NCBI GenBank assembly: GCA_019055375.1
Contig: JAHQIW010000810.1
Location: forward strand, 1 to 64,000
DNA length: 64,000 bases
DNA from: Parelaphostrongylus tenuis
Taxonomy: Eukaryota > Nematoda > Chromadorea > Rhabditida > Metastrongylidae
Direction of reading: 5' to 3'
Shown here: positions 1 through 64,000 of the stretch, in pieces
How the letters are laid out: each line of letters opens with the position of its first letter
How positions within the stretch are numbered: the first letter of the stretch is position 1
Notes under the pieces: generated by a model
The model's input: only the letters and a program-made list of their open reading frames with translations
The model's database searches: none
What the model was told of the DNA's origin: nothing
Position numbers and translations under genes: made by a program

Positions 1-68
1 TGCGCGACTCAAAGAAAGAGGCAGAAATATAGCATGCGTGAGGAAAGCAGCCCCTCAAATGTGCATAC
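1..68 (-). other. Start of the intron after TM6
   Basis: These bases follow the GTATGC donor and hold no coding match. The exon for TM7 and the tail must lie outside the window. Confidence 0.7.
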
Positions 69-156
69 CTACAGCGAGACCTAGTATTCCCTGAGGCAAT
101 TCGGTGATCAGAAATACAGCAACTATGCCCGTCAGCATTGCGGTAGTGCGTTCGGC
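69..156 (-). CDS. GPCR exon 7: TM6
   Basis: Acceptor TTGCAG precedes 156 and donor GTATGC follows 69. It encodes AERTTAMLTGIVAVFLITEL and then PQGILGLAV, ending with one base of the next codon. ERTT-x-ML followed by FLITE-x-PQGI is the strongest single family signature in the window. An in-frame stop is met shortly after the donor (near 54), so the gene must continue in an exon below base 1. Confidence 0.88.
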
Positions 157-3100
157 CTGCAATCGACTAACGAAACAATTAAAACTAAAAACGGTGAAAA
201 AACTTCTGAATACTGCTAAAACCTGAGAGTTTCCCGTCATAACACCACCAGAAAGGCGCAACCTTCTCTCACGTGCTTCGATCAACATTCGGACGAGTAA
301 GGTCATGAACACAGTTAGCAATATACATGGCACCAACTTCAGAACGCAAGCTGCAACAATATTTAAGGGGACTAATTTTTGCTTGTTTTTCGCCTTGTTT
401 CAGTACCATTGTAGATATTTTGAGGGAAAGATACCTTGTCGTTGTAGCATTAAAAAGGTCGCCGAATCCTACTTTAGGACCCAATTTTTCGCTTGAATTC
501 CCTTTTTTCTTCCTAAGCGTGAAATTCAGCAGTGTCTGTAGAGCTTATGTGGCGAGATAAATATGAATTTAATCGGAAGACCAATTTTCACTGGAAATTT
601 TGACATGAATATTGGAAAATTATCTTGTGAGGTCCCTCATTTAGATGGAACTTGAGCAAAGCCGATTTCTTCCTTAAAATTGATGGCCAACATTCTAGAG
701 ATCTCGCCTTTTTCAGAACCTAGACGACGTACATAGCAAACTATATCCAATTATTCTGTTAATGCTCTTTATTAAAGGTTGAGGAAAAAAATTCCTTAAC
801 ACCCGCTAAAAATCCAAAATTTTATTGGAATCCAATGAAAAGCAGCAATAATTGATCTTCAAAATGAAGACCAGCATCCACGATCTTTTGCCAACGATCT
901 GCGAACTTCCAGATCTGTTTTATTAACCATGCCTTCGGCTCAGAATCAGAACATTCCTAAAATGCCTGTTCAACTTCATCAAATTCCTCAAATCGGCGTC
1001 CACACCGAAATGTTTCATTGAACGGTGAAGACCATAATCGGACGGCGCAGCATCTGGAATGTAGCATGGATGCGGGAAGACCTCGACTCCCAACCAATTC
1101 ATCAAACTTTTCCCTACTCTTTGCGATGTGAGGTTCGGCATTCATTGTCTTGTTGAAACAGTGCGCGATTTTGACGAATCAGAGTTGGGTATAAGTAGCG
1201 TATAACTAACTAGCGTTGCCATGGGCGTTTCCTATGGAGATATTCCTAAGATATTCCCATGAATTTACAATAACTTATACTACGTGAAACAAACATAAAA
1301 TTCGAAATTTTAGCGGATCCTAAGAAACTTCTTCCTCAACCGAATATTTTTTTTGAATAACTAGTGCAGAAATTTGATCAAGATGCCCTACCTATCATGT
1401 GAACCCACCGTTCAACTACCCATGCACAAAAAGTTACTGGTGTTTGTCACGTACATGAAAAATAATTCTTGCCTAAAGTGAAAATCCAATCTGACGAGGT
1501 AACAAATTATTTGTGTTCGGGCACTCTACCCTACTATTCATTACTGAACTCATCAAATTCATCCAAAAGCCTCAAGGTATTTCCACGTCAATGTTTGTGA
1601 CCCGTGCCTCAAGGCTCTCATTACCATCTCAAGGTCTTCACTGCTATGCCTTTCTTTCTTATGCGTATCTCGAAGAATACTTGTACTACTCGACTTTCCA
1701 TCTAGGTTCTCAAACATTCAAACATGCTTTCAAAAAGTGGTTATAGGGCAGCACGTTTCAAAAACCCAGTAGCAAAATATGCTTTACGTTAGACTTCCTC
1801 TCATTTTTTCACATGTGAGAAAGGCACAAAAGAGCATCTAGATGGTAAATTCAAAACTCGAGAAAGCGCACTTTCAGGTACACGTAAGGCCTAAAAAAGC
1901 AACAGCAATGATTTTGAAGTTATTGCCACGATCTTAGTCCAGGAGTTAAATACATCAACGCGCAACACTCTCAAAGCGTTTTGGATATGGCTTTAGAATC
2001 CAAACAGGAACTTCAAAAGAAGAATGCTTCTCTATCACGATAGATATGGGGCCATTTTCCCGTTCAATCTTTTGACCTGATATAGGCGTTCTGAAGAGTT
2101 CTATATACCATTATAATTCTGATACTCTAGGACAGCGTACATATAGGCTCTGAAGAAGGCAAAGCCGTTGAAACGTTTGCCATTAATTTTAAAGGGAGAA
2201 ATAAATAAATAAGAAATACCAGCCTCGAGTAAGTTTTTTCAAACGAAAGGAGTGTTCTGTATCACTGCAACAAAAATACTGTTGATAAGGTTTTTTTGAA
2301 AAAGCAGATGTACGAGTGTAAAGATACTGCAACGTATAGAATAATTCAATTGATTATTGTCTTTATTTACTCTTTATTTCTCAACTGCAGCGGTACTCGC
2401 AAATATGGGCCACTGGATGCACTATCCTATTTCTTTCCGGAAAATCGTATTCTGGAAATTCTCATATGGAATTTCGCTCCATGTTTGCCGACAACTACAT
2501 TTCCTTTGTAAGAAAACAATTATTTGTGCAATTTCATCCTTCCCGAATTATTTTAGCACCAACTGTAAAGTGTTTAAATAGTCGAAAACCTACCTGCCAT
2601 CCAAAAATTAATCCGTTCCCAGTGACAGTTCCACCAACTCGGCTGCGATAACCTCGTATTGGTCGATGGTGTCAGTGGCTAACCATGACGATTTATATTT
2701 AGTTTGAAAGCAAATCTTTGGAACTTCCATTTCCTTCACGAATTCAATCTAAATTTCAACATATCTCGTAACTATCACCTGAGCCAACATGTCATGTGGT
2801 CTGTTGAATGCGCTGATTTTAAGAGCCCGATACACAGTCTAAGTTCTTGATGAGTGAAGAGGATGTCAGTCAAGCACAGTCAGAGGCATTCTTCCTTGTT
2901 CATCTACCGCCTCTGTGCCAAAGTTCAGAGGAGGTGTCTTCATTAGATTGTTATAGATAGGCATCATTACTACTAAATCCATACCATTCATCTTCATCAC
3001 CGTATTTTTTGTACAACTCTCTCACCACTCCTCTCCCTCTCTGTAACTTCCACTCTCCTGTGTTGTTACCGCCAAATCGAAACTGATGGTGTCTACGAGT

Positions 3101-6100
3101 CTCAAAGTACGATGATTTTCAACAAGAGGTTCGTTACCTTAGCACCGTCTCCCAAAGGCACAAAAAGATCGACAGTCCTATCTGAAAGTCCACGTAAAAT
3201 TTATTCCAGAAACCACTACCATTCCGGTTACGTCATAGCCAGTAAATTGTAAACAGTAGCAAATTGGAAGGGATAGTTTTGAAAACTTCGGAGAGAAGGA
3301 ACTTGTCTAAGGCATCAATGGGTGAAACATGAAATATTCCAAATCTCTACGATTCTTTCTGTTTTCAGAAAAAATACAGAAATTATAGTAAAAAATTCAA
3401 AAGTCTTTAAAACTCTTTAGAAATTTGTCTGCAAGGTATTCAGTATTTTTGTATACACTCCGCTCCTCGCATTCATTCTCAGCAGAACTCTTCGGAGATT
3501 TCACGTGATGTTCGCTGCTGTTTTGAGGATCTACAGAATGTTGTAGAATGCTAGCTGGACTGATGCTTTTTGAAATATTAGAAGTAGCTGAGATAAAGCG
3601 TTCTCACTTGGATTGTAAGGTAGCGTTAAGAAGGAGCTGCATCAAACCTTGGTCTACATCATCAATCGCTTCGCTATCTCTACACCCTTTGAAAATTTAC
3701 ATCTTACAATCTAAATGTAGCGTACCCTGTAGCGTAACATATTTGGAAGACTTCCAATGAAGGCGATTAGCCACACCGATGATGATAGCAATGCAAGCGG
3801 CCGGATAGCTGTTGCAAGGCGGTATACGAGTGTGCGGATGGCTGCCACGAAACAGCACCAGATATCTAGAAGTGGACAGATTCTGCGATATTGGGATGAA
3901 ACCTGAATGTTTGGTCGGATCGAAGATGCCTTTTGCCTTGATTTGTTCGATTATCTGTTGGAAAAAAATCCCACCATTTCGTGCTAGTAATTATTTTCAA
4001 TCATGACTCATTCATATGTAGTTTTTGTATCCAATCACTCTCTTTTTATAACCACACTTCTAATTTTGAGTCATGTATAATTGAGTTGTTGACGTAAAAA
4101 TGAATAAGATATTTGGCACTGATCTTTACTTGAGGGGTACGCTACGCTTTCGACTTTATTAGACATCGTCAAAGAGGACTGAATACGCATCTGGCCTGTA
4201 TAGTGACTTGCCCTGGCCTACCAATGTGTTAAATACTACTGTCCTCCCAGGCAAGTATAGCACCATTTTTTCAAATCCAGAAAGATGAAGAGATTTGTGA
4301 ACCCAGAGAGCAATATTAAACCTAGGTCCACATTTTTATTTCCAAGTCACCACTGATACCGTCTGCACACTCTCCGTGGTTGCAGTGAGAAAGAATAACC
4401 GCTGTTCATAGTTTTTCGTAGCTGTTCGATGATATTGCGGATTTTTTCGGATCTAACATTTGAGTATTCTCCGGGATGGATGTCTGAACTTGTAGCACGC
4501 TGGGAGATCATATTGATCATCGCTCCTTATGCTCACTATTAATTCGGTAGGACTTATATCAGAGCTCGACATTAAAAATGCAGAGCGAAAATGAAAAGAA
4601 GAAATATTATAAACCTCCACAAGCATAGATTTGAAAAAAAAAGTCAGCTACCAATTTTGAAAAAGCCGGATCAACCTCGCGCAATCTGACTAATGAATTA
4701 GAAATCAAAGAAGTGCTGCAACACCTTGACTTTCCGTTCAAAGCCGAAAATTTTTCATCTAGCCGTAGAACAGGCGTAAACCAACGGGTAAAACAATATT
4801 TAGTTGAATGCTAGAAATTGAAATCATTTAACAATGCATTGGCACTTTTTCATTGTTTCAAATTCCACATCTTACCGAAAATTTCCGACAAGTACTGTGA
4901 GCAATTTAGAAAGTGTCGAAGACAAACATTACGATTACAAAGTTGCGACAACTACGAGCACTTCGGCAAATTATCAACGTTTGTGCAAGTCTCTTTACCT
5001 CATTACCCGCCATGTTCACGGTGATCCAGAGACTAGTGCTATGAACAAACACTGAGAACATCGCGTAGAATCTGGTGTAGATAATCCATATATGCGTAAA
5101 GAACCACGGATGACAAATCTCCACCTGAACGATGTGAGTTGTCAGAAAAAAAAACCGTTCATCGCTAAGTTACTACGACGCTGTCTATAAGACCTTTGAC
5201 CTCTTATTTAACTTTCATTTCCCGCTTGATCCAACAAAGTAAGATGTGAAAACTACAAATGTGGATGCTGAGATATAAGCGGAAGAGTGAGCTCGCCTTC
5301 CACCATTATCAGGGGCGCCTGGTAACCACTGCGCTAGCAAAAGCCTCTCTGTTATCATTCTTTCAGCAATATAGGGTATCAATCTATCAGCAAGCATCCG
5401 TCAGCGGGATTGGTCTGATAAACATATTCCGCCATTGAACCCAGTCGGGCTGATAGCTACCGAAAACATATACATATATGTACTTATGTATACATATACG
5501 TATATTGTGCATAAACATACATATGTATACGTACATATTATACATGTACGTATATTATATATATATATATATATATATATGATAATCAACGAGAACTCAT
5601 TCATTTACAGCTCTTCAAGCACTGTTATGATGCAATACTATATATCCAACATTGCTGAATGATATGCAAAACTCTGAAGCTTAGGCGGGAGCAGGATCCG
5701 CTTCTCTCTTACCAAGAACGCGTGCTAATAACCACACTACCGAGGCTATGAAAATGCTCTAAAGACCTCTTTGAGCGCTACAGTTTCTAAAGATACTCTA
5801 AATAATGGCACTCTTACAAATTGTGCAGGAACAGTTCCTATAAGATTTTCCCACAATCTGTAGAAGCAACTCACATTCCTAAATTCTTGCAAGGCAAGGA
5901 AAATGAGCTTCTCCGTTTTACTTATTCATAAAGGCTCAAGCAAAAACAACCAGCTTAGATGAAACTTCAATAAAGTTCGATCAAAAAAATGATAATTGTT
6001 GCTTAACATTAGTTGGAAATACAAATTTCGCTGAGAAACATCTGTTGGCACGAGCTTTCCTATGGATTTCGCGAGAAGCTTTTAGCAAGTCCTTTCACCC

Positions 6101-9100
6101 TAACGGTTTTCCTTGCCATAGATGGAACAATATGTAAATCAGTACTGCTGTCGTGAGAATGAAGACATTAACAAGTAGATAAGTTCTTATCCAAAAGGAA
6201 AACTGAAAGAATAACGCTAACGGCTTTGAAAAAACTCAAGTGCTTATCTCTAAATTTGTACTTGACATTTCCAATACAGTATCTAACATGCTTTGACATG
6301 AACATTGACACAGTATTTGACATTAGTTGTAGCAGCCCTATTTCTGACAAAATAGAACGATTCAAGAAGCACTCAGGACAAAAATACGTAGACTTTGCTA
6401 AAAAGTAACTGCATCATGCCAACCAAGGACATCTTAGAAAATGCGAACTTTTTGAAGCATTTCTTAGATAGAAACATTGTTGATCCCAACTACGTGTTTA
6501 TAAAGCAGATACGTTGCCATTAGAGTAGCATCACAGATAGCAATACATATCAGGAATAAATTAAATGGAGGAGCGTCGCATTGCCGGGCTGAAAGGAGCG
6601 ACGATTTGCGATAAAATAACAACAGATTGAGTTCTAATTGATATTACTACTCACTACAACCAATACTATAACTACTATTACAATAATTCAGCCTCCATAA
6701 AATGTCACCAATTTCGTCTTAGTTTCCGTGTCCAATGACGTCTTTACTACTTTGAAATCTCCTTAAGTGCACTTAGTAAGAAGCCTAACTTTATGACAAA
6801 GGAAATAAACATGTATTGCATGTTGAAATGCGAGAGCATCAACGTTTTGGAAAGACTTCATTTCCGAAGAATAGCATTTCTAACCCAACCCTAGTTCAAG
6901 AAAAGCAACGGACTACGGTGGGAACAAAATTTTCAAATTATTAGCTACCAGTGTGATATAGACAATTAGATAGAAATGGAATTACCAATGCATTAATTCT
7001 AATATATTTAAATGATTACCCTTCATAAATCACATACTGGTGCTTTGGTACTTTCTCCATTCAATGGGGCTAACTTTCATGATCAACTTCCTGCTAAGCT
7101 CGAGATTATTCAATAATTCGTTGTTTTTTTATTGAGTGAAAACAGCTCTTTATTATACTTTCCAAATATAAGTTGTGGCTATGGTAATTCGCTATGATCA
7201 GAGGGTAAAGATATCAAATTGACTACAAGTTAGTAAGCTAGATACCTTCATAAGCAGCTCAAAAAATGATGTTAGACTACACTAGAAACAAAACTGCAAA
7301 CCCACACAATCAACGCTTTGTTTGAGTCTTCTACCAAGTACTGCAAGTGGAGATCAATCATAAAACTTTATATGAATTGCCAATGCACTTTTTTCACTTT
7401 AAGGAAAGTGTCCTTTAATGTGCCAGATCAAGTGTGATAACGAAGGATTCCTCCCACTTTCTATTGATTGATTCATGGAATCCATCCAGAACGCTTAGAA
7501 AGCCATATTATGCCGCAGTCTCCTATTCCTGCGTGAGTATAGTGACTTCTTCTTCAAAACCTGTGTAAAGAGCAACACCAAAGACGTCGTTATATTTGCT
7601 GCGATGTTCCATCTTTCAGTTCTCTTTGCGATGGCTACGGTGACCATTGCAAAAGGAACAACCGCTGCGGAACTCGGCTCAATTCTTCGTGGCTTCAAAA
7701 GGCGAATTTGCCGAAATGTTAGCTTATCTCAATGATAGTATGCTAAAGATCTCGTGTTCATCCAACAACGAAATAGTGAACACCTTGTGATAAATCAGAT
7801 TGGGAATAGGTTTTCGCCCGAGTCTTCATAAACAGTTCCACGGTTTCCACGCTGTTCTCAGGATGTCACCACAGTCACTTATGCCGTTGCTGATCACATC
7901 GAGGTATCATGTATCTGCGGCTGAGCTTATTAGAAAAGGTTCCTAATTTTGGTTACTGGTTAGCTGAACTATCGGGCTACTATTTTGCCTTGATGAACGA
8001 TATTGGGAAATTAATACGAGATGTACATCATAGTTTGATACCCACACACACCTACATTAACAACGAGCAACGACCATTAGGAGCAATGGCGAATTGTCAT
8101 AGACTAAGGCAATAATAGCCAAAAATCCGCGAAGACTGATTATTGAGCAAAACCTTAAACCTCGAGCGGGGTTGACACTCGTCTCACCCTTACCTAGGGG
8201 TGCGCAGATCACTGCACCATTGCTGTTCCTACTTTGGTGCCACACTTTCCATGCATAGGAGCTTTTAGTAGCCAATAATTAGCAAGTTGTGGTCTAGCAA
8301 GCACATATCAGCATCAAATCCGGCTAAACTGACTCCAAAACATATGAAGGTAAAGAATTTAGCTTTTGGCGTTGATCAATTTATGAGGAATGCGCCATGC
8401 ATTCGTCTTCAATTTTTAGCTTCGTTCAAGGTGATTGAATGCATATCTGGCCCTTACAAAGATTCGCGGTGGCCTACCGCTGCATCGAGTCATTGTTGCT
8501 TATCCTTTTAGAAAAGGTGTGGCACCAATTTACCAACCCTAAAGGAACGGATGGCTTGGTGAGCCATGAGCGCGAGATCGAAACATTGACTTTGGGTGCA
8601 ATGCAGAGCACCTCTAATCACTGCGCTACATGCGCTTTGTTGAAAACATATAATATATGAGAATTCTTTATCTTACCGATTTTATAGAAGGTCATGCTTT
8701 TATAGCTCAAAGTACAAGAATATCAATTACTGTACTAAACTGTGAACTTTGGATGGCAGTTGGACCCGAGTCACACCCTTGGAAGTGATAATAATTGAAC
8801 ATTGACCGGTGACAAGAATAAATCAAAAAATTTATTAACTAATTTACTAATCTACACATGTAGGGCGAACTCAAGTAAAACTTGAGGGAACTTTTCATAC
8901 TAAGAGGATTTGAGCAATCACTTGATACTTATAGCTCTAACAACCCATAAAATCACAGATGGTTTAGAAAATTGGTAAAAAATCAGAGCACATCTAACTC
9001 AATGCCAGTATCTGTTTCTTCTTCTACAGTGTTTTCTATTTGAGACATACCGTAGCAAAACGACGACAATGGCAACGTTAGCAAACACACCAACCACGCA

Positions 9101-9159
9101 TAAGAAGACGTAAAGATAAGAGTGGATCTGCGAAAAAACGCTAGTGACGGCGCCAGATA
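69..9159 (-). CDS. DMSR/myosuppressin-receptor-like neuropeptide GPCR, partial gene with 7 exons seen
   Basis: Plasma-membrane class A (rhodopsin-like) receptor. Seven minus-strand exons join in phase: 9159-9051, 6588-6494, 5124-5007, 3841-3726, 2748-2594, 350-223 and 156-69, about 270 codons. Seen landmarks: N in GVFANV (TM1), D in IAICD (TM2), TM3 ending SLWITVNMAAIRTL with AIR where many class A receptors have DRY, W in SSVWLIAF (TM4), P in KLVPCILL (TM5), P in FLITELPQGI (TM6). The TM6 and TM3 motifs are those of the nematode DMSR family and insect myosuppressin receptors, which bind FMRFamide-like peptides; C. elegans DMSR-1 answers FLP-13 and acts through Gi/o. The ligand here is unknown. 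The N-terminal exon (needed to supply the first base of the codon ending in TA at 9159) and the TM7/C-tail exons (beyond base 1) are missing. Exons 2 and 5 each have one surplus base, so pseudogene status or assembly error is open. Confidence 0.87.
157..222 (-). other. 66-nt intron between GPCR exons 6 and 7, open in frame
   Basis: Donor GTTTTA after 223 and acceptor CGATTGCAG before 156 bound a T-rich minus-strand segment. It is exactly 22 codons long and has no stop in the receptor frame. If it were retained, the third cytoplasmic loop would gain 22 mostly hydrophobic residues. Splicing is favoured by the acceptor tract and because ERTTAML normally follows the loop directly. Confidence 0.7.
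223..350 (-). CDS. GPCR exon 6: TM5 and third cytoplasmic loop
   Basis: Acceptor ATTGTTGCAG precedes 350 and donor CAG|GTTTTA follows 223. Two bases (CT) complete the Ala codon begun in exon 5. The peptide is CVLKLVPCILLTVFMTLLV, then RMLIEARERRLRLSGG and VMTGNSQ. The TM5 Pro (VPC) and the basic IEARERR run at the start of the loop are typical. The exon is followed by a 66-nt intron. Confidence 0.87.
777..1341 (-). mobile_element. Internally deleted mariner element with both terminal inverted repeats
   Basis: A Tc1/mariner DNA transposon, minus strand, about 565 bp where full mariners are near 1.3 kb. The ends 777-815 and 1303-1341 are inverted repeats beginning GGTTGAGGA and sharing a CCGCTAAAA block. 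The retained 3' half of the transposase includes LFQQDNE (compare the FQxDNARPH block), EVFPHPCYIPDAAPSDY (compare PHPPYSPDLAPSDY) around 1040-1085, and WKFADRWQKIVDAGLHF at 845-900, then a stop at 822-824. The N-terminal half and the first catalytic Asp are gone, and frameshifts break the rest, so it is not autonomous. A relative with the same ends lies at 23654-24066. Confidence 0.9.
2146..2181 (+). ncRNA. Hammerhead-ribozyme-like motif, copy 1
   Basis: GGCT (2146-2149), core CTGAAGA (2150-2156), a stem II segment containing GGC-AAA-GCC (2157-2169), GAAAC (2170-2174), GTT (2175-2177) and GCC (2179-2181). GGC and GCC can close stem I. Both conserved core boxes of a type I hammerhead are intact, and ACGT in GAAACGTT could make a minimal stem III by dimerising. 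Stem II has two unpaired bases and one stem I pair is lost (T/T). Self-cleavage is inferred, not shown. Confidence 0.5.
2594..2748 (-). CDS. GPCR exon 5: second extracellular loop and start of TM5, with a one-base frame disruption
   Basis: Acceptor GAAATTTAG precedes 2748 at phase 0; donor CAG|GTAGGT follows 2594 at phase 1. The first frame reads IEFVKEMEVPKICFQTKYK and on to IDQYEVIAAELV. The end of the exon reads NCHWERINFWMA in the next frame and joins exon 6 to give FWMAACVLKLVPC, the normal DMSR entry into TM5. One extra G in the GTGG near 2630-2635 accounts for the shift: 155 nt instead of 154. A shorter alternative exon (2594-2678, acceptor GGTTAG) would avoid the shift but uses a poor acceptor and loses much of the loop. 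Confidence 0.75.
2749..3725 (-). other. GPCR intron 4
   Basis: About 1 kb between exons 4 and 5. A pyrimidine-rich patch lies near 3000-3060. I see no repeat or coding match. Confidence 0.65.
3726..3841 (-). CDS. GPCR exon 4: end of TM3, second cytoplasmic loop, TM4
   Basis: Acceptor TTTCGTGGCAG precedes 3841 and donor GTACGC follows 3726. Two bases (CC) complete the Ala codon from exon 3 to give AAIRTLVYR. It continues LATAIRPLALLSSSVWLIAF and IGSLPNMLRYR and stops at phase 0. The Arg of AIR replaces the Arg of the DRY box; the Trp of SVW is the TM4 hallmark. An earlier acceptor at 3865 was considered, but its peptide does not fit TM3, whereas the 3841 acceptor joins exon 3 perfectly. Confidence 0.86.
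3842..5006 (-). other. GPCR intron 3
   Basis: Contains a decayed SINE of family A at 4125-4375. I recognise nothing in the rest. Confidence 0.65.
4125..4375 (-). mobile_element. Decayed tRNA-derived SINE (family A)
   Basis: The plus strand shows, in order, blocks shared with the better copies at 8345, 13402 and 18620: TGAGG-GTACGC, TTCGACTTTATTAGACATCG, GCATCTGGCCTGTATAGTGAC, CTGTCCTCCCAGGCAAGT and a GTGAACC near the head. The tRNA-like head is badly eroded, so it is transcriptionally dead. It lies in a GPCR intron on the gene's own strand. Confidence 0.7.
5007..5124 (-). CDS. GPCR exon 3: first extracellular loop and TM3
   Basis: Acceptor ATCGTTCAG precedes 5124 and donor GTAATG follows 5007. 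The exon opens at phase 0 and ends with one base of an Ala codon. It encodes VEICHPWFFTHIWIIYTRFY and then AMFSVFVHSTSLWITVNMA. The Cys of VEICHP is at the place expected for the conserved disulphide. HSTSLW is the DMSR-like TM3 core. No in-frame stop or shift is seen. Confidence 0.87.
5458..5580. repeat. (AT)n and TA-TG-TA-CG mixed microsatellite
   Basis: Alternating purine-pyrimidine DNA built of ATACATATATGTA-type units, ending in about 20 AT repeats at 5540-5580. It generates open frames of repeated Y-I-Y-I residues on both strands, which are not genes. Confidence 0.9.
5655..5750 (-). mobile_element. tRNA-derived SINE fragment (family B)
   Basis: The plus strand reads GAATGATATGCAAAACT followed by AGGCGGGAGCAGGATCCGC. 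This parallels 51250-51300 and the left end of 63256-63455. On the minus strand it is a tRNA T-arm-like block followed by a fixed 3' end TTTTGCATATCATTC. The head is degenerate. Confidence 0.6.
6494..6588 (-). CDS. GPCR exon 2: first cytoplasmic loop and TM2, with a one-base frame disruption
   Basis: Acceptor CTCCTTTCAG precedes 6588 and donor GTAGTT follows 6494. The first base completes the split Arg codon of the previous exon, giving RPAMRRS, the usual loop after TM1. TM2 then reads PFNLFLICIAICDATLMATY, with the conserved Asp, but in the next frame. One extra C in the TCCTCC stretch near 6568-6573 explains the shift: the exon is 95 nt where 94 would keep phase. This could be a real frameshift or a sequencing/assembly indel. 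Confidence 0.82.
7691..7724 (+). other. Degenerate hammerhead-like motif
   Basis: GGCT, then TCAAA in place of CTGAAGA, then AGGCGAATTTGCC, GAAAT, GTT and AGC. The hairpin and both stem I arms match the family, but the 5' core box is destroyed, so it cannot be active. Confidence 0.45.
8345..8645 (-). mobile_element. tRNA-derived SINE, family A
   Basis: About 300 bp on the minus strand. The head has a tRNA-like A box (GTAGCGCAGTGATTAGAGG, near 8615-8635) and a degenerate B box (TTTCGATCTCGCG). The middle carries TGGCTCACCAAGCCATCCGT, a diagnostic body block. The body ends with GAATGCATGGCGCATTCC and ACGCCAAAAGCT. The tail heptamer is mostly lost. Internal RNA polymerase III promoters like this drive SINE transcription; mobilisation needs a LINE. 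Confidence 0.85.
9051..9159 (-). CDS. GPCR exon 1 of those seen: end of N-terminus and TM1
   Basis: Acceptor TTTCAG precedes 9159 and donor GTATGT follows 9051. The exon starts with two bases (TA) of a split codon and ends with CG of an Arg codon. It encodes SGAVTSVFSQIHSYLY followed by VFLCVVGVFANVAIVVVLL. The IHSYL lead-in and the G-x-x-x-N signature of TM1 are typical of DMSR-type receptors. An in-frame stop lies soon after the donor, so splicing is required. Confidence 0.85.
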
Positions 9160-11514
9160 CTGAAATTAAATTCCTGTAATCATAAATTTGCCATTAATCA
9201 ACGAAAATAATAGGTTATAAAGGTAATCTGATTGGAACTGTCTTTTATATGATTTGCCATGATTTCCGAAAGAGCAACTTTCGATGAATTTAGGCTCTAA
9301 TGACTAATTCAATGGTGTTTTACGAGCTACTCTTGTTGAGCTAACTTTATCAATATTATTACTTTTATTTCGCCATTAATATCATGCTACTGTCATTAGC
9401 ACTTCGATTTAAACCTAAAACACTCCTTAACTTCATGATGATTCTAACAACGAAAGCAAAGAGACAATTCTTCTGTAACAAATATTGCTTCAAGGATTCT
9501 GAGACGGCCCAGTTGTAACCGAGTACCCCTCAAAAATATAATATGATCAAATTTCTTTTGTTGACTCACAAAGGTACATGCGATAGCGTTAGATGATATG
9601 AAAACTTTGAACTTTAGACAGGATTTTAACCCGTACTTCACCTTTTCAGAGGGCGCGTTTCAATCATTGCACTACCGACGCTCCTGTCCTGCTATCACTT
9701 TTTTCGATACAAGTCATCTGCACCGATTTGTCAACAACGAGCCGTACACAGTCTGGCCTGGTAAGCCGATTTTGACATCGAATCTAGTTACGCCGGTAGG
9801 TTTTGTATATATGTACAATAAATTAGATCTCATATCAATCATCACTACTGGATATAAATCTGTGATATCATGCCATCGCTAAAAGCGGCTAGAGAACAAG
9901 AATATATTCGATTTCACAAAAGTATAATCTTAAGCAGGAGTGTAAGATGTAAAAACCACATAATTTCGAGCTAACCACTCTTTCACTGTTTTCAATTACA
10001 CTAATTCCCATTTTTCCCATAATGTGAATTACGTTTTCTTCATAACTGAACCTCAGTGGTATCACTGAGCTGCTAAAAGTATCAAAGATCGTAGTATTGA
10101 TCAGTATCTAGATAGGGTTTGTCTGCTGTGAAACGTGACGATTTCTGATTGCTGCGCGTTTTTCATTACACCCTCATGCGTAAGTCCGAACGATCGTCGA
10201 CATGATTTTATCTCATTGTGACCCAGTAGCTTATTAATGTTATGCGTCAACATGAAAAAATTCCGTAGTGTGCCTTAAGAAAAACTGTCATTTTAGATGC
10301 TGTCAAGCTTGCAAAATAACACCAATCACTTTCAGATGTGTCTTGGGATTTCGTTAGTGGCAGAGATTGAGTACTGGTGCGTAGCCTTGTCATCCGTACG
10401 CTTCTCTTCTGAGTACGAAAATCACTAGACTACACGCACTTTCAAGCGACTCAGTCTGATCGGGAAAGTGATTGGTGTTTTGTTTAGTGAAAAATCCAAA
10501 ATTGAGATAGTAAAAGGAAAAAGTAAAGCTTAGTGAACAGCATACACGATGTTGACCATTTTGCACTTTCAGCAATAACTCGTTAAACAGAATTGCTTAA
10601 AGGCTGCCTTTATTGTCAACCAACTTGATAGTATTTTGTCTTTTGGAAGCTTGATTGTCAATCTTAAAATGATCACAGTGACATGAACGCCTGCAACCAT
10701 AACCAATACGTGGACATGAATCGTTTGTAGAACACTCCAACATTCCAAAGTGAGACGTGTTTGAGAGGTAATGCTTAACAGCGACGGTGTTTTCCTTGCT
10801 AGCAAGTGCGCCGTCAGAAAAACTCCGAGAATTTTCGCTACACAAAAATATTCCGCTAGAAAAGAATTTATCGGGGTAAAATTTTCAAAGATTATCATCT
10901 CGTTTACCATTCGTAAATTCGTTCACCAATTCACTAGCGGGAACGACGCGTTGTTTGGAAAGTAGAAATGATTCTAATGTTACTGTATCAGACTGCTTAT
11001 GAAATGAATTTAGAATGCGCGCTACTCGAACCTTATAAGATTTGAGCGAAGCTCACGGAAAATAGTTTTATTCCGACAAATGCGGATTGGTTCATGTAGT
11101 CATAGTAAGATAAAGATTTATATCTGATTTTTAGCAGGTGGGCTGCTAGAATAGCCCGTCACTGGCCTAATGATTTGCAGCCGACAATATCAAACCAAAA
11201 CCACATCGAAAAACATACGAAGTTATGCCGTTAGATAAAAATGATGCTGTCAGGTTTCGACGCGTACCGTTCGTTTACTTTCTACTAAGTGGTACTTTGC
11301 GTAACTCAGCCCAATAAATTCTTATAAATTTTTCCCGAATTTCCTTTCTACCTAACTAGTAGAATCGGGACGTAGTGAGAAGAAAAATCAAGTTGGGCTA
11401 GGGACTAGGATATTAACAAATCATTGCATCAACATTCACGAAATCAACTCCATTTGAATCTTTCTGCAGTTAATCAATTTATCCTTTAATCTGGAGAAGA
11501 AACTTTTTTGTGGG
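9160..11514. other. No gene recognised; probable upstream intron or 5' flank of the GPCR
   Basis: Exon 1 opens with a split codon, so at least one upstream GPCR exon should lie at higher coordinates on the minus strand. I could not identify it here. Two open frames (9598-9882 plus; 10569-10910 minus) lack family matches or convincing splice sites. Confidence 0.5.
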
Positions 11515-11710
11515 ATAAAAGGTTAAAGGATAAAGTAATCTGCGTTAATTGAAATTTGAGGAATGTGCCCTCATCCAACCTCATCAAAGTCGATCCAGGA
11601 AAAATGGATGGCTTAGTAAACTCGGAACGCGGAATTGAATTAACAACCATGTTTATATTGCACTGAACCTCTAACCAGGTGCGCGAAATTATCCCCGCCG
11701 GTGCATATGA
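11515..11710 (-). mobile_element. Decayed SINE, family A
   Basis: Begins on the plus strand with AAAGGATAAAG, the tail heptamer region. Then come AATGTGCC, GGATGGCTTAGTAAAC, GAATTGAA and CCTCTAACCAGGTGCGCG, matching in order the tail, body and head of the full copies with internal deletions. Confidence 0.65.
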
Positions 11711-12764
11711 GTCATAAAATGTATTCTAATAATGAAAAGGTCCTTTTTCTAAGAAGTTAGCTGCTCTTACTAACAAAACTAATAGAGTTTCAAACACATC
11801 AGAAACCGATTTCTAGTCGTTCCATCCTCCCACTAATTTTAGTCACCCCAAAGCCGTCTAGATAGCTGACATAACTCGAGGTTCCTCAAATCACTTAATA
11901 TTTTTTTACAAAACTTTTACTGAGTCTTATCAAAGCTGAAGAACCTATAAAACACGAACTCTGAAAGGAAATTTTACAGGGTTGGTGCTAAATATCGAGT
12001 TTGAATATCCACGACAGAATGTTATTTGATTACAACAATATGACACATCCTAGATCCATGTCCACAGCTTTCAATGACAAGCATCGCTAAAATCGAGGAT
12101 GCGTAGGTCAATTATACATGGAATCGCAGATTAGCGTGGAAAACAACGTCATTTTCCTGTGAAGTAAGTGACCCTTTTTGCACCATCCAGGATAATAGGT
12201 GGCTCGCTTGAATATTTTACAAACCATTCACGTGTAAGAGTGACGCTACTCATCAGAATTCGAAGACTTAACGTCAAGTGCATAAATTATTAATGTGTGA
12301 TTTTTTAGTTAAACTTCTACAAAGCAAATTCCAAGACCAAAAAGCATTTGGCAGTTGCAATCCTCTGTAGTAAAAATGATCTAGTTGTCTCTTAAAAAAT
12401 TCTACCCCTCGATTACTTCAATAACTTAAAATCCGTCAATGACAAACATATGAATCTGTAAAAGCTTAACCATATTCTGAAGTAGTAGATGTAGACAATC
12501 TTTCAAAACGTTTCCTTGAGCCTTTCCAGTACTCAGTCACCAATGAACGTAGTAAAATAGTTCATTTAACGAATTCAAAATCAATGAGACGATGCTGCAC
12601 GATTCAGCGATGTGATTATGCACTGGCGTAAAATAAAGGCTAGACCTCATGGAGTCGATTATGATGTGAAGGATGCGCTTTGAAATCAACTTCATCAACC
12701 ATCGTTCAAGGTGCATGTTTGGACGCATATTTGTCTTCACAATATACAAAGTGATCTATCAATT
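11711..12764. other. No feature recognised
   Basis: Intergenic or intronic DNA without a repeat or coding match. Confidence 0.5.
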
Positions 12765-12910
12765 TATCAAGCCAGTGCTGCTACTATCCCTGTACAAATG
12801 TGGCACCATTTCGGCGACTCCAGAAAAATGGAAGGCTTAATCAGTCTGGGATTGAACCAATGATTACGTGCATGTTGTATGGCACACTAATCACTGCCAC
12901 ACACACTCCC
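12765..12910 (-). mobile_element. Decayed SINE fragment, family A
   Basis: The plus strand reads CAGTGCTGCTACTATCC, TGTGGCACCA, CGGCGACTCC, TGGAAGGCTTAATCAG, GGGATTGAACCAATGA and TAATCACTGCCACACAC, the standard block order from body to head. The B box is GGTTCAATCCC on the minus strand. Confidence 0.65.
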
Positions 12911-13401
12911 TCCATCCACGTGCTACTTCAAAATACTGATTTTGGGTGATAAAATGAAAGCTTTCATAATGCTCATCTATACAGAAGTAAAAGTAACAGA
13001 ATCATGGAACGAAATTGAATTTCGTAAAACAGCACCAAAAGGAATCACATTCTCAGTGCAACGTTACAATCAAAGAAATCGATGCCCCATTGTTAAGTGC
13101 GTGCAACTTATTGCCATCTATGGAGAATTTCGATTACTAGCTCAACGATGATTTTGTGGATGGTGTATAATTCGAAGTGAGTAGAAGCGAAATTGATCCA
13201 ATTATTGGAGGGTAGTGTTGCAAAGCATCGCAGTAACTGTGCAACAGCTAAGTGACTGAAGATGTTGGTGAGAAACCATGAAAAATGAAATATACGGCAA
13301 TAAGTCACCATTTGATCGCATTCCAACTACACGATTCGTTGTTGCCAAATCGTTTTTCTGGTGCTTGTTCAATCCTTATTAAGCAGCAAAATATTGCGAA
13401 T
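12911..13401. other. No feature recognised
   Basis: Nothing beyond short chance open frames. Confidence 0.5.
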
Positions 13402-13712
13402 ATAAAGGATAAAGGATAAAGCTCTCGGTTGATCAATCCCTGAGGGTTGCGCCATGCATCGCCTTCAATTTTTTTTCAAACTTTGTTTGAGGTGATTGAA
13501 TGCGTATCTGGCCTTTACAATAACTCGCGTAGCTCTCGCTGCGCCGAGTTAGTGCTGCTTATCCTCCCAGACAAGTTTGAGACCAGTCTGGTACCAATTC
13601 ACCGACCGCGAAGGAATGGATGGTTTGGCGAGCCATGTGCGCGAGATCGAACCATTAATCGCATGTGCGACACAAGCACCTCTAACCACTCCGCCACATG
13701 CGCTCTTATTGC
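13402..13712 (-). mobile_element. tRNA-derived SINE, family A, near full length
   Basis: Minus-strand copy. The head has A box GTGGCGGAGTGGTTAGAGG (near 13685-13703) and B box GGTTCGATCTC (near 13645). The body contains the TGGCTCGCCAAACCATCC block, and the end has GATTGATCAACCGAGAGC followed by two TTTATCC heptamers at 13402-13420. This copy shows the tail best. Short tandem tails rather than poly(A) resemble RTE-mobilised SINEs. Confidence 0.88.
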
Positions 13713-14714
13713 GAGTATGAACATTAACAATTCAATTTAAAACAAGCACGAATTTCACACTCGAAATGAAGCCATTTCTATTTTAATGTAATGGTACTAG
13801 AAAGAAGTCAATTGACTATGAGTTAATGGAAATGCGCCACTTTACTGCTAAAAGAGACTGTCGCTTATTCACCATGTTATCAAACAACTGATGAAGTTTA
13901 GCTGAAATGTTTTATGCATCTACTTGTTTTGATAATTGATAGAGATTCTAGGAGTGATTCACAGTTCTAGGCCATCTATTAAGGCCTATTCATCGGATAT
14001 AGGCAGCTTCGCTAAATATCTTTTCTAAATAATTGGCGTCAAGAGAAGAGCAAAACATGCGACAAAACGTCCTTTCCAGAAACCGTACATTTCACGAGAT
14101 CATAAATAAAACTTTCCATAGGAATTTTACTTAAAGCTGGCATATCTTGCTGAATTGTTTCTCTAGTATTCAAGCGGAATTCGTACACATTCGTCGTCTC
14201 CAATGATTTCTGTTTAAAAATCGCTTGCTCGAAATTACAATTAACACTCTTGTGATGGCATGATCTACGTCGAGCTTGGTTCTTCATTGGAGCGTGCCCT
14301 TCAAAACGGTTTTATGCTCTCCAAAATCAGCAATCAGTAAGGTCGCTGCGATTTGTTCCCTCAATAATCTATTGTTCATTCCTATCGATTTGTATAATGT
14401 GAAAGTGAAGGGCGAAATTTTAACCGTTTAATTGGCTCATGCATCGGAATATCTATGATACGGGAGCCAAAAATTTTAAATGCGCGCCAACTCTATAGAG
14501 GTTACTCGTCGTGGTTGTGTTAATTCATTTCGTCTCCCATTGAAAACGCAGTCTATTCGCCCTCTTACAATTAAAACGCACGTCATTCGGTTGACAAGAT
14601 TTACTTAATGCTCTCAAAATCCCATCAGTGCGGCACCGTTGCTCACTAAGTACAATGCACTCGCATATTAGCGACCATAATGTAGGCATCAAGAGTGATG
14701 CAGTCTTTTGACAA
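13713..14714. other. No feature recognised
   Basis: Mixed low-complexity and unique DNA; no coding or repeat match. Confidence 0.5.
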
Positions 14715-14985
14715 TACCATTTTACGGGAGTTGTGAAGTGGCTACACTGAAATTCAATGCAGTCGTTGATTCGATCCCATGCCCCAAGTTCGTCAACCTT
14801 TTCATCCTGCTTCGGTCAACATAATGCTGCCATCAGACTTGTCTGGGAGTATAGCAACAATGATTCTTGATCGGTTTATCACCGTAAGTCATGATGAAAG
14901 CCAGATAAGCATCTAATCAGCTCTACTGGTCCAGTAACAACGGTAATTGTATGGTACAACATCCAGCGACAGATCAACCCGACCA
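14715..14985 (+). mobile_element. Highly decayed SINE, family A-like
   Basis: A head-like GAAGTGGCTACACTGA, a B box GATTCGATCCC at about 14771-14781, then ACTTGTCTGGGAGTATAGCA and GCCAGATAAGCAT follow the body order of family A on the plus strand. The level of decay is greater than in the neighbour at 15113. Confidence 0.5.
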
Positions 14986-15112
14986 TCATTTCATGAAGTC
15001 AATTTCATTATTTATGCGGTATGGTACATTAGCAAAAATTCATGATCACTATGTAGAGTTGTACTACAATTTCACTATGAGGAACACAGTTTACGGTTAA
15101 CCATCAATGATG

Positions 15113-15365
15113 AGCACGTGTAGCGCAGTGGTTAGAAGTGCGCGGCGATATACCGTAATCCCTGGTTCGATCCGGAAGCTCAAAATTGCCAAGCCCTCAA
15201 TCGATCCGGAGTTAACATACTGCTGTTATACTTGTTTGTGAGGATGGCAGTAGTGACTTCGTACATCGATGGATAATCATTTATAGGCCAAATGCATTCA
15301 ATCACCTCTAACGATGCTTATTGAAGTCGTATGCATGGCACATCACACAGGGATTGATCAGAGAT
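15113..15365 (+). mobile_element. tRNA-derived SINE, family A
   Basis: The head is well kept: A box TAGCGCAGTGGTTAGAAG at 15121-15138 and B box GGTTCGATCC at 15164-15173, spaced as in a tRNA. The body has CTTGTTTGTGAGGATGGCAG and ends in GTATGCATGGCACATCAC, AGGGATTGATCAG. The spacing looks like a tRNA gene, but acceptor and anticodon stems do not form, so it is SINE rather than tRNA. Confidence 0.75.
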
Positions 15366-16268
15366 GGAGGAATTACTCTTTCATCCTCCAATTATCGATA
15401 ACTTGCTATAAGCCCTCTCCGATTTCCAAAACTTTATTCAGCTCATCAACATGAGTGCGGATTCATCCAACATCACGTTTTTTTTCGAGCAGCGATTAAT
15501 GTAATTACATACGGTGACGAGAAGCCCTAATGGAAGAACCAAAAGAACAATTCGAAACCAAAAATACACTAGAAATCACGTAACTCTTTGCTGAATACCA
15601 GCCTACGCATTTTGGAATGGTGCAGAAATACACGATAATCCCTTCTCATTAATTTTTTTTCTACTTTGGTTGGTATCTACCTTCTGATTTAATTTTCTCA
15701 CGTTGAAAGAAAAATTGCATAAGCACATTCGTGTTGTCAACTTCATTTCATTTTTCATTAATTTTGTTTATATATAGTTAGCAGGAGCAGCTGTAATAAT
15801 AATAATGATATTGATAGTACATGTGAGCAGCAGTTTTTACAGATTTTTCCCATTTATAAAGCACCTGAGCAGATATTTTTGGAGAGAATAATTACAATGG
15901 AGTGTAAAAAAAGGAACTTGTCATTTCTTGTGCATACTTATTTTATGACAGAGGCCACACTCTATATACCCTCATTACTGGATGCAGCGCTACTGTAAAA
16001 CTTCGTTATGGCAAACGTTTCAGCCAGTTTCCCTTCTTCATTCAGAGCCGTGATGGTTCGAGTTAAACGCCGACAGCCACTCATTCTTGCCACATGGATC
16101 TTCGTGGTCCCATCGAGTCCCCAGATCCATTGCAGACCGCCTCAGAGACGAGTTAACCTCACTTGACTTTGCACTTTTATGCAGATTCGGGCTTATATAT
16201 TGTCGAAGTCATTGGGTAATATCATTTCTTTCATGCAGTGTTTCATTTCAATAGACTCAATTCACTGC
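15366..16268. other. No feature recognised
   Basis: Unique DNA with T-rich runs; ATAATAATAATGATA near 15795-15810. Confidence 0.5.
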
Positions 16269-16305
16269 GGTTCTAAAGAAAGGCGATGGCACCGAAACGT
16301 TGGCC
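16269..16305 (+). ncRNA. Hammerhead-ribozyme-like motif, copy 2
   Basis: GGTT (16269-16272), CTAAAGA (16273-16279), a GGCGATGGCACC hairpin region, GAAAC (16294-16298), GTT, GGCC (16302-16305). Stem I can form as GGUU/GGCC with wobbles. The GAAAC box is intact; one core base is changed (G to A in CTGANGA), which should abolish or cripple cleavage. Confidence 0.45.
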
Positions 16306-17088
16306 ATGGGAAAAAATTATGTGATCTGCTAATTTATCAACAGGAAATGTAGCTTGAAAATTAGTAGTGAAAATATTATAACTGTGTATAGAGTAATTAT
16401 GATTACACTGTGAGCACAGCACATGGAGTAATAAATTAAAAGTACCTGTCTATAGAAATCTCGAAGTTCATGCAGCTCAGTGGCATTCAATGACAGTCCC
16501 ATGCAACTCATCGTCAGTAGGATGATTGTGAGAACTTAGACACGCGAATCTCTGTTTGAAATTTGTGTCAGAGGACGACCAGGGTATGCATTTGCTACTG
16601 TGACTGCTAATGTTAGAATTATTGGCCACGCCTTCTTCGTCTTCTGAAATAAATCGAGAGGTTTGGGAGGATGCGAGTGTACGAGAATGGAACAATGAAG
16701 CGACAAACAACTAAGAAATTAATCTCACTAATGCTCCGTAGTAGTAAATGAAAGGAAAAACTGACCAGTAAACATGTACACGTATTTATTATGAAGTACA
16801 TTCAGATGAACAAGTACAGGAACAGAAAAGATACACAGTAAATAACATTTGATGGGAAGTTGTATCACTACCATCAAAACTGCCTGACATGACATAAATC
16901 TTGTATGAGTGAAGCATAGCTTTGAAAACTAGAACTCTGACGAGCAACACCTTTCACGCCTCTCCGCTCCTGCTATTGCTTTACAAGAAGCGAAATGCAA
17001 AAAAAAACGCGCAAAAGAAAATTTTTGCATATTATTCGCAGATTTTTTTAGTTAGATGAATCCTTTGGAAATCCAGAGAGATCGTGTA
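16306..17088. other. No feature recognised
   Basis: Only short chance frames; no repeat match. Confidence 0.45.
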
Positions 17089-17133
17089 AAAGGCCAAATG
17101 ATATTCCCTTACACAAGGAAGCATTTGGCCTTT
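17089..17133. repeat. Perfect 12-bp hairpin
   Basis: AAAGGCCAAATG at 17089-17100 is the exact reverse complement of CATTTGGCCTTT at 17122-17133. The 21-base loop holds a further TTCC/GGAA pairing. It could be a MITE relic, a small structured RNA or chance. The stem is short for an animal microRNA precursor. Confidence 0.55.
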
Positions 17134-17700
17134 AGATTTATTATTTGTTGCGAGTTTAGTTATGAGCACCAATGACTTATTAAGGGCTAATTCGTGCTCT
17201 ACAATCACAGAAAGAAAACAAAAAGTTCCAAATCATGTGAGAAATCTATTGCGAAACAAATCTAACAACTAGGCGTAATTCGTAATATCATGGTAGCATA
17301 TCAGACCTGAGGTGCATCGGATACAATACGGATATATATATAGGTGTTCAAGTAAAAAATAATGGCTCCTCAAACTGTAATTCAATGTGTCTCAGCTTAT
17401 ACTAAAAATTACTAGGGGAATAACAGCACACGAATACACAGATTCCGACCACAAGCGATAAGTATCTGATTCCATGAAGTAAAAGTCTGAAATGCTGGAG
17501 TCTCACCACGTATAGCAGCTTTACCTTTCAAAGGCTCATTTTCTCAAAAACAATTGCTTATGAACAACTGGGAAGTTTTAGGGCAGGACATGGTGATATT
17601 TCTTAATGTACACTTAGTGTTTGCAGATTCTACGCTTGCACTGAGAATCTCCAGACTTCAGATAACGTATGCAATTTTTTCAGAAACAAAATTTTGAATA
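17134..17700. other. No feature recognised
   Basis: Unique DNA; a short GATATATATATAG run near 17330. Confidence 0.45.
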
Positions 17701-18040
17701 TTTCCATTAAGTTAAGCAAAAAGTTTGCGCCGTTTCAATTTTTTAGTATAATTTTTGGGATCATTTCCGTTATCCAACGCCACTTCCTGCGCTCGTAGAA
17801 AAATTATTTTTGGCGTTTTTTTTTTTTCAATTCGGAGTATTTTATCGATAGCTCAAATCTCGGAAAATTTGAAAAGCACTTCAAAATATTCTTCATCGAC
17901 CTTGGTAGCTTTCACCTTCGTAAACCATTTCCTAATCGCCCTTTCTGCAAGCGTATTATCGTCCTAACTCCAGTAATCTGTGCTCCTCTTCATTAACATT
18001 CTTCCCTTGGCGTCATACCTGCATGAGTAGCAAGGAAATT
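17701..18040 (-). pseudogene. Possible decayed mariner transposase N-terminal region
   Basis: A minus-strand frame reads NTLAERAIRKWFTKVKATK at about 17890-17950, resembling the helix-turn-helix motif of mariner (RTVRRWFxKFRSGD). Downstream, KWRWITE near 17770 could be a relic of the DEKW block. Stops and shifts are frequent and no inverted ends were found. Alternative: chance similarity. Confidence 0.3.
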
Positions 18041-18619
18041 TGTTCTTAAGACAGCTACATCTCAAAGCATTATAATTATGTTTGTGTATCAAGAATTTCA
18101 CAAGAAAATGCGTAACTGAACGATTCAAAATCATGCAGTGTCATGGCAAAAATCATATTGAGAACTAAATTGGCACAAACTTTTTAGACAAATTTTTAGA
18201 GTAGAAATCATACCGTAAATAATTTACTTTATAGACCCTCTGAAACTCTAACGACTGGACAATAAACGTTTGCTGTCAGAAAGAAAACATTCACGATCGT
18301 TTTCTGTCAAAGTAAATGGCAATTGGCAACAACGTCTGAATTCATGAGCTTTGTGAAGAGCGAGAGAGTGGCGCAGTGTACGAAATGCAAAGCTATAAAT
18401 TCATAACGTTTCCGATCCCATAGCATGCGTATCTTATTACATCTGTCTTCGTCAAGATTTTGCTAATAAGTAATGCTCTTCTGCAATCTTTCCGCCAAAG
18501 TTTCACGCATTTTCAAATTGAGCGGCGCGCAGATGTTCGCACAAACTCAACTCTATCTATTTCAAAAAGTAATCATTTTTAGGACAACATTGTGCGATTT
18601 AAAATCCACAAAAACCAGT
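18041..18619. other. No feature recognised
   Basis: No coding or repeat match seen. Confidence 0.45.
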
Positions 18620-18919
18620 AAGGATAAGACTGTCGGCGTTGATCAATCCCTGAGGGATGCGGCAAGCATTCGTCTTCAATTTTTAACTTCGTTTGAGGTG
18701 ACTGAATGCATATCTGGCCTTTACAGTGACTCGCGGTGGGTCTCTCGCTGAACCGAGTCAGTGTTGCTTATCCTCCTAGGCAAGTCTGAGACCAGTATGG
18801 TACCAATTCACCGACTCCGGAGGGGTAGATGGCCTGGTGAACCATGAGCGCGAGATCGAACCATTGACTTCGTGTGCGACGCAGAGCACCTCTAACCGCT
18901 AACCTCTACGTGCGTCCTT
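18620..18919 (-). mobile_element. tRNA-derived SINE, family A, near full length
   Basis: Plus strand begins AAGGATAAGACTGTCGGCG and carries GATCAATCCCTGAGGGATGC, then CATATCTGGCCTTTACAGTG, GGCAAGTCTGAGACCAGT, TGGCCTGGTGAACCATGAGC, and the B box as GAGATCGAACC. The A box is damaged by a small insertion near 18895-18910 (ACCGCTAACCTCTACG). Confidence 0.85.
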
Positions 18920-19855
18920 ACAAAAAGTAGTATAACAGTTTATTTGCAAGAGGAAATAAACGCATCTCGATCTTTTTTCTAGATCAAATAGAAGACTGAA
19001 CGGTTACTAGAGAAGGTAATACGAGTCAAGAGTTGCTCCAATAGAAGATGGAAAAATATGATTGTCGGGAGCGATAAGTGATTGAAAAAAGCGAAATTCA
19101 TTAGTAAAAACGACATAAGTGGAACTAGATGAACTGCTATCCCATCAGCTAGTCAGCTACGGTTTTAATTGTCTTTTTAAGTGCTTGTGTATGCTTTGAA
19201 TGGCGCATTGATAAATGGTTACATGGCTCATTAGAAATACGACAAGAGAACTAAGAGGAATTACGATCAGAAGCAGACAAAAGGAAGATCCGCATAGTCC
19301 GTTGTTTGTTTCTGTACATCGATCAGGTTTTTCATCTTCCATAAGTCTATCAGATTTGTTTGGGCCAGCTGGCACTTATGTTAATTGCACAGCTGAATTT
19401 ACACGCACACTTTCTCAGCAAAATTGTCGACGAACGGGAAACAAGTGCCGTGTTGAACATCAATAAAATCTGCGGACGTTTTTTAAATCTTCATCTGCTC
19501 CTTATTTGTTTTTCTCCGATTTAGCCTCAATTGTAAACAAATTCTATCTTAGAAAGTACTCATATATGACCAGAACAACAACGACTCGCTTCGATCATGA
19601 GAAAAAAGTGACATTTGATAGGACCTATTCAAGACTGAAAGGGAGGCGAAATTTCCGTCGGACTGCAACGAGAGTTCATGCGTAAAGAGATCACTGGACG
19701 TTTGAATTTGCCACCAGGAATTGAGAACCGCTTGGAGTGACGAATGTGAGCGATTTCTCGAGTAAAAGTAAAGTATGACAAAGGTGGAAGTGTGGACATC
19801 GTGGTAGCCTTGTCTTCTATTTGAACGAGATATTAGGTAGCAACGATATTGTTAT
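18920..19855. other. No gene recognised
   Basis: An open frame at 19215-19466 (plus) overlaps a hydrophobic antisense frame; neither matches a family I know. Around 19620-19760 a frame with MRKEITGRLNLPPG is vaguely helix-turn-helix-like, too weak to call. Confidence 0.4.
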
Positions 19856-20305
19856 GAGTTCGTGCAGTGCAGTGGTTAGCGATGCCGTGCAATACACACC
19901 GCGTCTATGGCTGATTCGATCCCATGCTCTGGGCCCACCAAGCCTTTTATTCCTTCCAAGCCAGAAAAATGATACCGGACTTGCTTAGCAAGAAAAAACT
20001 TTAATTTAAAAAAATCGGCACGCAGCCACATACCGTTGTGCACATAAGACACTATTGCGTCTAGGGTCCTTGGAGAGGTCAGAGGCATCTGAGTGTCACC
20101 CACTGTCAAGTCCCATAATCTCATGGAAGGATAATAATGAAACAGGATATACAGTGTATAGTACGTCCAAAGTTCAAACGATATTGCTCTACACTTTGAT
20201 AAATCACTGATTCATCCAACTGCGACTTCACCAATCACCTCAGTGATGCTTAGTGAAATCGAATGCATGGCGCATTCCGCAAGTATTCATCAACGCCCCG
20301 TGTTG
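19856..20305 (+). mobile_element. SINE family A copy interrupted or diverged in the middle
   Basis: Head: GTGCAGTGCAGTGGTTAGCG (A box) and TGATTCGATCCCATG (B box) at 19865-19925. Body: GGGCCCACCAAGCCTTTTAT. The family end reappears at 20215-20290 with CACCTCAGTGATGCTTAGTG and GAATGCATGGCGCATTCCGC. About 190 bases between (20010-20205) do not match the body, so an insertion or local divergence is likely. Confidence 0.6.
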
Positions 20306-21408
20306 TATCAGATCCTCTCATAAGTTTTGCACTGGAGCAATAAACATCAAATTTGTTAACTAATAGTAGTTGAAATTGCTGACCACAGTCAAAATCGTCG
20401 GCCAACTCTTCGATAGTCAAAGTCGGGTTTTTTCAATTGCTTTATTTTGATCATCTCCGTGTGGATGTCCACAGCACAGCTGGTCCTTCAAGTTGGTGTT
20501 GCCGGCGCAAAACTCAGCAAGGAACAGAAAGCTGTTTGCCTAGAACGAATCTTTGAGCCTTTGCACTGCTAATATTCTTGAAGGGAGTGTGTGCATCGCA
20601 TCGCGTACCAATTCGTATTCGTTGAGCAGCTGATTACGATATAGGCTTCGTTGAGCGGCCATGATGAGAGAACCGTGGACAAATTTGGTACCAATAAAAA
20701 GCTTAGAAAATTCTGCACAAAGCGGTATTGATTTGTTGTGTGAGAGATGACAGGTTTAGGATGACGGCGCATAGCTTGAATAGCGTTGTGGAGCAGTTTT
20801 AATTACTTCTGCTTAATAAATTTGGTGCTTAATGCTCTAGTGTCAGAACTAATGAGAAGATTTAATAATATGAAATTTGATAAAGGAGCCTGTAACACAA
20901 TGCAATGACACCGTAACTTGCCTGAATCGGTCTATAGCAGCGGTGTGTGTATTCACTGTCTAACAAACGAAAGGTAAAGAACTGAAATGTGCTACTTAGG
21001 ACAGCCTGGACAAAAGTTTAGAAATTCCTTCCAGAACTTGACTCGATTCCGCTCATTAAAATGTACAGCAGGTAATGTGCAGATGTAATTCACATGAAGT
21101 CTTAGTTTATGGGAAACCAATGGTGCAACGATAGACCTTTCTTTCCGTTATCTGAGAACAAATTAATATTCGACCCCAGTGGCTGAACCAGAACTTTTCT
21201 TAAGAATGTTAGCAATGACTCGACAGCCTAAATATCTGGCTCGCGCGGTACGTGACCGGTTTTTTCAAAATACCCTCTTCTAACGGTGTCAAATTCAAAA
21301 TAAGATTTTGTTTCAATCAACCGAGTAGTTCAACTATTACTTTGCTGGAAGGACGAAAAGCACATGAACGCGTAGAAAAAATCTTTCTGCGCGAAACCCA
21401 AACATTTT
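20306..21408. other. No feature recognised
   Basis: Nothing recognised on either strand. Confidence 0.45.
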
Positions 21409-21865
21409 ATCTGGAGTTTTTTTCTAAGCGGAGAAACAATTCCCATATAAATAACCAAAATCGCACTTCGCAGAGGCGCCATCGATTGATGCTCGCGGCG
21501 ACTCTCTCCCTTCCCCCACCCCGCAGCCCGTAAGTTGGCCAATACACACATGCCCGCATTTGTGAATCAATTTTATTTTCCCTGCTGCACTGCAGAGAAG
21601 AGCTCTTTCAGAAAATGAGCACAGCGTTGGAATCTTTGAATCTTAGGGTATCGAATTATCACTGACAGTCTAAAGAAATAGCAGTGCAGTGGGAAAAACG
21701 CGTATGTGAAACACAAATGTCTTCCTTTCGCAGAAGCGTTATAAAGGGATCTTTTCTGAGTTATGTGTGGCGCTAGTAAGAAACTTAAGATTTCCTATGT
21801 TCATGAACACTCCCAGGAAAAATTTTTTTTCAGCGAATGGGATTGAATATTAATTTGTCCCCGGA
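21409..21865. repeat. Foldback family F, right half (copy F3)
   Basis: Shares blocks in order with 27116-27591: TATCTGGAGTTTTT, AGCGGAGAAACAATTCC, GTGAGTTGGCC-type, CACAGTGTTGGAATC-type, CCTATG and CAGCGAATG followed by a CCGGATAA end at about 21858-21865. RTE sequence begins immediately after, so this end looks like the insertion boundary. Confidence 0.7.
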
Positions 21866-22603
21866 TAAAGAAAAAGAACACCTAATGAAAAAATTGAACT
21901 TAATGGTTCTCTGATTATGGAGACCACCTCATATATGTTCCATGGCCGTTCATTTGATATGGAGAACAAAATGAGGGAGGAACTTGACAAAAGAAGGAGA
22001 GTAGCTGGGGCCGCCTTTGGGCCTCTCAAAGAAGTCACCGACTAAATAACTCACCAAAACTAGGTTCCAAGCCTTTTGGTTCGATGGCTTTCCCAGTGCT
22101 CTGCTTTACAGCAGAGATGTGGGCTAACAGTTCGATCACGTCAAGATTACTGCGAACAACTTTCAGAGCTCATGAACGAGGACCTCTAAGATTCACTCCT
22201 CACTCACAACATTATCTGCTAGCGCAGCTCAAATCTCCAAGACCTATCTCATCTTTGCGATCCAGAAGAACACACACAGATAGCGAAACATAGATGGGCC
22301 GGTATTAGAGGAAACATATTAGGCGACAGATGAACGCAACGATCTGTAGAGTGGACCCCTTGAGAATTCACTCGTCCCCGAAGACGACAACCTACACGTT
22401 GGGTGGACATTTATGTGAAAGGAACTAATCCGTTGTACAAGCAGCTGCGGTTATTTTGAAGATCAGTGTACGGAACTCTTAACAGCCGCCATGCTCGAAT
22501 CGAACCACCCCCATGGACGACAGTCTTGAGATGACGAAACGAATGGAAGATGTGCTGCGGTCCGTACAGTTCATGAAGACAGACCGCCCAAGTATCTAAG
22601 TAA
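21866..22603 (+). pseudogene. RTE-type LINE ORF2 fragment: C-terminal third
   Basis: A non-LTR retrotransposon polyprotein relic with several shifts. Readable blocks: SYMFHGRSFDMENKMREELD then KRRRVAGAAFGPLKEVTD (21930-22040), the post-RT domain; AKHRWAG at 22283-22303; a Pro/Arg-rich stretch followed by WTTVLR-RNEWKMCCGPY near 22515-22570, the usual C-terminal signature of nematode RTE elements; then a stop TAA at 22601-22603. Endonuclease and RT motifs are absent from this fragment. Confidence 0.85.
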
Positions 22604-22689
22604 AACGTATTAAAAGAAGCGTTTCCATACCTTACAATCCTTAAACTCATTGTGATAATGAAAAGATGTAGAATGGACTGCATAAGGAT

Positions 22690-22925
22690 GTAGGAGTCGC
22701 CCGAGAAGACCACTTACACAATGGGTAGATTTGTTAGTAAATAATATCAATCGGCCGTACTCGCAGATACCGATCTTACACAGGCTACGCGGTGTGAGAT
22801 ATGAACCCACCATCATGCCTGAATTCGAACCACCACCGCGAACGACGATAGCTGGGCAAAGAAGTGGAAAAAAGTGTGGTGGAGTCAGCACAACTCGCCA
22901 AGACGGGTTCTCTATTCAAGTAAGT
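22690..22925 (+). pseudogene. Second RTE C-terminal fragment
   Basis: RRPLTQWVDLLVNNINRPYS at 22695-22755 and DDSWAKKWKKVWWSQHNSPR at 22840-22900 (different frames) repeat the C-terminal blocks of RTE after the first fragment has ended. It is therefore a separate insertion or a duplication of the 3' end. Confidence 0.7.
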
Positions 22926-23084
22926 GGTGCGATGATAAGCATCTTGGTGATGGAACGACGAATGCATTGCTTCTCTAAATGAGATACTCATGTCGGTAAG
23001 CAAATTGAGGGCACAACATTATCTCCATACGTATAAATTTCGAAAAATTTGCGGATATATCTTTGATAAAGGGCACTTATACAT

Positions 23085-23362
23085 CAGTGATTATAGGTGC
23101 TCCGCGTCGCACCACAAAGTTCATGGTTCGTTTCCATACCCATGACTTAGCAAGCCACCCATACTTTCATGGCTGGTAAATTGGTGCCAGACTTGTTTGG
23201 GAGGATAAGAAGCACCGACTCGATACAGCGTTGGGCCGCCACGAGTCATTGTAAAGGCCAGTTATGCATTTAATTACCTCAAACAAAGCTAAAAATTAAA
23301 GATGAAAACATGACACCTCCCTCTTGCAGTGATCAGTGCCTTCCCCTTTATCCTTTAATCCT
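23085..23362 (+). mobile_element. tRNA-derived SINE, family A
   Basis: Head eroded: AGTGATTATAGGTGCTCCGC and ATGGTTCGTTTCC (B box). Body: ACTTGTTTGGGAGGATAAG, GGCCGCCACGAGTCATTGTA. It ends in a TTTATCCTTTAATCC tail at 23347-23362. The element lies between RTE relics and a mariner. Confidence 0.8.
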
Positions 23363-23653
23363 TGACAAAGGGCTAAAAGTACCAACGCAATGCTCTTTGA
23401 ATATTTTCGACCATTCTGAAGTTCAAAACGATTCTTTTGTCTCAAGTTTGAAGTGATTTCACAGCTAGTCCACGTCACCGTCTCCTGCTCAGTTGAACAG
23501 TTTCTGTTGCGAACAGATTCATTATGGCAGTGTATGGCAGTGCCTCCAAATACTGACAGTCATCTGGCCGAAAAGAATTGAGTAATTCAAAAGTGGATAT
23601 AATTTTCAATTCTTGAAATAACGTGGGATTGAACAAAGCTACAGTGATCATGC

Positions 23654-24066
23654 TAAGTTGAGAGAAATGTTCCTTAACATCTGCAAAAATTTCGAACTTT
23701 ATGTTTGTTTCACACAGTATCGGTAAATTCATAGGCGTATCTCAAGAAGTCGAGGTCTCGCCGCGCCCCAGCCTACAGTCCAGACGCAGCGCCGTGCGAC
23801 CCAGTCTTCAGTCAATGGAACATTTCCTGCGTGGACGCTTATGCGAGACATTTGATTAAGTTAAAGAAGCATGTTAGGAGCTTTTCGATTCAAAGCCCAA
23901 GAAATGGCGATTTTGAGCAGATCCAGAAGCTTGCAGATCGTTGGCAGAAGAACGTGAATAATAGTGGTCTTTATTTTAAAGGATAGTTATTGTTGTTTTG
24001 ATTGAACGTATATGTGGACTTCAAATTTTCAGCGGATGTTAAGCATCTTTTTCATCATCCCAACAT
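23654..24066 (+). mobile_element. Internally deleted mariner, same family as 777-1341
   Basis: Left end 23655-23720 (GTTGAGAG, CTTAACATCTGC, then TTCGAACTTTATGTTTGTTT) matches the 5' end and leader of the 777-1341 copy. The sequence then jumps to the transposase C-terminus: AYSPDAAPCDPVFS at 23771-23812, SMEHFLRGRL at 23813-23842, QIQKLADRWQKNVNNSGLYF at 23921-23980, stop TAG at 23984-23986. The right inverted repeat (CAGCGGATGTTAAGCATC) lies at 24030-24062, beside TA dinucleotides. About 410 bp in all; non-autonomous. Confidence 0.88.
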
Positions 24067-26534
24067 AATTTTTGCACAACCCAACCACATGAGAGCTGAA
24101 ATACGAGCAAAAACTGGTTAAAACTTTGCTGAGACAATGCAGTGTGAGCACATCGGTGGTAAAATGCGTAACACGTGAGCATCGAAAAAGGTTGTCACGA
24201 ATTCGAAGTCACATCAGGTTGCAAGTTTCGCTCCGATACTAGTATTTCTATGACTGTATTTTACATCGTGCCACGCTATAAAAAGAATTGAGCAATAAAT
24301 AAAAGTTCACATGTCTTCTTGATACGACTCATTAACAAAAAGCCTCATAAGTGCACTATAATTACTTTTAGTATCTAGTGTACTTCAGTGACACCGATAT
24401 TTGAGACGACGAAAAATATCCGGAGGAATCTAAACATATCAACGAAAAAGTATCCGAATCACAAAGACTATGAGGTATGAGGAAAGCAGGAATATCTATC
24501 AAAGGTACAATAGCCTTCAAATTGTTATTTAAAGGTTGGGGTTTCGACAAAACGGGTGTACATATAGCAATAATGAAAGGAGAGGCTACTTGGAAAGTTT
24601 CTTTCGAAAGAGGTGCACTTTTGAGAGAAAAGGTCTTTGCTGAAGGATTTCCAGGTAGAGGAAATAGGGTTTTCAAAAGAAGTTCCATAAAACACTTCTT
24701 GAACATCACTTGCAAATGGCACTACAGGAAGGTTGTAACGAAAAAAGTTACTACAAGATTACACTAATATAATGAATGGATTTGAAGACAAAGTGAAGAC
24801 GATTGCTTTTATACAGACAGTCCAGAAGGCGAAATTGAGCTTTGAAGGAAACACTCAACACCAAAATGATATAGCTGTGAAAGTTTCTATCTAACTTTCT
24901 TCGTCGAAAATCAGATATTTCTATATCAAAGACCAAGACATTCAAAATGATTCAAAGCACATAAGACCATTAAAAAGGAATGAATATGAAACATTTTTTT
25001 TACTAAAATTTATCGTCGGAGCAGATTGGTTAGGCTTTACTGAGTTGCGTCAACCTCAGCTGAGATACTCTGTCGGTTAGTTTGATGGAGACCACTTCCA
25101 ATTACTCGTATCTAATAGAATGCGAACTCTCCCGAGAAATGATGACCAAAGTTCCAATATCCGCACAATACCGTTGCTGTTGGCACATCGCATCCGTGTC
25201 ACTCCTTCGTAGAGTAAGCACTTTTCGTGGGTGAACATCAGCCATAATTTGCCGAACACTGGTGATCCATAACCATTTAGCGGTTCACGTCAATTATGTG
25301 GCAGGAAATTCGTAATATGCACCAAATTTGCCGATAACATGAATATCTATATGAACGGCGCCATGGAAAAACTACTGCTTATTGGAAGTGACTCCAGCTT
25401 GGAGTGACGCCGTTACGATAAAGCGAAATCGCCGAGAATTTTGCACATAAGCTCACTCATAAAAGGGTGAAATGAGGGAGAAAGATAACGCGAAAAAAAT
25501 TGTTTGGTTGCTTGAATTGAGAATTCTTCAAATGGTGGATCACCTTATCGTTGTTTTGGGGGTAAGTTCTTGGGCATTGAACTCCTTGGCATTGCACATC
25601 GAGGTGTTTACCTCTAGGTAAGATCTCTCACGTTTAATAGATATTAGCCGTTTACAATCTCATGGTGAGCCAGAAATAAATCGATGCCAAGAATCATTGT
25701 TCTAATAATAGCAGACTAGTTTTGAGACGGAATATCTCACTCTGATCTACAATCGCTCAGGATTATCTGTAACGACGGCCCAGTAAGGTTTCACGTAAGG
25801 AAAATATAAGAGCTAGCAAATAGTTCACTCAGCAATCAACTGATTTCAATGCTTCTCACATCCAGAATCACCGCCTACGACCGATGTTGGCTGTGTGACA
25901 ACTGGAGGCAATAAAATCTCGGCTTGCAGAAGATATAATTGAAGCTGAATCAAATAAACACACCCACGTTAAGGGATCTAATCCTTGTTTTTACCTATAA
26001 TTACAGGGTTGTTTCCTTATTCTCTTCGTTATGCTTTAGATAGAGTCCAGCACCATGCGGTTTGCTAATAATTTATAAGAATAAAGGATTGAAATACAGC
26101 AGTTATTTCCCTAGTAGAAATTCCTATTCATGGAGAAAAAATTGTGGGTACAAATTTTGAAATCATAGTCTTCGCTGAACACATGTCTGATGTGTGCGAA
26201 GTCACGCTATGATCGACTGCTTCTCATCAATATGTGTTGTTGTTGAAAGTGAATTAACTATGTTACATAACTACTTGGAGGAGGCAATTCTCAACAAAGA
26301 ATCCTTGTGCACTTTTTGCTGTCCGAGACTCAAATTGCACATTAGAAAAGGAAAGTGAAAGCTAAAACATGATCGGAAGACCGAAACGACAATGGAAGCC
26401 GTCTTAAGTAGTGCTACCCACTCACTCTTCCTTATGTAGATTAGTTTTTCGAAAAGAAAAAAATGCCGCTTGACATCAAAACAGCTCAAAAGGGTGGTCG
26501 AGCTCAATCTTACAAAAGAAATTGGTGGGTTCCT
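24067..26534. other. No gene recognised
   Basis: Overlapping frames at 24368-24767 on both strands reflect a purine-rich stretch and match nothing I know. The rest holds no recognised repeat. Confidence 0.4.
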
Positions 26535-27591
26535 TCGGTTATAAGAAGACAAAGGAATATACGACCTCTTTCGCTGGACAGGAACTTTGCATAGGAATTT
26601 AGTAATACTTCAAAAGTTGAGGTCTCTGGCTATAGCCTTACCTAACCGAATTTTTGAAAAAGCCTTTTTTTAACAACGTTGCAGGAAGAAATCTCTTGCG
26701 ATTCATACGAGTATATTTCTTGCAGAACAAGGCTCATTTGTGGACTATTAGTAATCATTCGATAGCGTAATGCTTGCTAATTCCAATGCTGCGCTGACAT
26801 CCTGAAAACACCGCTTTTCTTAAACACAGCAAAGAAAATAATACTGATTAACATGCGTGAACAAGGTGGTCTTTGGCCAACTCACGAGCCAATGGGTGAG
26901 GCAGTGAGGTCGGCTGACGCGATGACAGATTGATTTTCCAGCATTTGAACGTGTAGAGAAAATCTCGTCGCATCTGAGTGTGTTTGAGTCACTGTCGGAA
27001 GCAGTTAGAACGCTTCAGCCTCCTTAATTCCATCCAAGTGATCATAATGATTATTGATTTGTCGTATTCAGTGTAAAAAAACGTATTTGAATTTTTTTTG
27101 TCGCACTGTATGTTATATCTGGAGTTTTTCATTCAAAGCGGAGAAACAATTCCTAATTGAATAACAAAAATTGCACTAGCATAAGACCGGTAGAAAATCG
27201 ATTGGTAATTGCGCAATCCCCATTGCCGCCTCAGCGGCTCGTGAGTTGGCCAAAAAGCACCTTTTTGCGCATGTGAATTAATCTTATTTTCTCTGCTACG
27301 TTGTAGAGAAACGCTATTTCCAAGATCTAAGCACAGTGTTGGAATCAGCAAGCATTATGTTATCGAATGATTACTCATAGTCCAAGGAAAGAGCTTTGTC
27401 CAGCGCGAAATATGCGAGTGTGAAACATAATTTTATCTCTGATTTTACAGCGGTGTAAAAAGATCTTTTCGAAAACACTCCAAACAAAATCTTAGCCAAA
27501 AATTCAAGCTTTTGAATTTTTGCCAAAACTCCTATGAAACATTGCCGTACAGCGAATGAGATCGGATATCTATTTTCCTCCTATAACCGGA
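26535..27591. mobile_element. Foldback/TIR element family F, most complete copy (F1)
   Basis: The ends are inverted: TTCGGTTATAAGAAGAC at 26535 against CTCCTATAACCGGAA at 27591, then CGACCTCTTTCGCTG against AGCGAATGAGATCGG. Long inner arms also pair: GTAATCATTCGAT and CTTTGGCCAACTCACGAGCC (26745-26893) against GGCTCGTGAGTTGGCCAAAA and ATCGAATGATTAC (27235-27373). About 1.06 kb, no transposase seen. It behaves like a non-autonomous palindromic DNA transposon. Confidence 0.75.
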
Positions 27592-28119
27592 AAAACCATT
27601 GCTGTTTCTTCAACATTTTGCAATCCATTCAGTCTTTTTATTTGAATGCGCACACCAAGTCGATTGCATTTGAACCTTAATCAAGAATTTTCTATGAAAG
27701 AAAGGAAAAAGACTAGTTTAATCCTACTGCAAACATATTTTCAAACCTGATAACAATGCACAAGAATGTCCTACAAAAATTTATATGTTGAAAATAAAAT
27801 AATTAACAAAACTGAATTGGAGGCAGAATTGTCTAGAAAGGTGTCAGCGGGACAAATATAATGTTCCGCTGCCGGCTCTGGTAAAAGAATTACTGTCACC
27901 TTCCGTTTCGATATAGTAATACCAAAAAAGCTTTATATTAACATTTTCGCTCCACAATTCAGGTTGGGAGAAACTACCCACTATTTGCCTATCTTTATGT
28001 TGAATTATGAAGAGGGGCTTAGCCTGAAAATTACCCCACTGCTGGCAAGGGGGAAGATATACAATCGCAGGTTGAGACGGAGGGATGGCACAACCAGCTG
28101 GACAAGCAAACGATGTGTT
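27592..28119. other. No clear feature; flank of RTE fragment
   Basis: Frames on both strands at 27844-28221 are probably chance or highly decayed RTE; I can read RTE only from about 28120. Confidence 0.4.
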
Positions 28120-28870
28120 ATGTGGGTGGATTACATCTCGTGTCATAGATGCCTGTCAGAGGTACCATCTGTCCTTTTGTCAACTACGAAGAATCATCTG
28201 ACAATGTTGAAACGAAGATAATGCCAACATTGCCCGTCAACAATCTTATATAAGAGCTTCTGCCGACACTACCATAACTTCACTATAAAAGCAGCTTTTT
28301 TAACCAAGTATTGTTATTCACGAATGGAAAGAGGTTCAACAAGGCGATATCATCGCGCCCAAGCTGCCCACAGGCATAATGCACTGAATAATAAAGTCTC
28401 TTGACTGAAACGATAACGGCATAAACGTCGACGGCAACTCCCTAACGAAACTTCGCTTTGTTGATGACATCGCCATCGCTTCAAGAGTACCCATGCAGCA
28501 GAGACGATGCTGAAGAAGTCAACGATGCGGAAAAAAGAAATGAACTGAAAATAATCGGGAAAAAATCCATTTCGTGGAAAACTCATAGTGTGAAAGTGAG
28601 CAAACCGAATTAAATAGGTTTTGATTATAGAGACCACCTTAGAAGAAAGCCTTTCGATTTCGAACGAATAGAAGAAGGACGTGGAATAGGAATTAGAATT
28701 AGATACAAGAAGAGCAGCATGGGTTTCATTTGTACTCCTCAAACACGTCACCATCAACGTCGAAGTAGAAATCACAAATAATAGGAGTGCAGAGTGAGAC
28801 GAGTTCGTGTCCCTCAAGGAAGCTACTATGACAGAAAAACAACGCTGCATTGATATTTCCTTTCCAACTC
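28120..28870 (+). pseudogene. RTE-type LINE fragment: reverse transcriptase domain
   Basis: Shifted but readable blocks in the correct order: SRVIDACQRYHLSF (28137-28180), DNVETKIMPTL (28200-28235), EVQQGDIIAPKL (28328-28365, the QGDxxSPxLF block), NGINVDGNSLTKLRFVDDI (28412-28470) with the catalytic pair FVDD at 28457-28468 (FADD in most RTEs), and RRAAWVSF near 28710-28735. Stops and indels throughout. The 166-codon frame on the opposite strand (28350-28850) is its shadow. Confidence 0.85.
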
Positions 28871-29094
28871 AACACTCGTGATAACGTGTTACAATAATCT
28901 GAAAGTTAACGTTCCTTTAACATCGACATTACCGATCGGTCATTTATTCTTATTGACTGAGCCAGTGCGCAAAGTTGATAAAAACAAATATTTTTAACTA
29001 ACGTCTTGAAGTCTTCGTCTTCATCAGAGCTGACTAATCGGGTCATTTGGCTCAGCCGCTCGTCCTCGTTGTGATATGTATAATCGATTTATGG
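28871..29094. other. No feature recognised
   Basis: Short unique stretch between RTE and foldback copy F2. Confidence 0.4.
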
Positions 29095-29940
29095 ATTCTT
29101 TTCGGCTATCTGAGGATAGACAGATACTCGACCTCATTCGCCAATCATTCGAAAGCTTAAATCTCTGACTAGCGCAGCACGTGGTCGATTCTAAAAAATG
29201 CCCCTTCCAATGCTGCAAATTTTAAATGTTTCACACGATCACGAGTTTTTTTCTTTTCTCGTTCATATTTTGTTGGACTGAACTCCTTCCTTAGAGTGCG
29301 CCCAAGTCTCGAAGAACTCGAAAATGTGTTTGCCTCATGGGAAAGTTCTTTCTACATCGCTGTAGGAAAAGGAAATATTTGTGTTTTACACCTCACTGAA
29401 CAGAGCTCTTTTTTATACCATTAATAATCATTCGATAGCATAAGTTTCAATAATTCCAACACTTTGCTTGTTTTCTAGGAAGAGTGGATCCCTGCAGTGT
29501 AACAGGGAAAACAGGATCGACTTACAATATTCGCTGAGTTTTTACCGGCTACTTCACGGGCTAAGGAGAGGAAATCGATCGGTGCCCTGACGCGTTAAAC
29601 ACTTGGGGTGCAATTTGTTTCCCAATAGTAATTCTTTCTCCGATTTGAAAGAAACTTTAGATAAACGATTGACTCAGATATAACAAAATTCGCTCTACAC
29701 GTTCGTATGCTCTTCGTGCTTCCCTATAATTACAAGCGTGACAGAAATGAAGGCGCGCGGCCGCTGTGCAACACAATTCTATTTCATGTACTACAGTGTT
29801 GTAAAATATTCACTTCGATAAAGGCCGACGTAGTGTTGTAGCTAGAGATTTAAGCTTTCGAATGATCACTAACGCTTCTATGAAAAAATTCTTGTCCAGC
29901 GAATGAGGTCGAATATTGATTTGTTCACGGATAACCTAAA
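29095..29940. mobile_element. Foldback/TIR element family F, copy F2
   Basis: A perfect 23-base inverted repeat, ATCATTCGAAAGCTTAAATC at the start of 29144-29166, pairs with 29844-29866. Further out, CTCGACCTCATTCGC (29127-29142) pairs with GCGAATGAGGTCGA (29898-29912). Internal blocks such as AATCATTCGATAGCATAAG (29428) match F1, so inner copies may be nested. Confidence 0.7.
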
Positions 29941-31204
29941 TGAACCTTCATGCTTGATCAAGAATATATAAGTGACTTGTCAAGACACTCTGCTAGATAG
30001 TATAAGCTAGTAGGTGAAGTTTATCGTACTTTTGAAAGCCGTATATACACATTTTGATACGTACGATACTATAATTGTAGCTCTTTAATACCAATTCAAG
30101 CCTGTATAGCTCTTTATACACATTGTGAGCGAGAGAATAGACTATTGTTCGCAGCACTAAGTTCGCTCGCAGTCATTGAAAAATCATTGCCAAATAGGCA
30201 ATGATTACAGTGTGATGATCAGCCATGTTGTGACTGCTTAATCGTCAATTGGTTGATCATACCGTGAACGCACAAAGTCTATTTGTTGTTCATTAACCCG
30301 TTGAGTTGGTGACTTTAGAAATAGACCGGGGCACCCAAAATTATGTCGGACGACTGATCCCAGATTTTCAGCGATTATCCTCTGTTCGAAAAGCGAAAGA
30401 ATACACTTAAAATTCATAACATGGATAGTTCGGACGCCGAATGAAGGAATTAATAAAGAAATTACGAAAATCATGGTAGAATGAGCGGCAAGCACTGGTA
30501 GCTAGTGGTATCCATTGCAGATATCAACCTTGGGATCAATTTTTGAATCACTGAGTTGGCGTTGTAGAAGTCACTCCGCTGAAAGGAAGCCAACACGTTG
30601 GCGCATTCGCACTGGAAAAATGCACATAAAAAGCGTTATGGCGACTGCATGTCTTGCTAAGACGGACCATTCAAGTAAGGCAGATAGCGTGCAAGAAACA
30701 AGTGTTGTCATATGAACATGAGAGCAACAAGCTCTTTCAATGAGAATGGACAGATATCCGACAAAGTCATCGAAATGTAATCACGACAATTGAGAACGGA
30801 GGCACAGCCTCATCTGCCTTGAGCATTGGCAACAATAGCAGTGTTTCTGTGAAGCTATACGACACCGACATTATGCTTAACTATATTATCATCGTTCGCC
30901 CCTACCTAGAACACGAAGAGAAAGACCTAGCTAATTTGAGCCAACAAGAAAAATCTCTTTTCTTTATTTTCATCTATTGTTGGTTTTTGTTCTTTGAGAT
31001 TTCTAATTGAATTCGTAGCGCACATTATGCTATCGGTCGCTTTTACTACAATCTATTTTCTTACTTACTTTGAAAAGGAACTGTAAAGCCTAGAGGCCTT
31101 GAAAATAACTAAAAAAATTCGACAAATGACTTTGACGCACATTGATTTGTCGAGGCTAATGGCATTTGTAGTGGGTTGTCCTATATTATCTTTCGTACTG
31201 ATGT
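29941..31204. other. No gene recognised
   Basis: Only short frames (30238-30495 minus, 30515-30715 plus, 30819-31010 plus) without family matches. Confidence 0.4.
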
Positions 31205-31610
31205 TTTATTCAGTTTTTGCCTGTTTCTGAACGTGCCACTGTTGAAAAGGTGTGGTATGTTGATGAATGTTGCAGTAGTTTAGGTACACAATTGGACACG
31301 GCCGCCAGCATCGCTCGCCATCTAGATGGATGGGCTACCACAAGTGAATTCTTGACAGACACCTCATTCTTGACCAATGACCCCACACTGCAAAATTAAC
31401 TGAACCATTCTGGAGAAATTGAACTGGACCATGGTACCTCATTCACCGTATAGCCTTTATAATGCTCTATCGGATTACCATCTCTTTCGCTTCCTAACGC
31501 ATCATCTGCGGGAGAGAAATTGAAAGACTTCAACCAGCTCAAAAGCGGCAAACCGTTGCATATGATTGATCATGATGGTATTGCTACTGTCGATCAGTTG
31601 ATTTCTCTAA
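31205..31610 (+). mobile_element. Mariner deletion derivative (family 2, copy 1)
   Basis: Starts with a transposase helix-turn-helix relic: LGTQLDTAASIARHLDGWAT (31281-31340), TSEFLTD. At about 31393 it jumps to the catalytic C-terminus: VPHSPYSLYNALSDYHLFRF near 31418-31480, then THHLRER. The HTH corresponds to the segment before WVPHELT in mariners; the second block is PHPPYSPDLAPSDYHLFRSL. The middle is missing at the same point as in the 49655-50200 copy. Confidence 0.8.
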
Positions 31611-31654
31611 ATAAATAGCAGTGGTATCCACAATTCCAGGTATTTCCATCATCT

Positions 31655-31830
31655 GACCTGGGGTGATTTTTTCACTCGGCGTCGATTGCTTTATAGAGAG
31701 AGGATTATTCGACTTCAGGAGATCGGCTGGACCGAGCAAGAGAGAGGTGCTACTATGAGCCCCAATGAGACGAAACAGGCTAATGCATTGCACTAGACCT
31801 AACAGCTTAAAACATGTTATATCTTTATCA
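31655..31830 (+). mobile_element. MITE family Q, partial copy (Q2)
   Basis: Contains CACTCGGCGTCGAT, GAGGTGCTACTATGAGCCCC, GCACTAGACCTAACAGCTTA and a TTATATCTTTATCA end; each block aligns with the reverse complement of the complete element at 52005-52265. One inverted end is missing. Confidence 0.75.
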
Positions 31831-33512
31831 GAATAACAATCCAATCAATAAAACTGCTGAAATGCGCAGCACTTGTGGGACAATCCAATTATTGATTCTG
31901 AGTGAAAACGAGCGTTCATTCCCGAAAAGTCCAACACAATGATCATACGTGAAGTTGGAATAAAGCCGTCAATCGAATTGTCAGTGCTATTTCTGGTATG
32001 ATTTTGTTAGCTATACAAGGGTTACTCTATGTAAATTTTTAGAAATGTCTTAGTCATAAGTAATCAGCGTTCGCATATCCAAAATCAATACACGAGCTCA
32101 GTCACTAGAGATGCGTCGACAAGAAGTAATTGATTAAACGTCTGATTCCGATGAGGATAAGAATATAACTGCATTGGAAAAACTCCATGAAACTCGAAAA
32201 TCTGTGAAACAATGACCCTTTAAGGCACAGCTGAAAGTGGCGCATGTGTCAGAAATGTAAACTAAACAGGAGCGTTGGTCAATTTTTATGGCGAGTCGCT
32301 TGCCGCCAAATTTTACTGCTTTCTTGCTGCATTCATATATCCAATAAGCTTAAAAAATATGAACTTTTCCAGCTTAATCACTTGAAGAGCAGAGCGAATG
32401 GATGAACGCATTATCTTATGTAAACAGCTTGGATTCATTTCCCTTAGATCAACAGAGTTCCCGCTCCGAAAGGAATGAAGGCATGTTTAGGCATTCACCG
32501 ACCGTATGCTGTAGAGCGATACTAATCTAAGTTCATTGTAGGAAATAAATCATGGAGAAGACTTTAGATGTGCAGAAAAATGGATGTAAATTTATTGTTG
32601 AGAGTGCTCAAATGCGACATTTGATTAAATGTAACTCTATCATCGTCCGACAACGAGCTGATCTCGTCTCTCATTACGGCCGAACGCGTGAGTCGAATGA
32701 ACTCATCAGTTGACATTAGGTGGTTTTTTGATGGCCAAAGCATAAAATAATTATTGACTGCAATAATCATACAAACAAACAACACTTTTTGTAAGTCGAC
32801 AACATAAGGACCAAGAATATTCGTCAGTCTAGATGAAAGCCTCTGCAACACGTACAATCGCAAAGTCAGCACATTTTATTAAGCCTTCCAGCACTCAGCC
32901 GGGTGTCATATAATATGGAGAAAACGAATTCTGTCGCGCCAATGATCAACTATTATGAGAATGGCTTCGCAAGCGAAAGCTTAGTTGCCAGATGAAAATT
33001 AACTCTAAGACTTTTCTGAGCCTCACTGTAAAAAGAGCACCATCGTAGGAAAGTTTTCAACGACGTCAGATAGTGAGAGAAAGTGGGGACAGAGAGAGAA
33101 AAAGTAGTTGAAAAATACTTCATATGGAAGCCAACGTTAAACGACTTTGAAACCTGTATTAACTGCGGCATCAAAATGGATTAGCTGCTCTTGATTGAGA
33201 TAGAGAAAGGTTTTCAAAGTTGTCGAAACACTCAAAATGGTGGTATGGATCTGAGTCAGACACATTGACCTTCTCTCAAAATCTCGAACTTATGTAGGCG
33301 AATTTTATTGAAATCAAGCAAAAAAAGTGAAGGTTCTCAGTTTCTGTTCCCAATAGCCACATGAGCATTATGAGAATCGCTACGTCATTCTCCTAAATCG
33401 ACACTTTCCTTCCATATTGCTTTGTTATAAGAGATGTGAAATTTGGAGAACAAATACTTAGAATATTTCGATACAGTAAGAGCCATTGTAAAAGCCACAA
33501 GCTCGACTGCGT
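31831..33512. other. No gene recognised
   Basis: Open frames at 32564-32872 and 32953-33174 (minus) lack matches. No repeat recognised. Confidence 0.4.
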
Positions 33513-33622
33513 CTCAGGGGATAGACTGAACCGAGGTAGGGTGCAACTGATGAGTCCCAACAGGGTCAAACAGGCGCCTGCATAGCACTAGACCTAACGG
33601 CTCAAAACATGTTACGCCTCTA
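33513..33622 (+). mobile_element. MITE family Q, partial copy (Q3)
   Basis: CTCAGGGGATAGACTGAACC, GTGCAACTGATGAGTCCCAA, CAGGCGCCTGCATAGCACTA and GACCTAACGGCTCAAAACAT follow the right half of Q1 closely. The left half is absent. Confidence 0.78.
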
Positions 33623-35876
33623 AATATAGTTCCAATAGTTATAACCTTATGAGATGCACTGAACTAACCGCATCACATAAAACCAATATTCCTTCGTATT
33701 TTGAAGTAGAAAACAATGCGAAGAGTAATTAAGGACCTTACTAGTTTTTCTTTATAAGGTTAGAAAATCCAGGACTTGAGTTGTCTGGGTTTCTGAACAG
33801 TCAAAATCCGTTACATTCACACATCATTTATCATCGAAGCAACTTCTATGACAGCTTGGTCATGGTCATCACAGCAGATGATGGTCATCGACGATTCCGA
33901 GGTATAAAACATAACGAACAAAAACGAAAAGATGAATAGATGGTGCAGTCATTTCTGAAGTGATTTCACTTCACAACTAAGACCATCTTAACGAATAACA
34001 GCATAACCCTTGTATAGATATAGATATAAAAAGGATATCAAATGTGAAGTAATTGGCAGTATTGAATCGACGACGAGTATAACGAGTACATAAGCGTGAA
34101 CTGAAAAGGGCAGGCACACATAACACATGATGAGTACATTGGATGGCTGAAAAATGAAACGCAGCGCTTAACAGAGGATATTGCACTGTCACAGAAGTTT
34201 AGTAGACCATCAACGGTGTTGTGCACTAAGCAAAATAAAGTGCTGGCCTCCCATTGTTTTACAGCTGGCCGTCGTCTCAACTGTTCGACTAATTTATCGC
34301 CGGCAGAAATTGTAGGAAGAAAAATTCACACTCTAATCGTGTAAAAAAAGGAGCAAGTCAAAGTAGTACGAAAATAATACGCTTCTCGAAATTCGCTTTC
34401 GTTTCATTTTCAGAAAATGATACGGTGTTTAACTAATCAGCCCCGAGTAATAAACGTTTAATTTTCCAGAACTTGACGTCGTCATCAAATCTAAAAAACC
34501 ACATGAGATGTCGCATAACAGTACTATGAACTATTTTTATGAACCTGATACAAGAAATTAATAGCAGAATAAGAGGCAGGGATTCATGATGAGATCGACG
34601 GAAAAACTTAAAAAACGTAGTTTTGAAAGAGGGCGCTCCAGATTCTTCGCCTTCTAAAAATTTGAGATAATTCGAAAAACTCGGAAAGTCTCTTAATTGT
34701 TGGTTAATGTAACTTCTGTGATGCACAAATGCTAAAGTATTATCTTAATACTGCTCGCAACATTTCGTGTAACGTGACTGATTCCCATTATAAGCTGGCT
34801 TTCCACCCCGAAAATTCAGAATAGCGGTACAAAATTTCTAGAAGGGGCTTGGAAAAGAGCTATCATTCTGCTGTGCTGTAGGTTCTCACACTAGAAGGAA
34901 CATAGCCTTTTATAGATTCATCAAATTTGTTAATTAGTCTAGGCTTGAGCTAGCCATTGCTAAGTACCTAGCAATATCTGCCCTAAAATTAGATATTTTC
35001 TGCCTGATTGATTTATTTTTTCTGTCCTTTATTTTCCGTACGTAGGGTGAACTTCAACGCTGATTATTCATCAACGGAGTAATGTTATCATGAAAATCGT
35101 CTGCAAAACCAAATATCAAATAAAATAATCTTAAGCTATAATCGTAAACAAAAACGGAGTGCAGGTATCATTAACTCACTCTCACCATATCGCTTTTACC
35201 AAGGGCAAACAGAATTGTTGTTCGGAGAAAAATAAGCGATAGTTCAACTGACTTACTCACACACCCACCCTCGTGTAAGCTAGCATTGCCCTCTCTCTGA
35301 CCTTTTAACTTCATTCTACAAATCTCATCAAAATTATCTATGATGAGTTAGACATAGGCTTGTTCATCGACTGATTTCTTCATCCACGTAGAGGTAAAGG
35401 CGCATAAGTCGAAGAACGCACGGCTGTCTCAGTGTTCATGACGATGCTAATGATGCCTCTACTAAGTGAGATTGAGCGGCGTCGCGTATCTTGTCGTCAT
35501 ATCCATTGATATGCCATATCAGATTAAAGTTAAACATCCACAGAAATGTAAAAAAATATGTCGCAAATTTTACACCAAAACATATTCGATCTTCAAAAAA
35601 TTCTGGACATCACAAATATTTGTACTGAAAATCCATTAACATGTTCTACATCTCACCGCCTACATGGCTAGCTCGAAGCGACCGTGTGCTCACAAAAAAT
35701 CACTTTCTGGTTCTCATTTCAATTTAAGCATTTAGAACAACTTTCAAAAATGTAGCTATGGAAAGCAGTGAGCTACGAGTTCTTCGCTGACACAGAGAAT
35801 AACGAAACTGATACCGAAGTGAGAAAAAAGATGCCAAATTCGATGACGACAATGAAAAGACACGGAGAGAGAGAGA
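33623..35876. other. No gene recognised
   Basis: A plus-strand frame at 34103-34344 (DEYIGWLKNETQRLTEDIAL) has no start or family match. The rest is unremarkable. Confidence 0.4.
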
Positions 35877-35877
35877 C

Positions 35878-35966
<89 letters not shown>

Positions 35967-36019
35967 TAGATAGATAGATAGATCGAGAGAGGGAGAGAGA
36001 GAGAGAGAGAGAGAGAGAA
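35877..36019. repeat. (GATA)n followed by (GA)n microsatellite
   Basis: About 26 GATA units (35877-35983, one interruption near 35966) run into a GA tract (35984-36019). Reading the minus strand through it gives long SIYLSIYL frames that are not proteins. Confidence 0.97.
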
Positions 36020-36183
36020 AGGTACAAAGGGAAGAAGTAAGTACGATGGAAATTTCATGGAACTCAAACGAAAGCGCATAAACCTGATTTGCTGCCATCT
36101 TTGTGAAATTTGATAATGTTCGTTGCAAAAAAGCTCCTACGGTAATAGCGTTCTTCAAGTCAAAATAAATAGCCAAAGGCATA

Positions 36184-36296
36184 AATGAAGAAGAAGAAGG
36201 AGTAGAAGAAAGAGAAAAAGAAAAAGAGAAAAAAAGAAAAAGAAGAGGGAGGACGAGGAAGACGAGGAGAATGAGGCGGAAGAAGAAGAAGTAAGG
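36184..36296. repeat. Polypurine tract (AAG/GAA-rich)
   Basis: More than 100 bases almost free of pyrimidines on the plus strand. Such a tract can form triplex or non-B DNA, and extends the false minus-strand frame. Confidence 0.9.
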
Positions 36297-37400
36297 AAAC
36301 CTCAACTTTATCGGCACACAGGCCAAATGAGACTTTTGCGATAGATATTCAGAGCCATAGCCATAATATGGAAGATTACTACCTATAGAATCAACATTCC
36401 TCATCGTGCGCTACTTTGCCATGTAGAAGGGACTTTTTAAGTCAGTGCAAATCGGGAAGGTTATGAATCGACGAGGTCATAATGCCTACAGGTACTGTAA
36501 ATCTGAGTGCCGACTGGTAAGAAGCTTTTTTGTAATTCTCAGATTCTCGCGACTCATTATTTTGGCCATATTTTAATTGTTCGAAGCATTTGCATAGCTG
36601 ATGTTATTTCATTACATGAACACATCCACAGCAACTTACCCATCAACAAAAACGCGATTATTCTTGCGTGAAAACTCCCACTCGTGTGGAAAAGCATTGG
36701 ATATACAGATTTGGTTTGAGTCTGACACCTTCCTCTTCCTTTATTTAGGATCGTTTTCGCATAGATCACTATAGAATAAAGGGCGGTACAATAGATACGG
36801 TACATCAGTATGACCTTGCTGGTGCAAAATTTGTATCATGCGAGCTTTCAGAGAGAGTAATCGTGGCTTCAAGGCGCACCTGAGGTTTCGAGTTATGCCC
36901 GTATTCCAGCATTCATACTGTTGCTGCAGCATTGTTGATGCACACGAACGCAATTTTAGAAGTTTCAAGTTAAGTTCCCTACTTCTTCGAGCAAATATCA
37001 GCCAGTTCTAAACAGCTGACATCTTTCAAATTAGTTGATTTGGAAGTCATTTAACATCTATTAAAAAAGATAAACACTTTCACACTAAACCAATTGAACC
37101 GTTGATATTTTGAGTTCTTGCGAACGGGCACAAAAACTGCCTAAGAAAAGCTGTCTCAAATTTACAAAGGCTGTGAACTACTTATGAGGATAATAAGGAA
37201 CTGTTCTAAAAGGACGAGGTCAGTTTTTAGAGAAAAATCGATTCAGACAATATTCGTGGAGGAAGGTAATGTTCTTAAGTAGCAGCTGAACTCAACAATC
37301 TTCATAATGGTATATGCGAGGGAACGAATAAGTATTAAAAGTGATAAGATTCGATGTATGAATCAAATCGTATACATATGATCATTAACTTATTTATATA
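36297..37400. other. No gene recognised
   Basis: Minus-strand frames at 36557-36805 and 36741-36968 overlap in different frames and match nothing I know. Confidence 0.4.
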
Positions 37401-37650
37401 GAGCGCACATGGCGCAGTGATCAGAGGTGCTTTGTGGCGCACAGAAGGTCCATGGTTCAATCTCACGTTCATGGCTCACCGAGCCATCCATCCCTTCGGA
37501 TCCGTAAATTTGTATCGGACTGGTCGCAGATTTGCCTGGAAGGATAAGCAGCACTGACTCGATACAGCGGTGGGCCACCGCGAGTATTGTAATGGCCAGA
37601 TGTGCATTTAATAACCTTAAAACGAAGTTAAAAATTGAAGACGAATGTAT
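37401..37650 (+). mobile_element. tRNA-derived SINE, family A
   Basis: Good head: A box TGGCGCAGTGATCAGAGG at 37410-37427 and B box GGTTCAATCTC at 37454-37464. Body: GGCTCACCGAGCCATCCATC, TTTGCCTGGAAGGATAAGCA, GGTGGGCCACCGCGAG, then GTTAAAAATTGAAGACGA. The 3' quarter is missing; an AT repeat starts near the truncation. Confidence 0.88.
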
Positions 37651-37658
37651 ATCTTTTA

Positions 37659-37663
<5 letters not shown>

Positions 37664-37700
<37 letters not shown>
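37664..37700. repeat. (AT)n microsatellite
   Basis: About 18 AT units directly downstream of the truncated SINE. Confidence 0.95.
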
Positions 37701-37703
<3 letters not shown>

Positions 37704-37794
37704 CGCTGTGTGGCTCCCTAAAATTTTCCGCATTATTGTTTCAGGAATATTTTTTCTTTTAGATCAGATTAAGTCAAAAAGCTGTAGCTGGCTG

Positions 37795-38395
37795 TAGAAT
37801 GTTCTAGAATGTTCTTGGATACAGTGGCAGTACCATCTCTCACTATAGTAGTGAGATGGGCTACCGTAAAGTGATGTCTTCACAGACACCTCATGCAATG
37901 ACCGACGACGACCACACTGCACGCGTATCCTCTCGGTTTTGTGGGATTGGTTGTGGTATGCTGTTTCGGGAACTATTCGACTGCGAACAGAAAATCAACG
38001 CTGACGTCTGCAGGGAACATCTCCGGAAGTTGACTGCAGAGTACGAGACTAGCGTCTGAAATGACTAAGTGACGCTTTGGATAATGGCGACCTAACATTG
38101 TGAAATCGACTCGCCACATTTTGGAGATACTAGGCTGGAACATTGAACATCTCTTCCTTGTTCTAACATCTACGAGAGAAAAATTCGAAGGCTACAAGCA
38201 GCTCGAAAGTGACCTCGTCGACCCTCTACATACTTTATCAGCAGCCTCATTCTATCTGGAAGGAAGGCATACAATCTTTTTTTTTTGCAAGTGGATGCAT
38301 ATCATTCATCATGAGGTGATTGTGCTGTTGAATTATTGGTTTATTCGAATAACTGACAACAAAAGTGCCGAAATGCCGAAGAATTCATGCGGTAA
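37795..38395 (+). mobile_element. Mariner relic (family 2, copy 2), least deleted
   Basis: Transposase blocks in order: KVMSSQTPHAMTDDDHTARV (37868-37930; compare WVPHELT), RFCGIGCGMLFRELFDCEQK then INADVCREHLRKLTAEYE (37938-38045; compare WWDWKGxxxYELLPxNQTINADVYCxQL), KSTRHILEILGWNIEHLF (38104-38158) and REKFEGYKQLESDL (38175-38217). Between TARV and RFCG the GDEKW region with the first catalytic Asp is deleted, and the DNARPH Asp is not intact. Inactive. Confidence 0.85.
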
Positions 38396-39867
38396 CAATA
38401 TATTTTATATCAATGCCGCAAAGTGGCAAGAATGCTCAGTAAAAGGTTCATGTACGAACCGAAAAGGATGTAAGGAATAGTAAAAAGTTAACGTCTCCAG
38501 AGAAAGCACTCTCGCTGACTAATTTACGAACAGTAGATGGCAATCGGTGTTCATCAAATGACTTTTTCAATGACGCAAATCATTACGAAATCCCGTCGTT
38601 TTGTTATGAGTGCACTGGAACTACTTGCTCTTTGAGAGCATTTGTAGACACGTTTCGCTGAATCTTTGTCTGATCAGTGAATATGAGGACCCATTGATAT
38701 ACGAGAATTTTAAGAAAATCTATTTGCTACTATACGCTTTTAAAAAAAGCTTATTTCAAGAGAATCCACTAGTTTTCTTCAAGCCAGTAAATACCGTAGT
38801 TTCCAAACGTAGCTTTCAGCAATGTAAGTAATGTATGGAAAATGACATTTCACTTATAATTTTCATGCTATAATTCAAGTGTGTAGAAGGCTTAGATATT
38901 AAAGCTCTACTTATATAAGACTGTTTTTCCAAACATTAGCCTAGAAGCTCCGCTTGCTGTTTTTATAAGCAATGGTAAAAATCGGAAAAACTTTCTATCA
39001 ACGACAATAGTAAAGTGAAGCATTCTAGTGAAGAGAACTCGGTCTCAGTCGATCATCTTTATCAACAAAAATGAATACCTAATCACTTCTCCATTGATTA
39101 AAAAAACGACTCAAACAAACTGCTATTAAGCATCAAAATTCTCGTAAAGAGAATGATACAGGAAGTAGAAAAGTGTGAAAATTTCAGACGCTTGGCAACG
39201 GTAGGTTTCGAAAAAGCGCTGAGATCTCCCAAAACAGGCAAGAACAACGGTCTTGGCTGTCAATCACTTCCTTATCAACAAATTTACATTCGGTACATGA
39301 AAAAAAATCACATGGTAGCACGTGTAACCTCTGGGAAAGGAGCTACATGAAGGTAGTAGGAAAACACCTCACACAGCAATCTTGGCACATAGTGCAATTC
39401 TACGATCTGATAAGACAATTGGCGGAAAGTACAAGACGCCTTTCGTACAACAGCGCAACCGTGTAAACAAATCTCTAACTGATTCGATGAATGGAAAATC
39501 TGAATGAGGAGAAGGTAATTGAATTTTGACTCTTGTCACAAATAATTGCCGCCTCATCGTGACCCTTGGGTGGCGGTCACTAGCTGAACTGTTGTCTACA
39601 CTGACTGGGAATGGATCCATGAACACATTATCTTAGGCCATAAAAAAGCCCGACGTCTTTATTCGTAAACCCAATTGTGAATGCATCAGCAACCATCATC
39701 CTCGTCACAGCACTCTAGGCCTCCTTTGATGGTGATTTGCCGATGACTGTAGTGGCGACAAAGAAAGGTACTGCTACGATGATCTTGTGACCGCCACGGA
39801 AAAATTTGCCCGAACAACAAATTGCTAATGAAGTGAAATCGTGCTAAAGCGTCAAAGTACTATACGA
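38396..39867. other. No gene recognised
   Basis: Frames at 38610-38831 (plus) and 39369-39626 (minus) have no recognised match. Confidence 0.4.
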
Positions 39868-40295
39868 GTAGAGGGTAAAATACTCTGGAGCGTTCGGGGC
39901 AATCAATCTCTGAGGGATGCGTCATGCCTTCGACTTCATTAAACATCGTTGGAGGTGCCTGAATGATAGTACACGTTAACTCTTTTTCCTCCCTCTTCTC
40001 TCCCCTTTTTTACTTCTCTTTCTCTCCCCTTTTCTCAAAATTCTGGAACGTTTCACGGATTACCATGTCGATTGCACGATACACGCAAACTCGTGGTTGA
40101 ACGCATGTTTGACCTTAACGATTAATCACTGTGCCTCTTAATATATAGCTTGTGTTGTCATCCTCCCAAACAAGGCTAATGCCAATCTGCTAAACCCGAA
40201 TTGATGGAAAGCTTGGCGAGTATGGGACTCGATGATAAATCGAGCACTACCTCTGCGTCGCAACTCACCTCTGCCCACTGTGCCACACGAGCTCA
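39868..40295 (-). mobile_element. SINE family A copy split by a pyrimidine-rich insertion
   Basis: The tail side (CAATCAATCTCTGAGGGATG, CGACTTCATTAAACATCGTT) is at 39898-39965, and the head side (CATCCTCCCAAACAAGGCTA, GCTTGGCGAGTATGGGACTC, TCTGCCCACTGTGCCACACG) at 40158-40293. About 180 bases between include a TC-rich tract at 39975-40035 that is not SINE. Confidence 0.7.
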
Positions 40296-41514
40296 TCAAG
40301 ACTCCACTGGTAACGGTCGACTCTTCAGAAGTGCACATATCGAACTATTATCTACTCATTGAGCATTTCATTTGCTCTCCCATCTTCTCAAATGAAGCAA
40401 AAATAATTGAGAAGGCCCAGAATAATAGGATGATACCTGCTCAAATCGTGTTATCTAGTGACGCACTTTGTTAGTCGACGATCTATTTAATTCAATCGAA
40501 GCTGTCGACATTGTTAGAAAGCGTAGTACGTCAAGCACAATTCCTAATTTCCGGTGCATTAATGAAAGCAATAGACTAAGCTAATGTGAAGTCATTAGAT
40601 GCGCTTTTCACAACAATGTAGATGAGACAATAGGCTATCGGATCAACGGTGAGTCATGCGGCTACTGTCCTGATATAAAGCTCAGTAGAGGTTTTTGAAC
40701 ATTTTAGACCTTTACTTCAAAATCAAGAGGCAACGAGCGCTCCTGAGATGAAAGCAGACTAAAAATTTGGTAGATTGCCTTCAAAGTCTACTAAATAATT
40801 CTCTTGATGACAAAATCTAGGCCATAACATTCAAAACGCTCGCAGCTACCGACTGGACTCTGTAATGTCGATTTGCAGTGATAGGATGGGTATTTAATTA
40901 GCATAGGCCCACCATATTACAGTATCACTTTACCCATAAAACTCCAACGCCTTTTTTGTGTTTTTTTTGAATCAAATACAAGCTATTGCGTCGTCTGCAC
41001 AAAATAAGTTTCTTTGTACATATTTAGTTTTATATTTTTCCACTTTTGTACATTTGGTATGCCCATATATATGCATTCATGTGCAGATTATATATATATA
41101 TAGTGCGGTCATAAAGAACTCCGGAATCCACAAGATTCAATTTCAAGTTTATAATATCCTTACGGCGATCTGGTTTTGGTCCAAATTTTGAGAGTTATGG
41201 GTTAAATAAATAAGTAACTTTCGCGGGGGAAAAGCACACTTCAAAAAGATTAATCATCACCAAGCGTTGTCGATAATATCTTCGCTATTCTTCGATGACG
41301 AGAAGCCCTCAACTCAACGCCTGGCTTGAAAGAATTTGTTGACATCTCTGAGGATTTATTTTTATAAGTGAAAGACGGACAAGAATAAAAATTGAGACCC
41401 AAAATCGGATAATAATGTAGGTGAGAACACTGTAATTTTATAGAAAATCATGCATGATTGCTATTTATGATATCTGGCTTTCGCGAATTCGTGTGTTGTC
41501 TATGTTATTAGATG
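40296..41514. other. No gene recognised
   Basis: Short TATATATATATA at about 41089-41101; nothing else recognised. Confidence 0.4.
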
Positions 41515-41657
41515 AAATCTGACAATGTGTTTCCTTTTTTAACCCTTTCATCAGGGTCTTTCATGGGCGCTTACAGTGCAATACACGTGTTTCGACCTTG
41601 CGGCCTCGTTTCAAAAGACCTCATGAAAGGATCAGAAAAGAAATACAGTGTCAGATT
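41515..41657. mobile_element. MITE family P, copy P1
   Basis: Ends AATCTGACAATGT and ACAGTGTCAGATT are inverted. Inside, GGTCTTTCATGGGCGCTTAC, AGTGCAATACACGTGTTTCG and CTTGCGGCCTCGTTTC match P2 (53447-53667). 143 bp. The 82-codon frame over it is a shadow. Confidence 0.78.
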
Positions 41658-43573
41658 CCATTACTTCAAGCAAATTCTGAAAAAAGAGCCGAATATTGGA
41701 ACATTAATTAGGATAGTGCAAAATAACATCATGAATCTTTTTTGTAATTTATTGGTATAAGTGTGAAACATCCAATAATAGTGAGAACGACTGCATTTTT
41801 TGAGAGGAGTGGACTCCATACAATTTGTCTACTCAGATCACGTAAAGTGCAAAAAAATGGATACCTATGTAAAATGGCTTTCATTTAACACCGCCACAAG
41901 TGATTAATGTCATTTTTTGAAGAAAAAACTAGTTAGAAGCTAATATAAATCGAGAACAGGTAAATTTCATCTGAACTCAATAGTTCAGATTATTTCGTCG
42001 GCGTTCCAAGTAGATATTCCGCTTGTTAATGCATCGCCCCAAGGCTATGCTTTGACTATTTGAACATCGAAAGAGATATTTCTAAGCGTAGTCTAAGTGA
42101 AGAGGGCACATTCATCAAGACGAGCGATGACAGCGAAGCTATCATCTCGACGAAATGTAAAGACAGCAGTGAAATAGCGTCATAAATAAGAACGAGTATG
42201 AATAGAGCAGACGTCTTGACAGGTGTTCACTTTTCTCTTCATAATCCTGCCGACTCTATGAGAAACTTATGACGGTAGTACAGCAGCAATATTTGAGTTC
42301 TTCTACAAAAAACGATGGCGTTTTCTTTCAGTTGCTTTTCGTTTGTGGATGTCATCGTAGCCTCAACAAACTTATATTACAGTACGCGAACTGGTAGCGA
42401 TGTTCCAGTGACTTGAATTTCTCTGTTACAATATTAGTCTCCCCATAAACTAACAGCACAAAGACTTCAATGTCACAGGTATGGCAATTACTAATAGGTT
42501 ATCAATCATATGATAAATTTATAACCATATTAAATGATATTATGCCGGCTTGAAGTCAAAGAGAATAGCACAACAAAAAATGGGGCAAGAAATGGATCAC
42601 ATGCTAATTAACTCTGCGATAGTTTCCGTGCCTGGGAATATTATAAAATCCATTATGAACATTCACTACAACTAATAACGTCGATAGAGTGGTCTACCCA
42701 CGGCACCGCATTATTGAAACGAGAACTCAAAGACCAGCCGACCAGTTGTAGTTCTTATGAAAGATCACCGCCGTCAGATCCACACTGCTTCCAGTTCAAT
42801 GTGGTCTGAAATCTCAGACACTTGCCATACTCTTCCATAGTTAATCAGCTTGCAAAGAAATTTTTGACAACTTGCTTTTGTGAGATAACGAAGACGAAAA
42901 CGCTTTTCTTACATTCCAAGAAAAAGCTTCCCTCCATTTTAGAAGATTTATTCTCTTCTATTCTTTCAAATATTCAGTCACTCATAAAATTTCAATGACC
43001 GTCAGAAAGGAAAGTTGCGTCATTTGATTGAGAAGGTTCGAATTCAAGGCCGACGCGTGTAAAAATAGCCCGTAAAAGTCAAATGACTAGCGAATGAGGC
43101 CCAAAAGACAACATCTTAACAAAATGCTTACTGACAATTTAACTTTGAAAAATTACTTGCTAGAGCTCTGAACAGCTGCTAGATGTCGACATTTCTGCCT
43201 GCATTAGATCTGGGCAACTTGCTACCAGTATCAGCTACGTAGCATAAAATATCTCTTCCTTATCGCTTGCCGGTTATTGAAAAATGTGGTGTGAATTAGA
43301 TCAATTTACCTATGAATTGTAGTCAAAGATGTCTGTAGATGAGATACAGTTGAGTGGCCACTCTTTTGCGATGTTTTGATCTTACAGAAAGTACAACTTT
43401 CAAGAATTAACCTTTTGAGTGCAAAACTCAGTGGACTCCTTAAGACCGATTTCACGCCAAGGACACAAAGAGTGTCTTACGAACTTTAAGGTTTCCTATG
43501 TTATTAAAGCTAGAAGATCCATCTGAATAAATGTGTATGCGTCAGTAATTAGTGAAAACTTTTCAGCGAACAG
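41658..43573. other. No gene recognised
   Basis: Near 43480-43570 the sequence resembles the right end of foldback family F (CCTATGTTATTAAAGC, TTTTCAGCGAAC), too decayed to call firmly. Confidence 0.4.
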
Positions 43574-43835
43574 TATAAAGGATAAAGCGTTCGCAAACCA
43601 TTCGTCCAACTATATGAGAAATGACAAAGTTGCTCGAAGGCATATTTAGCATGTACAGAGACTTGTGAATACCTAAGACGCATCAAATTAGAGCTGCTAT
43701 TCTTTCAAAAGTGTGATACCAATTTGCTGATTTCGAAGTGATAAATTGCCTGGTGAACCCAGCGCACGAACTCGAGCCTCCGATCTAGTTGTATTTGCAC
43801 CACTATCTCCTGCGCTACACGTATCTCACTTTACT
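43574..43835 (-). mobile_element. Decayed SINE, family A
   Basis: TATAAAGGATAAAGC (tail) at 43574, then GGCATATTTAGC, GAGCTGCTATTCTTTCAAAA, GTGTGATACCAATTTGCTGA, TTGCCTGGTGAACCCAGCGC and TGCGCTACACG: family order with strong divergence. Confidence 0.68.
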
Positions 43836-44796
43836 TCTAGTCGTTTGAATCAAATGATAATTAACTAGACCAGCTAAGGGTAAAAGTTGGATTAAATGTA
43901 ATTAAGAAGGTACATTAGCACTTTCAAGATAAATGGGCTCGCTAACATAGCCAAAGCTCGTATAGAACGTTGTGCGACTCGTATAAATACATTCGAAACA
44001 AGATGATGAAGTCACCAAATTTGTCTCTTCTTCGTTATTAACAACAAAGAGCATAGAAATCATCAAGCATTTATCCTATAGCTACTCGATAGGACGACTG
44101 ATCACATCGGATGCAACTGTAGTACAAAAATTGCTTAGCATAATATTTTGCAAATAAAATTGCATCTAAATAACTTGGAAAGCTATGATTTTCCAATAGC
44201 ACAAAGATGGATACATCGATGTACATTTGAATTGGCTTGAAAAATTGCCAAATCGTATCCTACCATTTATATATTCAGATAAAAGCTGAAATATCACACG
44301 CGCTTTAGTTCCCACGCTCCACTAAAGCGATATCAATTAATAAATTCTATTGTACAAAGAAAAAAGCAGCGAAGAAGCGAAATAAAGAAAATCCAGAGTT
44401 GAAAAAGAGGAATATCTGAAAACAAGTTGTTCAGCGATACATAGGTAATGAAATACCGCTTATCTGGAGAATTCTGATGCAATTGATGAGTGATAGACGA
44501 TTCTGACAAAGTCTCTAATTGATTCTAGGGCAAATGCGACCTTTTAAGGCCACTTTTTAATCCTCTTAAACCCTTTCCTTGCTTTGTGAACTGAACAATA
44601 AAATGACGATTACAAGAAATTAGTTTATCGAGACTTTACTGATTACTGAATAAATACTGATTTCAGTATGACGCTGTGATTGGATGGTTTTAACGAGATA
44701 ACGGTGCATGGGAAATAATAGAATTTATTATGAGCTTGTGACTGAATCAACGCTAACCTTTCAATAAGAGAACAAATGCAATTTTGTCAATATTGC
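43836..44796. other. No gene recognised
   Basis: AT-rich, no repeat or coding match. Confidence 0.4.
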
Positions 44797-45199
44797 TTAT
44801 TTGATAGAATGTATTATGCCTTTCATGAGGTTTGTTTAGACAACTCTAGAGCTAGACGTAAGTTTCAGCTTTCTTGCAAAAAGCTTCAAACATTTTATCA
44901 GATTATATTAGATTTCTAAGAGTGGTCTCAAAAAGTCGATAGAAAGGCATTGTGACATTTGCCCACGTAACAGCCGTACGCCATGCAATAGGCAGTCAGT
45001 CACTCTGAAAGAACGCATCAAGTGATTATTTCACTTGACGTGCAGGGACACTTTCTCGGTGTTTATTCCTTATGATAGTAAGGGTGAGCAGAATTTTATG
45101 TCCAACTGGTGAGGCTTAAGAGAAAGCCAAAACGTACGTCTAGCAGTATGAGTGCCATACCAAACCTCATGAAAGGCTTATAACATTCCGTCGGACTAT
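44797..45199. mobile_element. MITE/foldback family P, copy P3
   Basis: CCTTTCATGAGGTTTG (44819-44834) is a perfect inverted match to CAAACCTCATGAAAGG (45162-45177). Further in, GAGCTAGACGTAAG pairs with TACGTCTAGCA. The outer ends resemble the CTGACAATGT end of P1 and P2. Confidence 0.68.
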
Positions 45200-45612
45200 T
45201 TTGAATTTTGGAGCGAGGTCTCAAAAAATCTACTAAAAGGTATTGTCAAATATTGTGAATATTTCTGCGCAAAACACAGCATTATCAGAATAATGACGAT
45301 AGTGACAAAAGGAATCTTGTGATTCAAATTGAGCTCATTGCTGCGAATTTTCACGTTTCACATCATTTTGTTCCCATATTTGCCTTACATTGCATATTAC
45401 TGCCTTAAATGAGCTCGTTTCTAATTCATTAGAAGCTTTTGAATATAAAAGAACAGAAAGATGATTATGCTTAGTATAGTTTGAAAAGAGCCGTTTCTGC
45501 AATACTTTGCTTTGGTATGCTGATCCACTTCAGCAGATTCGACTCGATGCGATTACGAAGGCTCTTACCGCAAAAAACAACATTATCGTGAACACTCGAC
45601 AATTGTCATCAC
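45200..45612. other. No gene recognised
   Basis: Includes a weak direct repeat: GGTCTCAAAAAATCTAC near 45220 echoes GGTCTCAAAAAGTCGATAG near 44923. Confidence 0.4.
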
Positions 45613-45648
45613 GGCTCTGAAGAATGCAATGGGCACGAAACATTAGCC
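45613..45648 (+). ncRNA. Hammerhead-ribozyme-like motif, copy 3 (best core)
   Basis: GGCT (45613-45616) pairs fully with AGCC (45645-45648). The core CTGAAGA (45617-45623) and GAAAC (45637-45641) are intact; stem II TGC-AATGG-GCA sits between. The minimal stem III is weakened: ATT replaces GTT after GAAAC. Of all copies this keeps stem I and both core boxes together. Confidence 0.52.
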
Positions 45649-45717
45649 ACAGTAGAGAAGAAAACGGCAAGAAATTTGTGATAGGGTTCCCTCCACCCTC
45701 AAAGGGTACTGGCTAAG

Positions 45718-45812
45718 AAGAAAGGCACTGTTCAACTGACGAGGCTTTAAGGCCGATACACGTGTATTGTTGCACAGTATGTGTCCATAACAGACCACAT
45801 ACATGGCTCAAA
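45718..45812 (-). mobile_element. MITE family P, partial copy (P4)
   Basis: On the minus strand: CTGTGCAACAATACACGTGT, ATCGGCCTTAAAGCCTCGTC, AGTTGAACAGTGCCTTTC, matching the left arm of P2 (53500-53575) block by block. Confidence 0.68.
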
Positions 45813-47929
45813 AATATTTATCAGGCATATTGAAATTTGTGATAGCTTGTTATCATAGCAAAAAATTGACTAAGAGATGATTCATTGATTTCAAATATTT
45901 CAACAATGAACTGAAGATGGACAAGTGACATCTCCTCGACACAGAACGCATTCATATAAGAAAGCCCTTTTAGTTCACATGGTGGATAGGTCCAACGGAA
46001 TATTGGTGTTCAAGTGACCAAAGTCACTTAAGTCAGTGTTGTTAAGAAAAATGGGTCTCAAAAGGAGCGTAGCACCAGATATCCATTACTACACCAGATA
46101 CTGGATTCCGAAGATCGGCATAGTAGTATGGCACAATGGAGATTGAATTTCAAACCAATTTATTCACAAGCTCGCATTCACAATTCTGAATTGGACATTT
46201 GCGGAAATCTAATACCACGGAAACGAATGAGAGCTAAAGAAGAGCTGAATCTTAAGCAGAGGCGCTCACACTCGTCTGCCTTCACTATTGGTTCAAGTGA
46301 AAATCAGCAACTCAGTCCAACATAGATTTTCACTATTCCTTTACCTCAGATCATCAGCTTAACCTGCTCTTGTCCCTTTGTAATATATCTAAAAATTTAA
46401 CAGAACCAGAAGTAACTTATTTTCATGGACGTAATTCGACGAAAACTTAACCTTACCTAACTATTATCTGCATAAGAAGAAAAAAATGAGATTTTTGTGA
46501 TGTTCATTCTTTGAGTGAATTGCTGAACTCAACTCACTCGTGATCACCGTGTAAGCAACCATTCTGAATTTAGAATAAGTGATAAAATAATAAATCATCT
46601 TTTAAGAACCAAACGTTTGTATCATAGCTGTTATAATTCGCAAGAAAAAAATCCTCTGTGTTAAACAAAAAGTTCCTGACACAATGACAAGTAAAATGGC
46701 GCTTGTGAATAACAAGAAAGCCGACGACGATTAAGTTAAACGATGAGAGAAACGGCTGATGGCTGAGTTAAAGAGCCCAATGAGCATGTACGTACAACTC
46801 GTCGCAATTGCTGATATAACACAGATGCCATCATATTTAGGCGATACGGTGTAGGGGAAAAGCTTGAGATGATTCCAATAGGAGAATGTACTCGGTATCA
46901 ACCATTGTTCGGAAAAAACTCCCTTCCTTTGTTGGTCTATTGTAAGCAGAACACAGAAGTACTCCTGTTGACTGTGAGACTAAGATTCGAACGGTTCAAA
47001 GAACTCGAAAATAGCGAATTGCCAATAATGCTGCGCACTTTATCTTAATCAAAATCAGAAGTAACTTCATCAACGAATGCATGAACATTATCTGTGCACA
47101 AGTCGAGCATGGAACTCATAAAAAATAAGTTAATTTTGATTGTTTCACGGGAAAATAACAAAAATGTGAATGGAAATAGGGATATGGCAAAATAAGTTTA
47201 TCACTTTTACATGTACCCGTGAGAAATAAGGAGGGCAATCAAGAATAGAACTAAATTTTGTGAACAAACCTGATTGAATTAATTTGTCGTGGCCTATATC
47301 TATTGCAATAACGAGTTGAAATTTCATGAAGAATAGTGCGAAGTAGAAGCCAGTAGACTTACATTTGAAAAGTAACATTTCTAAGCTACAAAGCAATATC
47401 AAGATATCAATCTCAGTTGCTTGTACAAAAAGCTCTCACAAAACTGTGCACTACGTTCTCTGAGAATCCTTAAAAAGAATTTACGAGCATTCCACAGGAA
47501 AGGATCTACACGGCTTCGAACCAAGAAAATGGAGACTGCTGACCACCGACATCTTTTTCCACGTCAAATTATGGTGGTCTACAAATGAATAAATACAAAA
47601 TAGAATAATTTTCTATTCTACATTAATCGATGTCATATATTGTGTTCATTTCAGCACTTCTCTGTGGCGATTACCTCCCTCGTCTTTCCTTATCCAGAAT
47701 TTCATGCAAATCCGTAAGCTGCCTGAGATTTTTCTTCTTCTTTATGAATGCCGTTAAACGATTGTCAGAGACTTTCTGTGGGAATCATCCGTAGGACTTT
47801 CAGAGCTTTCCAGTATTCTTACATCTTCACTGTCAGCTATCAATAATGATCTATTCGATCACAGAGAGTCTCCTAGGTGAATTCGGTAGTATTTTTTTGA
47901 CACAGTAGGGATTAAAGAGGATGGTTCTA
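45813..47929. other. No gene recognised
   Basis: Frames at 46128-46325 (plus) and 47145-47402 (minus) have no support; TAGAATAATTTTCTATTCTA near 47603 is a small palindrome. Confidence 0.4.
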
Positions 47930-48005
47930 ACCAGGATTGAACCGGTACCTCGTGCATATTATCGAGCAGCATCTTCACTATTGTGTTAGCCGTGTGAGAT
48001 GAATG
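47930..48005 (-). repeat. tRNA-like head fragment (SINE relic)
   Basis: The minus strand has GGCTAACACAATAGTGAAGA as a degenerate A box, then GGTACCGGTTCAATCCTGGT with a good B box, spaced as in a tRNA. No body follows and stems do not fold as a tRNA. Confidence 0.45.
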
Positions 48006-49560
48006 TAAATGTATTAGGCTTGGGAGAAAAACTCATAAATTTGATAGAACTGTAACCTCTAAGAATTTACTTATTCCAAATTCCTAATTTAGTTACTCGA
48101 GAAAGATGAAGAAGCTGGTAGAGTGGCTAGTGATGCAAATTGACAGAAAGTGAAGTGCCAGGTCGACCTCTCCACAAAAAGTCTCCTGTCATCATCCAGG
48201 AACTCCTTAGTTTGGTTATTCCAAAATTGCAAGCAGATTTGACTCGACCAGTTCTACGACATTGATGAAGACGAAATCATGGAAGAATCGAAGCAGCACC
48301 CGGAATATTCAGACTCTTATGGATGATGGATACAAGAAGTACTGAAATGTGCACAACAATTTGCTATGGCGGGTCGTGTGAAAATAAATAAAAATCAAGA
48401 AATGAGAGAGGAAGTGTAGAGAAAAAAATAGTGACAAAATTGTCTCTTTAATTTTACAAGAATTTGCACATTTTCTAATTCACGTTAAGTTGTCATTCTT
48501 TTGAAGACAATCTTCGTATAACAAGGAAAGCAATGAATCGATGGGAAGCTATAGAGAATAATTTTCCATTATTCATGACAATGAGAAAGCAAGTCGGATA
48601 TGAGAATGAGATTGGAGAAATTACATTACACATCAATGAAAAGGGCCGCGTGAAGTAATGATCAACTTCATTGCTCTTTCAAAGCGCATCAAAACTTATA
48701 AACAACCGTAGAATAATAGTAATAGAACGCCCTGAATTTTCTTAAATGTTGTAACTAATATCCCAATGTTGAAGAAAAACTCAGAATTTCCATTGTTCTA
48801 TTTGAGCGATCTGAAATTTTCTTCATATAATGAAATATAGAGCAGCTCAGATCTTTTTAGTGATTATCTGTCACCATGAGGTTGGTAAATACCTTTATTC
48901 AAAAAATACTTCATTGTCTTTGTCATTTTGAGACCTCTCGAGCAGTGCTCAAGATTCGACTCGAACTACAATCGAGATGAACAACACATGGGACGCAGAA
49001 ACGCTAAGAAAATGTTCTTATTTCTAGTATTAGCATGATCAATTTTGGAATCAATATTGGGTAATATTGTCGACGTTAGAGGGGAATCGTTTCTGAAAAA
49101 GCTTTCCAATTATAACGAACCAGTTAGACAAGGAGGGAAAAAATCTCTATGCACAGGGAAGTTTTGGAGAAATCTCAAACTAATAAGTAGATCGCATCCT
49201 TTCCAAGCTACTGTGCATTCCAATCAAAACAGCAACTGTATAAATATCAGAAAAAGGAATACTGAAATTCGTACCATAATGTCTTCTTAGATAATGGAAA
49301 AATCATAAGAGAATAACTTTTTTTTTTCAAAATCTTACTCAAGATGGTCACACAGATTTCTCTTTACAGCTTAAGCTCTGCCAGCTACTAAAATGCGAAC
49401 TTTTGCAAGATGCGAAGTCACTACGAAATTGGATCTTATCTATCCAATGAGGAAACTTCATTCAATCGGATTCCTCACTTCAAAAGGTTCATCTCGATGA
49501 TACTACGAAGACCTTCATTGCCTGAAGGAGCGCCTGCGCACAATGGACGAGAACCATTTC
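48006..49560. other. No gene recognised
   Basis: Around 48100-48400 a frame with repeated short peptide-like stretches (RNIQTLMDDGYKKY) hints at an old transposase but I cannot assign it. A plus frame at 49045-49290 is unsupported. Confidence 0.35.
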
Positions 49561-49595
49561 GGCTCTAAATGAGACGAAGGCCGCGAAATGTTAGC
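49561..49595 (+). other. Degenerate hammerhead-like motif
   Basis: GGCT, CTAAATGAGACGAAGGCCGC, GAAAT, GTTAGC. The stem I arms remain but the core and hairpin are scrambled. Confidence 0.35.
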
Positions 49596-49654
49596 TTTAA
49601 TAGACAGTCCTTTCAGCGACCTCGTGTGAAATCAAAATCATTGGGATGTTTAAC

Positions 49655-50200
49655 AACTTCCTCCGCACGGTTGTTCTACTTAGTTGTTTTTCCGTTTGAC
49701 ATTGGGTCACTGCTAAGAGCCTTTGGCATGTTGGAGAATGTTCTAGTAACTTGGGCACATACTTGTACACGGCCGTAACCCCATCGCTCATCATCTTATT
49801 GGAATGTTCTACCGCAAGGTGATATCTCGACGGAGACCTCATATCACCTTACCGACCACCTCATTGCAAGTTTAACTCGTCACAATTTGGAGGCCGGACC
49901 ATGCTGCTACATCCACCGTATAGCCCTGAATCGCTCCATCTAACTATCGTCTCTTTCGCGTCCTGAAACAACATTTGAGGGGGAAAAATTCAAAGATTAC
50001 AATCAGCTCGAAAGTGATCTCACGGGCTTCATTGATCACCAGCCTCATTCTTTCTAGGATGAAGGCATTCAATTTTTAGTCAATAATTTGTTGCATAACA
50101 TCATTCATAATGGGTATTATTTTGTAAATTAACTGGCCCCTTTAGATAAATACAACTGAATTCACAAAAGTGGCGAAACGCAAAAGAATTTATGGGGAAC
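49655..50200 (+). mobile_element. Mariner deletion derivative (family 2, copy 3)
   Basis: Aligns with 31205-31610 through ACACGGCC...CCATCGCTC (49770-49795), then crosses the same deletion junction at about 49869 into CATCCACCGTATAGCC (YSP block, 49908-49930) and GGGGGAAAAATTCAAAGATT, AGCTCGAAAGTGATCTCACG, parallel to the 38175-38217 block of copy 2. Ends near AAAAGAATTTATGGGG as copy 2 does near 38395. Many stops. Confidence 0.8.
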
Positions 50201-51024
50201 CCCAACAAAAAAAAGTAACTATTCGTACTTATGTTGGAAGAAAGTTTGCTTTTAGGATATATGTCAACGGTTCATATGAACTGAAAAATCGAGTTTATTT
50301 GTTCCGTTCTAGTGCGATCATTGTTAATGAAAAAAAGTGAAGAGTTTCATTTGTAGCTGCAGACTGGATGTAGCAACTGCAGCTGATCACACGTTAAAGA
50401 TAAGTTTCTAGGAACTACACGAGCAACAAGAAAGTTCAAAACGCGACTTGAGCCTTATGTTTAGGACACTCGGAGCGATTACAGCTTGGGGATGAATAGT
50501 ATTAGAGCTGATTGTTTCTATGAAGTATGTTAGGCATCAATAGAGGTGTATCGAGAAGCAATGTTGTGTCACAAGTGTATAGGCCGTTTGCAGAAGCAAC
50601 TGATATAACTGATCCAATCCCTTTACTCCACTAAGTAAACTGCGAAGATTTTGCTTCGAGCGACGATTATTGGACTACTTCATTAATGGGCAATATAGGT
50701 TATTCAGCAAGTGACATTAACATCTCATTAACATTAACACTCAAGGAAACACTTACATGGTGAGTATCCGAATGCCATTGTCACCAAATGTCAACGCTAA
50801 GGGCTTCACTCTCTTTTTACTTTACTTGTGACAAAAAACGTCTAGAGACGACGTCCAGCCTACACAGTTGTAAAAATATTCCTACATTACCCCCTCGCCG
50901 AAAATTATTCCAAAATGTGATCAAAATTATTCATGCGTAAAAGCTAATCATAGTTGGCTAGAATATCATCATACCTCATTTTCCACAAATAAATCATGAT
51001 ACCAATTAAGTATATTGTGCCAGC
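50201..51024. other. No gene recognised
   Basis: No coding or repeat match. Confidence 0.4.
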
Positions 51025-51105
51025 GTGGGGTAGCGCAGTGATTAGTGATATACTGTCTCAGAAGATGAGGTGATAAACGATGCGCTGGTTCGATATCCTC
51101 CTATA
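51025..51105 (+). repeat. tRNA-like head fragment (SINE relic)
   Basis: GGGTAGCGCAGTGATTAGTG (A box, about 51028-51047) and CTGGTTCGATATCCTCC (B box, about 51082-51098). Acceptor arms do not pair, so it is not a working tRNA. Confidence 0.5.
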
Positions 51106-51249
51106 ACATCCCCTTGCAATGAACTGACTAAACACCTTAGATCGACTACCTCTAAGAATGCAGGAAGAACTGCCTCGACAAACATTCTGCGACTTTTTAT
51201 TTTTACTACTTTCACGTATGTTATGTTGTTCCAAATAAACACCTCAGGG

Positions 51250-51385
51250 TAATGAATGGTATGCAAAACATTCGACATCAGGCGGGAGTTGAACCCGCGT
51301 TACACCTATTCGATGGCGCGTGCGATAACTCCACCACCAATGCTTCCGCTCTGCTACCACTTTTGCTTCGATACTTATCGTACCT
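51250..51385 (-). mobile_element. tRNA-derived SINE, family B
   Basis: On the minus strand: A-box-like GTGGTAGCAGAGCGGAAGCA (about 51338-51357), a perfect five-pair T arm with seven-base loop (51282-51286 with 51294-51298), then a TGATGTCGAATGTTTTGCAT end. The long gap between boxes recalls a Ser/Leu-type tRNA ancestor. Short frames over it are shadows. Confidence 0.65.
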
Positions 51386-52004
51386 GTCAGCCCAACCTTT
51401 CACGGATCCAGTTGGAAAAACACAAATCGGCATTAAATCCAGGTAAGCGACAGTGATTCGAAATGTATGATCTGTTTGAAGTAAACTGATAGAGCCCGGA
51501 GATAAAATTCCATAAGATTGATCCTTATATTGCACTATCGCCTAGATACGCATCGCTATTTGGTTGCTTGGACTTGTGCAGTCTCTCAATGGTATTTTTC
51601 GCTTCTCAAAGACAATTATTGGCTTTTTTCACAAGCTGATTCCAAGTGCTGACCTTTCCTGCAACTTTTGTCCTCTTGAGAACACTAGAGAATCTATTAC
51701 CACATGACATCCTCAGAATTGTCATAAATTCAACAAACCAGTCCTGTAGTTCCATTTTGAACATTCAGGCAAACGTTAGCGTGTTGCGAGGCAGTCACCT
51801 TCAAGGTTCACTAGTACAATTTGAGCGTTTTATTATGTTAATCGATTTCAAAAAAACTCCCTGTAAAAGAAACAAAGCGATAAAAAGGAGCATTAACGCT
51901 ATATCACTTTGTTGGAATGTTTTTCAGACCACATAAGGCAAGTTTAACATGAGCTTCCATTCGTTCTCAAATAGGCTTATAGAAATCCTAATTCTAAAAC
52001 GTTC
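51386..52004. other. No gene recognised
   Basis: A 96-codon plus frame (51646-51936) matches nothing and lacks splice or start support. Confidence 0.4.
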
Positions 52005-52265
52005 TGATAAGGATATGTCATATTTTGAGCCATAGGTCTAGTGCTATATAGGCGCCTATTTCGTCCTATTGGGACTCATCAGTAGCACCCTCCCTCGGTT
52101 CCGTCGATCCCTTGAGGTAAACAACCCTCTAAAGGAACCGACGCCGAGTAAAATTAAGCACCCAAAGTAGGACGATGTTATTACCTGACTTTGTGGTGAC
52201 CGGCAGTCGAGCTTACACTTATATAGCACTAGACCTATGGCTCAAAATATGACATATCCTTATCA
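52005..52265. mobile_element. MITE family Q, complete copy (Q1)
   Basis: 261 bp with perfect 46-base terminal inverted repeats (52005-52050 and 52220-52265), beginning TGATAAGGATATGTC. Inside are GGACTCATCAGTAGCACCCT and ACGCCGAGTAAAATTAAGC, which recur in Q2 and Q3. No coding capacity; its transposase source is unknown. Perfect arms suggest recent activity. Confidence 0.9.
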
Positions 52266-52837
52266 GATTAAATCATTTTGAGCGGGTCTGTAAAAAAAGC
52301 AGTCGATAGAAGAAGTATAGTTCATTCTAAAACGTTCGCCAAGTAGAATCAAAAAGCCCTTAGTCCAATTCACTGAACAGTTCTATATAACAGAGGTAGA
52401 GAGCTTTATAACCATTGCCACAGACTTAGATGTCAAGACAGCGGAGTGATATTTTGTGGTGCTATTATCTCATGTCCATTTTTGGAGAAGAAATACAGAT
52501 CCGATCTGAAAATGAATAAAACACAGTGAAAAACATAGTCAGTTCAGTGCCATCAATCATTTCTCGTTTTAGGAACAACTAAACTTTAGTCACATGTTAC
52601 AAAAATTGGAAGATTTCGTCTACTGATAATCTTCCGTGAACACATAAATAATCCATCATCGCTCAAGATTCGATCGTCGACTATGTGACGTAAACACTGT
52701 AAATTGAAAAACAAACATGATTTATAAACGTGTCGCTCAGTCACTTACTCAAATTTGTATCAGTCCATTTAGTAAGGAATAGTAAAATAGTTCTTTGCTG
52801 TTAGACGGGAACAAATTAAGAAACGACCCATTTTGAT
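52266..52837. other. No gene recognised
   Basis: ATTCTAAAACGTTC at 52324-52337 repeats the 14 bases just before Q1 (51991-52004). Confidence 0.45.
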
Positions 52838-53075
52838 GGACAAAGACTTTCCGCTATACCTTTGGTAATCAATCGAGAGCTCAAATCTCGGGTTACTGCG
52901 CTATGCGCTCGCCTTTTGAAAGTGCCTATTCACAGCGCTGTAAAATGTTTTTTTAAGAATAAGCACGTAACGCATTAGCCCGAGATTTACGCTTCCGAGT
53001 GATCATTATCACTCTGGTGAAAACTTATTGTCCAGTGGAAGGGGTCGTTTCTTCATTTGTTTCCGTCTAGCAGAA
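52838..53075. mobile_element. Foldback family F, short palindromic copy (F4)
   Basis: CAAATCTCGGGTTACTGCGC (about 52884-52903) pairs with GCATTAGCCCGAGATTTACG (52973-52992). The right end GTGATCATTATCACTCTGGT, TATTGTCCAGTGGAAGGGGT aligns with F2. About 240 bp. Confidence 0.65.
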
Positions 53076-53446
53076 GAGAACCGTAAAATACTTGGAGATG
53101 GACGACTTATGTGGTATATTTGCAAGCAACACTCATATGAGTGTATCCGTTACACGTGCATAAGTATGTTAAATTTGAATCATTTTCAAACTTTCTATGC
53201 ATTGTAGGAGAAGGAATATGAGCAGTTTTTCAGGGAATATCCAATGATTCTCCTAGATAGTATGATAGCTACATATTTCCTAAATGAACGAGAAATACTG
53301 CGCATAAACTAGGGATTCGCAGTCGGATAGCAACTGAGCACCACATTTGCTATAACCCCTCTCTGCAATTGAAACTACTCTTTTCAAATTCTCATCGTAG
53401 GTCTAGTCTTGTTCGATGAGTATTCGTCAGCTGTTTCACATAGTCG

Positions 53447-53667
53447 AAGACAATGTATGTATTTTTTCAACCATTTATGAGGTCTTTTATGGGCACTTAT
53501 ACAGTGCAAAACACGTGTTTCGGCTTTGCAACCTCATCAGTTGCACGGTGCCTTTCGTCTAAACCAATCCCTTTCGGGGAAACACAGGCTGAAACTCGTG
53601 TTATGCACTATATAAGTGCCCATAAAACACTTAATTATAGACTTAGAAAATAAGTACATTGTCAGAT
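53447..53667. mobile_element. MITE family P, copy P2
   Basis: Outer ends GACAATGT and ACATTGTC are inverted. An inner pair, 53485-53507 and 53605-53627 (TTTTATGGGCACTTATACAG-type), matches at 22 of 23 positions. About 220 bp without coding capacity. Confidence 0.8.
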
Positions 53668-56239
53668 TATATAGTTTTGAGCTAGCTTTGGAAAACAGTC
53701 GAACATGAAGGTATAATCAAAGACAGACGAATGTTTCAAATCCTTGAGAGAGCGCCGCCTGAAATTTGTGTTCTAAGGTATAAGATTGGTTTTATGAATC
53801 CAATGAGAAGACAATAAACTTATAATCCTGATCGTTACAGCTACACTATAGAATGAATGCTACGTCAAGCAAAGTATCACAAAAAAGCGTCCACCTTATT
53901 GTGTTCAGAAGGAAAGGAGTGGAAGGATTCACTAAAATTGAAGCGGGAAATGTTCATCTCTAATGATGATTCAGATGAGGCAGAAGCTCATACTATAGGA
54001 TTAGTTATGCCCACGAATGGTTACTCCAGTGTTAGCGGAATTCTTTACTTCTAGCACAGTAAGAATCGAAGTTCAAAGGGATTTGAAATGCTAAGACTGA
54101 GAAAGTTAATGGCAGCATTTTATCCAGCAAACGCTCTACAGCTTTTGTTCCCTATGACGAATGAAGTAAGCATCGCTATTAAGCCAGGTCTGAATAGACT
54201 AATTGTGATGGACGTGATAGCAGCAGTTGAAATACAATTGAATACTTTATGTCAGTCACTTCTAAACCGCCTACACGTTGAAAGAAGACACATTGCTACA
54301 TTTTCATAAAATTAAAAACACAGCCGATGCCAAATGATGGTTCACTATGAATTTCATTCTAGATGTGGACGCATGAATGTAAGAAAAAACAGTAGATTGC
54401 TCTGTATCTGTATTAGAATGGAGACATCTACATGGGAGATTTGGATTACTTCGAAGGACACTAGTAGGTACAGATAACATCGGAGGCAGCAATTCTGGAT
54501 CAACGATTCTGAGCAACAAAAGCGTTGGACCACAAGAACTAAGGAAGCGCTATAAATCAGACTTCCTCAAGATTACAGGGATTGTTCTTCTCATATTAGT
54601 ATTATGGCGATTACGTGGAAATTATATGAGCCCAAAACGTTGCTGATGAAAAACTTGCTTCCTATATAAGTATGGAAATATGTGACGCGACAGGTGACAC
54701 GTTGGCCATATTCTAACTGTTCGGAGAAGAAATCTTGATAGATAAAAGCTATAGAACCAAGTAGAACTCTATAGTAAGTTCAGGCCACTCTCAAAATTTC
54801 ATGCCGTAAAAGCTCTATTGTTAATCGTTTTAGACTGAACAGTGGAGTATTTTTATGAACTCGAAAAAAAGACAACTGGGCACACTTTTCATCGAACAGC
54901 CAGTTTTACTCTGTATAAGCGATACAGCTGCACATAAACTCAGTAATGGTGAAGCAACTGATATCTCATTTGACCATTTGTCGATTATCCCACATATAAA
55001 GCCTAAACGACCAGAACTCAAAACCAGCGCACATCAAGTCTAATCTCTCTGTATTTGTAGAAGATGTAAGCCAAATTTTAATAGTGTCCAATGCCCTTTT
55101 TGGTATGTTGCTCTCATACTAGCAGTACTTTACAAAGAGAGTGCAAGTCCACATCACTTTATATCATTCTCGCACTAAAAAGTTAGCCTTTTAGACGGCA
55201 AAAGTCATTCATATAATTCAATTATGAAGATTTTATTTAAGACTGAACGTGTTGGTGAGAAAACTATAGAAAAAGAATCAAGTGAATTAGACAGAAAAGA
55301 AACATTCTAAGAATTCATCGGCCGAATTGTTTACGAAGCGGCGACGATGACAAAACCCTCAAGATTGGAGGGCTGATTTCTCTTAAAAAGATTGCACGCA
55401 ATGTGACAAACCCGCCTTTTATAGAAGTAAAACTTGAATAAATTCCCAGAGACTTTGAGAAAAAGAGATCAATATAAAATAGTGACTAAAGCGTGTAGAA
55501 TGTCTCCCACAAAGGGTAAAAGGACCCATCAATAAGCCAAATAACTCTCAGTCGCTAACTAAATATTTCCATATTTGAACAAATTGTCGAACGAAACACG
55601 CTCTGTGCATAATTTCGAATCAAAAAAATATGTGAGAAAGTGAAATCTTTGCTTTTCCTAGACCATAGTGGTCGATTAAGTGCTTAACGACAAAGCTGGA
55701 AAGAAAATGTCTCTGAGAGGTGATTGAATTGTTTCTTCTGGGAATCATGGGATACCTCTGCTACAATGCTCCTAGATGTTTATCCTATTCAACGCGAAGC
55801 CATGTTCAAATAAATGCCATACCAGTTCGCAGAACTTGAGAAGGTCTTGCTTGACCCGGAGCGGATTCCCACCAGTGATATATTGTACAATGCCCCTGAT
55901 TTCCCGCTCCTGTACATGTACGATAGTGAAAAGCGAATTTATAAATGAGTTCCTTATGCAACTGTCCCACGTGTCAGAATATTGAATTTGTATATTTCGA
56001 TGAGTACAAAGAGGATTATTTATTCCCATAAATTTTAAAGAGTTCACTTTTCGGCAATATTAGAAGGGACTCTTAAGTAACACACAGGAATTCCTATAGA
56101 TTCTCGCTGGGCTCGAAAAATTTTTGTTGAGCCTCATTGCTTCAGAATATTAATATAACAGGTTGTGGAAAAATTCTATCGAATTTTCAAAATGCATATA
56201 AAAAATTTAACTATACACCAATTGAGCTCAACAAAGGGC
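53668..56239. other. No gene recognised
   Basis: Plus-strand frames at 53857-54054, 54088-54309 and 54855-55043 look somewhat protein-like but match no family and show no linking splice sites. The possibility of an unknown gene on the plus strand here is open but weak. Confidence 0.35.
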
Positions 56240-56590
56240 AGATTAATGGTCGAAGTAGTCTCTTTCCACATCGAGTCTTGGAAATAGCCCCAATCGTCAT
56301 TGGATCAAATCAAACTCGTCAGCCAACTTTCGGCAACTCATCGATTGACGAAGGTCTGGCGATCGACTTCTCGTGGACGTCCCTCTCCTGGTTTGCCAGT
56401 CAACCGGTTTCCTTCTTCACGAAATATCTTGAACCAGCGCAAAGCTTTGTGAGCAAAGCAAATTCCGTCAGCATACGCTTTGTAGATTTGTTGATGAGGC
56501 TAGGAGGCGTTCACATCCGATTTGTGGTGGAAATGAAGCAGCAGTCGAGTTTCTTCCTTGGACAGTTCCGTTTTGAAGGTTTTGTATATG
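56240..56590 (-). pseudogene. Mariner transposase N-terminal fragment
   Basis: A minus-strand frame (56571 to 56338, one internal stop) reads TELSKEETRLLLHFHHKSDV, QIYKAYADGICFAHKALRWF, KIFREEGNRLTGKPGEGRPR and EVDRQTFVNR. This is the mariner N-terminus: first helix-turn-helix, RWFxxFR, and the GRPxEVD linker. Catalytic domain and ends were not found. Its antisense is the longest plus-strand frame of the window (56137-56736, 199 codons), which is therefore no gene. Confidence 0.8.
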
Positions 56591-57254
56591 CAAGTGATAT
56601 GTCATTTGATGCACAAGAAAACGAGCTTCCTGATGAGCTCAAATTCGCGCAAAATAACTGCGTAAAATTCATTTTCTCAGGCAATAGGAGAATTTTTTCT
56701 AGAACCTATCACTACTCGGTAAAAGATCGTAAATAAATGGTCTGTAAAAATCCCAGCGTTGTCTACTTTCCAATGACAAGTTACGAAATGTTTGAGAGCG
56801 ATTTAAAGCACTAGTTATAGAGACTTCATACTTCAAAAACAACCGTACCTAGCCATTTGAAGACAATGACTGAGCACTCCATAGACTCCATGATATAAGT
56901 CTCCTAGTTAGTCACATTGAGAAGAGTCTTATTGCTCTTATATTGGTTTTCTCCCCTCTGTCAATCGTTGTAGAAAGAAGTAAATTTTGATGGATTATGA
57001 CTGCATTGTTATCTGGCAAAATGAATAAATCGTCAGGAATTTCACTTAGAGGCAGGATCCACATCATGGAGATGGTGCGATAAGATTATAGAGAAATCGT
57101 CCTTTATACTTTTCTGGAACACAATCAGACCATAGGTGCGGGTAATATCATATAGCAAATGATTTATGTGAAAATAATTACTAGGGCAAAGCAGACACGG
57201 CCGAATGGCACTCCACTCCATTATGATACCGCCAGGATACATATCCTGGATTCG
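56591..57254. other. No gene recognised
   Basis: Nothing recognised. Confidence 0.4.
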
Positions 57255-57515
57255 TCCGTGTATCACAGTGGCTGGTGTTGCTTAATAGACGCAAACTCTG
57301 CTTGCTAGATTCTTCGCCTCGGATTTATGAAGTCTTCCGTCTCTCCTCGATTTTAGATGGTACCAGATCCGCCTGGAAGAATGATAACATTGACTTGATA
57401 CACCGACACAATGCGAAAACTATTGGATAGGCTGGATGTGCATATGCTTAGATGCTCGATAAAGTTGAATGCATGACGCGCTTTCCAAAGAGTGGTCAAC
57501 ATCGAGAGTTTTTTC
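57255..57515 (+). mobile_element. Decayed SINE, family A
   Basis: GTATCACAGTGGCTGGTGTT (A box relic), TAGATTCTTCGCCTCGG (B box relic), GATCCGCCTGGAAGAATGAT, GTGCATATGCTTAGATGC, TTGAATGCATGACGCGCTTT: all blocks in family order, strongly diverged. Confidence 0.65.
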
Positions 57516-60112
57516 CTCGAGCTCTCTTAAACCGTGAGAAATGACAGAACGCTTATCAAGTAAGATGGGTTATATTTTGTCGAACAAACTTCCGTGTATT
57601 TTCCTATACTTCCTGATATCTTTTTCTTTAACGAAAATAATGTTGTAAAATAAATGCTTTTACTTTATTTTTGATCGCACTTGGAGCCATCTTATTGTCG
57701 TTTTCAAGTAATGAGTGCAAGAACCTGCTCTTCTGAAGGTGAATCGTTACGTAATACCCGTTGGGATCTAGAATAAGAAAGCATTCTCTGTTGTTTCGTT
57801 GATTCAGTGACAGTGATAATAAGATCGCTTTTGTGAAAGTAAATTTAGAAGAACGGTCAAATGAGAGTTCAAAGCACTATCAAAGTTTATTATGAAGAAT
57901 AGTTGTCTCTAACAATCAGCTACGTAAGAGTGAATTGAACTATTCATTTTTTAAGAGTTTTCGCATTTTTCAAAATTTTCGATGAATACGCAGAATAGAA
58001 TTGCCAAAGTTCTAGCTATCACCTGTTTCATTTGCGTTCTCGTTGATTATGGAGTGAAACGAGTAGGCACCAGTAGTCTCCATTTGCCCCAGGCACGTGC
58101 AAAGATAGTCCAGTAGGTTGTTTACCCTTGAGAACTCGTTGGGCACCGCAACTCTTTTTAGGCTCACCGGCAAGAATTCTAGCCACTCTACAGAGGATCT
58201 TTCTGCTGTTCGTTCAATATCTCGAACAATTCAGTCGCTAAACGGCTTTTTTGAAGTTAGGTGTCGTTCAAATGCATCATTTCTCCGATCCGCCTGTTAT
58301 TTGACATTTCGACGTACCATGATGCATCTCTGATCTTTAATCGCTAACGTAGAGGCAACTAAGCATTGCTGGCTATTTTACGAATATGTTCATAAGATGA
58401 ATTAAAAAGGAATTTCAAAATTTCATCCACAGTCCATGCTAGCAGTAAATCTTCATTCTATATCTCACCTCAGTTACCTAGCAATGTCCCGTTCAAGAGG
58501 TATGTTTTCTCGTGTTAGCTGGAACAGTGGAGAACATGAAAGCAGCCCTACTGCACAACGGATAATTTATGAAGGCATTAATGGTATTCACTGGAACACC
58601 CGGTGATTGATGAGATAGTAGAAGACACGAGATCCCCAATCAAAAATCTCGCCTTAAGAAGAAAATCTAAGTTTGTTCTCATAAGAAACGGTGAGATTCT
58701 CTCCTTAATTCGAATTTGCTGAAAGTGGGAGCCGCATGTATAACCCGATTAGTTAGGTTTTGCCTATATAGTAATGATAAAAATCATTCTTCAAAATTAT
58801 ATTAGAAGAAGTTAACAATTGATTAACACATTCCTGTAGGAAATCCCATGCGGGCCAACTAGGTAATGGGTAAAAAATCGATGGAAAATCATGTTTATGT
58901 ATCCTCAGAAAGGGTCCTTTAGGAAAACACGAACCACGACTTATGAATTTATTGAAGGATGCCAAGCTACAGTTCAACTCACACATGATTTTTGAAAGAG
59001 AAAAATAGTTTCACTCATATGTTTCTCTCAGATGATCATTTTGAATGTCGCTGGCGATACCATTAAAAAGTAACTTATATTGGGCTCACACAGCTGCTAT
59101 TCAATGGTACTTCTCTTTCTGAGCATTTCTCATCTACTATAAACTAAATTTTGCTAATCATAGATTGAGAAATTTATTACACCAATTTCGAAATTTTTTG
59201 GTACTGAAAATGAATTATTGAGTCTGTGAACTGAAACAGGAACATTGCTTTCACTACGGGTGACGGAATCTTTCGATACTTCAATGAAGGGGAAACGCCA
59301 ATAGCAGCCAGCAGCAAACAAAACGACAAAATTCAAGGGAAGAAAGTGGAGCCGTCTTGCCTTTTGAGATTAACATTAAAAATGCACGCAAATATATATT
59401 CACTGCTATATTGATTATATATTCATGTTGACAGAATAAAACATCAATATCGTCTTTTCCGACTAATTAAGCCAATTTTTTCAAAAATTACTTACTACTA
59501 AACTTTACTAGTAAGTCGGATAGTTGTGAAGAATGCATCGCAGCATTTTTACTAATAGACAAAATGAATGCTGAAGAATTCAGAATAACGCAGCCTCTGA
59601 GTACTAGTTTATGAATTGCTTGGAAGGGTTTCTGACAATTAACTTCTACGTCAGTGATTCATACGCGATTGTTTGCAAAGAAACGATTGCCAGGCATTGA
59701 CTGCTAACCTTTAACGAAATCAACTTGCTTGATTTCACTGAAACTCAAAAAGGCCATTTATTCCAACCATCTGAGTCTTGGGAAAGTTTTTCGTCTCTTT
59801 TAGTTCGTTTTTCAGCTCTATTTATTCACGAAATGACTCGTAACGTAGCTCACATGCTTATATCCAGTAAAGAAAAATGGCTCTGTCGTTTTTTTTGCTG
59901 CAATAGTAAAAGAAGTAAAGATATACGAATAATTCAAAATGACTGTGCGGTTTTTCTGCTGTAATAGTAGTAGAAATTAAGATATGCAAGTTAATTTCTT
60001 TCTGTTAGAAATTACATTAAAAATGCTATTCAATAATGGGTTTTTTTCGCAAGACCAACGATAGATTAACATCGGCACAGTTTGAACAGATTAATAGTTC
60101 TTTCTGTTGAGC
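57516..60112. other. No gene recognised
   Basis: Frames at 58118-58333 (plus), 58753-58986 and 59154-59336 (minus) and 59725-59964 (plus) are unsupported. A near repeat, TGTCGTTTTTTTTGCTGCAATAGTA against TGCGGTTTTTCTGCTGTAATAGTA (59883 and 59944), is a small tandem duplication. Confidence 0.4.
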
Positions 60113-60273
60113 AGTTTTGAGGTGTTAATAATAGTATTTATTGAATATTAGTGATCCATTACAACAATACAGTGCACTAGTGTCATATCACAATATCCAG
60201 TACCTACAATATCACTAATATTCAATAAATACTATTATTAACACCTCGAAATCAATAATACAATAATCGAGGT

Positions 60274-60310
60274 GGCCAACGTTTCGGCGAAACTCGCCTT
60301 CGTCATTGCC
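60274..60310 (-). ncRNA. Hammerhead-ribozyme-like motif, copy 4
   Basis: Minus strand: GGCA, ATGACGA, a perfect five-pair stem II (GGCGA/TCGCC, loop GTT), GAAAC, GTT, GGCC. Only the first core base differs from CTGANGA. Stem I has three pairs (GGC/GCC) with a mismatch at the base. The GAAACGTT box with its ACGT palindrome suits the dimeric hammerheads described for retroelements with minimal stem III. Confidence 0.5.
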
Positions 60311-60620
60311 TGGAAAGGTCAAAGCAAATCATTCAGTCAGTAAACTCTACAACCTTAGTAGAAAACGTAAGAAAGGAATGTTGGATTGCATCGTAAAAAG
60401 CTTCCTTTCAAAACACTCAACGTCTAGATGTTTCAGGTCTTTCAATTATTCATTGAAGACCTGCCTACTAGAGTCAGTGCGTGAGACTGTCCCTGACTCA
60501 GGCCGTGAAGATTAGCCTAATCATTTTTTTACTATGCATCCAAAACTTCTTTTTTATGTTTCCTGCTGAGGTTATGGAATTTCTTGACTGAATGTTTTGC
60601 GGATCAATTTGACCTTTCCA

Positions 60621-60657
60621 GGCTCTGAATAAGGCGAGCTTCGCCGATACGTTAGCC
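60621..60657 (+). ncRNA. Hammerhead-ribozyme-like motif, copy 5
   Basis: GGCT (60621-60624) pairs with AGCC (60654-60657); CTGAATA (60625-60631) has G changed to T; the stem II hairpin GGCGA-GCT-TCGCC is perfect; GATAC replaces GAAAC. Architecture complete, but two catalytic core changes mean it should be inactive. Confidence 0.48.
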
Positions 60658-60750
60658 ACCAATGTTATTCTAATATTTATGCTGCACTAGTACACTGTAC
60701 TGTTGTATTGCATCACTGATATTCAATAGATACTACTATTAGCACCTCGG

Positions 60751-63255
60751 AATTGCTCAGCTGAAATAACCACGAAGTGCGCTTTTTACATACAAAATAT
60801 TCTATATGATGATTTGAACAACACTTTGATGGTGACAACTTTTGTACTGGAAAAACGCCATTTTTTATATCTTGCTAGTTTGTAATTTGAATTTGGTGAT
60901 TTCAGGTGTGTAGTAATCTGATGGTGCAGTGTCGGGAGAGAAGGCGGGTAAGGTAAAACCTAAAATCTCTCACCGCAGCTCTTTTATGACGTTTTCGAGC
61001 GGTTTTGCAATATGAAGACGAGCATTATCATGCACCAATTTGCAAAGTTTGTGCTGTTTTAATTCTTTAATATGACTTTTGCTGTGTGATAATATGGCCT
61101 CGATATCGTTCAGTTGCGCATTTTGTCACATATTTATATGTTACATGAGAATGGTTTGTGATAGTTTAATGATGGCGCATTTGATGATTTGAATAATCTC
61201 TTTTTAATTGAATATCTTTGATATTTCATTGATATATCGAATGTGTAGATTGTGCGCAATTTCAAAATCATACGGATCCCACGGAGAAAAAAGCCTCCAA
61301 ATATTAATATGTAAAAAAACCGTTAAAAAATCACTTGGTGTTTGAGCAGTTTTATTCTGATCTTTTTTAGACTGCTATAACTGCAGCGGTTTTCTAATTC
61401 ACTTTACTTAATGAAAGTGTGAGATTGATATGAAAATGAAGTACGAGCTGTAATTAGCACAAATATGTAAAATAAAATTCAAATTCGTAATATGGGTGGT
61501 AAATTGTGCTCACGAAAGCATGATTAATTCAACTGTCTTGGTATGCTCTTTTATATGAAATACAAAAAAAGGTGTTTAGCGTCGATCAAAGGAGTACGAA
61601 TGCTCCATGTTTGCTACTCCATTCGTAAAGAGTATAGATAATTGGAAGCATATTTGTCTTACACATTATTCTTTCAAAGCCTAATGATATCTAAAGTTAG
61701 TGCTTTTTATGCTCGCAGAGAAGCCTAGTGAAAATCCGCCGACTCGATAAGGCTTGCTCAACGTATGGAGCGCTATCGAACCCAACGACTAACTATGTAG
61801 TGGAGGTTACATCTAGCCACTACATCACGCGCATATTTCTCCTTGTTATATTTCCTAGAAACTTCACTCGATTGCTTAGAGAAAGACAGCCTTTTAACGA
61901 AAACAGTGCAGACTGTTAAAAAGTAACAGATTACTTTATTACTAATTTCGGTAAAAGAATAAAAATCATGGTGCAACGTGACTGATTCAAGCGAAAGGCT
62001 AAAGCGAGTCGTCTTAAGCTAATAAAATGCTACCCTTTACTTTGTCGCGGTAAGCAAGCAAGCAAGCATATTTCGAACATTCAAGTACACCTATATGTCG
62101 GCGCTAAGGAGTATTTGATCAAATTTTTACTGAACTATTAATATAAATTTCTTTTTCTCTTACAGATTATCATCAAACACGCAATGTGCGTAATCCAAAA
62201 TTGCAAGAAAGTTCAGGAGTCAGAAGAATTGGGTAAAAATGTACACTTCCATCAATTTATCAAGTATGGCAGTCTCTAGAATAGGCCAGAAGCACCTATT
62301 ACTGGATGAATGTGAATCCTATATGTACAACAACTTGCTGACGGGAGACAGTGTGTGAACAAATCGAAGCTCAACAAATCAAAATCACATACGAGCCTAT
62401 AAACTTATTGAGCTTAAAGAATATTAAGCTCTTAACTCTTTCTCCACCTAACACTGAATCGATGCCCACTACGTTCTGTGTAGAACGGCAAGATTTTAGA
62501 ATATTTCATTCTGTACAAATTTTTGCGAAGAACTCCGTAAGCTCATATGGCTGTGTCATCTGTGGAACTATGATTTCACGTTGGTGGAAATCAACTTGAA
62601 TTATTGGCTTTGAAAAGGGCGAATATCTCGAAACATTCGCCAATCAAAATTATCGTATCATCCAAGCGGCATGTGTAGAAGCATAAAATAAACTATGACT
62701 TTATGTGTTTCAAAACCATGAACAGACACTGTGAGATGACGGTGGAATCTCTGACTCTTTGACTGCCAAAAAATTCTCATACTCGATACCATATTAATCC
62801 ATTAAAGACCAAAAATAATTTTATCCTCCTCCGCTGAGCAAATAGCCTCATCTCATAATGAAGCTCAAATTAAGGTGAAGAACATCGCAATCTAACCACA
62901 TTCGCTAATTAGACACAAGGTTTTTCTATTCCATGAAACATATTCTAAATTTTTGGCAGTCTACGGTTATTTTTTCCCTCTAGGCATAGTTGAACGTCCT
63001 AGAACAAGCGAGATTCTATCCAGCAGGATGTGGCAGTGTTCTCAGATTGTGTGCCCATGCTAGACAGTTGTTCCTCTAACGTTAAAGATTGGAAAATTTG
63101 TCTAATATAACAATGATTCATAAAAATTTCATTAAATGAAAAACCGAGGACAAGATTTCAGAAGAGTTCGTTCGTAGGCACTTATATCGAGAAAGCAAAA
63201 TCTTGTTTCGAAGTCTGTCAAATCCCAAAAATTCTGTAAGTACTCAGTGATGCAG
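60751..63255. other. No gene recognised
   Basis: AT-rich. Frames at 61728-61919 and 62351-62599 (plus) are unsupported. AAGCAAGCAAGCAAGC at 62053-62068 is a short tetranucleotide repeat. Confidence 0.4.
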
Positions 63256-63455
63256 AGTGATGTGCAAAACCTTTTGCGTCAGGTGGGAGTTGGGCCAAAC
63301 CGTTGACGGTTGGTTGCTGACAGATAGATGCGCTGTAGAGTAGAAAGACTGATGTCAAAACAGACGTCGGTAGAGCAAGGGCTCGAGCACGCAACCTCGT
63401 ATAGGATGAAATATAGATTCGTATCCTTTCTGACGCAAAAGTTTTGCACATCACT
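63256..63455. mobile_element. Two family B SINE ends in inverted orientation
   Basis: 63256-63282 and 63430-63455 are inverse copies of AGTGATGTGCAAAAC-TTTTGCGTCAG with one base difference. The right half, plus strand, has CGGTAGAGCAAGGGCTCGAG (A-box-like, about 63368-63387) and AGATTCGTATCC (B box, about 63415-63426) before the fixed end. The left half is the opposite orientation with a degenerate head. Confidence 0.62.
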
Positions 63456-64000
63456 TTACATCAATGGGTAAATCTTTAACATCATACTACCGCTAAAAAC
63501 GGTTAAATAAGAAGAATTTCATGTGATAGACTATAAGTAGCGGATAGTTATTTGAGTCACTGAACAACTGGCACTAATCATCTCAGAAGAAAAGTTAATA
63601 TAGCTGCGATTGTGTTCAACGAAGATACATTGAGATCCATTGATCACGGAGGGAAGCCGATGAGAAGCTATTGATGAGACGAATGGACATCACAATGCAC
63701 TGATGGTGGTGTGTAACGATGGATTGATGATGATTGTTGTACGCCATTGGATTCACGTATGTATGTTGTCCTTCAAACAATGACGAATAAGTTTGTTTAT
63801 GTTTTTCAAGAATTGTATGCATTCGGAAACGATCAGATGACCTTTTACTTGATACCAATGCTTTTGTTTTTCAAACGAATCCGCTGACGTAATCCTCTTA
63901 AACTTTCAAAAAAACCAATGTAGCTTTTCTTAACGTAGCTGTATAAAAAGCTATGAGTAGTTTGAAGGTCTTTTATGTACCTATTTATGACGAGAAGCCA
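63456..64000. other. No gene recognised
   Basis: An 80-codon minus frame (63616-63858) has no match. The last 40 bases (AGGTCTTTTATG) resemble the P family left arm but are cut by the window end. Confidence 0.35.

Follow-up and report, generated by a model that had tools for sequence, protein, structure and literature searches.

The window, that is, the whole stretch of 64,000 nucleotides of Parelaphostrongylus tenuis DNA analysed here, contains a long inverted element at about 60047..60770, in which two arms carrying hammerhead-like units lie head to head. The preliminary description had placed it at 60113-60750; it extends further on both sides, to about 60047 on the left and to 60770 on the right, the right limit being good to a few bases. 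Three inverted pairs were found in the arms, namely 60097-60182 with 60685-60770 (84%), 60251-60323 with 60608-60680 (81%) and 60324-60386 with 60538-60600 (78%), and since the first two have a common centre, the whole is a single foldback. Compared with gaps, the arms are identical at 192 of 235 positions (~82%) and are separated by an unpaired stretch of 126 nt; the predicted RNA fold reaches -296.4 kcal/mol, compared with -143.0 (sd 7.2) in 20 shuffles. No second copy of the element was found elsewhere in the 64-kb window. RNA editing as the source of the G-U-compatible arm differences was considered and rejected, as an excess of such differences was not supported (15 versus 9, p = 0.31).

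The two arms differ by about 68 bp at 60183..60250, which are present in the left arm and absent from the right one. Within this extra segment, at 60211-60247, the left arm's stretch 60119-60155 recurs in inverted orientation. The perfect 37-base palindrome that had been described is real (37/37 complementary), as is the third, diverged copy of its arm at 60712-60748, which matches at 33 of 37 positions. The perfect arms had been taken to imply young age or gene conversion. If the palindrome copy were as old as the element, the chance of 37/37 identity at the arms' divergence would be 0.0006, so that the 37-bp copy is either later than the element or was kept alike by conversion. The extra segment thus looks like a local templated insertion, and the palindrome would have arisen by later inverted copying inside the left arm, unless conversion held its halves alike. 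Youth of this kind applies to the 37-bp pair within one arm and not to the element, which is old, as the 82% likeness of its arms indicates.

On its sense strand, a unit of the Penelope-like element (PLE) family to which both arms belong runs from the ORF end through the pLTR (hairpin plus hammerhead) and an outer repeat to a tail. The left copy (60047..60518, minus strand) is the longer arm and comprises the last ORF codons, the pLTR, a hammerhead-like unit and the tail. Its ORF end (60498..60518, minus strand) reads RLIFTA followed by a stop, comparable to the ..LYLRLIFPA and stop at the ORF end of the family copy L028. Close to this stop lies an imperfect hairpin (60435..60464) with a similar stretch in the family unit; it was rejected as a dimer junction because it belongs to the pLTR. 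The decayed tail (60047..60090, minus strand) corresponds to the first codons of the PLE ORF, which read MPRLIDSRTWD in copy L011. The right copy (60519..60770, plus strand) is the shorter arm and lacks the tail; it starts at about 60519-60525, the boundary between the copies (~60518-60525) having been set by eye. Both are 5'-truncated PLE copies reduced to the 3' end, and neither reverse transcriptase (RT) nor GIY-YIG sequence was detected, as no Pfam family matched at E<=0.01 in six frames of 54001-64000. The window copy is thus a remnant and not an autonomous PLE, with only the last codons and the decayed start-codon tail left of its ORF.

Two hammerhead-like units on opposite strands had been reported as facing each other. 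The units and their strands stand, but their orientation is reversed, as both read outwards: the left one (60274..60312) on the minus strand and the right one (60619..60657) on the plus strand. A 24-base hammerhead-like pattern (≤3 mismatches) gave two matches in 64 kb, on opposite strands, and none in 100 shuffles, of which the second match alone is informative, the pattern having been derived from the left unit itself. In hammerhead core numbering, the left unit carries C3 to A, with 5/5 pairs in stem II and 3/4 in stem I, and the right unit carries G8 to U and A14 to U, with stems I (4/4) and II (5/5) fully paired. The cores have thus diverged, as originally noted, and the changes disrupt the catalytic core in both units; on this basis the hammerhead is predicted to be dead in the window copy.

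Other copies are better preserved. The hammerhead stretch is present in 54 of 59 family arms, and in 23 of these 54 the core is intact, meaning that all 11 core positions are kept together with an H at the cut site. The most frequent family form is CAGGCT CTGAAGA TGGCGAACCTYGCC GAAAC GTA AGCC, with GGCU/AGCC as stem I and GGCGA/UYGCC as stem II, and in L011, L033 and L037 the core is kept in both opposed arms. Cervera and De la Pena are said to have described in 2014 a minimal type I hammerhead of PLEs, with CUGANGA ... GAAAC, stems I and II of 4 and 5 bp and hardly any stem III. The shape of the present family matches this minimal form, from which the window copies differ by their broken cores. 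The available parts of PMC11167929 and PMC7229834 back both the core numbering and the minimal form. An intact unit folds with stems I and II as drawn (z -0.93 versus shuffles), and single-unit RNA folding was not distinctive overall (z -0.9 to -1.5 versus shuffles). Rfam gave no hammerhead match on the window element, which says little because intact relatives are missed too: the intact L037 likewise gave none at E<=10, and the Rfam hammerhead model therefore misses such a minimal form. Pattern scans of viral_contigs gave no match. The AUG in the left hammerhead (read MTKASFAETLAT) was rejected as an ORF start, as intact copies have an immediate stop there and the ORF starts in the tail.

The preliminary description had proposed a genome-wide search for further copies, their boundaries and target duplications, and for full copies enclosing an RT and GIY-YIG domain. 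In its own genome (481.5 Mb, 5105 contigs) the element has at least 112 matches, a count based on the scoring of 40 among 2630 candidate places. The sequence is neither single-copy nor are all its copies fragments of an unrelated known transposon. In L028, two direct pLTRs flank an interrupted ORF with remains of RVT_1 (E 0.0027) and GIY-YIG (E 0.0036; 0.00032 when the ORF piece was searched alone), and L019 has the layout inverted pLTR, pLTR, ORF with RVT_1 (2.8e-6), pLTR; in both of these decayed copies the RT and GIY-YIG scores fall below the Pfam cut-offs. Three related proteins were scanned, and P0001 and P0003 score above both the RT and the GIY-YIG cut-off, P0018 above that for RT only. 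When the GIY-YIG part of L028 was compared with proteins, 44 matched, with identity to nematode proteins of 63-43%, and the 40 named among them all come from Ancylostoma, Necator, Haemonchus or Heligmosomoides, which points to a strongylid nematode as the probable host. The protein starts resemble the tail encoded in L011 (P0003 MPRFIESRTF, P0018 MPRLNDSRT), as does the L028 ORF piece.

Given these fuller copies, the earlier suggestion of a collapsed Penelope-like terminal region proved essentially right in that the arms are the pLTR and 3' end of a PLE, which may have collapsed from a fuller insertion or been short from the start. We consider it very probable that the window stretch is a single old insertion of a GIY-YIG-bearing PLE, reduced to two 3' ends (pLTR with hammerhead, tail) placed head to head. 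The window copy is an ordinary decayed remnant of a known kind and a new family member. In a literature search on nematode PLE hammerheads and on the head-to-head PLE mechanism, which reached few subscription papers, we found no account of this family, and among the matches listed for a query by motif letters there were unrelated papers only. L028 also contains a tRNA match at 397-470 on the minus strand (41.9 bits).

To compare copies, we used 39 loci, namely the window and 38 fetched stretches (L009-L046); the first 20 of these span 8-9.5 kb and the last 18 span 1.5-3 kb, cut towards the unit's 5' side, where distant partners were missed. The head-to-head layout was present at 21 of the 39 loci (the window, L009-L012, L015-L019, L021, L022, L024, L032-L034, L036, L037, L039, L044 and L045), a share inflated by the choice of loci as best matches to a head-to-head query. 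Clear target duplications (10-16 bp, score >=9) flank 6 of the 18 dimers tested, compared with 4 of 306 mismatched flank pairs: L011 (13/13), L012 (12/13), L016 (15/16), L021 (10/10), L033 (11/12) and L037 (14/14). The direct repeats of L010 and L032 score 8, a level also reached by 5 controls, and that of L019 (10/12, score 6) lies within the control range. At the window copy no target duplication was recognised in the outer-end direct-repeat test (score 5).

In all 13 dimers whose ends could be read (the window, L010, L011, L012, L015, L016, L017, L019, L021, L022, L033, L036 and L037), one arm is tailed and the other tail-less; the remaining 8 of 21 (L009, L018, L024, L032, L034, L039, L044 and L045) were left unscored, since one of their ends had decayed, could be read in more than one way, was missing or fell beyond the stretch. 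In unit coordinates, tailed ends stop at 405-409 and tail-less ends mostly at 353-371 (earlier, at 339, in L017). The tail-less ends of L011 and L016 were set by eye, as their alignments continued into the target duplication, and that of L022 is weakly aligned.

Whether the two arms of a dimer stem from one template was addressed by comparing them. Both arms fell into the same of three subfamilies in 11 of the 11 pairs in the tree, and the two units of L013, which are not head to head, belong to different ones. The arm tree, examined for whether the arms within one dimer are sisters, is star-like, with only 4 of 32 inner branches starred. The window arms are 77.6% alike, compared with 82.8 and 81.6% to L012_l, and are not mutual closest rows; the subfamily containing them has a support of 93/86, below the starred level. 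L037 is the youngest dimer, its arms being 97.7% alike with gaps. Of 466 sites compared, 462 are identical, each arm accounts for 2 private differences, and the arms have in common 8 states that are uncommon elsewhere in the family, which indicates that these arms come from one template sequence. Differences for which both states are common in the family make up none of the 4 in L037 or the 16 in L011, 6 of 24 in the window, 11 of 33 in L012, 17 of 64 in L033, 9 of 22 in L010, 50 of 193 in L021 and 33 of 117 in L024. In the older dimers, such differences could reflect recurrent change or two templates, and they count against an identical birth of the arms unless recurrent mutation is responsible.

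Similar arrangements are known from other hosts. According to the available part of PMC3846280, the Adineta vaga elements Pen2a and Pen3a likewise have a direct pLTR to which an inverted one is joined head to head, carry an optional tail on one inverted pLTR and have a pLTR and tail that run into the first ORF codons. The same source reports target duplications of 8-10 bp for the endonuclease-bearing A. vaga Penelope elements and calls unsettled how PLEs make inverted head-to-head insertions. The present family differs from these in host and family, its relatives being nematode proteins, in the frequency of ORF-less dimers among our matches, and in the hammerhead in its pLTR, of which PMC3846280, as far as available, makes no mention. 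Poseidon PAc of Anolis carolinensis (PMC11167929, available part) is also a PLE with RT and GIY-YIG; its short hammerhead, made up of stems I and II, lies close to where the ORF begins, and its RT likewise starts inside the template, producing a genomic tail. The PAc ORF begins inside the hammerhead, whereas here it starts in the tail, ~130 nt downstream, and intact copies have a stop soon after the hammerhead AUG. Metazoan retrozymes share with the present units short, ORF-less type I hammerhead repeats, but they are direct tandem repeats in the part of PMC7229834 available to us, and the present units are inverted pairs of an ORF-bearing PLE; membership among the retrozymes was rejected, the units not being direct tandem monomers.

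How could such dimers form? In our main reading, an element protein would cut the target with a stagger of 10-16 bp, and the element RNA would be reverse transcribed from both staggered ends, so that the 3' part of the RNA comes to sit at both ends of the target. One cDNA would begin with the tail and its counterpart ~40 nt short of the tail, and both, being truncated, would meet in the middle. More tentatively, we propose that head-to-head insertion is a regular PLE product in this genome and no accident, the two ends receiving cDNA in a coordinated manner and the tail-less arm always starting from a second fixed site, with outward-reading hammerheads as a result. The hammerhead itself is a feature of the parent family, in which it presumably served to trim tandem transcripts, and in the window copy the 37-bp palindrome would have been added later by local inverted copying in the left arm. 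If synthesis begins at both ends of a staggered break, the arms come out head to head with their tails outwards and a target duplication around them, which is the arrangement observed. In the available part of PMC11167929, the PAc protein acts on both target strands in vitro, cutting and extending each, with RT beginning inside the template and leaving a tail. If coordinated insertion holds across the thousands of copies, the genome would be an in vivo display of this two-sided target-primed reverse transcription. At the L037 junction the two breakpoints have at most one base in common (one case, by eye), which leans towards two-sided priming. Starts made independently of each other would not account for the strict one-tail rule, which calls for some coordination between the ends.

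A possible alternative, which we also hold with reserve, is self-priming, in which the tail-primed cDNA folds back and copies its own strand into the inverted arm, the loop being the unpaired stretch (126 nt in the window). The available part of PMC3846280 prefers this route for A. vaga Penelope, on the grounds of palindromes seen where copies join head to head. The L037 arms look identical at birth, L024 is a loop-less palindrome, and every readable dimer has a tail-less end, as though back-copying halted early. Such ends are, however, also seen where the fetched stretch contains no partner copy (e.g. L020 and L025), the single shared base at most at the one L037 junction would be too little to prime, and fold-back is unnecessary if both target strands can be cut and extended, as PAc does in vitro. 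The two priming routes differ in what they predict for junctions and ends, and these predictions can be counted and tested in genome copies. Up to 2630 candidate places are available, including young dimers such as L037 in which the paired hammerheads are intact and the target duplication is clean, and these less decayed copies could help to reveal how mirror-image insertions form.

Against the main reading stand the missing target duplication at the window copy, the lower likeness of its arms to each other than to L012_l, and the chance that a short dimer is a collapsed longer insertion. On this last view, an L019-like insertion would have lost its ORF through recombination between two direct pLTRs, leaving the head-to-head pair and its flanks. 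L019 shows precisely the starting layout, and target duplications and the single tail would survive, but the long dimers L017, L021, L024 and L033, with ORF 3' parts in both arms, cannot be produced in this way, and the L037 arms begin at different points inside the ORF; we regard this route as unlikely. The preliminary description had also raised a new non-autonomous, ribozyme-bearing element, which here would be a foldback family propagating as a unit. L010 and L011, alike over 625 bp (87%) and of the same layout, both match the window across the centre at 72%. However, the inner break points of the window, L010 and L011 differ (by eye), as they do among these, L012, L015 and L037, and separate events are therefore favoured over a propagating unit; moreover, the window belongs to a different subfamily from L010 and L011. 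The sole clear junction in common, between L039 and L045, is a single head-to-head insertion that occurs at two places together with its flanks (97.2% over 2833 bp), either a segmental duplication or unmerged alleles. With junctions varying among copies in this way, a family of this kind is very improbable. A DNA transposon with terminal inverted repeats (MITE or foldback) carrying hammerhead-like motifs by chance would account for long inverted arms without an ORF inside, but its probability is close to nil given the unequal ends with a tail on a single side, the tail that is itself ORF sequence, the arms that run into RT/GIY-YIG ORFs in other copies, and the PLE copies themselves.

Further repeats were noted. 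Another foldback in the window (53449-53663) contains a hammerhead with longer stems (unit at 53504-53546, minus strand), which Rfam Hammerhead_1 matched with 27.5 bits against a cut-off of 34 (E 9.5e-5 when 401 bases were searched). Cores like this one occur in L020, L015, L016, L022, L038 and L044, some of them outward-reading within palindromic repeats. Copies of a palindromic repeat lie in the window at 52005-52224, 31622-31830 and 33513-33614 and in L009 at 3352-3852, the last with a canonical-looking hammerhead core at 3779 (plus strand); these may represent head-to-head ends of additional PLE families. Two other PLE-like matches to CTGANGA...GAAAC, each having GGCT ahead of the core, were found in the window at 2150 and 45617, both on the plus strand. 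On contig C1239, L026 and L027 form a 3.4-kb inverted repeat with copies ~42 kb apart (98.8%). Finally, a dispersed repeat of ~250-300 bp, 75-82% alike, occurs in the window at 8342-8642, 13400-13711, 18620-18897, 23085-23306 and 37396-37647, and L016 contains near 4581-4937 a translated stretch similar to it.
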